From: Phascolomyces articulosus
Taxonomy: Eukaryota; Mucoromycota; Mucoromycetes; Mucorales; Lichtheimiaceae
Reading direction: 5' to 3'
NCBI GenBank assembly: GCA_025677815.1
Contig: JAIXMP010000025.1
Coordinates: forward strand, 248,001-312,000
DNA: 64,000 nucleotides
Shown: piece after piece, positions 1-64,000 of the stretch
Position numbering within the stretch: position 1 is the stretch's first letter
Layout of the letters: each line of letters opens with the position of its first letter
The notes under the pieces: generated by a model
Databases searched by the model: none
Seen by the model: only the letters and a program-made list of their open reading frames with translations
What the model was told of the DNA's origin: nothing
Program-made: the position numbers and the translations under genes

Positions 1-448
1 GCTTTAATTCTCTACACAACTTTTAATTTGTTGTTATTGTCAATAGCGCCATCTATCTTTCAACAAAAAGAAAAAATCAAAGAAAAGAAAAGGACTTACA
101 GCTATTTCTCTACATGCTGATTGAGAAATGCCAACATAATGATGGTTATCACCTTCTCGATCAGGTTTAAATTTCTTAATGGCGAACTCACGCGGATCAT
201 CTCTACATGGGTAGGTGGGGTTTTTTTCATTCAATTGATTATGGATCAGTCCATGTATTTTTTTTCGATGGATATCCATGGTTATTCAAAAAGAAAAGGA
301 AAAAAAGAAAAGGAAAAACATACTTGTTTCGAGATCTAGCTTTGTAAACTCTTCCGTATGTACCAGAACTAATAAAACCAATAATTTCGTATTTGTCTAA
401 AACTCGTGGGCGACATGCATCACGACGAAGCTTATAATCGGACATCAT
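1..448 (-). CDS. SSN3: Cyclin-dependent kinase 8 / Ssn3 (Srb10), N-terminal part
   Basis: Partial gene running off the left edge. Exons, read on the minus strand, are 448-324, 202-100 and 19-1. They translate to a start [16 protein letters not shown], then the glycine-rich loop ([16 protein letters not shown]), then [13 protein letters not shown] with the ATP-binding lysine, then [16 protein letters not shown], the CDK8-type counterpart of the PSTAIRE helix. The SACRE motif and the long insert before it are typical of CDK8/Ssn3 and not of cell-cycle CDKs. In the family this kinase pairs with cyclin C (Ssn8) in the Mediator kinase module in the nucleus and phosphorylates Pol II CTD and transcription factors. 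Donors GTATGT and GTAAGT and phase continuity support the splicing. Start could be Met at 448 or 445. The catalytic loop lies outside the window. Confidence 0.88.
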
Positions 449-785
449 TTTTGATATATATAATGTGTTGGAAGGAGAGGGTGTGTACTTTGAAAGAGGC
501 AGGAAAGAAAACCTGAAAAGTGACGATATTTCCTTTTTTGGAAGATATACCAAATTGTACAAATTACTTGAATTTGTTTTGTTATCTAATATTTGACTTG
601 TTATTCAGTGATAAATTATTATAAAAGCTATAAAAGCGACTTTCTAGCGCATATTCCCATTTATTTTTGTGCAAAGTCATGTACTATTATAGAATCCTAT
701 TGCTGCTTAATTTGGTCATAATAAAGATGTGTTTTTTAAACTTTATGACATGTAGTAGCCTTTTTAGCTTTCTATGACATAATAA

Positions 786-937
786 TGGTTTCTTGTACGG
801 GTAAGTGATTCTCGTTTGAAACGTAAAAGTTTTTATAGGATAAATGATAGTTATAACGTTCTTGACATTCTTGTGTGATATGTCCAACTTGTTATCCTAT
901 GTCTTCCCAAGAACGAGGTAGAGTAGTGAAATATAAT
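786..937 (-). pseudogene. Decayed Myb/SANT-like DNA-binding fragment
   Basis: One minus-strand frame reads TTLPRSWEDIG, a stop codon, then QVGHITQECQERYNYHLS. This fits the second half of a Myb/SANT repeat: Trp, acidic, I-x-x-Q-V-G-H, T-x-x-E-C-x-x-R-Y/W. The in-frame TAA sits where a residue such as Gln or Lys would be. There is no start codon and no convincing upstream helix, and further stops follow. It is read as the remnant of a Myb-like transcription factor gene. Chance similarity cannot be excluded over about 30 residues. Confidence 0.35.
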
Positions 938-1289
938 CAGGCGAAACATCTTCTTATCCCAATGATTAGTGGCCACTTTACATTCTTTATGAAATAAAAT
1001 ATCACGTATTGTACGTATAATGAACAGAAACATAGAACTAATAGCCCATTATATATATCTATAATAGTTATTATCGAATGCATACTGCGAAATGCTGTCG
1101 GTATTGTTTATAGCATACAGAGGACGACTGCCTTTTTTTTCATCTTCAAATATTTCTTCTTCTTCTGTCCAGTCAGGTATTCCTTTTATACAGTAGAAAA
1201 GAGAAATGAAGGGAGGGAAAATTAATGGCCTAAAGAAACAGAAGAAAAATCTTTTTACAGGAAAGTAAACCTATTTATACTTGCATGAT

Positions 1290-1307
1290 ATCACAGCATG
1301 CTGTGAT
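1290..1307. repeat. 18-bp perfect palindrome
   Basis: ATCACAGCATGCTGTGAT is identical to its reverse complement. It stands in intergenic DNA about 840 bp upstream of the SSN3 start. The outer ATCACA/TGTGAT arms also occur in the inverted repeat at 11000-11020. Could be a dimeric transcription-factor site or chance. Confidence 0.6.
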
Positions 1308-2206
1308 TCATACATACAATTTCATCTTTCTATTATGATGAAGAGTTATACAATTGTATGCTACCATATATACTATAGTTATTATGTGCATGGCTCATAA
1401 TAACATATATATACTTCACTTGAACTGATAAACTATAAGCAGATGACTATAAACAATAGCAATAGCTCAATAATTCTATCTTTTAGTAATTATCAATTGT
1501 CGCGTGTTTAGTAAAATACCAAGTAGGCGGTAAATGTCAAGATGAAAATTCTGATGGTAAATTGTCGTGCCATTACCGATCTTTATTCTTTCTTATTAGC
1601 TTGATAAGTAGGACTTGGTGGTGATGGTGTTATGAATGAATAAAATGTCAAGAATATACTACCAGTTAGCCATGGAACAGAATATTTCAAAATTTATTAT
1701 TATTTACTCAAATCAATGGCATGGAGAAAGTAATTCTATATTAAGTTATTACTTTGATCGACAAATGAAATCACAAACATGATAAAGACAGGAGATTGGT
1801 GGTTGTTGATCCAATTTTTACCACGGCGATATATATAACATGGAATACTTATTGATGCTAATAAACAACAATATAACATATATTTTAATTTAGTAGTTAA
1901 TGTGTAAAACCGTGAATTTTGTATATAAGTTGGAGAATTATAACACTAGTATCATTATAATTTTCTTTTCCATGGATCAAATCAATAAGGATGACAAGGT
2001 ATTATATTTCAAGAATGAAGCTATGATAATATGAATAACTTATTTAAATGACAGCACCAATGAGCGACTTTGCTTTGTAAGGCTGATTTTACTTTGTCAT
2101 TATTAAATGCAGTGTGAGACTTAAAGCACTTTTAAGCGGTAAAAATTGTTGTCTTCTTTTTTTCTTTCTCATCTTTTTTTTAACTTTTTCTCCTAAATAA
2201 TAAACG

Positions 2207-3548
2207 ATGACTTTCAAAGCAGTAATCTTTGATATTGGTAAGAAGCATCAATCACAAAATCTATTATCATGTCACGAGTATAAAGTTCTTTTTTTAACAT
2301 ATATGTTATATAAAAGGTGGTGTGGTTGTTGGTTCACCTATGGCAGGTATCCATAAATACGAAAAAGAACATGGATTACCAAGAAACTATATTAATGTTG
2401 CCATGTAACGTATACCTATTATTCATAGTTGATAACGATGATATCAGTAAAATATATACAGTGATATTAAATAATGATCCATTTTCAAATTAGTGTAAAA
2501 CAAGGTGAAAGCGGTGCCTTCCAGGTAAAAATTGGTTCCTTAATTTTTTTTCCCATTGGGAGACGTTTTTACTGATTGCATGACAAAAAAATATATGTAA
2601 TATAGAAATTTGAACGTGGCGAAATTCGAATCAAAGATTTTTATATACAATTTGGTGAACAACTCTCGGACCCTCGTCATAAACAAAGTTATAAGGAGTA
2701 TCTTCAAAAATCTGGCAAAGGTAAAAAATAGATCAGTTGTTATTATTCGTTCCTTTTTACTTATAATTTATATTTTACAGCTGTTCCTGAGAATATACCC
2801 AATGTCACTGTGGATGGTGAAGCACTCTGGACTACAATGATGAATGAAACGGATAATGTCGACTTGAAGGTGTTCCATGCTATCAATAAACTTAAAGGTA
2901 CCTTTTTTTGGGAAAGGAATCGTTTATGCGTAGTTGCATGAGATGGAAAGAGAAAAGATAAAGGAACATCATTCTTTGTAAAAGAAAGCGAGAAGTACAT
3001 GATTTTCTCATGCGTTGCTTGATATATACTACAATCCAATAGAAAGTGGACGGTTCAAGGTCGCTGCTTTGACAAACAATAGTGAATCGGCTTCTGATCA
3101 AACCAAGACATCTGATTCATTACGCGGTACTTTTGATTATTTCGTTGAATCAAAGGTTGTTGGTCTTCGGTAAGAAATTATATCAAATATTCAACAAAAT
3201 GATTTCAAGAGATTAATTAGGAACCATTTATTGTGTTTTTTCAGAAAACCCGATCCTAAGTTTTTCTTGCATGCCTGTAAAGTCATTGGTGTTGAACCTC
3301 ATGAGGCCATTTTCCTCGATGATATTGGTATGAATCTTCGAGCTGCAAAGAAACTTGGCATGGAAACTATTCGTAAGTTTTTTTAAAAAATAAAAAGAAG
3401 GGGAAGGAAAAAAGTGGATGAACTCATACTTTTTTTATTATTATTATTTAAAATAGAGGTACCCATGGGTAATTCTGAAGTAGCTATTGAAAAATTGGAA
3501 AGTCTCGTAAAATTGGATTTGCATACCGGTGTTCCACGCAAACACTAA
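2207..3548 (+). CDS. HAD-superfamily hydrolase (ACAD10/EPHX2 N-domain-like)
   Basis: Eight exons: 2207-2237, 2317-2404, 2494-2524, 2606-2720, 2781-2897, 3043-3169, 3245-3372, 3457-3548; 242 aa. HAD motif I is VIFDIGGVV (nucleophile Asp, with Gly in place of the second Asp), motif II is VAALTNN, the motif III lysine is in KPDPKF, and motif IV is FLDDIGMN. A helical cap lies between motifs I and II (about residues 15-130). Layout and length match the HAD domain that stands alone in fungi and is fused to acyl-CoA dehydrogenase (ACAD10) or to epoxide hydrolase in animals. Phosphatase activity is likely; the substrate is unknown. Replacement of the second Asp of DxD is seen in part of this family and may alter acid/base catalysis. 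Tail to tail with the LOG-family gene, with 110 bp between stops. Confidence 0.82.
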
Positions 3549-3658
3549 AAAAGAAGAGTAGATAACAATCTAAAATACATATTTTCTATACTAAATTACA
3601 AATATAAAGTTACATTTGGTTTTTTTTTTGTTATTGTGTATTTATATATATAATGCTA

Positions 3659-4828
3659 CTAAGTCATGTCACGTCCGCTTTGACCATCACTGGTTTTAAC
3701 CCAATCTAAGCCATATCGACCTTCAGGTGCTTCATAGTTTTTCAATGCATCTAAAAGCTCTTCAACTGTGTTGCAAAGTACGAAAATACGTGCGTTATTG
3801 CTGTGGATGAATTTTTCTATTATCAATTACCAGTACAATTAGTCTCGATTATATTTTGGATTCATATATAAATTACATATTCTATATGATAAACATTTAC
3901 CTTGGACAGCAAATTCAACCCACTTGACAAATAAATCATAGAAACCGTTGATATTTAACAATAAAATGGGTTTGGAATGGATGTTAAGTTGCGACCAAGT
4001 AATCATTTCGAGCATTTCCTCTATATATATACATGTATCATGTCAGGATGTTGAATGCGATCTTGATGCCGCAGCATTTAAGGATTTCTAATATCGCTAC
4101 TTCATCTCTTTCGGTTTTCGATTATAAAACTTACCGGCTGTACCAAAGCCACCAGGAAGAACTACAAAGGCATCACACTAAGATAAAAAAAATGTTTGCA
4201 TTTCTTGCATGAGTTAAATTGAAATCTTGAAATATAAAATGTGAAACCAAAGCTTACAAGGTCACCCATTTTCTTTTTACGAGTGTGCATATCAGGAACA
4301 ACAATTGTTTCGGTTGCAATCTGTTTACTGCCATGACGAAAGAGTGGTTCAGGAACAACACCCTTAACATGGCCACCATTATCAATCACTCCTCGAGCAA
4401 CAGCACCCATGACACCAACAGAACCTCCTCCTGTTTTATTGATATCGATTGATAATGTATTCGTTAGTATATTCTTTTCATATCAAACATAAAATGGATA
4501 TCAGTAATACTTTACCATAAACTAATGTGTAATTATTCTCGGCGAATGCCTTGCCAACCTCTAAAAAAATCAATATAAATGGTTTAGTTTTATTTCCATG
4601 AAGCAATTTTTTTTATCATAGGTACATAGCAATTGTTGCTGCTCTTGTTCTATGTACCAGCTATTGAATAAAAAAAACACCCAATTATTATTGATATAGT
4701 TCTATACCTGAAGCCGATTCCACATATTCAGGTCTACCACCATTGCCTGAGCCACAAAAGACACAAATACTTTCAATTTCTTTTGTTCGTGGAACTGATT
4801 TATTTAATGCTGGCAATGTCGAATTCAT
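3659..4828 (-). CDS. LOG-family nucleoside 5'-monophosphate phosphoribohydrolase
   Basis: Six exons on the minus strand: 4828-4708, 4560-4516, 4430-4258, 4177-4135, 4020-3901, 3816-3659; 219 aa, normal for the family. N-terminal Rossmann start [11 protein letters not shown], then [13 protein letters not shown], then the signature [11 protein letters not shown] with the catalytic Glu, and DFLFVKW-like C-terminal helices. The family was long called lysine decarboxylase-like. Characterised members remove ribose 5-phosphate from N6-modified AMP (cytokinin activation) or act on AMP/IMP-type nucleotides. Cytosolic. Whether this fungus makes cytokinin is not shown by the sequence. The start codon lies 89 bp from the most upstream PIG-S start on the other strand, so the two probably share a promoter. 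Confidence 0.87.
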
Positions 4829-4917
4829 GATGTTTTAAAATAAAAAGAGAGAAAGAGAGAAAGAGAAACACGCAAATAAATTTATCCACGTATTATTTAG
4901 GAATTGTTGTATATCAA
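4829..4917. promoter_or_regulatory. Compact bidirectional promoter (LOG gene / PIG-S)
   Basis: Only 89 bp separate the divergent ATGs, or about 200 bp if PIG-S starts at 5029. It contains a purine-rich GAGA-like run (about 4847-4868). No TATA box stands out. Inferred only from gene arrangement. Confidence 0.45.
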
Positions 4918-7408
4918 ATGACACACACTACATTAATCAACGTGTCGGAACGAAAATGCGAGTTTGAATCCAAAAACAGACCTAATTGCTGTCCAGTTTT
5001 GAAAAACCAACCTAAAAAACGGCTTTATATGAGCAATACGCGTTGGGTGGTAGCATCATTCTGGGCCTTTTTCCTCATTGGTCTTCCATTTTGGTGGAAA
5101 ACAACGGAAGTATATAGAGCAAATCTTCCATTCTCTGAAATTGATTCGTGGATTTTAGGCAAAGTAGGTTTTAACTTTCTTTTTTATAACAAAGAAACCA
5201 AGATGACAAGCATAATAACAATAAAAAACGAAAAACCTAATTCTACTCATATATATAAAAACATTAAGGAAAGCTGTAGTTATGTATTTCCAACAACAAT
5301 AGTCATTCATATACCCCAATCGATACAGTATAATATCGATCGTACACAATCATTAAGACAACAATTATCAACTGAATTCAGTAAAAACTCAAATTGCGCA
5401 GAATTTCCTTTTAATATACAATATCAGCTTTGGAATAAAGGTACAGATAGCTTTAATATGAATATGCCCATGTTATTCTGCAATGTTATTTACTCTTATA
5501 TTAACAACGGACATGTTTCTACGTATTTATTTAATTTCTTGAAGAAAAAGATTATCGATTGGATCACGACGATGAATTAATAAAGCAATATAGAGAAGCA
5601 CCGGTGGGATGTTATCATCTCTTTTTTGACGAAGCAGCAACAGATCAAACAATCCCTTATAACATCACTGTTGGAAATGCTCGTACAAGTGTGGTTCAGA
5701 TCAAGGATATTTCAAATGGTATAAGAAAAATTTTATATTATGGGATTGAAAAAATATAAATCCTAGCTGCCTTTCCCCCAAAGAAAAAGAAATTCCCACT
5801 CATAGTAGTATTAAATGAAATCATTGTTTAGATAAAGTGGATCATGCCATATTCACGTTGGCCAAAATGATTTTTGGGGATGAATATGCAGCATTAACTC
5901 AATTTACTTGGCGATTAAATCATGTTCGAGATAAGGTAAGGAATTGGATAGTTTTTTTAATGGTAATATTTCTATATCGGTTTTATGGTATCATCAATTG
6001 ATACTTATTTATTTTCTTATTAGAATGATATGAGTAGCATGCGTACATTGAAATATTCACCTCGATATCAAGTAACATTCAGTTTAATGAATAATGATCC
6101 TTCAAAATTAATTGTGGATTGGGATATTCAAGAAGCAGTAAAAGGTGAGTATAAAGATAAAATGATAATATTGGAGTATTTATCGAGTAAGACACCTTTA
6201 TTGATGGTCAATGGATGATAGGTTATATGTACCCATTGCTTCGAGAACTTTCAATGATATCCAACTTTACTGTTGATTCCCAAATTCAAAATTATGCAAC
6301 ATTATCCATGAAACCACACTATCGAGAACGTGAAGGAAAAGCAGGATATTATTATCTGAATCCAGAAAATCTTCCTCACTTTATCAATTCAGCGGATTGG
6401 AATTTAGGTATTTTATTTTTATTCCCTTGGCCTGTCCATTATACAATTTGTATATATTAACAATGGGTCGATAATATATTAGCTTCCACTATTTCATCCC
6501 ATTCGACCATCAATTTTATTTTGTACGTTCCTTCACCCGATGAGCGATTATGGATTCATGACAAACAAGGTTGGTATTGTATATTATTAAAGAAGTATAC
6601 TCACAGTGAAATAAGGACTATGCTTCTTAAAAAAATGATATTAGGGAATACTTTATTCATCTTCGCATCCTACCATTTTTCATAGGGCGGCCATTACCTG
6701 GTAACGCATTCTCAATTCCTGGATGGGGTGGCGTTGTTATTAAGAACCCACCTCCTCCTCATACCCTTACAGACGATCATTATTACCAAATGGATAAGAA
6801 ACGACTACAACCTGTATTACGGATATTTGTATCACAACTTCGAACATTATTGGGCATTCATGACTTTACGTCTGTCACAGTGAGTGTTTTTCTTTGATTT
6901 GAGGAGTAGCAAAAGAAAAAGAGAAGGTAAACTGATACAGTATATTTTTATAAAGACACCAGAATTCAATGTCACATTCATGACAGCGCCTCATACGGGC
7001 ATTACATCGTTGGAAAAGGATGCAGTGATTCGAAGGCGGACTGTGGAAAACATTGTCAATACAGCATCCACGTTGAATTCGTTAGCTCAGTTGGTAGAAG
7101 AAATTCCCAATATGGTAGTACTGGATCATATTGCTCTGCAGGTACAAGAATCACTGCATGCACTGGATCTTAGTTATCATGCATTGCAAGCCGGTCAATA
7201 CGATGTAGCTTTGCAGCAATCTATTCGTGCTATAGAATTAGCAGAAGAAGCATTTTTCAATCCAACCATGGTATCAATGCTCTATTTCCCAGATGAACAT
7301 AAATACGCCATCTATATGCCATTGTTTGTTCCTATTTCAGTACCTTTAATCATGGCTGTACTGAAATCATTGAAAGGATCCAAGAAGGAAAAATCAAAGA
7401 CTGAATAA
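4918..7408 (+). CDS. GPI17: GPI transamidase subunit PIG-S / Gpi17
   Basis: Nine exons: 4918-5163, 5269-5440, 5551-5718, 5832-5935, 6024-6144, 6222-6407, 6483-6569, 6686-6879, 6956-7408. With the ATG at 4918 the protein is 576 aa. With the in-frame ATG at 5029 it is 539 aa, closer to yeast Gpi17 (about 534), so 5029 is the likelier start. An N-terminal membrane helix (WVVASFWAFFLIGLPFWW) is followed by TTEVYRANLPF, a large luminal domain with the family motif FSIPGWGGVVI, and a C-terminal membrane helix (FVPISVPLIMAVL) with a short basic tail. It is a structural subunit of the ER GPI transamidase that attaches GPI anchors to proteins. The first donor (GTAGGT at 5164) is weak, and that 105-nt intron is in frame and stop-free, so retention is possible. 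Confidence 0.86.
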
Positions 7409-8031
7409 ATATACAATGGACTGCTTTTAAAGGGAGATAAAAGGAAGAGTGGGTGAATATATATATATAGTTATTATAATAAACAAGTATATTCAGAAAG
7501 AAAAAAAGGTTTTACATGATTAATGGTTTGAATATAAAATCTCCACATTGTGAATATCCAAATACAAATGGTGTCTTACAAACTTATCTCTACGGAAAAT
7601 TTACCATTCAGAGAATAGATGTGTCATAACTAGTACATTTAAAGGATGATCATTTGTAATAAAGTAATATATTTAAAGGATAATAAACATCTATTTTTGG
7701 TGGGATCTTTTATATAAAATAAAGCGGGAAAACGCAGGAAAAATAAAGAGGAATTCGGAGAGTAATTGACAAGATTTGTTGATGTTGCACACACAACACG
7801 TTTTTCTTTTTTGAAACGCATAGATACACAAAAGGTAGGGTTGAGGAGAGTGGAGAGAAATAAAAATAATAAACATAGTCAAAGGAAAATCGAAATGAAA
7901 ATAAAATAAAATAGTATAAGTGAGTGAGTGAGTTGAAGGAAGATGAAGTTTTATAAAAAGAGAGAGAATGAACAGGTATATATAAAATATATTAATTAGA
8001 AAAAAAAAAGAATATGAAAATAATATGAACT
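7409..8031. other. Intergenic region between convergent 3' ends
   Basis: Shared 3' flank of PIG-S (+) and the carrier gene (-). AT-rich with GAGT and TATA-type short repeats (7918-7932). No gene, RNA or conserved element seen. Confidence 0.6.
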
Positions 8032-10304
8032 CTAAGCCTTGGTTCCAGGTAATTGCTGAGGAACCTTGTAAACACCAAATCTATAATCGAGGTCTAAGAG
8101 CATTTTCAAGGCATTTCTTGATCGAAGAGGACCGAAACCGACTTCTTGACCAGCGCCTGATTTGCTTGCTGTAGAAGATGTAGTAGGACCATGGCCTGGC
8201 AATGGGAAAGCTTGATGCAAGATTTCGTATACAGTCAAGGTAACACCAAATTGTGGTGATGATCGGAAAATTCTAGCTGGACCACCCTTGAAGAAGGCCT
8301 TAAAACCTTCTTCCTTCATAATCTTACGTGCTGCATCAGTAATACCATTGTAACTGGTTTGACCTGATCGTGCTTCTACTTGTAAACGTGTCTTGATGAC
8401 ATCGGCAGGGGTAGTAAAGTAAGCAGCAGGCATACCAGCAATAGCACCAGCCATCAATAATTCACTGATAGTCAATTTGTGGTCAGGACCTTCCTTGAAC
8501 ATATCACGCTTCAAGTGGGCATAGGCGGGGAAATAAATAGCAGAGAAGGGAACATCACGAAGTAAACATGCGCTAGCACCCTTGTATAAACCAACAATAC
8601 CCAAATGCTTTACAATCCAAATAGCTGAACGACGAGGTGCTCCACTGTTCTTAGCTTGTTCACCTTGAATTTGAAGACGAATCTTGACAATTTCAAGAGG
8701 GTTGGTAAAGACCTATCATAACATAATGGTTTTGTATGAGTGTTTCCCTCCTTTCCATCAATTTTGTTTGCAAAATAAACCCATTTATTATATACATACC
8801 ACTTGAGATGCACCAGCAGCACCACCAGCAATCATTTCTTGATAGAATCGAAGTTCACCAGTTTCCTTGTTGGCTAATTTGCTACGAACAAAGTCATTGA
8901 CAGTAAGTTTAATGGCTTTTTCAGGAGCAACACCCTAGATTAAATATTGTTTTTTAGTAAAAATCTTAATCTCTCTCTGTATGTTTATCTACTACATATA
9001 CAAACAAACAAACAAACAAAAAACGTCCTCTTTTTTTTTGCTTTCATCCTTTCCAACCCAGTTCATAATATAAAAAACGACTATTAAATGTTACTTACAA
9101 CAAGTTGAGGACCTAAACCACGATATAAGCCAGCAAAACCTTCATTCTTGACAACCTTTTGGAAACAATCAAGACTGTTCTTGTAAAGCAATTCACCAAC
9201 CACCTTGGAACGTTGGTTTTGCATACGTGTCTTGACTAAATCAATAGGATAGACAGCGGTAGCACCCACAGCACCAGCAATGGAACCCAAAACAAAAGCA
9301 TAAGCATTTTCAATGATTTCAAACAAGACACCAGATTTTTGCTTTGTGGCTTCAGCGTCGACGACCGGAACAGCAGGTTCAGGTTCCGGGTGGGTCCAGC
9401 GGGGATCCAAGATTTTCCCGAAATCTTCAATACTCAATGTACCTGACGCACCATCCACACCAGCAAAATGGAAAATCACATCGGCTTCCATAGGAGTAAA
9501 TACAGTATAACGGCTTACTTGAGCAGCATGATTTAAAAAGTCAGCCTTGGTGATTTTCTTGGTAGGACTATCATCAATAGCACGCTTAATAACCAATTCG
9601 ACCATATCAATGTTTCGAATGACGTTGTGGAACGCAACCACGTTGGAAAAGGTAATCTTGTTACCACCTCCAGCATAGAGATTGCAAAGTGTGGGGAGAT
9701 GATCAATAACGTGGTCAGATAACTTGTGCTTGGCAATATCCAAAATAATACGTTGGAATTGTTCTGGTTCAATATAACCCGATTGTTCCTTGTCATAATG
9801 CTTGAACTCTTGACGTAACCGTTCCCCTTGCAAACCCTTTAACAATTGTGAAAATTCCTCGTAGCTTAGTTCATGATGCCCTTCCTTTTTTCCAATATAC
9901 AACTTGAGCCAGTCACAGTCAAAATCGAACGCCACAGCATCCTTGGGCATATTGCTTGAAAGAACATTCTTGAATTGATCAAAAGTGACCTTGCCGCTGC
10001 CATTGACGTCAAACAATCGGAAAGCAATCTCGTATTCGGCATCGGGTTTGGACAAGAGGTTTTGAAAGATGACGAAATCTTGGAAAGACACAAGGCCCTT
10101 TTTAGAGTTATCTGCTACCTTGTACAGTAAACCAAATTGCTCTCGTTGGATTTTTTTAAAGTCTTCCCCGGGTGCAATAGCGGATAAGAAATCATCTTCT
10201 GTCATATAACGTTCATTTTCTTTTTCGACCGAAGCATGTTTATAAAAGAGTCGTCTATAATGTTCTGATAATCCCTGTTGACCAGGTGTTTCTTTAGGTG
10301 ACAT
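8032..10304 (-). CDS. AGC1: Mitochondrial aspartate/glutamate carrier (citrin/Aralar-like)
   Basis: Three exons on the minus strand: 10304-9099, 8934-8800, 8712-8032; 673 aa, close to human citrin. The N-terminal half (residues 1-300) holds EF-hand-like repeats, including the Ca2+-loop-like [14 protein letters not shown]. Three mitochondrial carrier repeats follow. The carrier signatures visible are [31 protein letters not shown] and [16 protein letters not shown], each P-x-[DE]-x-x-[KR]-x-[KR]. The family exchanges matrix aspartate for cytosolic glutamate plus a proton across the inner membrane and feeds the malate-aspartate shuttle, with Ca2+ sensed from the intermembrane side. The C-terminal extension after the last repeat (ends LPGTKA) is typical. 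The yeast Agc1 lacks canonical EF-hands, so this copy is more animal-like. Confidence 0.94.
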
Positions 10305-11833
10305 GATAAATTTAAGGTTTATCTAAAGAAAAGAAAAAGTGTGGAGAAGGAGGAGGTAAAAAGAAAGAAAGAAAGAAAGAGAAAGAGAAACAAGGAAAAA
10401 GAAGAGTGAAGTGAATGGGGTTTGTCAGTCTCGCGTTTGAAGTATGAGTTATTTTTTTTTGTTGTTTGTGGTTTGTGAGTGTGAGTGTGAGTGTGTATGG
10501 TAAATGGGCGGAAGTGTGATCGGAGACAAGAAAGGAACGAAAAAAAAAAGGTTGTTATCCAATCGTGTTGCAAGTTCCGCAACCTCGGGTGCTCATCAAC
10601 TTTATCTAATACTCTTCTTTTACCCACCTATTGTCTTTCTTGCTAAGTCGTTTTAAATGATTATATGTACATTATTACTGTTTTTATGTTATATATATAT
10701 ATTTATATATAACATATATAAAGAATATAGTAGAAAAGAAATAAAAAATAGGAGAAAGAGAAAGAAGTTATTTAGAATACAACAACAAAAAAAAAGATTC
10801 GGTAAATAATTTAGATGGTGACCTGGTAAATAAGAATTAGTTATTAGTAGATGAATATAATAAATAATAATATTGTATAACTCCTAATCTACACAGCACA
10901 CACTCCTCCTCCTTTGTAACGTATTGTGTGTGTTGTGTTCCTGCAAAGTAAAGAGCCGACAGGTAAATCTTGAAACTAAAACAGGCAAATTCCCGTACAA
11001 ATCACATGAAGCATGTGATTGGCAGTAGCTACCATATCCAATCATATTGTATTTTACATCTGATGAGTCGTATATGCTAATTCGTCCTCCTTTCTATATT
11101 TCAATTCACCCTTCTTTTTTTGCGGGCTTTTCTTTTTTTCTTGTGTTTTTACGAAAAAAAAAAACTTTTTTTTTATGTGGACTTGTTTATCCCGAGTGAA
11201 TTAATTATACTTGTATTTTTTTTATCTATCAACGATAATTTATTTTCATTACGATTATATATTTATTATATATGGTCTTATTAGGATCCATGGTGATCAT
11301 ATCATCATCACCATCATTATCAGGATAATATCTAGTTTTTCTAGATCAAATATGACATCAATATAATATTAAATTCCTAAATACATCTCATTTCTTTATA
11401 TAGCTTATTATAAATAAAACATTTTATCCAGAATTTTTTGATAAAAAAAATATTTTTTTTTTACAAGACAACAATAGTTTAAAAGGCACATGCTGCTGAC
11501 CACAAATCGTGGGAGTTTTTAGTCAGCCCTGAATTATAACAATGTCAGATGAAGAAGTTTAATACTACATGACTAAAAGACAAGAATAAGAAGAACAGAA
11601 GAAATATATAAAGCCAGGGTTGTTGTTGTTTTTTTCATATATTTATATTTAGTTTTCCCGAGATATAAAACTAATTAATTCAATTTCAGGTGTTGTTATG
11701 TAAATGTGTGTGTGCGTGCATGTTTGTTATAAAAATGTCCGTGTTTGTTGTTTATATTGGTTGTCAATGTGTGTGTGTAAAAGAAGTGTGGGGTAAAAAA
11801 CAAGGGGGGAGGGTTAGAGAGGAAAATATATCT
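10305..11833. other. Intergenic region with simple repeats and inverted repeats
   Basis: Upstream of the carrier gene and downstream of the aminopeptidase gene. Holds an AAAG tetranucleotide run (10361-10380), a GAGTGT run (about 10477-10496), a 12-bp AT inverted repeat (10686-10715), a 9-bp-arm inverted repeat (11000-11020) and GT-rich stretches near 11700-11780. No gene recognised. Confidence 0.6.
11000..11020. repeat. Inverted repeat, 9-bp arms, 3-bp spacer
   Basis: Arms AATCACATG and CATGTGATT flank AAG. It lies about 700 bp upstream of the carrier start codon. It shares the outer ATCACA/TGTGAT arms with the palindrome at 1290-1307. Possible dimeric regulator site. Confidence 0.55.
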
Positions 11834-14149
11834 TTAAAGTAAAAAGGCACCTGTCAATGCTGCTACGGGTGAACCTGTAACGCGTGGTATGCTCCATCCA
11901 ACAGCAGACATTTCTTCAGCTGAACCAGCTACATCAAGATGAGTAAAACCAATAGGTTTCTTATCCTTAAGACCATGTTGATCAAGACCTGAAGCAATCA
12001 ACATAAATCCAGCAGGGTATTGGTGACCACGGTTTGTCATAGTACTAGGTTGATCATTGGCTTGAACAACATCCTCACTTGATCGACCAGGTTGAACCAC
12101 TTCTACATCTTCACGACGGAAAGTGGAAATTTCAAAAGGATCCGCCAAAACATGACCAGCGTCATAAATTCGTTTACTCATCTTATGTCTTCGTGCAAAT
12201 CCATTATCCAATGCAATACCATACCCATTATAAGCACGCAAAGCATGGCCTGTCAATGTAGCCACAGTAAATAAGAAATTGGGGGCTGTGGAGGTAGAGG
12301 CAATTGCTTCTTCCTTGAATTGACATAATAAATCTGTCATAACCATACGACCTTCAGCATCCGTGTTACCCACCAATACTATTTTAATCATCATTTTTTT
12401 TTTGTTAGTAAAAATATGAACTTCCCCAACTATTTTTATTATAATCATCATTCGTTATTTACCTCGAGTACCATTACGTGAAATGATAATCTCATCACTC
12501 ACATAAGAGTCAGATCCAACTGAGTTACGAACCAATGCTAACCCTGCACGAACATTCACTCGTTCAGGCTGCAACATACTAATGGTCTTGAAAAATCCAG
12601 CAACAGCTGCTGCACCACACTTGTCACGAGACATTCCTATCATTCGAAATAAACCATATCATTTAACAAAGTCTCAAATAGATGTTTTTCTTCCCATCCA
12701 TCCCTTAACTATAATTCATGATTGTGTGATTTTTTTTACCTCGCATGTGGCCACTACATTTGATATCGGCGCCGCCCGTATCATAGGTCACACCTTTACC
12801 AACAAAGTACAAACTTTATAATAAAAATAATAAAACAATAAAAAGGATGTAAATAAACCCAACAATGCAATAAACAATAATATATATATATAATTCGCAA
12901 CTTACTTTTCTTTGACCTTGGATTGATCTGGCGATCGATACTCGAAAAGAACAAATCGCGGATGATGTCGCGGCACTGAATCCGAATAATGATAATAATA
13001 AAGTCAGTTTTTTTGTTTTTCGGGAATTATACAATAAGCAAAATTGTCTATTTTTCCCACGCACCTGCCAAACTAGCACGAGTAACCGCATGGGCCAAAG
13101 GATATTCCTTTTTAATTGCTTCAATATCGTCAATCACAGTCATTTTAATATGAGGATCCTTGCCAAAGACTTCTTGTAAATATTTCACCACCTGAATAGG
13201 TGACATACGTTCAGGATCGGGCGAACCAATATCTACCATAATTTTATATATCAGTATGGAGAGACATATACATACAATCCAATCAATTAATTAATCACAT
13301 TATTCACTTTTATATATAAACAACCAAAAACAGAAACTATTTCACACCAACATTTTTTTAAGAGTTTATTTTTTTTCCCGGTGATCATTATTATTTAAAT
13401 AATTTCTGTAATTTTCTTACCTTTACTAACGCGACGACCCATTTCAATAGCAGAGACCTTTTGGATCAAGCTCTCAGCTTGCACTTGATCAGATGCACTG
13501 AATCCAAGTTGTGTGAATACTTGAAGTGGTTTCTTAGAACGTTCGGCATGTTCTCGTACATCAATAGGTTCATAAGCAGATTCAACCAAACCAAGGATTG
13601 TCACTTCTAAATAGTGCTTGTAATCATCCTCTCCATCAAATGTCCAACCCAAGTTGCTTTCCTTTGGTGAATCAGCAAATACAACAATGGGTGCTGTGAC
13701 ACCTGCTTTCAACGCTCGCTTACCAGCAGCAAACGCAGCATCTTTATATATATGGATCAAAAAATTAATATACGCAATAATTTAACCCATTATTGTATTA
13801 TATATATACATTCAATTCAATAATAATAAAAGACAAGTCTTTCTATGTCTGCTTTCTTTTTACCTTTGTAACGACGAACATCGTCAAAGTCATTATTGAT
13901 CGAACCTAAAGGAGCAATGACAATACGTTTGCTTGGACCTTGATTTTCAGGTACAACAATAACTTGAATAGATTCACCAAATGTTTGGTCCATATCAGCA
14001 TAGATCTGAGCAGCAGGAATGAGACTGGTCAATGCTTTCTTGTCAGAAAAGAAAACGATTGTACCGTCATATTGACCATTCAAGTCCTGAGAAGCAAGCA
14101 ATTGTTTAGGATCACTTTGAGCCAAAATATTAAGCTTTGGTAATTCCAT
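11834..14149 (-). CDS. Leucyl aminopeptidase, M17 family (NPEPL1/LAP-1-like)
   Basis: Seven exons on the minus strand: 14149-13864, 13741-13421, 13232-13065, 12975-12906, 12813-12740, 12636-12463, 12378-11834; 545 aa. The C-terminal catalytic domain is clear: FVGKGVTYDTGGADIK (metal-binding Lys and Asp), MSRDKCGAAAVAG, and the M17 signature NTDAEGRM, where Asp and Glu bind the two metals and Arg is catalytic, then ATLTGHA. The N-terminal domain (about 1-190) is the divergent one found in NPEPL1 and C. elegans LAP-1. It removes N-terminal residues from peptides, probably as a cytosolic hexamer. All metal ligands visible are intact. Head region faces the intergenic 14150-16204. Confidence 0.92.
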
Positions 14150-16204
14150 TATTATTTCTGAAAAAAAAATAATGTAAGAAAAAAACAGCAACAAGAAAAA
14201 GAGATTTCTGTATGAAGTAAAAAAAAAGTGTACACGTAAAGTGAAATTTATATGTGTTTGTCACGGGAAGAAGTTGAACAAAAAACACCGCTGGGATAAA
14301 GGATAATTGTGTCCAGATGAATCGTCCTACATTCCAATTATAGTAATACGTTCTTCTTAAGGTGAATGGATGAAATGTCGACTTTATGAATATGTTGTTG
14401 GATATTTCTTCTATTTTTATTAAGGATTATTAATAGTTGTACATATTCATAAACTATAATAATGTCATTATTCTTATGATTCTCGATTACGTAGAAAAAC
14501 AGAATTATCAGAACAAAAACCTTTTTGGTTCGGCGATTGCAATACAAAACATAAATATCACCGTTTTTGTACTTTTTATTTTCTTACTACTTCATATGTT
14601 GACAGCGGAAAGTCGAACCGGTTGATTTCCGATGCATCACTAACACATTTCTGGTTCCGTTTACCTTATTTCTGTGAATTAGTTCTATATAAACACAGCT
14701 TACTTTTATAATAAGTGAAGTAAGGGAGAGGAGCAAGAAAATAACAACCGCTAATCCCTACTATTCTGTATATCTGAAATATATTATAGTAGTTTTTATA
14801 ATATAATTTCTTTTGATAGTACATATAGTATTTTATATATATATATATATATACTATCAGGTATTCATTTAGAAAATAGGATATACTCGTTCCTGTATTA
14901 TGGAATTGCAGAATTTAGGTAACGAGCAACTATATAATAATAATAAATGATCTTTTAGAAGCATCACGACTCAATTTTACTTTAGCATGTCTATAGAATA
15001 GTTCAATACCTTTCAATACATACATAATTATTATGCTTATAACTAATACCACTAGCTACCACAACCATAAATGATAGTTCGATCTAGTTTTATACTAGTT
15101 ATCAGGTCATCCTTTGTTGTTACTTTTTATTGCCAATAAAGATCTTTCTACTTAATCATTAAATTATTGTTGAAAGTTGTTATATGTATCATATGCATGA
15201 ATGATATTCCAAGCAAATGTCGATTTCTTTTAGACTCCTTGTTCAAAACTTCTTCTGATAATTCAATAGCACATAAAAGTCGTTTGCAATCACCAAGTTT
15301 TCAGATTTATCATATATTCTTTTTTATTTTGACAGCAAAGTCGTATAAAATACACATCAATCTTTCTTAGATTTATATATAGGAAACAATCCATTTGTTA
15401 TGGTTTTTTTTATGTTTATATTATTATCCATGATGTTACATACCGACTCCATGGGTTTATTGATTTGTCTGGGGCCTTGCGTCAAAAAAAGAAGGTGCTA
15501 TCCAGGAACTACTACAGTAAAACAGCAATGGATTGCTCCAATACTCAACCATAAGAAAGGGGGTAAATGTCTGCAGATATAATATTTCTTTGGAACAGCC
15601 CATGCTCTTGTTAAATCGGCATTGGTCACACCAATAACCAGCAGATTGATGCACTTTTAGGACGAGCAATAAAGCTATAGCAAGCGCGGCTCGACACAAA
15701 ACAGCAGCCAACCCCAGTTTTATTGTATACTACAAAAAAGGGATGGTATGATGGGTATACAGTATTTTATAATAAATTAAATTACTTAGTATATTTATTC
15801 TTGAATATTTCTGTTACATGCACTTGCTTTATATTAATTGAGAAGATCCCCACTTTTTTCACTCTCGGTAAATGCAGTGTTATGAATTTTGTCACACATC
15901 TGTTTGATGCAAGTGTGCACTTTCCGTACCAATATTTTCTGCGAGTCCGCTATATTGCGGCTTTGTTCAAAGATAGACTATGTTCAATCATTGTATTCTA
16001 TACACTTGATCTCATTTGTTACAAGTGCTGCACAACTCTTTAGTACGAGGCGCAGGAAAACCATTCATTTTTAACGTTAGTGCGAATTACTGTTTGAACA
16101 ACCCGAGTTTGATATTTCGTAATACAAACTGATCAATATTTCTTGGTAAAAAAGAATTTCTGAATTTTTTATTTTCTAAACCGCTACTATTTATAGTTGA
16201 GAAT
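14150..16204. other. Intergenic region with a compositionally distinct patch
   Basis: No intact gene recognised. 14832-14863 is an AT dinucleotide run flanked by ATAGTAT/ATACTAT. The patch at about 15457-15711 is richer in G+C than the surrounding DNA and is described separately. The right end is the upstream flank of the kelch gene. Confidence 0.55.
15457..15711 (-). other. GC-richer patch with 84-codon open frame, unknown origin
   Basis: The minus-strand frame starts MAAVLCRAALAIALLLVLKV (signal-peptide-like) and continues with a Cys pair (YWCDQCRF) and MVEYWSNPLLFYC. Base composition differs visibly from the AT-rich flanks. No family is recognised and no splice sites extend it convincingly. 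It could be a remnant of a mobile element or of a small secreted protein gene. Confidence 0.25.
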
Positions 16205-19200
16205 ATGGTTTCTTTCTTCTCTTCTTCACATCTTTACGTTTTACTACCATAAATGATGCTAGATCATTATCAAGGAAGGGTCATCGTTTGGTTATTATTT
16301 TTTTTTAACACTGGAAAAGAAAAACAGCAGTTTACCATATGCCCTAGACGATGTTGATTTTTATAGTAGAGGCTACTACAGTACAGATGTCAGCACCGGA
16401 AATCCTTTAAAAAACCCATCACGGAGATATCCAGCCACCTTTGAAAGAAACAATATGGGGTATATATGGGGAGGAGAAGGTATACATAGTACACCCTCCT
16501 TCCGGGATATTATATCTTATTTCAGTGCAATCAGTGTCGATACAGAAGAACATACCTTGTCGTACGCCTTTGTTGATAATAGTCGTGATTATAAAAACTT
16601 TTCAAGTGGTGCCGCCGCAATTGTTGATCCTAATAACAATGACCGAGTGCTATTCTTTGGTGGTTATCGAGATAGCCGGATCAACACTAGTGAGGATGGA
16701 CTTTTATACATCGAACAATATGATTTTAGTAATTCACAGTGGACTTCAATTACCCCTCGTGTTATTGAATCATCAATAAACAGTAGCACAGGAATATCTC
16801 CACCAAGAAATCGGGCCTATGCTTCAGCCACGGCTACACCCAGTGGGAATATATATATTGCTGGAGGAGTATTGACAAACACCAACGGAACAACTGATCC
16901 AGTTGCAATATGGTTATATGACCCAATCCTTCAGGTGTTTGAGCCGGTATTATTCTTGAACAGTTTATCAATTGAAGGAGAATCTTGGAATCATGTTAAT
17001 GGGTTCATTCTGGAGTACGTATCCATAAAGGATTTAGGCATAATATATAATGAGATAGACCCAGAAAATCAACTTTGTTTCTGCTAATCTTTAACTTAAT
17101 AAATACTCACTTTTCAAAATAAAAAATAGAGATGAGCAAATAATATACATAACTGGTATAGGTTCATTTTGGGTGTCTGTGTGCGAAACAAATCGAGCTT
17201 TTATATCTACAATTAATAAATGTTCGTATGTAGTAAATATATAATGTATGGCTCACAGAACTAAATTGATTGTATGATAGGATCAAACAAAAAAATGATA
17301 TACTATTGGTTACCAGGCAAGTATAATAAACTATTGACAGTTTTCCTTATATATTGTTTCTAATAATGATAACATAACGTAACTATATTTTTACTGCATA
17401 TATTGTAAATAATAGGAATTGAGAAAGCAATGAATACTATCAAGAAAATACTTGCGTTAAACATATCTTCATGGTCTTGGACTACACTTGATGTTAAGTA
17501 TAAAGGAGGAGATTTTTCTTACTTGAAGCCAGAGTATTGGAGTGGTATACATGTAGCCAATTTAAACAATAGGGAGAATATTCTCATGATGCGAGGTATG
17601 TTGAAGCAAAACCAATAATATACATATTTCTTTAACTTTACGTAATGAACAGTTATTTATATTCTTATATCATACCATCAAGGTCTTGGAGAAAGCAACC
17701 AAAACCAGTTTTCCATAATGAGGAGTTTCTCATCTGATGACGATGAATCCGGTGGATTTATTCAATACGACGTCGTTAATAGATTTAATATGGTATATAA
17801 GCTATGGACTAAGATCCCGGTACTCCGTTCGCGGTTTATTACAGGTATCTTCGGTATAATATTGCCAGGTCTCATATTTTTTGGCCTAATATGGTGGTAT
17901 TGGAACAGAGGACTCAAAGGGCTTTTATGGCGAATCTTCTTTTGCTATATTTGGAACCCCAGGTAATTTTTAAATCACATCTTCTTGAACCTGTAAACGA
18001 TGGATCATTACTATTACGTTGTATAGTATGAATGAAAAAACATTTGTATTCAAAATTAATAAAAGTATAGTTAATAAGAACCATATTATATTAATGATAG
18101 GGTTGGTGAACCACAATGGACTGAATTCTCTCGAATTCTAACAAAATTCATATTAAGTTTCATTTTTTGGGCTTACTTTGCATATAATATTAAGTTGATC
18201 ATATATAGTCCAAAAACAACGTTGACCATACACCAACAAAAGGCCAAATTTGACGTTCCAGGTAAAATGATTTTACCTTAGTATAAATATAAAATTATAT
18301 GTATAATACGTGAGAGAGCGTATCTGATCTTATTAAAAAATAAATATTTTTCTTGTTTGTATTTTTACTGACACTATCTGTCAATATCTAGATGTTCGCT
18401 TATGCTTTAAAGGCGGTTCATTTGTTAATGTTTCCGCTATATGTACGAAAAACACTCACAATTTCATGGATGACAGCTGCGACCCAATTCTAGACGCAAG
18501 GATGTTCAACAGCTCATTGTATTATCCATATTCTACATTCAGATCATTGAATTACGACATGGACTGTTGGTTTGTAACATCAACAGATTATATCTACCCA
18601 GGTTTTAGTATAACTGACTTGCAACTGTCATACGAATATATCCCTGACAATACAACCTTAGTGCACATGTTACAAATTGATGTATACGATCCACTTAGTT
18701 TAAACCCAAATATAATTACCTACAATGACGATAGCCATTTATTGGCCAGTAACCGTCAGTTCATGGAATCAGAAGAATATATTGATTGGAGCCAAGGTGA
18801 TGGATATACTGGCCAGCTAGCAACTGTAGGAAGCAATATATACTTCCTCGATCTAGATGATAAGCCACGTTTTCAACTGATTGTCGGTTTTAATAGCGAA
18901 AAGCATTTCAAACTTTCACATTCAACATGGAATGTAATCGGTATTGCACCGATCTATCAAGAGACAACGGGAATATCGACATCGTTCCAAACCGGATTCC
19001 GAGATAACGAGACAATTCCAGAATTGGGAGAATCATCCTCTATCATTACCCTGCAACTTATGGGTTCTGGTAATGTGACGATTTTCCGCGAGCAACGTAT
19101 CTTTACGCTTATGGACGTTCTTGGTTCGGTTGGTGGTCTTCTTGCAATGCTAGTTGCAATCCATAGTCTTCTTTATGGTGGTAGACCAACCTCTCCTTAT

Positions 19201-19260
19201 GGGGTCTTGCATAGATTTGTACCAAAGAAACTCAAACTGTCCTTCCGTCGAGCACTCTAA
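16205..19260 (+). CDS. Kelch-repeat transmembrane protein, ends at an in-frame stop
   Basis: The start is not resolved (ATGs at 16205 and 16253 both need an intron to reach the open frame at about 16331). Likely exons: about 16331-17014, 17130-17225, uncertain exons in 17280-17430, then about 17430-17595, 17683-17962, 18101-18261, 18392-19260. The N-terminal part has kelch-type blades (DRVLFFGGYRDSR, GNIYIAGGVL, EQIIYITGIG). A membrane helix follows (ITGIFGIILPGLIFFGLIWW), then a second extracellular-like region and a C-terminal membrane helix (MDVLGSVGGLLAMLVAIHSL) ending YGGRPTSPYGVLHRF. The frame stops at TAA 19258-19260, but the same frame continues open to 19980. Function unknown; probably a surface or endomembrane protein. 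Either truncated, a recent pseudogene, or read through. Confidence 0.6.
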
Positions 19261-19980
19261 GGCAAATTTGGATTTCTGGAACGTCCGATACCACTTGTAC
19301 ATCCAGTAAACCGGCAGCTATTCATGGATAATGAGATGTCAATGCTCAAGGACCATAACATTGTCACTCAAGACACAGCTTCATCTTTCTGGAACAGCAC
19401 AAATAATACAAAACGAGATAGCTATCATAACATTAACACGAGTGAAACTGAAAACCGATCGATCGTTGCAATTACTGGTCACCAACAATCATCTATCAAC
19501 GAAGATGGGATGACATCGAAATCCCAGCATAATGATATTGGAAGTTCATCATCAAATACAACACAGCCAGAAGAACTATCGCTATACCAGATCCAAATTG
19601 AGCTTGCAAAGCAAAAGGAAATGAGTGAAATATTACAAAATAACAACCAAATGATGAAAATTCAATATGATGAACTACATCGACGACAACAGCTAATGGA
19701 AGTAGTATTAAAAGCATATTATCTAGATGATGAAGTGTTCCAAGCGCTAAACAATGCATACGAGACTAACAACAACTGGGGTGTAAAGGACAGTAATCAA
19801 GATAATGTTACTACGATTGACATGGATCATAATGCAACCGAAGAATCATCTGATAAAACATTATCATCATGGGTAACTAATGTTTTCCACAGATCGTTTC
19901 GACGTCGTCGCCAACAATGTAGGCAACAACAGAATCTGGATAGGAACAGTGAAGCGACACCTTTTGCCAAAGATATTTAG
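19261..19980 (+). pseudogene. Cytoplasmic tail of the kelch protein, beyond an in-frame TAA
   Basis: This 239-codon stretch is in the same frame as the preceding exon and starts GKFGFLERPIPLVHPVNRQL, which reads like the continuation of the membrane-proximal segment. It goes on with a Ser/Asn-rich linker, a predicted coiled coil (EELSLYQIQIELAKQKEM to EVVLKAYYLDDE) and a basic RSFRRRRQQCRQQQ end. An internal ATG at 19324 could start a separate 218-aa protein, but the region between stop and ATG is also open, which favours one ancestral gene with a single nonsense change. Confidence 0.5.
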
Positions 19981-21207
19981 AAAATCATGTACTATTAAGC
20001 ATGCCATAATTTACACATAGTCCCCTGCTTCTATTATATACAAATCCATCTACTACTATGTAACAAACCTAAATTTATTTGCTTTAATTAATAATACTAT
20101 TAAATATGTTTATTATATATGGATACACATATCCATTGTATTGTGTAGTTTTTTGTGTTGAAAAGTGTATATGGTTTCTCAAAAGGTATATTTATAATTT
20201 TCAATGTGGGTCTTTTCTTTTCAGTGGGACCTTGTTACAAATTTAGAAAGAAATGGCTGAATTTCAACACCAATCGAAACGATCGGAAACACAGATCAAC
20301 TTTATTTTTATTCAGGCTAATCCATTGTTTTTTTTAATTTCTTTTATTATTATTTATATTTTCCAATCGTGGGTTTATTCTTATAATTATAATAAAACCG
20401 TTGTTGTTCATTAAATGAATTTCATACATGATTTGCGCAAGGATTTAAAAAAAGAAAGTAGTGCCTTGAAGAAGTAACGATTTTTTTTCGCACTGAACAA
20501 AGGTGGCGTTCCTGAAAAAAAAATACCATCCAAAAACGTTATGCCGAGACACGGCGCATTACTTTAAATGGTGATATTTTTTGTACAGCTTTTTCCTTTC
20601 GCTTCATCTCCGTTTGTATTTTCCCCCATCTGATACAAATGGAACCTTTGATAAAAGTATTTCTATATAGTTTTTATATATCCAATGGCATAATTGATAC
20701 TAATCATCATCATAATCGTCATTATCATAACCATTAGTATACTATCATAAATATAAGCTGTAAAATAAATATGAAAAAGAATAAGAATGGTCGAAGCTTT
20801 TTCTCCTTGAAAAAAAGGGGAGATTGCGTGTAGGTTTTTAGATAACGCGTTCTAAAAAATAATTGGCTAAAAAAACTATTGGATGAGTCATTCCAGTGTA
20901 ACAATCGTTGATTTCTCGATAAATTTCGCTAGATTGAACCCCACGAAAAAATTTTTTTTTCTCTCTTTCTTTCTCTTTCTTCTATTCTCTTTTTATTATT
21001 ATAAAAAAACCTTTTTGTTGGAAAACATATACTTCTTTAATTAGACACACACTTCTTTATCTTCTAATTATTATTATTATTATTATTATTGTTATTCTTA
21101 TATAACGTAATATTACAACGCTTTATAATAACTATTGTAACTTATTTCTTTATACTTTTTTGAACCCTTTGTTTGTGATATTTTCCCCTTATTTATTATC
21201 GCCAACC
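19981..21207. other. Intergenic region upstream of the bZIP gene
   Basis: No gene recognised. The right part is the presumed promoter of the bZIP: a perfect Gcn4/AP-1 site at 20883-20891, a CT-rich run at 20960-20993 typical of fungal transcription starts, and an ATT repeat at 21069-21090. Confidence 0.6.
20883..20891. promoter_or_regulatory. Gcn4/AP-1-type site ATGAGTCAT
   Basis: Perfect 9-bp palindromic consensus for Gcn4/Cpc1-type bZIP dimers (ATGA-C/G-TCAT), 592 bp upstream of the bZIP start codon. It suggests autoregulation, as known for cpc-1/GCN4-type genes in fungi. No binding evidence is available from sequence alone. Confidence 0.6.
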
Positions 21208-21228
21208 ATGGTTTCCTTCACCGCTTAA
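21208..21228 (+). promoter_or_regulatory. uORF1 in the bZIP leader (6 codons)
   Basis: ATG GTT TCC TTC ACC GCT TAA encodes MVSFTA. Its start context CCAACCATGG is strong. It is the first ATG downstream of the CT-rich run. In cpc-1/GCN4 leaders a short first uORF allows ribosomes to resume scanning. Confidence 0.7.
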
Positions 21229-21327
21229 ACGCTACCCGTACAATTGTACGATTTAACAACAATTTATCCAACAATTTATCCAACGTTTTTTTAAGTACCA
21301 AACACATTTAGTGTAGTTGCCCCAACA

Positions 21328-21426
21328 ATGGCCTACTTTACCAGTTTAACATTATGTCAACTCTCGACCAAACAGTTACCCAAAAAGACTTTTAAGTCTC
21401 GAAAACCAAAACAGCATCCTTGTTGA
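21328..21426 (+). promoter_or_regulatory. uORF2 in the bZIP leader (32 codons)
   Basis: Starts in good context (CCAACAATGG), encodes 32 residues beginning MAYFTSLTLCQL with a Lys/Arg-rich second half, and ends at TGA 21424-21426, 49 nt before the main ATG. A third, overlapping frame (21354-21395, 13 codons) lies inside it. The short spacing to the main start means ribosomes that translate uORF2 should rarely reinitiate at the bZIP, as in cpc-1. Confidence 0.7.
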
Positions 21427-21475
21427 AAATTTTTTAAAAGAGAAATTTATTTTGCAAGAAATAATTACTAAGCAA

Positions 21476-22426
21476 ATGTCTACCGTTACTATTACCCAAA
21501 CGAGCAAGAAGCCAGTATCATCCCAAGAATCATTAGAACAAGAACAATATAATCAATATAAAAAAATGGACGATCAACTTTTCCAACAATTTTTCCAGTC
21601 GCTTACCGGCGGCCCTTCTGTCTCCTCTGCTGAGACCACTGCTACCACTACGCCTGCCATCAACACCTTTGTTGGTGACCAACAAGAACAAGAACAATCC
21701 TGGTTGTCTTCTCCCGAATGGTTTGCCATGGGTACAGGTCAACAAAGTGTTCATTCTACTCCAGAAATCGCTACACCTCAAGATATGTTCTTGACTTCTC
21801 CTACCACCGAACATGTTGCCTTTGACAAGCCTGGCTTTGCTGATTTGGATGTCTCTGCTATCTTGAATGCATCTTTGTTTGATGTGCCCCAATCATCTTC
21901 CTCGGCTTCAATGCAAGGTACTTCTGCTGCGCCCGCAGCCGCACCCTCATCCACTACTGGTGGTGATGATTTGCACGCCGCCTTGGCTGCATTGGCAACA
22001 GTGACCCAGTCACCTGTTGTTGCTCAACAACAGCCCGCTACTGCTGTCTCCTCGCCTGTTGTTCAAGAACAAAAGTCGCAAGCAAGCCCTGTCATTGATG
22101 TTACTCCTGCTTTTTCGACTCGCAAGCGAAAGTCAAGTAGTGATGCTGTGTCCCCTGTGGATGAAGCTGCCATCAAGCGTCAAAAGAACACTGATGCTGC
22201 CCGTCGTTCTCGATTACGAAAGGCCATGAAGATGGAAGGACTTGAGAAGCGTGTATCTGATTTAGAGAAGACAAACACCACTTTGCTCTTGCGTGCTGCC
22301 GTGTTGGAATCGGAAAAATCATCCTTACTTGCTAAAGAGGCTTCTTATGAGCAACGTATTAAAGCCTTAGAGGCTCAATTGGCTCAAGCCCACCAATCTT
22401 TAGCTGGTCTTGGTTCTTCTCAATAA
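21476..22426 (+). CDS. bZIP transcription factor, Gcn4/Cpc1-like
   Basis: Single exon, 316 aa. The start is the ATG at 21476 (MSTVTITQTSKK); upstream in-frame sequence has no ATG. The C-terminal basic region reads IKRQKNTDAARRSRLRKAMK, with the N-T-D/E-A-A-R-R-S-R core that defines Gcn4/Cpc1-type bZIPs, followed by a zipper with heptad leucines (LEKRVSDLEKTNTTLLLRA). The N-terminal two thirds are Ser/Thr/Gln/Ala-rich with acidic and hydrophobic patches (LSSPEWFAMG, FADLDVSAIL) that resemble activation regions. Known members activate amino-acid biosynthesis genes under starvation, and their translation is controlled by Gcn2 through uORFs. The leader here carries uORFs and the promoter a Gcn4 site, both supporting this identity. 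Confidence 0.88.
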   Translation: MSTVTITQTSKKPVSSQESLEQEQYNQYKKMDDQLFQQFFQSLTGGPSVSSAETTATTTPAINTFVGDQQEQEQSWLSSPEWFAMGTGQQSVHSTPEIATPQDMFLTSPTTEHVAFDKPGFADLDVSAILNASLFDVPQSSSSASMQGTSAAPAAAPSSTTGGDDLHAALAALATVTQSPVVAQQQPATAVSSPVVQEQKSQASPVIDVTPAFSTRKRKSSSDAVSPVDEAAIKRQKNTDAARRSRLRKAMKMEGLEKRVSDLEKTNTTLLLRAAVLESEKSSLLAKEASYEQRIKALEAQLAQAHQSLAGLGSSQ

Positions 22427-22449
22427 ATATGATAGTTTTACTATCATAT
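22427..22449 (+). terminator. Hairpin directly after the bZIP stop codon
   Basis: Perfect 9-bp arms (22427-22435 and 22441-22449, ATATGATAG and its complement) with a 5-nt loop, starting one base after TAA. In a eukaryotic mRNA this would be a 3'UTR stem-loop, not a Rho-independent terminator. Function unknown. Confidence 0.4.
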
Positions 22450-22890
22450 CATATTATTCTTTTCATATTTTTATTTTATATCTTTTCCACTTTATAATAT
22501 CAGTTCTCTCATTTTTTTATTTCATTTTTCTGTTCCTTTTTCTTTTCTTTGTATATATACTTATATTATACTATATAATTATAATGATAAATAAAAATTC
22601 AAGTGGTGGCACCTTTAAAGCCACACATACAAACATGATTTCCGCAGCAATGTTTCATCTGATCAAATCTCTCTTTTACAAAAATAAGTTTATCGTCTTT
22701 TTAAGTTGTAACACAAGCACATGTTGCCACATACACACACAAACACACGTATCTCGGGGCAGATGGAATGGTGTAAAGTGTTGTAAAATATATCAATGTG
22801 TATATATGTAATAAAAAAATTCTTGAGAAGTAGAAAAAAAGAGGTACATGTATATCTTATGTACAGAAAATAAAGAAAGGATATCATTTT
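22427..22890. other. Convergent 3' flank between bZIP and VPS55
   Basis: Contains the hairpin above, long T-rich stretches and a CACA run near 22730. No gene recognised. Confidence 0.55.
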
Positions 22891-24033
22891 TTAATAGTCA
22901 TCGCTTTGATCAGCAAAGAAATGGGTGTATGTAATGACTAGAAATATTAAAAACAAGTGTGAGTTGACAGATCCATCTACTTGTATATTCACCCTTCCCA
23001 CAGTAAGATCTGCTCTTTTTTACTTACTTGTGCCGTATACCAAAATGCCTCCACAAATACTCATAATCATCGCTGGGATTGTAATCTATTATTGAGTTTA
23101 TATATCCATAGTCAATAAAAACATGGTCCCAAAACACTCTATCAAAAAAAAAAACTGTCTGTCTCTGTATCTTACCACTTCAGCATGTGCAAGAACAAAT
23201 GGAAGACCTAGAAAATAAAACATTGTGTATTTCTCTCAGTAAAAAAAAGTTGCTTCTGAGATGACACAGAATAGTGATAGAAAAAAAAAAGCTTTTGATT
23301 TTGCCCACCATCCATCCTTTCCCACAAAAATAAAAAAACTTACAGAATCCAGTTACTATAAACATTCCAGTAATAAAATGGCCGGCATCAACAACGCCAC
23401 TATTATATTCGGACATAAGATCATCTTGGCCGGCACATCGACTGCATAACGCGTTTGGTAATGGTGCTAATACATAGGTAGCCACTAAATCCATAGAAAA
23501 AAAAACCACAAAACCATCAATATATACCATTCCACATACATCTCTTCTTGATTACTTTACCAACTAATAAAGGCCACCAATTGCTAAATTAAAATATATC
23601 AAGCAAGTTAGTTTCCCAAAAACATTTTCATTTGGTTTATTTATCTTTTTTTTTTTTTCAATAGACATATATCCCACTTACTAGTAAAGAGCACAAGATA
23701 ATATTACAAGTAAAAAGCCGATAGCTAAAACAAAAGCCAGGGCAATGATCCTTTAAAAATAATTAACCAATATCAATGTGAGAACCTCCTTTTTTTTTCT
23801 TAATTATATCGAGCCAATTTTATTTATTTTTTTATCAATTCTATAAAAATTGAGGACGATTATTGACTTGACAACCTACGCTATTAAAAAGTAATAGAAA
23901 AAAAATAAATGGGTTAGTTCACTTCATCTTGTATTTGTTATTCGATAAAAAACTAAATTAAAAACATTAAGAATATCCCAATTCAATTAATAATAATAAT
24001 AATAAAAGTATATTTACTTCTTAAACCGGCCAT
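22891..24033 (-). CDS. VPS55: Vacuolar protein sorting protein Vps55 (LEPROT/OB-RGRP family)
   Basis: Read on the minus strand: 24033-24018, 23880 (one base), 23750-23682, 23583-23561, 23484-23344, 23207-23176, 23085-23028, 22976-22891; 426 nt, 141 aa, against 140 for yeast Vps55. The protein starts MAGLRTIIALAFVLAIGFLL, has YYNWWPLL, then the family core YVLAPLPNALCSRC, MSEYNSGVVDAGHFITGMF, and four membrane helices in all, ending FFADQSDDY. With Vps68 it acts in late endosome to vacuole traffic. The first exon ends one base into a codon and the third starts with its last base. The only way found to keep the frame is a one-base exon C, bounded by TTTTTAATAG and GTAGGT, giving ACG (Thr). Confidence 0.87.
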
Positions 24034-24227
24034 TGCTCCGTTCTTATATAAAAGTTGTGTGTATTTGAAAGTTTTTGGGTGCGGGAAGCAAGCGAAGCAA
24101 AAAAAAAAAAGCTTTCTTAGACGCAAAAGCTAGCTAGGAAGCGGCATTTTTTAAAGTTGCTTGGCTATTTGGAAGAAAACTCCGTAGTGGTTTGAAGCCT
24201 TTCTCTTTCTTCAGTTCATACAACGGA
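24034..24227. promoter_or_regulatory. Bidirectional promoter VPS55 / TOM70
   Basis: 194 bp between divergent start codons. A TATATAA-like element (24045-24050) is close to the VPS55 start, and an A-rich run at 24099-24110. Inferred from arrangement only. Confidence 0.45.
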
Positions 24228-26804
24228 ATGTCGACTACCAGTGATCGTGTAAAACGTTTCATTGAAACAAAGGGCTGGAAGTTTTATTGTGCAGTTGTTG
24301 CTAGTATTGCTGTAACAGGAGCAAGTCTGTATTATCTTGTGTCGTCGTCGTCTCCTTCAAAAACACTCCCAGGAGACAATACGTCGTCCAAGGAACAACA
24401 GAGGCGTGATGGAAGTACAGCTAGAGACAGTAATAGTAAGTTGGAAAACCCAAACAACACTAAAAAACGAGACCCCATTTATTATAGTTATTCATTTCAT
24501 AATGGAAAAAGTATTAGATAATTATGAAGGCATGTCTGTTGAAACCATTACAAAACTTTCAACCAAAGTAAGGATTTTTTTTCAAAGCGAAAAAAAAAAA
24601 TATGAGAGCGGTGACGGAAAAATATTCAATTATTGCGATACTTAATGCATGAAAAATAAATATATCCCATAAAAAAATTGATATAGCAACGAGCTGAAGT
24701 AGCACATACATTAAAGGCAAAGGGCAATAGATTATTTGGAGAAAAGAATTGGGCAGAGGCAGCTCGTGTATATACCAAAGCCATAGAATTCAAAGCGGAT
24801 CCCGTATATTACTCAAATCGGGCAGCTTGTTATGCAAATTTAGGTGATAATGATCGAGTCTTTGATGATTGTAATAATGCATTACAACTGAACCCAGTCT
24901 ATATCAAAGCTTTAAATCGACGCGCCCATTCTTTGGAATTGCGTGGGGATAAAGAGGAGGCTCTTTATGGTATACTATTCTTACACATCCACACATCATA
25001 TTATAAGGATGTATACTGATAAATTTATGTTATAAACAATCATAATCCGTGTAGATTATACCTGTGTTTGTATATTAGACAATTTTAAAAATGAAGTAGC
25101 GGCACGATCTGTAGAGAGACTTAGGAAGAAAGTTACTGAAAAGAAGGCTGCAGAAATAATGAAGGTATACACTAAAGTCGCAGTTTGGTTACTGTTATAG
25201 TTGCTATGGAACTAATTATACTATGTACAAAATAGACAAAAAAACGTCGATTGCCCTCATCCAGTTTTGTTAGCGCATATTTTGACTCTTATAGACCAGG
25301 TTTTTTTCTTTCTCTTTTTTCTTTCTTGTCGTCATTACGGAAGCGCTCATATGATGCTCATTACGGTATTGGATTCCTCTTATAGATCGCTCAAGAGCTG
25401 AGCCTATTAAATCATCTGAAAACAAAGGTGATGAGTATTTTTTTAATGCATACAATGCAGTCAAATCAAAGAATTATGAAGAAGCATCTGAATTTTGTGA
25501 TAAAGCTATCCAAGAGGGTTGTTCGCCCGTATATCGAGCCCACGCACTCAATATTCAAGGGACACTTTTGTTTCTCAAGGGTAACGCAAGAGATGCACTT
25601 GAATGCTTTAATAAATCCATCCAGCTTGACCCTAAATATATTCAAAGTTATATCAAACGGTCAAGTATATGTATTGAACAAGGTAATGATATATAATACA
25701 TAATACAGTCATAAGTATATGTTCTTTATGGAAAATGAATCATTAAAAATGATAATTATGTCTGAGCAGGGAATTTGGTGGCTGCTTTAAAACAATTTGA
25801 TGAAGCTCTAGCAATCAATCCAACGGATCCAGATATATTTTATCATCGGTAAACTATATATAAATTATTTTGTTGCCACTGTAATGCATTTTTTTCTAAG
25901 CATTGAATAATTATTTATTATAATTATTTCCCAATAGCGGCCAAGGTAAAAATGGTTTGTTCATTACGATGAATAAGAGTGGGTTTTTTTCTCTAACATT
26001 TGATACGATTTTATACATATAGTTAATTATATAAGTGGAAATTTTCAAAATGCCGCAAAAGATTATAGTGAGAGTATCAAACTGGATGATTCTTTTATAT
26101 ATGCGCATATTCAACTGGGTGTGACCAAATATAAGCTGGGTCAAATTGATTCATCCGTGACAACATTTGAAGAAACACTCAAGAAATTTCCACAATCATC
26201 TGAAGTGCATAATTACTTTGGTGAACTCCTAGTAGAACAACAGAGTTTACCACAAGCATTAGAAATGTTTACAAAAGCAATTGCGTTAGATCAAAATAGT
26301 CCATTACCCTATATTAACAAGGCCACGTTGACATATCAAGTCATGGGTGATCCAAATGAAGCCATTCGATTATGTAAAATGGCTTTGAAAGGTATGATAT
26401 GTTTTCATTCATCAAAAAGATCCTGTTATATGTATTATGATACTGATGGCCATGAATATATTATTATTATTATTAGTGGATCCAGCTTGTGATGCAGCAG
26501 TAGCATCTTTAGCACAAATTTTGTTAGAACAAGGGAAATTAGAAGAGGCATTAAAGTATTATGAAACCGCGATTGATTTAGCGCGTACAGAGGCTGAAGT
26601 TGAACATGCATTATCATTCGTAGAAGCGACAAAAGCACAAATACGGTAAAAATATATCATTTTCATATTCATTTAAAATAACACTGATAACGACAATCGC
26701 AAATATATCTAAAACTGACATGATCATTTAAAACTTGTATTAGATTCGCCAAAGATTACCCACAGCAAGCAGCAGAAAGTTTAGCAAAATTACATCGAAA
26801 ATAG
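24228..26804 (+). CDS. TOM70: Mitochondrial import receptor Tom70
   Basis: Eleven exons: 24228-24435, 24530-24567, 24687-24969, 25055-25164, 25236-25299, 25386-25682, 25770-25848, 25938-25945, 26023-26391, 26477-26645, 26744-26804; 561 aa. An N-terminal membrane anchor ([20 protein letters not shown]) follows a short intermembrane tail. An acidic/Ser linker leads to TPR repeats: three at the N-terminal side ([20 protein letters not shown], the clamp that binds Hsp70/Hsp90 tails) and about seven or eight more after the [15 protein letters not shown] segment characteristic of Tom70. It is an outer-membrane receptor for carrier-type preproteins. The ATG at 24228 is chosen because upstream in-frame sequence has none. 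Exon 8 is only 8 nt. Confidence 0.92.
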
Positions 26805-27016
26805 TAAAATGAAAAATAAAATAAAAAGTTGGTTACACGAAATCATGATTTTTATTATGCACTTTTTTTTGTTTAAAAAGTCACGAAGGCTTGAGTGAAT
26901 ATATGAATCAAAAAAAAAAAAAAAAGACGCGACTATTTTTAGGGAGCGCGAAAAAAAAAAGATATTTTTTTTCTCTTCTCTCTTTTTTCTTTTCAACCAC
27001 ATACACATACACAATA

Positions 27017-28206
27017 ATGTCTGAAGAAGTTATTAACAAGGAGCTCTCAGCCCTTCAAGAAGACACCCTTAAAGTTGGCAAGGAAGTTGAACAGTACACT
27101 CGCAAATTGATGATTCCCATCTGGAATAAGCGACGTGATGTTATTAAAAAGATCCCCAACTTTTGGACTCAAGCTGTAAGTAGTGGTCACTTTAAGATCA
27201 TAAATCTTGTTTCTATGATTCAAGTCTTTTTGTTTAACACAATGGTATGAATATTGATAGATGGGTAACAGTCCTTTGTTTGCTATTGACCCTTCTGAAA
27301 ATGACATTGAAGCTTTGGAAAACTTGACTGATTTCCACGTCGAATTCGATGAAGCACGTCCCGAATACCGTAAGGTTATTGCTGTAAGTAGTCTCTTTTA
27401 TTTTTGAGTGAAAGGGCTGTAGATTACATATTACTATGATATATATGATGTTGACTTAATAAATTTATATTTGGGCGTGATCATATATAGACCTTTAAGA
27501 AGAATGATATATTCAAGAATGAAACTCTCACAAAGGTAAGAAGGAATTGGGTTTTTAATTGATAAACTGGGTCAAGAAATGATACCAAACTAAATTTTTA
27601 TATATAATCTATTAGGAATTTATCAACAATGATGAAGGAGATGATGAAATCATCAGCAAGGCAACTATTGAATATCACTCTGGTAAAGGACCAAGCAAGA
27701 AGAGAAAGGCTGATGATGATGACGAAGAAGGTGAATTGTCGTTTTTGGAATGGTTCGCCAGTGATGAAAATGGCCTTGGTTCTATTTTGAGGTAATTTAT
27801 AATGATATGAATGTACTATTTCATCATTTACAATAATCAAGGTGTTAACTTTGAAATGAAAAAAAAAAAAAATAGTGACGAGATTTTCCCTGGTGCTCTT
27901 GAGTAAGTGTTACCTTTTTCGTTCTGTTGTATTTGTTTTTGTGAAACCATAGAAATGCAGCGTTTTTTTTTTAACAAACTAACTTTATGATGACACAATG
28001 ATAGATATTTCCAAGGTGATGATGATGAGGATGATGATGATGCTGAAGAAATTGAATTGGGTTCTGAGGATGAAGATGAAGAAGGTAAATGATCAATCAA
28101 CGTATCTCTGTGTATCTCTTTCTCTCTCTTTGTTTCTGACTTGTATACTAACATGTTTTTATTGAGATTAGATGATGAACCAGCCAAAAAGAAGTCCAAG
28201 AAATAG
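27017..28206 (+). CDS. SET/TAF-I-like NAP-family histone chaperone
   Basis: Seven exons: 27017-27175, 27261-27383, 27491-27535, 27616-27791, 27876-27902, 28005-28084, 28172-28206; 214 aa. An N-terminal dimerisation helix (ELSALQEDTLKVGKEVEQYT) leads to KLMIPIWNKRRDVIKKIPNFW, typical of SET/TAF-I, then the earmuff domain with FKKNDIFKNETLTK, the SFLEWF motif and an acidic tail (EDDDDAEEIELGSEDEDEE) before a basic end PAKKKSKK. SET proteins bind H3-H4 and H2A-H2B, act in nuclear chromatin assembly, and in animals inhibit PP2A. It starts 212 bp after the TOM70 stop on the same strand, with its promoter in between. Confidence 0.9.
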
Positions 28207-28609
28207 ATAATAAGTTATGATTATCGCTTTTCTATATATATATATATATTTCAATCATTAGTAGTTAGTAGTTAGTTCAAAGCACACATACGTTGTATAA
28301 AGTAAATAATATATATGATATTCCTACGATATAATAAAAAAAAGCATTATACTAAAAACTTATTTAAATGGAATCCTAACTTTCTTTCTCTCAAATATCC
28401 TCTTCCTTTCCCATCAACAAATAATAAATATCATTATATGCAAGTATATTCCTCATGTTTTTTCTCTCGTTTGATGTAATTTTTTTCTTTCTTGTTTTTT
28501 ATTTCAAAAAGACACAAGACGAGGCAAATGTAATATAAGAAATGAAAAAAAGAAAAACCAAGTTTTTTTGTGTATAAAGATCCCAAAAAAAGAAGAGCGT
28601 AAGATTTTT
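28207..28609. other. Convergent 3' flank between SET and RPL18
   Basis: AT-rich, with an AT dinucleotide run at 28235-28250 and T-rich stretches. No gene recognised. Confidence 0.6.
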
Positions 28610-29719
28610 TTAGACCTTGAAACCACGGCTTTGACGCTTGCCACGAGCACGTTCGAACTTGCGACCCTTGGAGCGAACATAGGGCTTCTTGTTCTTGTGG
28701 GGACCCATACCAAAGTGCTTCACAGCTTCACGGCTGTTCTTAGCACCACGGACCAAGACAGTGTTGGAACCAGTAGGGGCACGGAGAGCCAATTGATCCA
28801 AAGTCAAGACTTCACCACCAGCCTTCAAGATACGGGCCTTGGCGGTCTTGGTGACACGGAGAGCAGCAACGGAAAGCTTGGGAACTTCCAAAAGACGCGA
28901 GTCATCAGTGACGGTACCGACAACAACAACGGTCTTGCCTTCCTTGGCGCTCTTGACCAAACGCGAAACAGTGACGGCGGGACGGTTGATACGCGACATA
29001 AAGAGACGCTTCAAGACAACCTTGTTGAAGTTGGCATCAGTACGACGAGCCAAGAAACGGTACAACTATCATTATTTTACATATATATAAATATATACAT
29101 ATTTCAATTAATATTTTTATCATTTTTTTCGACTTTTCATATAGATATGTGTAAGATTATCCTTTTTCTCCATCATTAGAAAATAGATCCCCCCTCCCTC
29201 ATTTCTCCTTTTTTTCAATTAATATCTAACCTTGACCAACAAAAGTTGGTAGACGTTGTCCGACTTGGGTGCCGTCCGATTGGTGTTCTTGACGTGGTGA
29301 TGCTTGAGATCAATACCCTACATTCCCATTTAATTTTTCGAATAATTAATATTACCATATTATATTCCATTAAAACAAAAACTATAACAACAATGTAAAT
29401 TTAATGAACACCGGGCAATAAATGGTAATGATGAAAAAAAATAACGACGATGATGTTGAGCGTTGTTCACTGCTGTCTTTTACTGTTCTATTTTTTTTTT
29501 TGAACATTCAAAAAAAATGCTGAATAAATTAGACTTTTTTTTTTCTTCAAAGGGTCGATAAAATTTGGATGAATCCATCCATCCATCCCCATCCATCCAT
29601 TCGTATATCGTCGTTATGTTTTTTATCGTTTTCGATATGTTGTATCGTGTTGATATTTGTCGATCATCACCAAATATTCCCCAGCTATCATGATGTTACA
29701 TTATGTATATACATACCAT
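28610..29719 (-). CDS. RPL18: 60S ribosomal protein eL18
   Basis: Exons on the minus strand: 29719-29717 (ATG only), 29317-29231, 29065-28610; 181 aa. [20 protein letters not shown] and [20 protein letters not shown] match eL18 throughout, as does the end [20 protein letters not shown]. No in-frame ATG exists in exon 2, so the start must be spliced on. ATG followed by the strong donor GTATGT at 29716 gives a 399-nt intron and is the best candidate. A shorter option (ATG 29358, 38-nt intron) is less likely. Codons are more GC-biased than in neighbours, as expected for a highly expressed gene. The transcript start region has a pyrimidine run (CTTCCTTTCTGCC). Confidence 0.93.
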
Positions 29720-31194
29720 TTTTTGGAGGCAGAAAGGAAGGTCCAAACGTTGGCAGGGACTTTTTCTTTTTTGGTTGCGTTGGCCTGACTTTGGTCTGAC
29801 TTCAAATATTAAATGCCTTTTGGCTTTACCCTACCCATTATTTTTTTGTTGTCCATTGCAATTTTACTTAATATTTTTCATATTTGAAGAGTAAATATTA
29901 TAATCAAAGTGTTTAAATAAGTGCTTTTATTGATATTTACAACTTTATATGGTGTTTTTTATTATAATTTTTTCTTGATATCATTTTATAACATCTTTAT
30001 TTATTGCACTTTTGGTTATCAATGGATGGTGAATGTAAGGGCTCCTTGATCTGATTTTTTTTTTATCGATATGAAAAAAAAAGATGGTTGCGTTATCCCA
30101 TTTTACTTTTATTGTTCCTATAGTTTAAAGCGGTATACAACTTAATTATGCAAAGGTGTCAGATGAAGAAGAAAGGGAAAATAAACCGTGAATATATAGT
30201 AATAATGAACTTTTATATATATTTTCATTTTATTAGATGAATTGAATGTTTCTATAGTTATTTACTTGTCAATTTTAATTCTTGATCCATTCACAGTGCA
30301 ATTTTACCCTCTTTAACGTTCATCTCCCATATATCATCATCATTAGTGTATGTTTTCCTACTACTCGGAGTTGGTTTTGCTTTGACAACAACACGCATCA
30401 TAAACAATAGCAATTCTACTCTGAACTGTATAATAAGTTGTTATCCACTGCTATTATTATCATACAGTCAAAGTTTCAAAGCTAGAAATATGGTTGGTAG
30501 TCAGCATTTAATAAGTTTCCAACATGATCGTTATAATAACTTGAGTGAAAGATAGATTCCATACATGTTACAAAAGGAATCGGAGCATGTAATAGCAGAA
30601 ACCATGATAGAGTTTCCATCGTATCAATTGATATACTGCTAGTGGATGATGGATGATTTTATAAGCAAGTATTGAAAAGATCGACTTGATCTGGTTCTAC
30701 TAAAAAAAACATGTTCCTAAATTTGTATATTCACACGCTGTAAAATAACCATTTAGTTATATCAACTGTTTCTCCATGGTTACTCATTTTATAATACTAA
30801 CCTGCGGATAGCAACAAGGGGCTAAAAAAAAAGTTAAAACAACATACGAGGTTGTCAGGGATGGATGCTGTTATTATTAGCAATTAAGTGGGTCGTATCA
30901 TTATCTATTTTTTTAGCGCATCGTTTATCATGTTTTATAGTATATTCAAGTATAGAAATAAGCTATGGTACGAAAAAGTAAAAAATCAAATGTCATACCA
31001 ATCTATGAAACAATAGAGATTTATAAAAATAGTAAAAGTGTAAATGATTATAACAACGACGAGTCACTGGTAAGCGGAATGATGCATGAAAAAAGGAGGT
31101 TTAGTAAGTGTAACTTTTCTTTCGTCTTTTTTTTTTTTTTATTCTTTCAACTCTTTATCTTGAAAACCATACAACAACAACAAAAATATATACC
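29720..31194. other. Intergenic region between divergent RPL18 and MOB4
   Basis: About 1.5 kb, very AT-rich, with several short open frames of no recognisable content (for example 30346-30555 and 30965-31198). Likely promoters of both genes. No RNA gene seen. Confidence 0.55.
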
Positions 31195-32393
31195 ATGAGT
31201 AGTAGTGACACAATACAGACAAATACTCATAATAGTTTACGAAGACTTTATCCTGGGACGCGTCTTGAGGTACATTGTCTTTTTTTTTATCCATCTTCTG
31301 ACTTGTTTTGTTTCATGGAAATACTAATTCATTATTCTACCCTAGTCCTCATTTACATGGCCAGTTGAAAATCTAGATGACCTTGATTCTTCATTTGGTG
31401 TTCATGAATATATTCAACAAACAATACGAATGGATAAAAGTAATGTTCAACATATAGTGGATCTTCCTGAAAGTGTTGACAGACAAGTTTGGCAGTTTGA
31501 ACATTTAAGGTAAAAAAAATAAGCTCTTTTTTCCCTACCCAATGTCTATTTTCATAGAGTGAATCCATTCCGGCAAAAGAGAAAAAAGAAAATGGAATTA
31601 AAAAAGAATATTATTAGACAAGTATGTTTAGAACTGTCACTTTTAGTGGTTGCTTTGGAACCTGAATGCACTATGGAAAATTGCCCTGAAATGAAAGCAG
31701 ATGGTTGGTTATATCTTTGTGCCGCCCATCCATCCACGCAATCGGTAACATAAAACTCATATATGCTAAAGCATTTGCGGTAAAAAAACTAATTATAGGA
31801 TCAATCCCATTTTAGTGTCCAGCTATTGATTATATTATACATACGCTTGATGGGGCTGCCATGTTATTAAATAATTCAAAATATTTTCCAAGCAGGTAAG
31901 AAAAAAAATAATAGATATCCAACTGATTTCAATATTTCTCCCAATTATGATTTACTGAAGACTCCCCTACTTTTTTTTTCTAGGATATCAATTCCTGAAC
32001 CATCATTGAAACATTTTCAATCTATTGCTCGACGTCTTTATCGGGTTTTTGCTCATGCATACTTTCATCATCGTGAAATATACCAATCATTTGAGGTACT
32101 GAAAAAAAGAAAGATAAAAGAAGGAGAGTAAGGTTGAAAAGAATTATCAAAATCTTATAAACACTCTTTCATACAATTCTATATAGAATGAAACGTATTT
32201 GTATGCTCGATTTCTTTTACTTTCACAAACTTATAATTTGATTCCACCAAGCCTTGTCACTATCCCCGATGAAAGGAGTAATGGAAATGATATGGGTGAT
32301 CGGGATGAATACAGGCGTAATCCACCTAAACAACAGCAAGAAAATAATAATGATACCGATACCGAAACTGTAGTTTCAGCAAATGGAGATTAA
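31195..32393 (+). CDS. MOB4: MOB kinase activator-like 4 (phocein), STRIPAK subunit
   Basis: Six exons: 31195-31269, 31346-31509, 31618-31744, 31816-31895, 31984-32095, 32187-32393; 254 aa. The sequence follows MOB4/phocein closely: LRRLYPGTRL, VHEYIQQTIRMDKSNV, WQFEHLRQVCLELSLL, LYLCAAHPSTQSCPAIDYI, HTLDGAAMLLNNSKYFPSR, RRLYRVFAHAYFHHREIY. The Cys and His residues of the MOB zinc site are present (Cys in PECTMENC, His pair in AYFHHR). In fungi and animals this protein belongs to the STRIPAK phosphatase/kinase complex, which controls fusion and cell polarity. The tail after NLIPPSL is hydrophilic and species-specific. Tail to tail with SPC25, 79 bp between stops. Confidence 0.92.
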
Positions 32394-32472
32394 TTCATTT
32401 AAATATATATATATATATATAACATAAACCACCATAGTCACCGTTAAACTATCTTGTCTATTTCAATCGTAT

Positions 32473-33715
32473 TTATCCACTACCATCCCCTTTACTGCTA
32501 TTATTACTATTATTACTATTATTACTATTACTATTACTATTAACTACATATTCACAAAATGCATTACGCATACGTTTGATAAATAAATATGGATCATTTT
32601 CTTGTCGTAATTTGTTGACCATCTCATCAAGATTGTCGATCAATGGATTACATTCTGATACTATAATATCCCACCCCAATCCATTATTTGCATTAGCTTT
32701 TTTTTAAAAAGAAAAAAACGAATTTCCTCTTTTCATATCAATTACAAATACTCTACGCTACCTGAATAGGTACCATCAGCAGATACTCGAAGCACAAACG
32801 AGAATATTTGATCTGGATGATTCTCATTTATACATTTAAATTCAAATTTGTTTTTAAAATCTATCAAACAGTCATTTTTGTGTGAGTACATATTTGTATA
32901 TTGGATAAAAATTAATTCAAACATTTACCTCCTAATCCAGTAATTTTGAGTTGTAAAGCTTCTCTATTTGCTAAAAGTTCAGCTTTATCAAGCTGTTTTC
33001 TTGCTTTTGATGTTTGTGCTTCTTTATCTATATGTATATATGGTGCTTGTTTGAGTATATATATCATACTATTATATACGTATGTATCTTTTTTTTCGTA
33101 CCTGCTTTTCTTCGTTCAATAGTAGCTTTTAAACGATCCCGTGCTTGTTGTATATTTTTTAATTTCGTTAACTTGGCTTCATATTGTGAACGATATCCTT
33201 CAAGTTCCTCTGCAAGCTGTTTCGTTCGTTCTTGAGTATCTGGTAATTCTTTTTTTTTTTTTTTTGTAAAAGCTACTTTTAGTTTTGTTTGTTCATTGTC
33301 TCGCGTTTTAATTTTCCAATTTAGCGTGTCAATCGATAAAGTCAATAGTTACTCTGTTGATGTTGTTGGACATAGTTTTCATATTTTATAATCTCTTCAC
33401 GTAATGCACGTTGGTTATCTAATATAAAGCAAAAAGAGAACGCTCTGTTATTATTATTTTTTTTCAACCTGATTTCTCTACTTTCGTTTATACATATTGT
33501 TCACAAAACCAGTCAATGCACGACGATCGGTTGGTAGAGTGTGATAATGTACCTGTACTTTGTCTTATACTAGCTTCCACGTCGCGTTGAACAGCTGCTT
33601 TCTTCTCATGAACAAGAGTACTGTGCTGCTGTACAATGGATTGAATCCTTGCAAATCTTGATTCATATTCATTTTCTTGTGATTCAAATTTGGGTATTTC
33701 TGAAGGATCGTTCAT
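32473..33715 (-). CDS. SPC25: Kinetochore protein Spc25 (Ndc80 complex)
   Basis: Six exons on the minus strand: 33715-33553, 33418-33353, 33299-33102, 33027-32929, 32860-32762, 32696-32473; 282 aa. The first two thirds are coiled coil (QERTKQLAEELEGYRSQYEA and flanks). The C-terminal globular Spc25 domain is clear: KFEFKCINENHPDQIFSFVL, DGTYSG, CNPLIDNLDEMVNKLRQEND, LFIKRMRNAF. It pairs with Spc24 and docks the Ndc80 complex on Mis12 and CENP-T/Cnn1 at kinetochores. The last 20 residues are a Ser/Asn run encoded by a TTA/ATT trinucleotide repeat, an unusual low-complexity end. The intron at 33300-33352 is only 53 nt. Confidence 0.88.
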
Positions 33716-33924
33716 AGTTTTGTTGCTTTAAAGTGTTTTCAAAAAAAAAAATAGAAATAGGAAATAAATTATCCATTATCACAGCGGTAAAAAAAAAATT
33801 AAATTAAATAAACATCATATGGCAACTTAAACTTATTCTTCATCTTATATTATGGCTGTTCTTATTAATAGTATTATAAATAGATATAAATAAATGCTAG
33901 TATTTTAATAAAAAAAATCTAAAA

Positions 33925-36168
33925 TTAAAGTTCGTCTTTTGTCACAGTAGCAGTGTGAATGAGTGTGGATCCATCTACACTGATACTATCACTGGTAATA
34001 GTGCCCATTTGGAAAGCAATGGGAGTAGCACTTGCTTGGGCTGTATCTGTTGCAATTACAGAGGTTGATTCATCTTTTACATTCACTTTTTGTTTTATCA
34101 CAGAATATAAGAATGTAGGTTGTGTTTCTCCAGAACCGAGGACAGTTGTCAGGAAAAGCACAAAGAATGCAACAAAGATTGCCATAAATACAGTCTTTAT
34201 GGGATTGAGTTCTATCACAGCTATATTTATATGAAATGAAAAACAATGTAAGAAAATATAAAGCTTATATTGATATTCGCTTTTCCCTCCAATATAAAAG
34301 TTACTCACCACCTGAAAATTGTTCTGGTAATACAATAATTCGACAGCTATTATCAGCTGATCCACTTGCTAATAATCGACGATCAGGACTGATAGCAACA
34401 CTGGTAATAGCAAATCCATGCGCTTCCTTGACTTGGTAGAGAGACTATAGATATTTATATACAAATTTTTATACACATTAATAATCATATTTCCTTTCAA
34501 ATCAATCATATGTGTTTTTTTTTCTTACGCGTAAACTGGTCGATTCATATAGACTTAAAGTATAATCTGACGAAGCAGTAGCGATAATTCCACCATCCTG
34601 ACTAATTCCCCCATATCATAGCAATCAGTAACCAATATCCTTCAGATTAATGTTCCATCACGTATATAACCAACATTCTCCTTTCCATCTCTTTTTTTTT
34701 TTACCTGATACAGAATGCTGTGATAGGCTTTTTACTGATTCTAATCATTTGAATGCGTTCCAAAGTAAAAGCATTAAGTTTAATAATGTAACCACCGTTT
34801 GGACAATTGGCAACTAAATAGGCAAAATCCTTACAATATGCACGACCGTATCTAATATCGTTTCAATTTTAATAAGCAATTCTAGAATATATATATATAT
34901 ATACACCTGCCTTACCAACCATTATCATCATCTCCATTTCTCTCTTTTTTTTTTAGTTAATATCTTACCTAAATGCACGGAATTGGAATTTTTGTTTCTT
35001 GTCAATTGTTGCGGGTGAAATGGTTTGACGTACTTTTCCAGTATGTCGACCACGTAAATTCACCAATTTGATACCATCCCGTAAGAGAAAGATCATTTTA
35101 TCCTTTTCTAATGAAATATCCACATCCATCACTTCATCATCATCACCCGAAGATTCAATAGTATCACAAGCAGGTTCTAAGCTGGGATAATTGAATACAC
35201 ACACTTGTCCATTGGATGATCCTGTAGCAAACATGGTACCATCCGAATTAAATCGAATCACTTTCTAATTGCATGATGCAGGATAAGTAAGGAACAACAA
35301 CAAAAAAAAGTCCCCAATGAAAACGTACCACATAAATTTTTAAGAAATCAAAAACAATGATTTGCAGTGCTCCTTTCCTTCCACACACACCCCCACCAAC
35401 TATCACTATCACAATCATCACTTGCCACCATAAACAGAAAATTAGATTCCCAGTTTATATTTATATTCTTACCTGATAATCATCTACGTTTTTACTACTT
35501 AATGATGAGAATGCCTTTGTCAATTCGAATCTAAGGAAGAAAATTCAATAACAATAATCATCAATTACTATCATCTAAACATATAACATGTACAAAAATA
35601 TATTTATAAATTAAAAACACAACTTACTTGGATTCTAAAACTTTAAATACTCGACAATTATCATTTTGACCTTTCTTGATATTTTCTTCAGTGCTATTAA
35701 TGCCTGTTATAACCATATCTTCCTAATAATAATAAAAAAAGAATATTATCCATGAATTTTTTTTCCCTTTAGACACACTCAATCGATATATACCACCCAG
35801 TACACGAGAAAAAAAAAAGGATAAATAGAAAAAAAAACACTTACTGTGGGATGAGCATCAATACACATAGGAGCATCTTCATCGCTAGACAAATCATATA
35901 CAGCTTCCTCTTCGAGATCTTTTCTACGTGGTTCTACTTTATAGGACACCTGTTTTTTTTTTTTAAAAAAAAAAAAATAGATTAAAATTTCAAATTGACC
36001 ACAATGAGCTTACTCTTTTTTTTTTTAATTTACCAGTTTATTCGGAATACCAGAGCGACCTGGACCACCACCACCACCAATGATTAGTTGATTAGATGCT
36101 GTAAAGGTGACATCAAATACGGGAATACCCACGGGTACGGCAAATGTGGAACAAGTTGGTGGGCCCAT
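33925..36168 (-). CDS. SEC12: Sec12/PREB, Sar1 guanine nucleotide exchange factor
   Basis: Nine exons on the minus strand: 36168-36034, 35949-35845, 35722-35628, 35530-35473, 35264-34969, 34851-34705, 34601-34529, 34444-34309, 34220-33925; 446 aa. The N-terminal cytosolic part is a WD40 beta-propeller starting MGPPTCSTFAVPVGIPVFDV with QLIIGGGGGPGRSGIPN, the glycine-rich loop typical of Sec12. Blades include RFNSDGTMFATGSSNGQVCV and DGGIIATASSDYTLSLYEST. A single membrane helix (VFMAIFVAFFVLFLTTVL) is followed by a luminal Ser/Thr tail ending KDEL, an ER-retrieval signal. It activates Sar1 to start COPII coat assembly at ER exit sites. Topology, length and the KDEL end agree. Confidence 0.93.
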
Positions 36169-37511
36169 TTAGAAAAGAAAGTAACGCGTTTAAAAAGAAA
36201 TACCTTTGGGAGTGAAAAGAGAGAGGGAAAAGAGAGAAAAAAAAAGTTTAAGGTTTTATAATGATTAAGTAGCGGAGGCACAGGCATAAAGATTTCAATT
36301 CCTGCGCGATAAGTTAAATTGGGTGAAATCAGCCCATCCATACCAGCAAATTTAAGCTACCCATCTATATAAAAATGAATTTAAGCCAAGAAAATTTCAG
36401 CATTTTTATATATATATAAAGTGATAGTGTAGGCATTTTGAGAATGATTCCATCTATATTCAAGCCAGGTAATAGAAATCAAATGTCCTTGTAATGTAGA
36501 CGTATTTGTTTTCCTTCCAGAAAACAATTAAACTATGAGAAATAACTAGTGAAGCACATGATTCTTTACTTGATACCTAACAAAAATATCAAGCTTGTAC
36601 AATCAAAAAGCAAGTTTTTACGATGGATATAATCAACTATTGATCCAAATCAGATAAACTACCTCCACCCAAGAGCATCAACTATAAAATATAAGGTGTT
36701 TATAACGGAGTCAATAATACAGACGTACAAAATAGTAGTGTTGGATAAATATTCAATTGATCCGTCAAATTTTAATCCATTGATTTTTGCAGAGGAATTC
36801 GTCTTTGGCCATCAAAATGAAAGTCTACACATCAAGCTCATTTAATTAAGCTTTTATCAGTCTTAAATAAAAATATACTTGAACCAAATAAGCGAGATAT
36901 AATCAAGTTTATCTATGAAGTTTAAGAAATAACAATTGAAATTTTAAGTATTGATTTAAATCAATGTCAGGACTCTGAATTACTATTAGAAAGGTTATAA
37001 TAGGTTTTTTTTAGTGTGAAATATATTGTACCTTAATATACATAGTCATACCAGATAGTCATTCATTATTATGAGGAATCAATTTACAGTATATTGAAAG
37101 AATTACACCTATCAAAGGGAGGAGGGGTTCGCGTTTACTAGGTTTTTTTTACAACTGAAGATAGATTTTTTTCATTATTCAGTGCTTTTAGTAAAAATGG
37201 TATATTTTGTATTAGAGTTTTCATTATTGTCAGTATATCATTTTTACGTTTTTCTTTTAGTATTTATACAAGTTAGTTTATTGTATATTAAAAAAACACG
37301 TCTTTCATTATTTTTACGGTCAAACGTATCCCTTTCTTTTTTGCCAAGTTCCAAGATTTGCATTGGTGGCACTTTTCCAATGCGCCAATCAAAGCAGAGC
37401 GGAGCCGATCGTGTACACCTACCTACATACCACATTACAGAAACAGTTGGAACCTCGCTTTCTCTTTCTTTTTTTTTTTTTTCTTTCTTGGCAAATACAT
37501 ATCTATATATA
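36169..37511. other. Intergenic region with possible gene relic
   Basis: Between SEC12 and the 138-aa protein gene, which are divergent. At about 36620-36840 the plus strand has a 72-codon stop-free stretch without an ATG (reads in part VFITESIIQTYKIVVLDKYS), with stops on both sides; it could be a relic or chance. A CT-rich run at 37459-37489 precedes the next gene. Confidence 0.45.
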
Positions 37512-38360
37512 ATGGCGGACGAAAGTGTTATTGCTCTTGGTCAAAAATTCCAACAATTACGTGGTAAACCCGGTAAATATAGTGGTGGTGAATATGACGA
37601 ATCCATAGATTCAAAAGAAGGTGAAAAGTTTAAGGTCATGAAGGTAAAAGAAAGTTCATTTGTATATATATATATATATATATGCAAAAAAAAATAACAC
37701 GCGGAGAACTTGTATCAAATAGAAATAATAAAAAAGTGTGGGTGTATATAATTGTGTGATATATGATTCCATTATGTTTTTAAAGTATAAATGAAATAGT
37801 CCACTCATTCAACATTGACTTATTATTTATATGTGTGGGAAATAGTCATTGGGAGATCAACTTGGACTCCCTGGAACACCAGCTGCAGATATTCTTGCTC
37901 GTTTAGGTAAACCAGATGAATTGACACCTTCTTTACAAGGTGCTGCACCTGTTCCACTTATGCCAGGTAAAACAAAGACATTTTTTAAAAAAATCATGCG
38001 ATAGGTTATCTATACGATGAACATGGAAAAAGGAAATCTAACTTTTATATATATGCATAATGTAAAAAGGTCCGACGATGGATGCTTCTTCAACTGCTAC
38101 CACGCAGCAACAACAACCTCCATACTTTTTGGTTTATTATTGGCGTCAAAAGAGTGAATATCTTTATTTCAAGGTAAATTTCTTTAATTTCTATTATTGG
38201 ATATTTTTTTAGTTATCGTGAGTATACAGGATTTTTATATATTCATATACATAATAAACCAACGAAACAAAACAAAAACTATATATACTCGATATTTTAG
38301 ATTGATCCGATCAAGGAGACAGTCATCACTTCGGACTGGAACTTGACACCGGATCAGTAA
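37512..38360 (+). CDS. Small conserved-looking protein of unknown function, 138 aa
   Basis: Four exons: 37512-37643, 37846-37966, 38070-38173, 38301-38360. Starts MADESVIALGQKFQQLRGKP; middle LPGTPAADILARLGKPDELT; then a Gln/Pro linker and a compact C-terminal part PYFLVYYWRQKSEYLYFKID ending WNLTPDQ. All introns have good GT-AG ends and phase is kept, so this is a real gene. The C-terminal part looks like a small beta-rich domain. No signal peptide or membrane helix. I do not recognise the family and assign no function. Confidence 0.75.
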
Positions 38361-39017
38361 AAAATAAGATGATGGGGTCCTATCCAATCCAGAAGTATTT
38401 TTATATACATATATATAAAGAAATGGTAGATTCGCTGTTATTATTATTATATATTTCGTGATTATTATGAATAAAAACAACAAGCACTACTCTATCAATC
38501 TATATTGTACATAGTATGAGCTCTTGGAAGGAGAGATATTTATATGCGTGTGTCTAAATAGAATAAAAGGATGAAAGTGTTATGTGTATGATACTGTCAT
38601 TTCAATCTAGTCTTTCTTCTTTACTTTCCCCCCTCCCCTCTTCTTTCTTAATAATAACAGAAACATTTTAATACCACGATGTATACATCTAAAGTATATA
38701 TATTTTGGTTCATGTATCATGTATGCTCCATGATGCATATATATTATATAATAGGTGATGTAAAAGAGAGAGAGAGAGAAGCAGGTTGACCTACAATAAA
38801 CGTAATCGTGCTGTTATATCGTCCAAAAATCTACTCATCCAATTATTATATTATTATTATTGAAGATTTGGTTATGAATGTGCTTTTCTTCTTTTTTTTT
38901 CAACCCCTTTTTTTCTTTTTCCCTGCTTCTTTCTTTTGATTATTCTTTCTTTTTTTCCTCTTCTTTCGACTTTGTCATTATTAGTATTATTATTATAGAA
39001 TTAGAATAAATTATAAA
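38361..39017. other. Intergenic region
   Basis: AT- and pyrimidine-rich, with a GAGA run at 38766-38780 and CT-rich stretches (38880-38970) that probably form the promoter of the next gene. Nothing else seen. Confidence 0.6.
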
Positions 39018-40784
39018 ATGTTATATTGTAATCAAAAAACACCGACGCGATTTCAGAATTGGTTTCGTACTCGGTATTATTTTACTACAGAAAGTATTAC
39101 GGTGACGGCCATGGTTATGATTATTTGGATTGTTTCCTATTATCTAATGGTAATAATATTATTATAATTATGCATGACAGAATCGAGAGTCGGTGAGAAA
39201 AAAAAAGATTAAAAAGTTATATTTTATGATAATAGAGTGTTTTTTCAAACATTGCTTCAAGTCGAAGTCCAGATAATACAGGTAATAAATAAAGAAGAAG
39301 AAGAAAGGAATATATAATTCACTTCTTTTCCTTATTATCTATATATAAGCACTCACATTTTAATAATATAATTATAGTCTATCCAACATTACCTGATGTT
39401 GGATTTGCCATTTTACCACACGTAGACACATTATGGATGACAGACCTCTTCGATGCTATACTCGTGATTCCCACACTCGTATTAATTTTAACACATCGCA
39501 AACCAGCTTATGGTATCTATATATATATACAAAAGAAGTGAAAAAAAATGCAAAATATGATTTTATATCTCTATAACTCAGCAAGTGAACAAATATGTAT
39601 ATAGTGGGTATTACATGGATGTTAACATCGACACTATGTAATATTGAACGAATTGCTTCAGTGGCTATCACTTCGTTTCCTGATCCACGACCTGGCTGTG
39701 AAAAAGTCTCTGACAACTTTTTAAGTAAAATAACAGCGCATAAATGTGGCGATTGTATGTTCAGTGGTCACACGGTGTTATTTGTAATCTGTGCATGTGC
39801 ATGGACAACACATTCACCCGTACGTCGTTCCTTTTCCCGGATCCTTGTTATTTTTACGGTTTGGACATTAGTCGCTGCTGGAAGTGCTATAGTGATTATG
39901 AACAGGTAAATGCATAAATAACACAAGGTTTTTTTTTTTTTTTTTTTTTTTTTACTTTGGGCCTTTTAATTTGATTTTTAATTGATTTGTATTGTTGCTG
40001 TTATATTCTGGTTGGAGTGTTATATATATAAAATAAGGGTTTATGCTGTTGTATTGTTGTTGTGTTATAAAATATGCTTCTGCTTTATCCTGTTTTTTTT
40101 TCACCCTCGTGACTAAATATTTATACGGAAATAGTTGTATATAATTATTTTTAACAATTAAATATTTATATTTATGCATCGTTTCTTTAGAGCCCATTAT
40201 ACAGTGGACGTGCTAGTCGCGTGGTATGTTGGTATTGGAAACTGGTATTCCATAAATTATCTCTGGAACGAACATTGTATACGCAAGGGTTATTTGAAAT
40301 CCATTAATTGGCCAGCTCAAAGATTATTGGATACAGATGCAGGCTATCAAATGTTAGATTCTCCTACTTTTGATAATTATAGTAGTAGTGGTAGTGATGC
40401 TAGCATGAATGAAAAATACTACCAACAACAAGGTTCATCCATAATGAATTGCTCAAGAGCGAGTAGTAATAGAAACATGTTAGTATTTTATATTGTCAAT
40501 TCGAGGAAAAGAAAAAAAAACCTGGATGATATTGGTAATGATGATGATAATGCTCACATTTTACATTTAATATGATACTTTTTTTAAGGTCCATCGGTAG
40601 TCGTACTTCTTCTGAGGATAACAGTAATGATCTTTGTGATAAAGCAATATTAGCACATTACTATAACAATGGCCACCACCAAAGAATAGTTTCTACTACC
40701 GCTTTTACAAATATGGTTGCATCATTAGACATTGAAGAACAGGAGTCATATCTAGCGTTACCTCCATCATCATTTAATTTATGA
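39018..40784 (+). CDS. Sphingomyelin-synthase-like enzyme (PAP2_C domain)
   Basis: Six exons: 39018-39149, 39236-39281, 39378-39512, 39605-39905, 40191-40478, 40589-40784; 365 aa. Several membrane helices (ITVTAMVMIIWIVSYYL, LFDAILVIPTLVLILT, TVLFVICACAW, FTVWTLVAAGSAIVI). The catalytic motifs of the sphingomyelin synthase family are intact: CGDCMFSGHTVL (first His) and HYTVDVLVAWY (second His and Asp). This family moves a phospho-head group from a phospholipid to ceramide, in the Golgi or plasma membrane. Which head group (choline, ethanolamine or inositol) cannot be told from sequence. The cytosolic tail is Ser/Asn-rich. Intron 4 (39906-40190) holds a 25-nt T run. Confidence 0.83.
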
Positions 40785-42197
40785 TTACCTTAAAACTCTT
40801 ATCTTTATATTATACTGTATACATTATTCTATTAAAATTTTTAATATCATCTGGAGCATATATATATATAATCTTGAAACATTGACTATTACAGTTCATA
40901 ATATCTTCTATTATTATATAGCAATCATTAGTGAATATTTTTCTTACCTATTAATTACCACAATTTCATATATAATTTCTTAAAAATGTACGTACATTTT
41001 CATATTTAGTATTAGTAGTAGTTGCTTATCTGTTTATGGCCATATTAAAGGTTGTATTATAAAACGTGTTGCATAAAAGACAAAACAATAAAAGAAAAGC
41101 TTTTTTTTAGGAGATATAATTTACCTATTTAAATTTTTCTGGTAATGATAAATGTTGTAATAAAGTTTTTTCTTATTATTAAATGGTTATATATCTTATT
41201 ATACATCATTTTCCTATCCATATTCTTTATCAAGAATGATAACTGCTCCTTATGTATATTTTATTACATACTTACGTACAATCTCATTTTAGAAAAACAA
41301 AATGGCATAGGACTCCTCGACCTATGATTATGTATTATTATCATCCCATCATCTGATTTTTTTTTACGCCCTATCTAATGACTTATAAAAGGTAAATGGA
41401 TTATCAGCAAATTATATATAAATTTGCTTTATAAGGTTATTTTTACCCACATGACTCTATCTGCTCGTGAGAAACGAAAGTCTGTTCTAATCTGTTTTTA
41501 TTTCGACTTGTTGCTTCCTGCGGCTGTCAATAATGTATATGGTCTATTATCCTATTTATCGAATGTTGTACTACTACAACCAGGCAGAGATTCGTATTAT
41601 AATCTTTGGAATGAGTATATGATTTATGGAATATTAAGTCTAATTAACTCATTGTGAATTGTCAATCGGAAAAGTTTATCCGATTAAAAAGAAAGTTCGA
41701 TTACGTATGTATATGTAATATATAAATAATGATACTCTCATTTCGTTGTTATTATAATAAAACAACAAAAAACAATTTGCATGATTGCTCATGGTGAAAC
41801 AATAATAAAAACATGTTAACAAGCAGAAAAAGAGGATCACCCTTCAAAAAGTATTAACATATATAAAAGTGATAGACAACAACAACAACATAAATCCTAT
41901 TCTTGATTTAATTATGGGATTGTGATTAAATATAGCCATTTACAGTCATAAATGATTATAAGTGATAGAGAAAGAAAGGGCCGATATAGATCATATTAGG
42001 TGCATCTTTATGGAAAAACAAGAAGAAATGTGTAAAGTGATATGCATTACTTGCATGAACTAAACAGGAAAAAAAAGTTGTTGCAAAACATATATATATA
42101 TATATATAAAGATAACAGCAGTTCTTTTATATTTTTCTCTCTCTATGGTAGTATATCATTTTTATCGAGAGGAAAAAACATATAGTAGTAGTTTATT
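40785..42197. other. Intergenic region
   Basis: Very AT-rich. A 77-codon open frame at 41424-41657 has no recognisable content and no splice support. An AT run lies at 42090-42108, close to the next gene. No gene called. Confidence 0.5.
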
Positions 42198-43719
42198 ATG
42201 ACACGACGATTAATACAAAATCATCATCATCATTCAAATCCAAAATCCAAAAATAAGAATAATGTTGTATCGCGATGGATATCTAAGCTTGTTGGTAAGT
42301 CAATTTATATGTAGTTACATATATATATATATTAGGACATGAGTCGTTCCACGCTCTCCGTCTTTTTCATTTTCTGTCGCAAAAAAAAAGGGTTGAAACT
42401 AAATTTTTTGAGGTGCGTCACAAATACACCACAAGTAGGTTCGTCTCCAAGGACACATCACCATAATCATAACCATCAACAAAAATCCCATCCTACGACA
42501 TTACTCACCAAAAGTTCAGTTACTTTTTCCATTAATAATTGCTTTACTCCATCCTACGAATTTGAACAGTCCCATTGGTGGCATTCTGATAAACCATTCC
42601 ATACCTCAACGACCTTTGAGTCAACAACCACCACCACAACAAATACAACTGCGGTAGATAGCAATAGTGACTTGACTTCCCGACTTGCTAGTCAACTTAG
42701 TTCTTGGGGTCAAAGTTCAACACAAAGTAGTTTTCATAGTGATATTATGCCAGTACCTAAACTCATTGATCGTCGACCTGATACAGTTCCTGTATTAACA
42801 GAGACTATAGCTGACCAGGTAAAAAAAAAAAGAGCCATGATTGAATTGATCAGACGAGAAAAAAAAAAGTACCCAAAACCGGAGTTTTCTTTCATGCAGA
42901 AAAAGAACTTACTCAAAAAGACGTGTTTGTATTTTTGGGGGCGTTGACAGCTCAGACCTTTCCTTCCACGTCGATTTCGAGTCGCTCCTCAATGGACTTT
43001 ATTATATAGTCTTGATCAACATGGAACCAGTTTAGCTACACTTTATCGTCGAGTACGTAGTAATAAAGGACCATGCTTATTGACTATCAAGGATTCAGAT
43101 GATCAGGTATATATATAGAGTAAGAATAAACAAATACTCCTCATCCATTCTCTTCTTGTTTACTAACGATCTTAGTTGCATTTACATTAAGGTATTTGGT
43201 GCATTTTTAAATGAAACATTAAAATCAAGTCCTTCATATTATGGTACAGGAGAATGGTTTGTATCCATCATCATCATCATTTAACCTTTATATATATATA
43301 TATATTCTCCATTTTACATCAAAATCAGTTATCAACTAATTTGTGAATACGTCATCTCTATAGCTTTTTATGGAGAAAAGACCCAACTACTGGGTTATGT
43401 AAAATTTATCCTTGGACGGGTAAAAATGAATATATGATATTAGCAGATTCTGATTTCATTGCAGTAGGCGGAGGGTAAGGAAGATATATATAGAGGATGA
43501 TTCATTGCTTAATAATGATGACGATGATAATAATACTAATAGCCTTCAACGTTTCCATGGATATACTATTTAATTAGAGATGGTAAATTTGGACTTTGGA
43601 TCAATGCCGATCTGGAACGTGGCCATAGTGAACGATGCCCAACATTTGAAAATGAAGGATTATCCATTACCTCTGAATTTGATTGCATTCAACTGGAAGT
43701 GTGGGGATTTCGCATTTAG
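42198..43719 (+). CDS. OXR1: TLD-domain protein, OXR1-like
   Basis: Six exons: 42198-42294, 42439-42818, 42951-43106, 43192-43256, 43364-43474, 43578-43719; 316 aa. The N-terminal 160 residues are low-complexity His/Asn/Ser/Thr. The TLD domain fills the rest: LRPFLPRRFRVAPQWTLLYS, DQHGTSLATLYRRV, GPCLLTIKDSDDQVFGAFLN, CFLWRKDP, YMILADSDFIAVGGGDGKFG, LWINADLERGHSERCPTFEN, and the usual C-terminal FDCIQLEVWGFRI. TLD proteins protect against oxidative stress and bind the V-ATPase. The C-terminal WGF ending is canonical, so the protein is complete. Exon 4 ends at an atypical GTTTGT donor. Confidence 0.9.
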
Positions 43720-45741
43720 TAAATCCTTAGTCATAGAAAATCTTTTACCTTTCCTGTCTATTCCTTTCTCTGTCTCTTCTCCCCCCATCGATTTCATCCA
43801 ATCCATCATCATCATTCAACATACAATATTTTTTTTTTTTTTTTACCAAAGAGCACATTATCACTTCCATTTTTACCAAAAAAAAAAAAAAAGAATTCTT
43901 CGGCATTATTCACCCCGGTAATCTACCTTTTTAAAAATTTCATCCTATTACTATTACTATTACTATTACTACTATTATTATTATATTACAACTCCATATT
44001 AAGCTTTGCGCAAGTACAACGTCAATGCATTTTTCTTTTTTCAATTGAATAGTTTAAATGGATATATAGAATATGGAATAAGGCAAACTTATTCTACACT
44101 GATTATGTATGTATCTAGACTAAAACATACATAGGTAAGCTTTAGTCACCATGAAACATGTCATATATACCCTACTTTTGCTTAGTAATGATATTGATGG
44201 ATGAAAAACCGATGACAAAACAATCATTTTATATATGTTTTATTCAAAAAGAAGAAGAAAAAAACGTGAATTCTTGTGAATATCAAAGACGCGTAACCAA
44301 AGTTTTCCATAAATGCCCGTATAATAAAACATTAAGATAAGGTTTTAAAAAAAAGATTAGAAAAAAAAAAGCCGAATGGCCGATCTGTTGCTGGCACAGT
44401 TCACACTAAACATACTATTCGTTCATAAGTAGCAAACCATTATATGTATAGTGATAGTCTTATATTCATAGATTATTCATTCATTAATAAGGTAAAAATG
44501 TATAATAAAAAAGGTTCTTTAGACCCGTTAATATCATTATTATTATTAATCATTACTAACTATCACAAACAAAAAAACAAGCACAAATAAAAATGCGTCA
44601 AATCTTTTAGGCAAAAGAGTCGACGTAAGTTATCGGCACCTAAATTTAGTAAAAAAAAAAAAAAATGGGTGGTGATGGTTGAAGAAGGAACATTTTTTTT
44701 CCCATGTGCGCGCGTGGCCAGGACCAAGCCATCGTTTTCTTTCCCTAATAACCATCGAATTGAAAAGAACTCGGCATAAAAGGATTGGTGCAACAAAGCT
44801 AATAACTTTAACTTATGATGTCTCTTTCTATAAGTTGACATAAGCAAATTCATCGATCGGATATGAGAAAATAACCCGAAAGTTCAATTATTATGATAAA
44901 TTCTTATAGAAAAAACTTTTGAACAGAAATTAACCAAACCAACCCTTTTTTTCTTCTAATGATTTTTTTTTGATCTCTTCTTCTTTTAATAAGCAATCGC
45001 AATATAAAATAAAATATTCCCCGCTGTTGTCATCGTCAGGGTCAGCTAAGCTTTCTTTTTTTAAAAAAAAGATTGAATTTGTTCTGTTCTTTCTCTTCCC
45101 CCCCATCTTGACCAAGGACAATTTTTATATGTCCCCTTTTTTTTTACGGTGCCTATATTTTATCCGATAACGTCATGCAACAAAGAGTTCATAGGATGGG
45201 GGAATTGTTGTGTGGAAGATAAACTCTGTTGTTTCCCGCAATAACCCGCAGAAACAAAGAAAGAAAAAAGATTATTATAAGTTGTAAATAGATATCAAAA
45301 CAATCTTTTTGTCATTATTTGGGAAACTATGCCATAAATTGAAAATGAATAAATCCGATAGGATCAATGGAAGATAACCATAAGTAAATCCACCAATGAA
45401 TTTAATCAAATAGTGGGTTGTTGTTACAAACACATTATTATTAACTGTGAACTTACTGCTAATAACTACTACTACTACTACATAATAATAATAATAATCT
45501 CTTTTCATATACGCACCCCCCAAAAGTGGCTCCTTTTTTTTTATCTTTTACCTTTGTCAGCCAAAACTCAGTTTTTCTTTGACCCTTCCCGATTCTTTTG
45601 GACGTTTTCCCTCTTCTCCTTTTTTTATTTCTTTCTTTTTATTTTATATTTTTAAAAAACCACTCAACTCTTTTTTTCTCTTTTTCATATCTTTTTTTTT
45701 TATCATTTGTATATATCTATCTATCAAAAAAAACAATCACA
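43720..45741. other. Intergenic region
   Basis: About 2 kb. Contains homopolymer runs (T at 43829-43844, A at 43879-43892), trinucleotide repeats (about 43950-43982, 45470-45499) and no recognisable gene. T/C-rich DNA at about 45600-45710 is the likely promoter and leader of ZWF1. Confidence 0.6.
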
Positions 45742-47894
45742 ATGTCCAATCCAGTACAAGAAATTCAAATTCAAGTTGCAAAAGAACTTAAAGGCTTCGT
45801 TACTATCATTGGTATGGCCGCGTTTTATTATTATTATTATTATTATGATGGAGCGATAAAATTATCACAGAAAAAAAAATTATTTTACGTGTCGGAACGG
45901 ACCCAGCCACTACTCCCGAAAACCTTACGCGTTTTTTTGTTTTCTTGGTCCATTTTAACCCTATATCTATCTATTTGGGAGAAAGAATAGTTTGGGTAAA
46001 ATAACAAGAATCGAGAAAGAGAGAAAGGAAAAAGGATTTAGTAGTGGCTGGTTGGTGTTGTTATGGTTTTTTTTTCTTTACTTGACAACGACAAATAATG
46101 ATAATGTTATTTGTTGTTAGTCACCAAGAAGAAAAGAAAAAAAAAAAGAGAGAAAAAAAAGTCAGTCAGTCAATCAGTCAACTTATGTATTTATTTTTAT
46201 TATTAGTACTTGGTGCTTCGGGTGACTTGGCAAAAAAGAAAACATATCCTGCTCTTTTCAAACTTTTCAAGAATGGCTTTTTACCACAAAACACCCATAT
46301 TGTGGGTTATGCACGCACTAAAATGACACAAGAAGATTACCTAGAACGTGTGACACAATATATTAAGGATTCAGAAGATGAACTTGCACAATTCAAGGCT
46401 ATTACAAGTTATCACTCTGGTCAATATGATGATGACGCATCTTGGAAATCTTTGAATCAATATGTCACAGAAAATGAAGATAAACGAGGTTGTGCTCCAG
46501 GTCAACGTAACCGTGTTTATTATATGGCTTTACCTCCTTCTGTTTTTGTCCCTGTTTCAAAAGGTGTAAAGAAAAATGTTTATGTTCAAGATGGTGTCAA
46601 TCGATTAATTGTTGAAAAACCTTTTGGTATGGATACTGCAAGTTCAAATGAACTTGGTAAAGAACTAGGTGCATTGTTTACTGAAAATGAGGTAATTTTT
46701 TTTTTTAAAAAAAAACGCGGATGGATGCGAATGTGTCTGTTTTTGGACAGAATAATTGAAGTGTATGGGATGATATAAAAGATAACAGAAATAACTGATC
46801 TTTTCATTTTGATGATTATTATCAGATCTATCGTATCGATCATTATTTGGGTAAAGAAATGGTCAAAAATGTGATGACGATGAGATTCTCCAACATCTTC
46901 TTCAGTCAGATCTGGGATCGCAAATACATTGATAACGTCCAAATTACATTTAAGGAAACTATTGGCACTGAAGGCCGTGGCGGATACTTTGATGATTTCG
47001 GTATTCTCCGGGATGTTATGCAAAACCGTAAGTGAAAGAAGAATAACGTCATTTTATCTTTCTTGGAAATCTCAGCTTAATATCAAATTTTTTCCTCACG
47101 CTTCTGTTCTCCTATTAGATTTACTTCAAGTATTATCATTAATTGCCATGGAACGACCCATTTCTACCGAATCTGAAGCTATTCGTGATGAAAAAGTCAA
47201 AGTATTAAAATGTATTCCTCCTATTTCACCAGATGATGCTTTGTTGGGTCAATACGTGGCTGCCAATGGTAAACCAGGTTATTTGGATGATGATACATTA
47301 AAGAATAAGAAGAGTCGTACCCCCACTTATGCAGCATTGACTTTATGGATTCAAAATGAACGATGGGAAGGCGTGCCTTTCATCATGAAGGCAGGCAAGG
47401 CACTTGATACTGCCAAGGTGGAAATTCGTATCCAATTCCGCAATGTTGCTGGTAGTCTCTACAAGGGTGCCCCTCGCAACGAGCTCGTGATGCGTGTGCA
47501 ACCGCGGGAAGCTGTTTACATCAAATTCAACAACAAGCAGCCGGGTCTTTCCTACGGTACGATTCAATCCGACCTCGACCTTTCGTACCACGACCGCTTT
47601 ACAGATATGAAGATTCCAGATGCTTATGAATCACTTATTTTGGATGTTCTACGTAATGATCATTCCAACTTTGTACGTGATGATGAATTGGAGACAGCTT
47701 GGAGTATCTTTACACCTTTGTTGCATCAAATTGATCAACGTACTGACTTACCATTGCATACCTATCCTTATGGTTCACGTGGTCCAGCTGAATTGGATGC
47801 TTTTGTTCGCAAGTATGGTTATGATCGATCCAATGCCAATTATTCTTGGCCTGTGCAAAGTGTTTCCCATGCTAACAGCTCGAACAAGCTTTAA
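45742..47894 (+). CDS. ZWF1: Glucose-6-phosphate 1-dehydrogenase
   Basis: Four exons: 45742-45811, 46207-46691, 46826-47027, 47119-47894; 510 aa. The NADP-binding fingerprint [16 protein letters not shown], the EKPFG motif and the active-site signature [11 protein letters not shown] are all present, with the rest matching fungal Zwf1 (for example [20 protein letters not shown] and [13 protein letters not shown]). It oxidises glucose 6-phosphate to 6-phosphogluconolactone with NADP+ in the cytosol and is the main NADPH source of the pentose phosphate pathway. The first exon encodes only the poorly conserved 23-residue start and is followed by a 395-nt intron, the longest in the gene. Confidence 0.96.
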
Positions 47895-50800
47895 ATTCAT
47901 CCAATTATATATCCTCTTTTCTCCCACCCTCATTGATTGCAATTCTTATTATACAAACAACATTCTAAATACATATTCACACACACACACACAACACAAC
48001 ACATATTTCCCTTTTTTTATTTCAACGTCATTTTTTCTTCATTTCATTATAAAAAAATAACGAGATATTTTGAATTTATAGCATTATATATATAAATAGT
48101 CACTCTTTATGAAACAATCCTAGTTTTTATTCCCCATCTCTTTCCTCTTCCTTCTTTCACTTTGTAAACGCATCATTTCTTTTTGTTCTTTCTCTTTTTT
48201 TATTTTTTGATATATATAAATAATTATATTTTTTTGACTTTTGTAAAATTGGGTTTTATTTACATATTATATAATATTATATATAGCGTTGACCCTAATT
48301 CTTACTATAAGCTTCTTTTTAACCATCATCAACATCATTGTCCACGTGTTTCTATTTATTTGTTTGCTATTCTTTTATTACTTTATCAGTGTGTGAAAAC
48401 TGAAAATAGTAAAAAATAGTAATGACATATTTTAATGCTTGAAACAAAAAAAAAAAAGATTTTGAGCTTGATGATCTTTTTGTACCACCCAACATTTCAT
48501 ATGTCTTTTTAGTTGAATGATGGGAATCAACTTTTTTTTTACCACGCTTTAAATTTTACTCGGTTTTGGGGGGAGGGGATGAGGTAAAAAAGAAATCATC
48601 ATACACACTAATACAAGCATATTACTAGTTTTTATGTATTAATGTTAGTCTTTTTGATATTGTTTCGTAAAAGAAGAAAAAGGAAATATGACTATACACT
48701 CAAACCATGCCCTTAACGAATCATTATAACTAATAAAACAATACACTTTGAGAGTGCTTTATCATATGCGCATAGACAACAGAGTAAATATAAATAGTGT
48801 AAGACCATCATGCCAGTAAAAAAAAGAGAGTTGCACGTCGTGGAACACTTATTTTCTTTAGATTCTTGAAATTTACATACTACTCTATCAGGATAATCCA
48901 TTATGCTGCTGATTGCCATTCCAATACCTATCGACATGTCGTTTATTCGTTTTTTATACTTACACGTATGGCTAAATCCAACCAATTGAAAATTTCGAGC
49001 CAATTCATGATCGTTTTCAGCTTTTGGTAAACACATCTTTCATTATTTTGGGTAAATGGATTTACGTTTCGAAAAGTTCTTTGCCAATTCTAGCCGCGCC
49101 CATATTTCCAATTCATATTATCCTTTGTAAAGAGCAGATCAAGTACCGGGCTCTTTCCATTTACTCGTCTTTTATTATTCAATCATACCGAATTTATGAA
49201 GCACGAGTTATCTCTACGCACAACCCAAAATAAAATCACTAGCTCATGACCACATAAATAATTAAACAATAAAATCAAGTTCTGATGATTCTTTGGCAAC
49301 ACGGTTGGGAATGTTCCACCGATATGTATATAAAGTACAAATCTCCTTTAACGTTAATACAAGCCAGTGCTCGCCAAACTGGTCGTAAGGGACAAATGGT
49401 TCGAGCTTTTCAATATAACTTTTAAAACTATCCACGCTCTCTTTTTCTTGGTCCTTTTGTTGCTGATTGCTGAGAATATTTTCAGCAATAGATGGACAGG
49501 AAATAAAAATATTATCACAAAGAAGTGACATCTTTGGTGCTAGTCCCTTGCATTTCACGTTTGGAAATAATTGGTTCTTGTACAGGATAATCAGCATTTA
49601 GAATAAGTAAATGCCTGTACCTGTTTTTTAAGGAATTCATTAATTCACATTCGTTGGAGTATATGTGGATTTATAATAAAGTATTCGCTGCTCATAATCA
49701 CAATTTTATTGTGTACTTTTTGACAATTTCGTCTTCATCATATGCTTGAGAATCGTCATCACGTATAAAAGATCATTTATCGTTGAGCCCCATTTGCTCC
49801 ATGAAATCCAGAAGCTTATCTTTCTTGGTAGTTTCAAGTGAACAAGACGCTGTTTTTGATATGTGAAAACAAGAAGCACTTGTTTTAAAAATACCATTGC
49901 ATAGGATTGATGATATATATCTCCTACAATCAGTACAGATATATTTTTTTTTTAGATTTCTTTTCACACTTGTGATCGTACTGATGAAAACAAGACATTA
50001 AACAAATCAACATTTTTCTAGATTATCCACTGATATCCTGAAGTGTTGATGTACATCATACTTCATTGATATGTAATACGTACTTTTAGAGAAACCAAGA
50101 GGTATAGTATATAGAGTGACAGATGATGAATGGCTTAAATATTTTGTATATTATTATATATAAGAAGAAAAAAACGTGATCTGGTGGAATAAACACCCTC
50201 TTGATATTATTTTTTTCAAAGTTGTTTATACACAAACAAACAAAAAGAAAATAGAGTGACATTGTATCACATTCATTTAGTACAACTACATTTATTATAT
50301 ATACTGTATTGTGTTTGATTCCTATATATAAATCATTATTCATATATACGATCATATATCTGACAGCAAGATGCATGATAAATGGTATGTCATTAGAATC
50401 CAGTTTCTTGGATGATTACATGACATACATGGCATATCGGGATCATCCTTGAGTGCATCCATCACACAGTTATCTATAGATAAGTGGCTCATTTTTGAGA
50501 TTATTGCTTTTTTATTATGTTGATGAAATATAATAAAAAATTACCATAATAGCTAGTTAGTCAACTCACTACTGTCCCTAACTAATAGTCTGTTCATCTC
50601 GTTGTATCAATCACATCCCTTTCTATATACAGAAAGTGTAACATTGTGTTACGGGACCCTGTAAATCTGTATAACAAAAGATAATTCTGATAGACACCTC
50701 TTGATGGAAAATCATCGTCGTCATGAAAGTAAAGTATATGAACAAGCCCACTATTGTGTTATATATACATTCATGTCTATATAGCATATCGATACTTTGT

Positions 50801-51364
50801 TTGACCCATCTTCTATTTCCTCTCTATATATAAAGTCACATATATAAGATTTGGAACTAGAAACATGTTAAAAAAAAATTAAAAAATTATTATATATTAT
50901 ATACGACAAAATAAAACTTTTGTTGATAACAAATATAATAATAGTATATACATGAAAAAAAAAAATCAAACTTTTTAACGATTGAAATAAAAAAAGCAAA
51001 TGAGCATATGTATTAAAGTAAAAAGAAGGCAGGCGACCCACAAAAATACATAAAAAAAGGTAGATAAGGTGTGATTGTTATGCGCATAGAAAATGATAAT
51101 AAAAGAGGAAGGGCGTAAAATAAATGATATATAAAAAGAATAAGGTATTACAAAAAAGGAAGGGCATATATTAACTTTGTGTGTGTATCATCATGAGTTA
51201 TGAGTGTATATAATTTGTTATAATATTAAGTGGGTTATTTTTTGGCTGCGTTGTTATTATTTATATTGAAATATATATTTGTGTATTTGCGTGATGATTG
51301 TTTATGTTGAGTTGTAAAGATACAATCGATGGATTGAAACATTTGCTTTTTTTTAAAAAAAAAA
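47895..51364. other. Long gene-poor region with a decayed gene
   Basis: 3.5 kb. The left part (47895-48700) is AT-rich flank of ZWF1 with a CA run at 47979-47993. Open fragments on the minus strand at 48713-49967 look like remnants of one gene (separate entry). 49970-51364 is AT-rich without recognisable features. Confidence 0.5.
48713..49967 (-). pseudogene. Decayed protein-coding gene, family not certain
   Basis: Three minus-strand open fragments in order, 49967-49773, 49597-49262 and 49036-48713, separated by stops and frame changes. Pieces such as SYIEKLEPFVPYDQFGEHWL, YRWNIPNRVAKESSELDFIV and AENDHELARNFQLVGFSHTC look protein-like. They remind me of an expanded, uncharacterised family common in Mucorales genomes, but that is recollection and not shown. 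No set of splice sites restores one frame. Read as a pseudogene. Confidence 0.35.
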
Positions 51365-51793
51365 TTAGGGTGATGAACTCGCCCGAACCATGGATTGCGA
51401 TCGTTGACGTCCACCGGGTTGTACTAGTGGTTGTGTAGCCATTCGTAATAAACGACTATTCGTAGCTGTAACTGTAGGCCAGGATCGACGGTTATTTTGA
51501 GGTCGTCGAATTTCAGGAGGACAAGAAACTACCGAGTTTCGACTTGCACTGCGTTGTCTTTGTGTAGGTTGTCGTCGAACAGAAGTGGATGCACGTTCGA
51601 AATCCATAATATTAGCTGGTGCAGCAGAAGGTAAGACACGTCCACTTGTTTTACTTTGGGCAGTAATTGCACGTTGTGCTTGTTCAATAAGGACTTGAAG
51701 CATTCCCTTTATCCGTTCAAATACTTGATCTGCTTCTTTATCGCTTTCTTCATCTACATCCACATCCATATTTTCATTTTCATCGTCACTTTG

Positions 51794-51840
<47 letters not shown>

Positions 51841-52998
51841 AGAGAGAAATGGGAATTTTAGTTATAAAAAATTAAGATAAAGAGAATCAATATATATGTT
51901 GTTAAGTATCTCACTTCAGAAAATGTCATGGAAACGGGCGTGGGAGGTAACGACGTATCCACTTGCCTAATATAATCAATATGAGTATATATTTTTTGTT
52001 TTGTTTCCAATGGTAACGGGATGTGGGAAACATAAAATATACCAAATACTTGGGTTCATCCTATTTTTTTATTACCTTTGTGTAAGTTGACGTTCGAGAG
52101 CTGCAATACGTGCAGCTTGTTGACGTGTCTGTTCTTCCAATGAAGCATTCACGGTGGATAAAGAGTTGATTTCAATCTCCAAGTCGGCAATCTGTGATAT
52201 ATTTAATATGATTGTTATTATTATTATTATTGTTTTTTTATATTTATGCAATGCGTCAATACAGATACGTTTTTTTTTTTGAAATAGCAATACACGTGAA
52301 CCGTGCGTGACTCCAAAAATTGTTACCTTTCGACCAAGTTTCGCACTACCATGATGAATACTATTATTACTACTGCTCATAGTACTCATATTATCATCAT
52401 TGATGGTAACAAATTCACCTCTACCATTCAAAATAGTACATCCTTGTTTCATTCTTGCAACGACTTCTGGTTCTTCCTCTTCTTCACTATCTGAGGAGGA
52501 AATTTCTGGCGTGATATTATCATCCGAATCATTACTCTCTTCTTCAATATCATCCTCATCTAAATCATCATCATCCGTACTATCGGTCGACATTTGAGAC
52601 AGTGCAGCAATTCGAGATAAAGGTGTATAATGATTTTGTTGTTGCTGAGGATATTTTGTACCAAGGGGTGACATGGGACGATATTGCATATGCTTTGCAA
52701 TCATGGACCAGCCCGTAGGTGAAGGCGAACGTACCGTCGTGAATGGTGAACCAGGTCTATTATGAATTAAACCATTATTGAATTTGTTATACGATTGAGG
52801 CTCAGTCGAAAGAATTGAAGATGACGAAGAAGACCATGTGGAAGACGATGTCATGGATCCTGCTGTCGTGATCGATGGTGTTGAAGGTTCGTTATGTTGG
52901 GCTAAAAAGTAAGGACGTCTGAATGCTTTTAACAATGGAGACGAAGGTCTAATAATATTAACAGCCCGGGGTGGGCGGTGTCTTTGGTCTTCTTCCAT
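51365..52998 (-). CDS. Ser/Pro-rich coiled-coil protein of unknown function, 422 aa
   Basis: Four exons on the minus strand: 52998-52327, 52191-52076, 51966-51915, 51793-51365. Starts MEEDQRHRPPRAVNIIRPSS. The first 150 residues are rich in SP/TP sites (RPGSP, VRSPSPTGW, RPMSPL) typical of proline-directed kinase targets. An acidic stretch (DDDDLDEDDIEEESNDSDD) follows, then a coiled coil (DLEIEINSLSTVNASLEEQT to AALERQLTQR), another acidic patch and a basic Arg/Ser-rich end. No catalytic domain seen. A regulatory or scaffold role is possible but not shown. The third intron ends in a 42-nt T run at its 3' splice site. Confidence 0.72.
51796..51837. repeat. 42-nt homopolymer A (T on the coding strand)
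   Basis: An uninterrupted run of 42 A on the plus strand. On the minus strand it is the polypyrimidine tract directly before the 3' splice site AG (51795-51794) of the Ser/Pro-rich protein gene, preceded by CTCTCTCT. Confidence 0.95.
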
Positions 52999-53235
52999 AA
53001 GGCTATTTTATATTTCTTAATGATAAGAAAAAATATTATTAAAAATAAATAATAATAAAATAATAATAAAGAAGCCAAAGAAGATAATAAAAAAAGAAAA
53101 AGAAAATATAAAAAATAAAATATAAAGGAAAATGGATTGAAAAGGGCAATTGTTTATTCCAATTTTTTGCATACTAAAAACCCCTCCCCAAGTACTTTTT
53201 TAGTTACACACATATTAAATCCACTAACACCTAAT

Positions 53236-55487
53236 CTATCCTTGTTTACGACGCTTATCCCGAGGCCCACCTGTAGGTGGCTGTTTCTTTTTATATATCA
53301 TTATTAATAAGATTAGAAAGAAAGAAAGAAAACGAGTTAATAAAACAATAATAATAGCGCACGTATATATGCAGATATATGTGCACGTACTTTGTATAAT
53401 AGTCAAAACTTACCCTGGCCGTCTGACCTCGTTGATTCTTTGTACGATGCTCTGCTTCCATTTTATCAACATTCTTTTTTAACTCAAGCATGTGAAGTAA
53501 AGAATGATGCAGTATATCATATTTCTGCACAACTTGGTTTGTCGGCATCATCGGGCGGATAGCTATTTCATATTCAATATAATCAGTCAGTCCACTGGAT
53601 AAAGACTTCAACTCCTCCCCCAAAAAAAGAGGCGATTTTTTTATGTTATTATTATTATTCAACTCAGCCATATTCTCTCTAACTTACGAATATCTAACTC
53701 GCCCATTGCTTTTAATAGTTTTTGTTGTAATGCTTGTTTAGTCACCACAGGTAACTTTTGACTTCGTACATAAACGCCTTGAACCATTTTTTCTTTTCGT
53801 TCCGGTACCACATCTTGATAAGAGATATAAAAAAAAGGGGGGGGGTTATTATTGAGTATAATGAAAGTTTTCAAATTGAACCGAAATAAAATACAATAGA
53901 ATAATAAAATACCTTCCAAAATACCGGAAGAAGCATTCGATATCCGCCGATTCTTCTTATTGGCACTACTACTACCACTGCTACTACTTGGTCCCGTTCC
54001 AGTTTCCTCCATTCTTTTCTTTTTCTTATTATCCAATCCAACCGTACTTGGAGTGCCTCCAGCAATACCAATACCTCCAGGGGTAGCTAATGTTCCTGGA
54101 CCACCACTACCACTCGCTGCAACTGTATTTGTGGCGTTTCCATTTGCTCCTGCTGCATTATTACTACTTGATCCTCCTGTAGGCGTAAGTGGAGTAGGTG
54201 GTGCTTGCTGAGCTTGTTCAAGTTGTAATGCGTTGAGTAACGCTTCTCGTTCACGTGCTAACCGTGGTTCATTTAATTCGATGCGTCTGGCTTCAACAAA
54301 TAATGCTTGCTCTTGTTCAATTTGTTCTTTAGTTCGATTAAATAATGTTGTTAACGCTTCTTTACGTTCTACTTCTTTATCTTTATCAAATGCATATTGT
54401 TGAATAAGTGCTTGTCGTTCTTGCGGGTATTCACCAGGTGTATGAGGTCTGGCCTTGATCAACTTCCGTTGTACAGAATAATATCGATCTTTTAGATCCT
54501 GTATTCAGTTATTCACAATTCGTTCATTAATAACAAATAATAGTAATCATAGCCAATGTATAATTATAAATATATTCTCACTACATTGCTGTTTATTCAT
54601 ATTTCTCTCTAATCTAACCCCAAAATTTACACATTCCTATCCATCAATATATCCTTTTTTTCTCTTTCCCTTTTTACCTCCATACTCCTTGATTTCTCTC
54701 CAAAACTATATCGATCTTCAATTATTGGAAAACGTAGATCAAATCGTTGACATAATTTGAATAAATAATCCGTTTCATCCTTACTCCAATCTGAATCTAA
54801 TAAGCATGAATATATATATGGTGAATAATTGTGCTATAGAGTATATCAATTTAACTTGTGCAGTACCTGTCAGGTATCTATCATAATCTTCATCCGTATA
54901 TTCAGGAACATCAATAACACGATTAAATTTCGCGAATGTATATTCTATTTATTTATGCCAAAAATAAAAAAGAAGAAACATTTTTTCGTTAGTCGTAACA
55001 TCTATTAATCTATCTATCCATATATTCATATATGTATAACTACCTTCATTGTTTTTATGTTCAGGTATCCAGTGTTGTAATACAAGATCGTCAGGTCGAG
55101 CTGGATTTGTAAATGATTGTTGAATCCTAAATGATATAGTAAAATAAACATTGCTCAATGATGAAGTTCCATGTTGCCACTCCAAGTTTTTTCTTTTTCA
55201 ATTTATAAATAAATCCATACCAGGGTGTTGCTTTTTGTTTTGTATTATATTTAGCTTTAAACGTCGGTTTTACAAAGGCAATGGGTGGTGCACCACCTGC
55301 AAGTGCGTATATATCTCGACTTATAGAATCTGTGAACCAAATATATATATATATATATATATATAGGCATGAATCATATTAGTTTTTGATCTTTGGCATT
55401 AGACTAATATATTTTATATTGAATTTGAAACAAACCGGATTGCTTTGTTGATGATATTAATTGTTCTTTATTCCCTTCAGAATTCAT
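53236..55487 (-). CDS. SWC4: Swc4/Eaf2 (DMAP1 homologue), SWR1 and NuA4 subunit
   Basis: Nine exons on the minus strand: 55487-55436, 55329-55221, 55126-55044, 54944-54867, 54796-54678, 54498-53913, 53813-53688, 53562-53414, 53286-53236; 450 aa. The N-terminus has [20 protein letters not shown] and [17 protein letters not shown]. The SANT/Myb domain reads [44 protein letters not shown], as in DMAP1/Swc4. A Gly/Ala/Ser linker and KKKKR precede the C-terminal DMAP1 domain ([20 protein letters not shown]). The protein is shared by the SWR1 complex, which deposits H2A.Z, and the NuA4 acetyltransferase, in the nucleus. Ends basic ([10 protein letters not shown]). Confidence 0.9.
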
Positions 55488-56098
55488 TGTGTAATTATAT
55501 ATGTATATTTTTCAGTTCAAAGCTGTTTTTTTAAGGTGCAAAAATCGATGGTATGGGAATGGTGTCCAAAAAGCATACATAATTTCATGTCTGGGGCATT
55601 TTTGGGCCAATCATTTTCCTTTTCTTAAAACAATAGACACAAGACTACCATTTTTTTAAACAATAACACAATCAATTCTCGTATATTGTAGACACTTTTG
55701 CTTATTTATTACCATGAATTGTATATTTATTATATATTTACTCTGACAACAATTAACATATCAGTAGGTAAAGTCTACTATGGAAATTTGATTGTTATTA
55801 TTGTTATTTTAGTTGTCTTTTCAATAAACCAATTATATCTCATATTCAGAAATGATGGACCCCCATATTCGATTATTACTATCAACATGTTTGTCAGTAT
55901 ATATTAGATAATAGTAAATGCATATCCATAAGAGCTATTATATTCTTCAATTATTGGATGGGGGAACTAATGGGATGAATAGAATGGTTGTTTTCTAAAG
56001 GAGCTTTAAAAGATTAGAAAATAGTTTAAACACCATGATTTAATCTTATCTCCATTCATTATTCTTTCTCTTTTTTCATTTCTCTCTCATTCGTCTTT
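55488..56098. other. Intergenic region between divergent SWC4 and OYE gene A
   Basis: AT-rich, no gene seen. A CT-rich run at about 56056-56098 lies directly before the OYE start codon. Confidence 0.6.
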
Positions 56099-57411
<1,313 letters not shown>

Positions 57412-57447
57412 AGTTTAATCAATTATGTAAAGATATCCATTATTATT

Positions 57448-57467
57448 TGTAACATTATAATTTCTAT
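57448..57467 (+). promoter_or_regulatory. Conserved 3'UTR block with Puf5-type element, OYE copy A
   Basis: 20 nt identical in the sense strand to the block in copy B's 3'UTR. It begins TGTAACATTA, a perfect fit to the published yeast Puf5 consensus UGUAAYAWUA. It lies 36 nt after the stop codon. AACAAATACA (57471-57480) is also shared. Confidence 0.65.
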
Positions 57468-58300
57468 CATAACAAATACAATGTATGTACACTGTATGCA
57501 GCAAATGGTAGATTTGTAGAAGGAGGGGAATGTACCGATAAGCACTATAATAAGAAAAAACAATGATATTCATACGCCTATGTTTTCCACATGTTACATT
57601 ATCTGATTCTTTAGATGTTGCAAAACGTCTTATACACTGTAAAATGATACAACCTAATAATGGAATATATCGGTGACTGTATTTAGAGGTTCTGAAAAAA
57701 AAAGAGAAAACACACAAATACGCGTTTCGTATATGTTATAAATGTAATATATAATCAATATTGAAAGTAAAAAAAGAACAAACGGTTCTTTATTTTGGCC
57801 TTCTGGGTACCAAGTCATCCATCAAAACAAAGCAATCATATATCCGTATAAAACGCAACTTTATGATCCTTTATACTTATTACTGTATATATATTGTGGT
57901 AACTTTGGGTGTTATACTTTCATCTTGATTAAGAGTTGATGTGCTTGTCCCGGTTATTTAAGTAAAGGGTCCTTTACGACCATGAGAAAAATATAAAGAA
58001 AAAAGAATAGGCATGTTTATATCACTTGAATTGTTCTTCAAATAGAAGGGTAACTGCTGATCCCACTGTATAATATTATGACTCGTTTGGATCGCATAAT
58101 AATAACGATTTCAAAATACCATTCAACCCATCCATTTCTTATATGATATAAATTCTTCCATGAGCCTTTCCTTCATCTAGCCTTACATTATTTCCTCCAT
58201 CCAATGAATTTCTTTACATTCATCTCGCAAATAATAGTTTCAATGAAATAGTATTACGTATATATTGCATAAATAAATAATAGTTTTATGTATTTGTTTA

Positions 58301-58320
58301 ATAGAAATTATAATGTTACA
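58301..58320 (-). promoter_or_regulatory. Conserved 3'UTR block with Puf5-type element, OYE copy B
   Basis: Minus-strand counterpart of the block at 57448-57467, 36 nt after the stop codon of copy B, starting TGTAACATTA. The shared AACAAATACA follows (58298-58289). Confidence 0.65.
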
Positions 58321-58356
58321 GTTAATAGCAGGTATCTTTATATAGTTAATCAAAAT

Positions 58357-59722
<1,366 letters not shown>

Positions 59723-60721
59723 TTTTTTGTTGATGAAAAGATAATAATACGATATATGTTTCCAATTATCAGGGCTTTTTATATGAAAATCGCTGTTTGA
59801 AATCGCGGTGATTATTGTGTAATAGTTATGTTGAATAATCCACGTTCCATTTTATTCGACAGAGAGGTGACGGAGTTCAGCCTATCTCTCCTTAAAACTT
59901 TTTTTGACACCTTTTTGCTGAATAATCCAATGGTCGTTTATTTTTATTTTTTCTAAAGAACCTCTTGATGCCTCTACTATGATCCTCGACTTGATTTCCT
60001 TTTTCATCATCTTTATACTACTCTTAATATTTATTTATCTCAGAATATTTAGGTTTTGACTCGGTCCTAAATTTCTGTAAATGGGAATGACAAGGTGCTT
60101 AATTTTGTTGTACAAGATAGCTTTATGCTACACAAAGATTGAAGCAAATAAAACAAGAATATACCGTCAAATTAATGTATAATACTTTGATTATTAATCA
60201 ATCAAGGATAAGTTTGAGCAGTATAACAAATACCCATGCACTCCTTTCTTTTATCCTCTTGATAAGCATATTTATATTATTAATACCATTTTGCTTCAAC
60301 GTTTATTAAAAAAGTTATATTTACAAAATGATAAAAATAATCCATTGTATTATTCATCAATGCGGGAATGGTATAATACCTCAAATAAACTGTCACAATA
60401 ACTCGCGATGGTGTCATCTTTCATTTTATAATTAATTTTATGCATAGGACATGTTTATCAATTGTATTACTAACTGTTACAGGACTATTATGTGGTCGTC
60501 ATCAGCAAAGCTACCAAATATGCTGAAGAGCAAATCACATAATATTATAATGAGATGTAATGAAAAAATAATCAACAAATGTCGTGAAATATACAATGTA
60601 AACAAATAGGATGATACGTAGAAGTACATACATAATGTGCTCCATATTCCAAAAAAAACATATATATAAAACAAAATACGCATATAAGAAATAATGATTG
60701 CAGCAGATGTTATGTATTAAA
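59723..60721. other. Intergenic region
   Basis: Upstream of OYE copy B and downstream of the F-box gene. AT-rich. No gene, RNA or clear regulatory site seen. Confidence 0.6.
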
Positions 60722-62599
60722 TCAAATAATCAGACGGGTATCATTAAAATAAAGATGTCGAAGTGTTCGACATTCAACAAGTAAACGCAATGCATTATTA
60801 TTTTCTCTCACCGGTAAATCTGAATATGGTATTGCTTTATAACCCAATACATCCCCTGATTTGTTATTTCTATCGTTATCTTTCCCAGTATGGTACCATT
60901 TAAAAGAGTCTTGTATATAGTTATTCATTAAATAAATAGTTTGTTAGTAATTAATATATAACTGAAGAGTAGTATCCTGTCGGCTTGAGTAATATAAAAA
61001 ACAAAAGCAGTTACCATTTGTATTGACCTTGACACCAACAAAACTATCTGAATCAGGTACAACGGTTTTACGTGACACACTATGTAAGGAGACCTTTTCC
61101 AGATTTAGATTCGCAAATGATATATGGCTTTGTTGCTTAACATCACCAAATAACGGAGGAATAGAAGTGCGTTCAATGATCAGCTGTCGTAGGCGATGGC
61201 AATGGTAGTTAATGTATTTTAGGACTAGTTGTGTAACAGAGTTTCTTTTAAATTCTAATATTTCAAGACCGTCATGCTGTTCTACAAGCGGGATACCACT
61301 TGTAGTGACAAGATAAGTTGCCACAAGGCACAAATGTTTAAGCTGCGGTGCTGCATATAATAGTCTATCAATTGATATACGGTTCATGCATTCAGTCAAT
61401 GTAAGACTAGAGAGATTTGGAAGCGTTTGAAGATGCTGAACCAGCCCGTATTCAATATGAGGAAGCACATCACGAAAAGAGGCGATTGACAGCTTGGAAA
61501 GTGAATGTCTGGATGATTCCGTCGTTCCTGAAAATAATGACCATGCAACAAGTTCGTATGGATCCCGAATTGAAAGTTGTTCTAATTGTCGCTCGTGTCT
61601 GTTGATACATTGTAAGAGTCGGTAATATTCACTGAAATTTTCAAGATTGATTGATTTAATATGTGGGCAAGACTGAGAAAATAATTCCATGGATGAAACG
61701 AGGTGGTTTTTGATATTGCTGTTGGTATTAAATGGATTACTACGGTGGTTTTGGTGTCCAATTTCTAAACCCATTGTTAATTGTATCAAGTTGGGATATT
61801 TTGTTGCGCAAAAGTTTAACCAACCTGCCACAAGAGGATGTGTAAGTTCTACCGGAAAATAGATATTGGCTGATTTTAAAGTGAGAGAAACATTATAACT
61901 ATTCCCATTGCTTGCATTGTCGTTGTCAGGTAGTTGTTGACGATTGGTTGCTATATCTTTATTTATTCTGGGTAATGGTGATGAAAATAGTGGCACTGGA
62001 TTTGTTGCCATATTTGTGCTTTTAATCACTAGTTGTAAAGTGTTGAGCATTGGACACCATGTATGAATGTTTGTCATTAACGCCATGGACCATTTAGTAC
62101 CAACCCATTGGATACTGAGGAAATTCAACTGGGACAGTGTCTCGAGCCAAGAAAAGTCATTTAGATTGGATGTCACACGAAGATAAGTGAGGGATGACAG
62201 CGAAGCAAAACTCAATGGGAGTAAAGGGAGATCATGAATATGACCGCGTATATCTTTTGATAGATCCAAATGAGTGAGAAAAGGACATAACTCTGGTAAG
62301 TGTTTAAGCATCATCGATGGCGGATCGGGTGCGCGAATACAGATTTTTCGGATACAGTACCCAAGCTGTGGTGATTCGAGTAATGTGCCATGGAACAAGG
62401 AACATTGTCGACTGGTTAGAAGCGTTATTGAACGATAAAAAACAGAAGTGAATTCAGTTGACCATTCTTTATTGACCAGAATGCACGCGAACCAATCTTC
62501 AAAAGACAATGCTTCTGCAATGACACCCAAGATTTCCGATGGTAATGATGGTGGTGATGTCGATGAAAGTGACATTTGTCTCGAACAGCATAAAATCAA
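60722..62599 (-). CDS. F-box / leucine-rich repeat protein
   Basis: Two exons on the minus strand: 62599-61015 and 60909-60722; 590 aa from the first Met, 582 from MSLSSTSPP at 62575. The F-box lies at about residues 17-60 (PSLPSEILGVIAEALSFEDW, ACILVNKEWSTEFTSVFYRS). Irregular leucine-rich repeats follow (ELCPFLTHLDLSKDI, FASLSSLTYLRVTSN, LPNLSSLTLTECMNRI, APQLKHLCLVATY). Such proteins recruit substrates to SCF ubiquitin ligases through Skp1. The intron has donor GTAACT and a perfect TACTAAC branch site, and splicing joins a C-terminal exon ending TLRHLYFNDTRLII. This is a large family in these fungi; the target is unknown. Confidence 0.83.
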
Positions 62600-63026
62600 G
62601 TATGTTTATAAGAAAAAAAAAGGAACTTAGCAAACTATTTACTAAATGCACAATCACTTTTATTTTCTTTTTTTCTACGTAGTACAGCACGCTGACCAGA
62701 TGATTTTCATGTTATTCGGTAAACTGTTGTACAAAACTAATGCATGAGAAAAATATCATTGAAATATAAAATGTCGAAATGTATAAAAATTCTTTAATAC
62801 TTTTTTTGACAACATAATAAATTGTAAAATATATATTTTGTAATGTGTGTATAATAAATGAAATGTGAGGGTGTGTGTGTATAGTATAAATATTTTATCT
62901 TTTAAGGGTGTAAAGTAAAACGAAAAGGAGAATGAAATAAAACTATTTTTACAAGCTCAATATATGCATAGAAAAGAATAAATGTGTATGAAAAATATAA
63001 GAAAAAATGATATATAATTTGTTTTT
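62600..63026. other. Intergenic region between MET10 and the F-box gene
   Basis: 5' flank of the F-box gene and 3' flank of MET10. AT-rich with a GT run at 62870-62880. Nothing else seen. Confidence 0.6.
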
Positions 63027-64000
63027 TTAGTACACTTCCAAGATGTACTTTTCCTTCTCCTTCCATTCTTCAATGAGACTGCCAGCCTTCTTTTCATCAA
63101 TGCCACCATAGTTCTTGAGACCAAAGACAACAGCATCCTTAACATCAGGTACAGGCCATGTAGGACCACAGAGATAGAAATGTCCGTTCTTGGTAACAAG
63201 CATATCGTGCAACAATTCAGCATCTTCCATCATCTTGTGTTGGATATAAACCTTTTGCTTTTGATCCCGAGAGAAGGCAAGGCCCATATGTGTCAACAGA
63301 CCATCGGTGTTGTAAGCTTCCAATTCTTCACCATACAAGTATTCCATGCGACGGTTACGCGAACCAAAGTATAAGACCATAGGACCAACTTCCTTACCAG
63401 CAGCCTTAAGAACATGGCGTTCTTGAAGGAAAGCACGGAAAGGAGCCATACCAGTACCCAAACCAGCCATGATGACAGGTTGAGTATCCAATGGAGGTAA
63501 ACGCATGACGGAAGGCTTGATAGAGACAGTAACATCAGCACCAACCTTCATATCGGCCAAATATCTTGTACATTGACCATAACGCTTCTTACCAGCAGCG
63601 TTAACCCAGTCAACGGCAACGATCAACAAATGAACCGAGTTGGGATACATCTTTTGGGATGAAGCAATTGAGTAGTGACGAGGCTTGATTTCGGAAATGA
63701 TGCTCACTAAGGCTTCAACAGGAGGTTTGGCAGAAGTGAATTCACGCAACAAATCTTCATAAGTAATGGTATCATCCACACGCTTCTTGTATTCTTCCTT
63801 GCCTTCAGATGAGATCAAGTACAACAAGTGATCCTTTTCTTTGGGGTTGGTAGCATAAGAGGCAAGAGCTTCATAGAACTTCTTGGAAGGACGACCAAAG
63901 ATATCAAGAGTTTGAGAGAAGGTTTGGAAGATAGTGCGGGTTTCTTGCTTGCCACTATCAGCATTCTTGATCGAGATAATATCGTTACCGTTCAAACCAT
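63027..64000 (-). CDS. MET10: Sulfite reductase [NADPH] flavoprotein subunit, C-terminal part
   Basis: Partial; runs off the right edge, 324 codons visible without an intron. FAD-binding motif RHYSIASSQ, then the connecting domain, GMAPFRAFLQER (NADPH pyrophosphate site), YFGSRNRRMEYLYGEELEAY, FSRDQKQKVYIQHKM and FYLCGPTWPVPDVKDAV, ending EEWKEKEKYILEVY. The CGPTWPVPDV motif and ILEVY end fit fungal Met10, not cytochrome P450 reductase. It passes electrons from NADPH through FAD and FMN to the Met5 hemoprotein for sulfite reduction in sulfur assimilation. GC-biased codons suggest high expression. The MET10 promoter is outside the window. Confidence 0.9.
   Translation of the reverse strand, partial: GLNGNDIISIKNADSGKQETRTIFQTFSQTLDIFGRPSKKFYEALASYATNPKEKDHLLYLISSEGKEEYKKRVDDTITYEDLLREFTSAKPPVEALVSIISEIKPRHYSIASSQKMYPNSVHLLIVAVDWVNAAGKKRYGQCTRYLADMKVGADVTVSIKPSVMRLPPLDTQPVIMAGLGTGMAPFRAFLQERHVLKAAGKEVGPMVLYFGSRNRRMEYLYGEELEAYNTDGLLTHMGLAFSRDQKQKVYIQHKMMEDAELLHDMLVTKNGHFYLCGPTWPVPDVKDAVVFGLKNYGGIDEKKAGSLIEEWKEKEKYILEVY

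Follow-up and report, generated by a model that had tools for sequence, protein, structure and literature searches.

Can a single nucleotide be spliced into an mRNA as an exon of its own? This question is raised by the gene for VPS55, a small protein of membrane trafficking, in the mucoralean fungus Phascolomyces articulosus; the gene lies on the minus strand at positions 24033-22891 of the window, the 64,000-nucleotide stretch of DNA analysed here. The coding exons on either side of a C at position 23880 can be joined in frame only if exactly one base is added, and this C has an AG acceptor directly before it and a GT donor directly after it (TAG/C/GTAGGT), with introns of 137 and 129 nt on its two sides. 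Inclusion of the C restores the conserved protein sequence MAGLRTIIALAF. Judging from the sequence, we put the probability at roughly 0.92 that the C at 23880 is a genuine single-nucleotide exon of P. articulosus VPS55 and is spliced productively; the introns around it are likely to be removed successively.

Structure of VPS55 and the base at position 23880

The assembled protein scores 157.8 bits against the Pfam Vps55 profile, and a search of the 47.4-Mb genome returned this Vps55 locus only. No PDB chain similar to Vps55 was found at an E value of 0.001. The coding sequence comprises 387 nt, or 128 amino acids and a stop codon, and not the 426 nt and 141 amino acids of the preliminary description; it is divided into exons of 16, 1, 69, 23, 141, 32, 58, and 47 nt. 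Exon 1 (24018..24033) reads ATGGCCGGTTTAAGA followed by an A, which gives MAGLR and the first base of codon 6; a MAG[LV][KR] start is common among relatives. Intron 1 (23881..24017; 137 nt) runs from GTAAAT to AATAG and contains a CTAAC branch-like motif at 23913..23917, with no AG between this motif and the acceptor. Its 3' end is a T-rich tract terminating in TTTTTAATAG, then comes the C at 23880, which is exon 2 and the middle base of codon 6 (ACG, Thr), and then GTAGGT, the beginning of intron 2 (23751..23879; 129 nt), which ends in TTTTTAAAG. Exon 3 (23682..23750) starts with a G, the last base of codon 6, and continues with IIALAFVLAIGFLLVILSCALY (TM1, the first membrane helix), so that its border reads AAAG/G ATC ATT. 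The predicted spliced reading across exons 1-3 is AAGAACGATCATT. The gene is completed, on the same minus strand, by exon 4 (23561..23583), exon 5 (23344..23484), exon 6 (23176..23207), exon 7 (23028..23085), and exon 8 with the stop codon (22891..22937). The exon borders, the missing base, the branch-like motif, the pyrimidine tract, the acceptor, and the donor are all as the preliminary description had them.

It should be mentioned that two other coding regions lie nearby. In divergent orientation, at 24138-25700, there is a gene whose ORF encodes a hydrophobic stretch and which continues in TPR exons (Pfam TPR_1/TPR_2); we take this gene to resemble the mitochondrial import receptor Tom70. 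On the plus strand, the ORF at 21350-22426 has a bZIP domain, matched by bZIP_2 and bZIP_1 of Pfam.

A plain 267-nt intron between exons 1 and 3 can be rejected, since the two exons are one base out of phase. We enumerated every canonical GT-AG path that leads from the ATG at 24033 into TM1 by way of one intron or two, each of at least 30 nt. There are 18 such paths (28 if GC donors are admitted), and the path through the single-nucleotide exon is the only one that keeps MAGLR, one residue, and IIALAFVLAI. If exon 2 is extended from the same acceptor, it reads ACG TAG and stops immediately, as had been pointed out earlier. Errors of splicing at this junction would each be unproductive: skipping of the C gives 13 amino acids and a stop, retention of intron 1 gives 16, and retention of intron 2, with the same immediate stop, gives 6. 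A single-nucleotide exon that supplies Thr-6 is by far the best reading of the sequence.

The deposited protein of this gene, P0001 (vacuolar protein sorting 55 [Phascolomyces articulosus]), equals a spliced product of the window over 135/135 residues, with the C included. This match needs both the single-nucleotide exon and a donor of exon 4 that lies 21 nt further down. P0001 contains Thr-6, which means that the C at 23880 is used in the deposited model, in agreement with the threonine proposed earlier. As for the second difference, exon 4 of P0001 is extended over 23540-23560 (21 nt) to a GTATGT donor at 23539, which changes WPLLVVATY to WPLLVGKVIKKRLATY. In other words, GKVIKKRL replaces one residue, a net gain of 7 residues, within a conserved stretch that is lengthened in no other row of the alignment in which it is intact (P0032 is scrambled there). 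This extension probably reflects an error of the model, or else a minor isoform. The odd donor at 23539 is the reason why P0001 is not clearly transcript-based, and the model may be ab initio.

How easily could such a site arise by chance? The 267 nt between exons 1 and 3 contain a single AG-N-GT. Among 20,000 dinucleotide shuffles of these 267 nt, a bare AG-N-GT (26.5%) and YAG[CG]GT (6.1%) are both common; YAG[CG]GTRNGT at a usable distance occurs in 0.125%, YAGCGTRNGT in 0.03%, and YAG[CG]GTRNGT with an upstream branch site in 0.01%. Over both strands of the 64-kb window, YAGCGTRNGT is unique to this site. For intron lengths, a reference set was taken from nine Cpn60_TCP1 genes of the same genome, in which introns were placed heuristically: of 26 exon pairs, one was skipped (overlap), two were unsolved, two were dropped for their length deviation, and 21 introns were kept. 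These have a median of 138 nt (range 84-329 nt), so that the VPS55 introns of 137 and 129 nt are near the median, and a single intron of 267 nt would also fall inside the range. The AAAG acceptor of exon 3 is a minority form, A being found at position -3 in 4/21 reference introns.

Codon 6 and its junction in related fungi

Conservation across relatives was read from deposited protein models, namely 218 distinct proteins from three protein searches, which had 904, 838, and 1900 matches and from each of which the best 120 were taken; scans of prokaryotic and of viral contigs for VPS55 DNA yielded no relative. Among the matches listed, 175/218 proteins, P0001 included, have the normal N-terminal pattern, and in these 175 the position just ahead of IIALAF is occupied by T (163 proteins), S (9), or R (3). 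The preliminary description had asked whether the Thr after MAGLR is conserved, and in the great majority of these 175 it is. T, S, and R are exactly the residues encoded by A-C-N and A-G-N, which is expected if a fixed A from exon 1 precedes a C or a G. Within TM1, I7, I8, L10, F12, V13, L14, and A15 are invariant in an alignment of 14 sequences; codon 6 itself lies 25 codons ahead of the conserved WW pair.

The proteins that depart from this pattern are unevenly distributed. With a slightly stricter pattern, and with groups assigned by hand from the listed names, a normal N-terminus is missing in 13/27 Mucorales proteins and in 18/23 from other early-diverging fungi (mostly Mucoromycota) among the matches listed, compared with 14/168 of the remainder (mostly Dikarya, unnamed metagenome proteins, and two chytrids). 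These abnormal N-termini, some of which are partial records or starts at an inner Met, and several of which among the 14 are small variants (MPGLKT), are a sign of trouble at the junction and not a tally of single-nucleotide exons. A single-nucleotide exon may explain the 13/27 listed Mucorales proteins that lack the normal N-terminus.

Do any of these models reveal the same arrangement? Fifty proteins from relatives were screened in shifted frame for the exon 1 or the TM1 motif anywhere in the first 60 residues. The exon 1 motif was matched in P0014 and the TM1 motif in P0021, P0044, and P0104. Among 4000 random 60-mers, 71 match the exon 1 motif and 216 the TM1 motif; since matches at any place are thus expected by chance, only tests at the exact junction carry evidential weight, and the TM1 matches of P0044 and P0104 are taken as chance. 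In P0021 of Cunninghamella echinulata, MAGLR is followed by a stretch in which 22/22 TM1 residues are possible in the shifted frame (0/3000 shuffles, the best of which reached 10), and the A of exon 1 is joined straight to T-ATC, one base short. In P0014 of Pilobolus umbonatus, NGRFKK-IIALAF is compatible, when the frame is shifted, with ATG GCN GGN TTA ARA A/R ATH, and here too a base is missing; at this exact junction 15/300,000 random hexapeptides would match. Phascolomyces, a member of the Lichtheimiaceae, Cunninghamella, and Pilobolus represent three families. The one-base gap in the Cunninghamella and Pilobolus protein models suggests that the exon may be at least as old as the ancestor of the Mucorales, and the single-nucleotide exon is probably conserved across this order.

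Other models appear to circumvent the junction in different ways. P0023 of Thamnidium reads MAGLRTIGFLL, P0010 of Mucor plumbeus reads MAGLRSKF...IIIIA-IIALAF, and P0032 of Lichtheimia hyalospora reads MAGLRTYVSS...YSS-IIGLAF. P0010 and P0032 can be read as coming from species that each have one of the two introns; annotation work-arounds, in which one intron is retained since a 1-nt exon does not fit the gene model, agree equally well with the proteins, and we think them the better explanation. Each of P0023, P0010, and P0032 seems to get round one and the same difficulty at this junction by a route of its own, which is suggestive and no proof.

Two further observations concern this part of the protein. 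In Phycomyces blakesleeanus, the two deposited models P0027 and P0103 differ at residue 6 (MAGLKS vs. MAGLKT); it looks as though the single base or the choice of splice sites was not the same in both, unless the strains differ. Calcarisporiella thermophila, from another phylum, has two VPS55 proteins, P0193 and P0030, one of which (MAGLRSEHDF...YLA-IIALAF) apparently includes translated intron-like sequence at this junction, a hint that an intron stood here before the Mucorales arose.

Alternative readings of the junction

The strongest competitor dispenses with the tiny exon altogether. Exon 3 contains an alternative acceptor, TTTTGTTTTAG immediately followed by CTATCGG, whose AG (23725..23726, minus strand) is in frame with exon 1. 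A single 293-nt intron would then join exon 1 to a protein of 119 amino acids, MAGLRT-IGFLLVILS..., with a shortened TM1. This intron is canonical GT-AG, has a good pyrimidine tract (TTTTGTTTTAG), and finds a counterpart in the deposited Thamnidium model P0023, which has the same form. It loses, however, the nine TM1 residues IIALAFVLA, seven of them invariant in the 14-sequence alignment and all still intact in the window; it lowers the Pfam Vps55 score from 157.8 to 149.3 bits, leaves the AG-C-GTAGGT site to chance, and is not used by the deposited model of this gene. We consider it very unlikely as the explanation of the gene. The AG at 23725-23726 could yield a TM1-shortened isoform of VPS55. 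An error of assembly or sequencing is less probable still. A base lost near 24018 or 23750 would leave a normal single intron of 267 nt, a gap of this size is what an indel error typically leaves behind, and a loss at the border of exon 1 could mimic the present arrangement; such an error could also give Arg-6, which is present in 3/175 of the listed normal N-termini. Against an assembly error stand the models of two other genera, in which one base is missing at this same place, and the fact that the base that gives the commonest residue of the family lies between an acceptor and a donor.

We give hardly any credence to the two readings that change the coding exons themselves. In one of them, exon 1 is non-coding and translation begins at another start codon, for example, the ATG at 23927, with an intron at 23922-23751 and a protein beginning MK-IIALAF. 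This is the only one-intron path into the in-frame IIALAF from any ATG between 24250 and 23750, but a MAG[LVM][KR]-type start is found in 175/218 listed proteins and an MK-II start in 0/43 of the others listed, MAGLR is encoded at 24033 together with a donor, and the donor AA/GTGAAC is weaker. The other makes exon 2 longer, for example, a 13-nt exon at 23798-23786 that yields MAGLR-KKKRR-IIALAF. It has canonical dinucleotides and is in frame, but it needs a second intron of 35 nt and a GTTCTC donor, and it adds four residues that are absent from all 175 listed normal N-termini. Two special arrangements can also be set aside: this is not a stwintron, as neither intron lacks any part of its GT or AG end and one exonic base lies between the two, nor a zero-nucleotide recursive splice site (ratchet point), as the site reads AG-C-GT and the frame needs one base to be kept.

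Probable splicing of the exon and comparison with known cases

One nucleotide cannot hold the 3'-splice-site and the 5'-splice-site machinery simultaneously. Exon recognition is hardly to be expected for a single nucleotide, and the two introns would most likely be removed in succession, each through intron definition. If intron 1 were removed first, the full donor context AAC/GTAGGT would be formed; if intron 2 were removed first, the junction would read AATAG/CGATC; either order would lead to the identical mRNA. Skipping or retention would lead to stops after 6-16 codons, so that splicing here would act as an all-or-nothing gate on the protein. We infer this stepwise removal by analogy with Arabidopsis APC11 and the fungal stwintrons. 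An origin of the pair by tandem duplication of one intron is unsupported, as introns 1 and 2 do not resemble copies of one another (local alignment score 20, reached by 168/300 shuffles).

In Arabidopsis APC11, a single-nucleotide exon was demonstrated by cDNA sequencing and altered reporter constructs, and its authors suggest intron definition with stepwise (recursive) removal (Guo and Liu 2015, PMC4674806). It shares with VPS55 the length of one nucleotide, and differs in gene and kingdom (PMC4674806). The APC11 exon is described as conserved in plants (PMC8831610). A case like it was not found within the APC11 domain in the P. articulosus genome, where the best of three APC11 matches is uninterrupted over positions 2-64 of 65 and the others are weak and partial. 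The fungal stwintrons (spliceosomal twin introns; bioDA [D2,3] and lipS [D1,2]) are reported to be removed consecutively by intron definition, and their internal intron can arise inside an older intron (PMC5639578). Likewise, VPS55 has two introns at one place, for which we propose consecutive removal; whereas stwintrons are nested, the VPS55 introns interrupt no motif of each other and are separated by one exonic base (PMC5639578).

Among fungi, the closest parallel is CYP621A of Fusarium, where a single-nucleotide exon with read support provides the middle base of a Gly codon; its authors call it the first in a fungal gene (Nelson and Syed 2026, PMC12940212). Both are fungal nuclear genes in which the middle base of a conserved codon lies between phase-1 and phase-2 boundaries, and both were found through an impossible exon join; the Fusarium exon is conserved across a lineage, as that of VPS55 probably is (PMC12940212). 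They differ in that the Fusarium base is a G (AGGGT) and not a C, that its gene is an ascomycete P450, and that it was seen in SRA reads, whereas the VPS55 exon is read from sequence (PMC12940212). A mitochondrial single-base exon has been described in placozoan cox1 (PMC5436844).

The closest parallel by gene comes from plants. Plant VPS55 (cluster 2) has a conserved 1-nt microexon near the N-terminus, supported by RNA-seq and RT-PCR; in Arabidopsis, 13 residues are lost when it is omitted (Yu et al. 2022, PMC8831610). The gene Zci_4861 of Zygnema also has this microexon, and microexon tags of that set were not found in Chlorophyta (PMC11096116); the 1-nt VPS55 exon is conserved in land plants and Zygnema (PMC8831610, PMC11096116). 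The likeness to our case extends to the gene family, the N-terminal position, the length of one nucleotide, the conserved downstream donor, the omission from annotations, and the alternative products formed when it is unspliced (PMC8831610, PMC11096116). The difference is that the published exon belongs to plants and streptophyte algae and not to fungi, and what those accounts offer allows the two to be likened by gene and N-terminal position, not by codon or phase. If a plant VPS55 sequence is aligned to the fungal TM1 without gaps, fungal codon 6 presumably corresponds to about plant codon 16, which would argue against the same codon.

In the literature searched, no earlier report of a single-nucleotide exon in a fungal VPS55 was found. 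The earlier statement that one-base exons are almost unknown holds in that the class is very small, but it is not limited to the one example in Arabidopsis that had been named: the single-nucleotide nuclear exons documented in the accounts we found are those of APC11, of VPS55 in plants and algae, and of Fusarium CYP621A. With P. articulosus VPS55, an early-diverging fungal phylum joins this list, and the case probably extends to a whole order. What makes the finding most interesting is that the plant case concerns the same gene, and the presence of a 1-nt exon in this gene in both plants and fungi is either a striking coincidence or a very old homology. That the exons of Mucorales and streptophytes are one ancient feature, inherited from the plant-fungus ancestor and lost from most lineages through intron loss, seems improbable to us, though by no means negligible. 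If it were true, an exon of the least possible length would have persisted for 1 billion years or perhaps longer, because skipping of the base or failed removal of either intron ruins the frame. VPS55 thus offers a system in a filamentous fungus for the study of how the spliceosome handles an exon too short for recognition.
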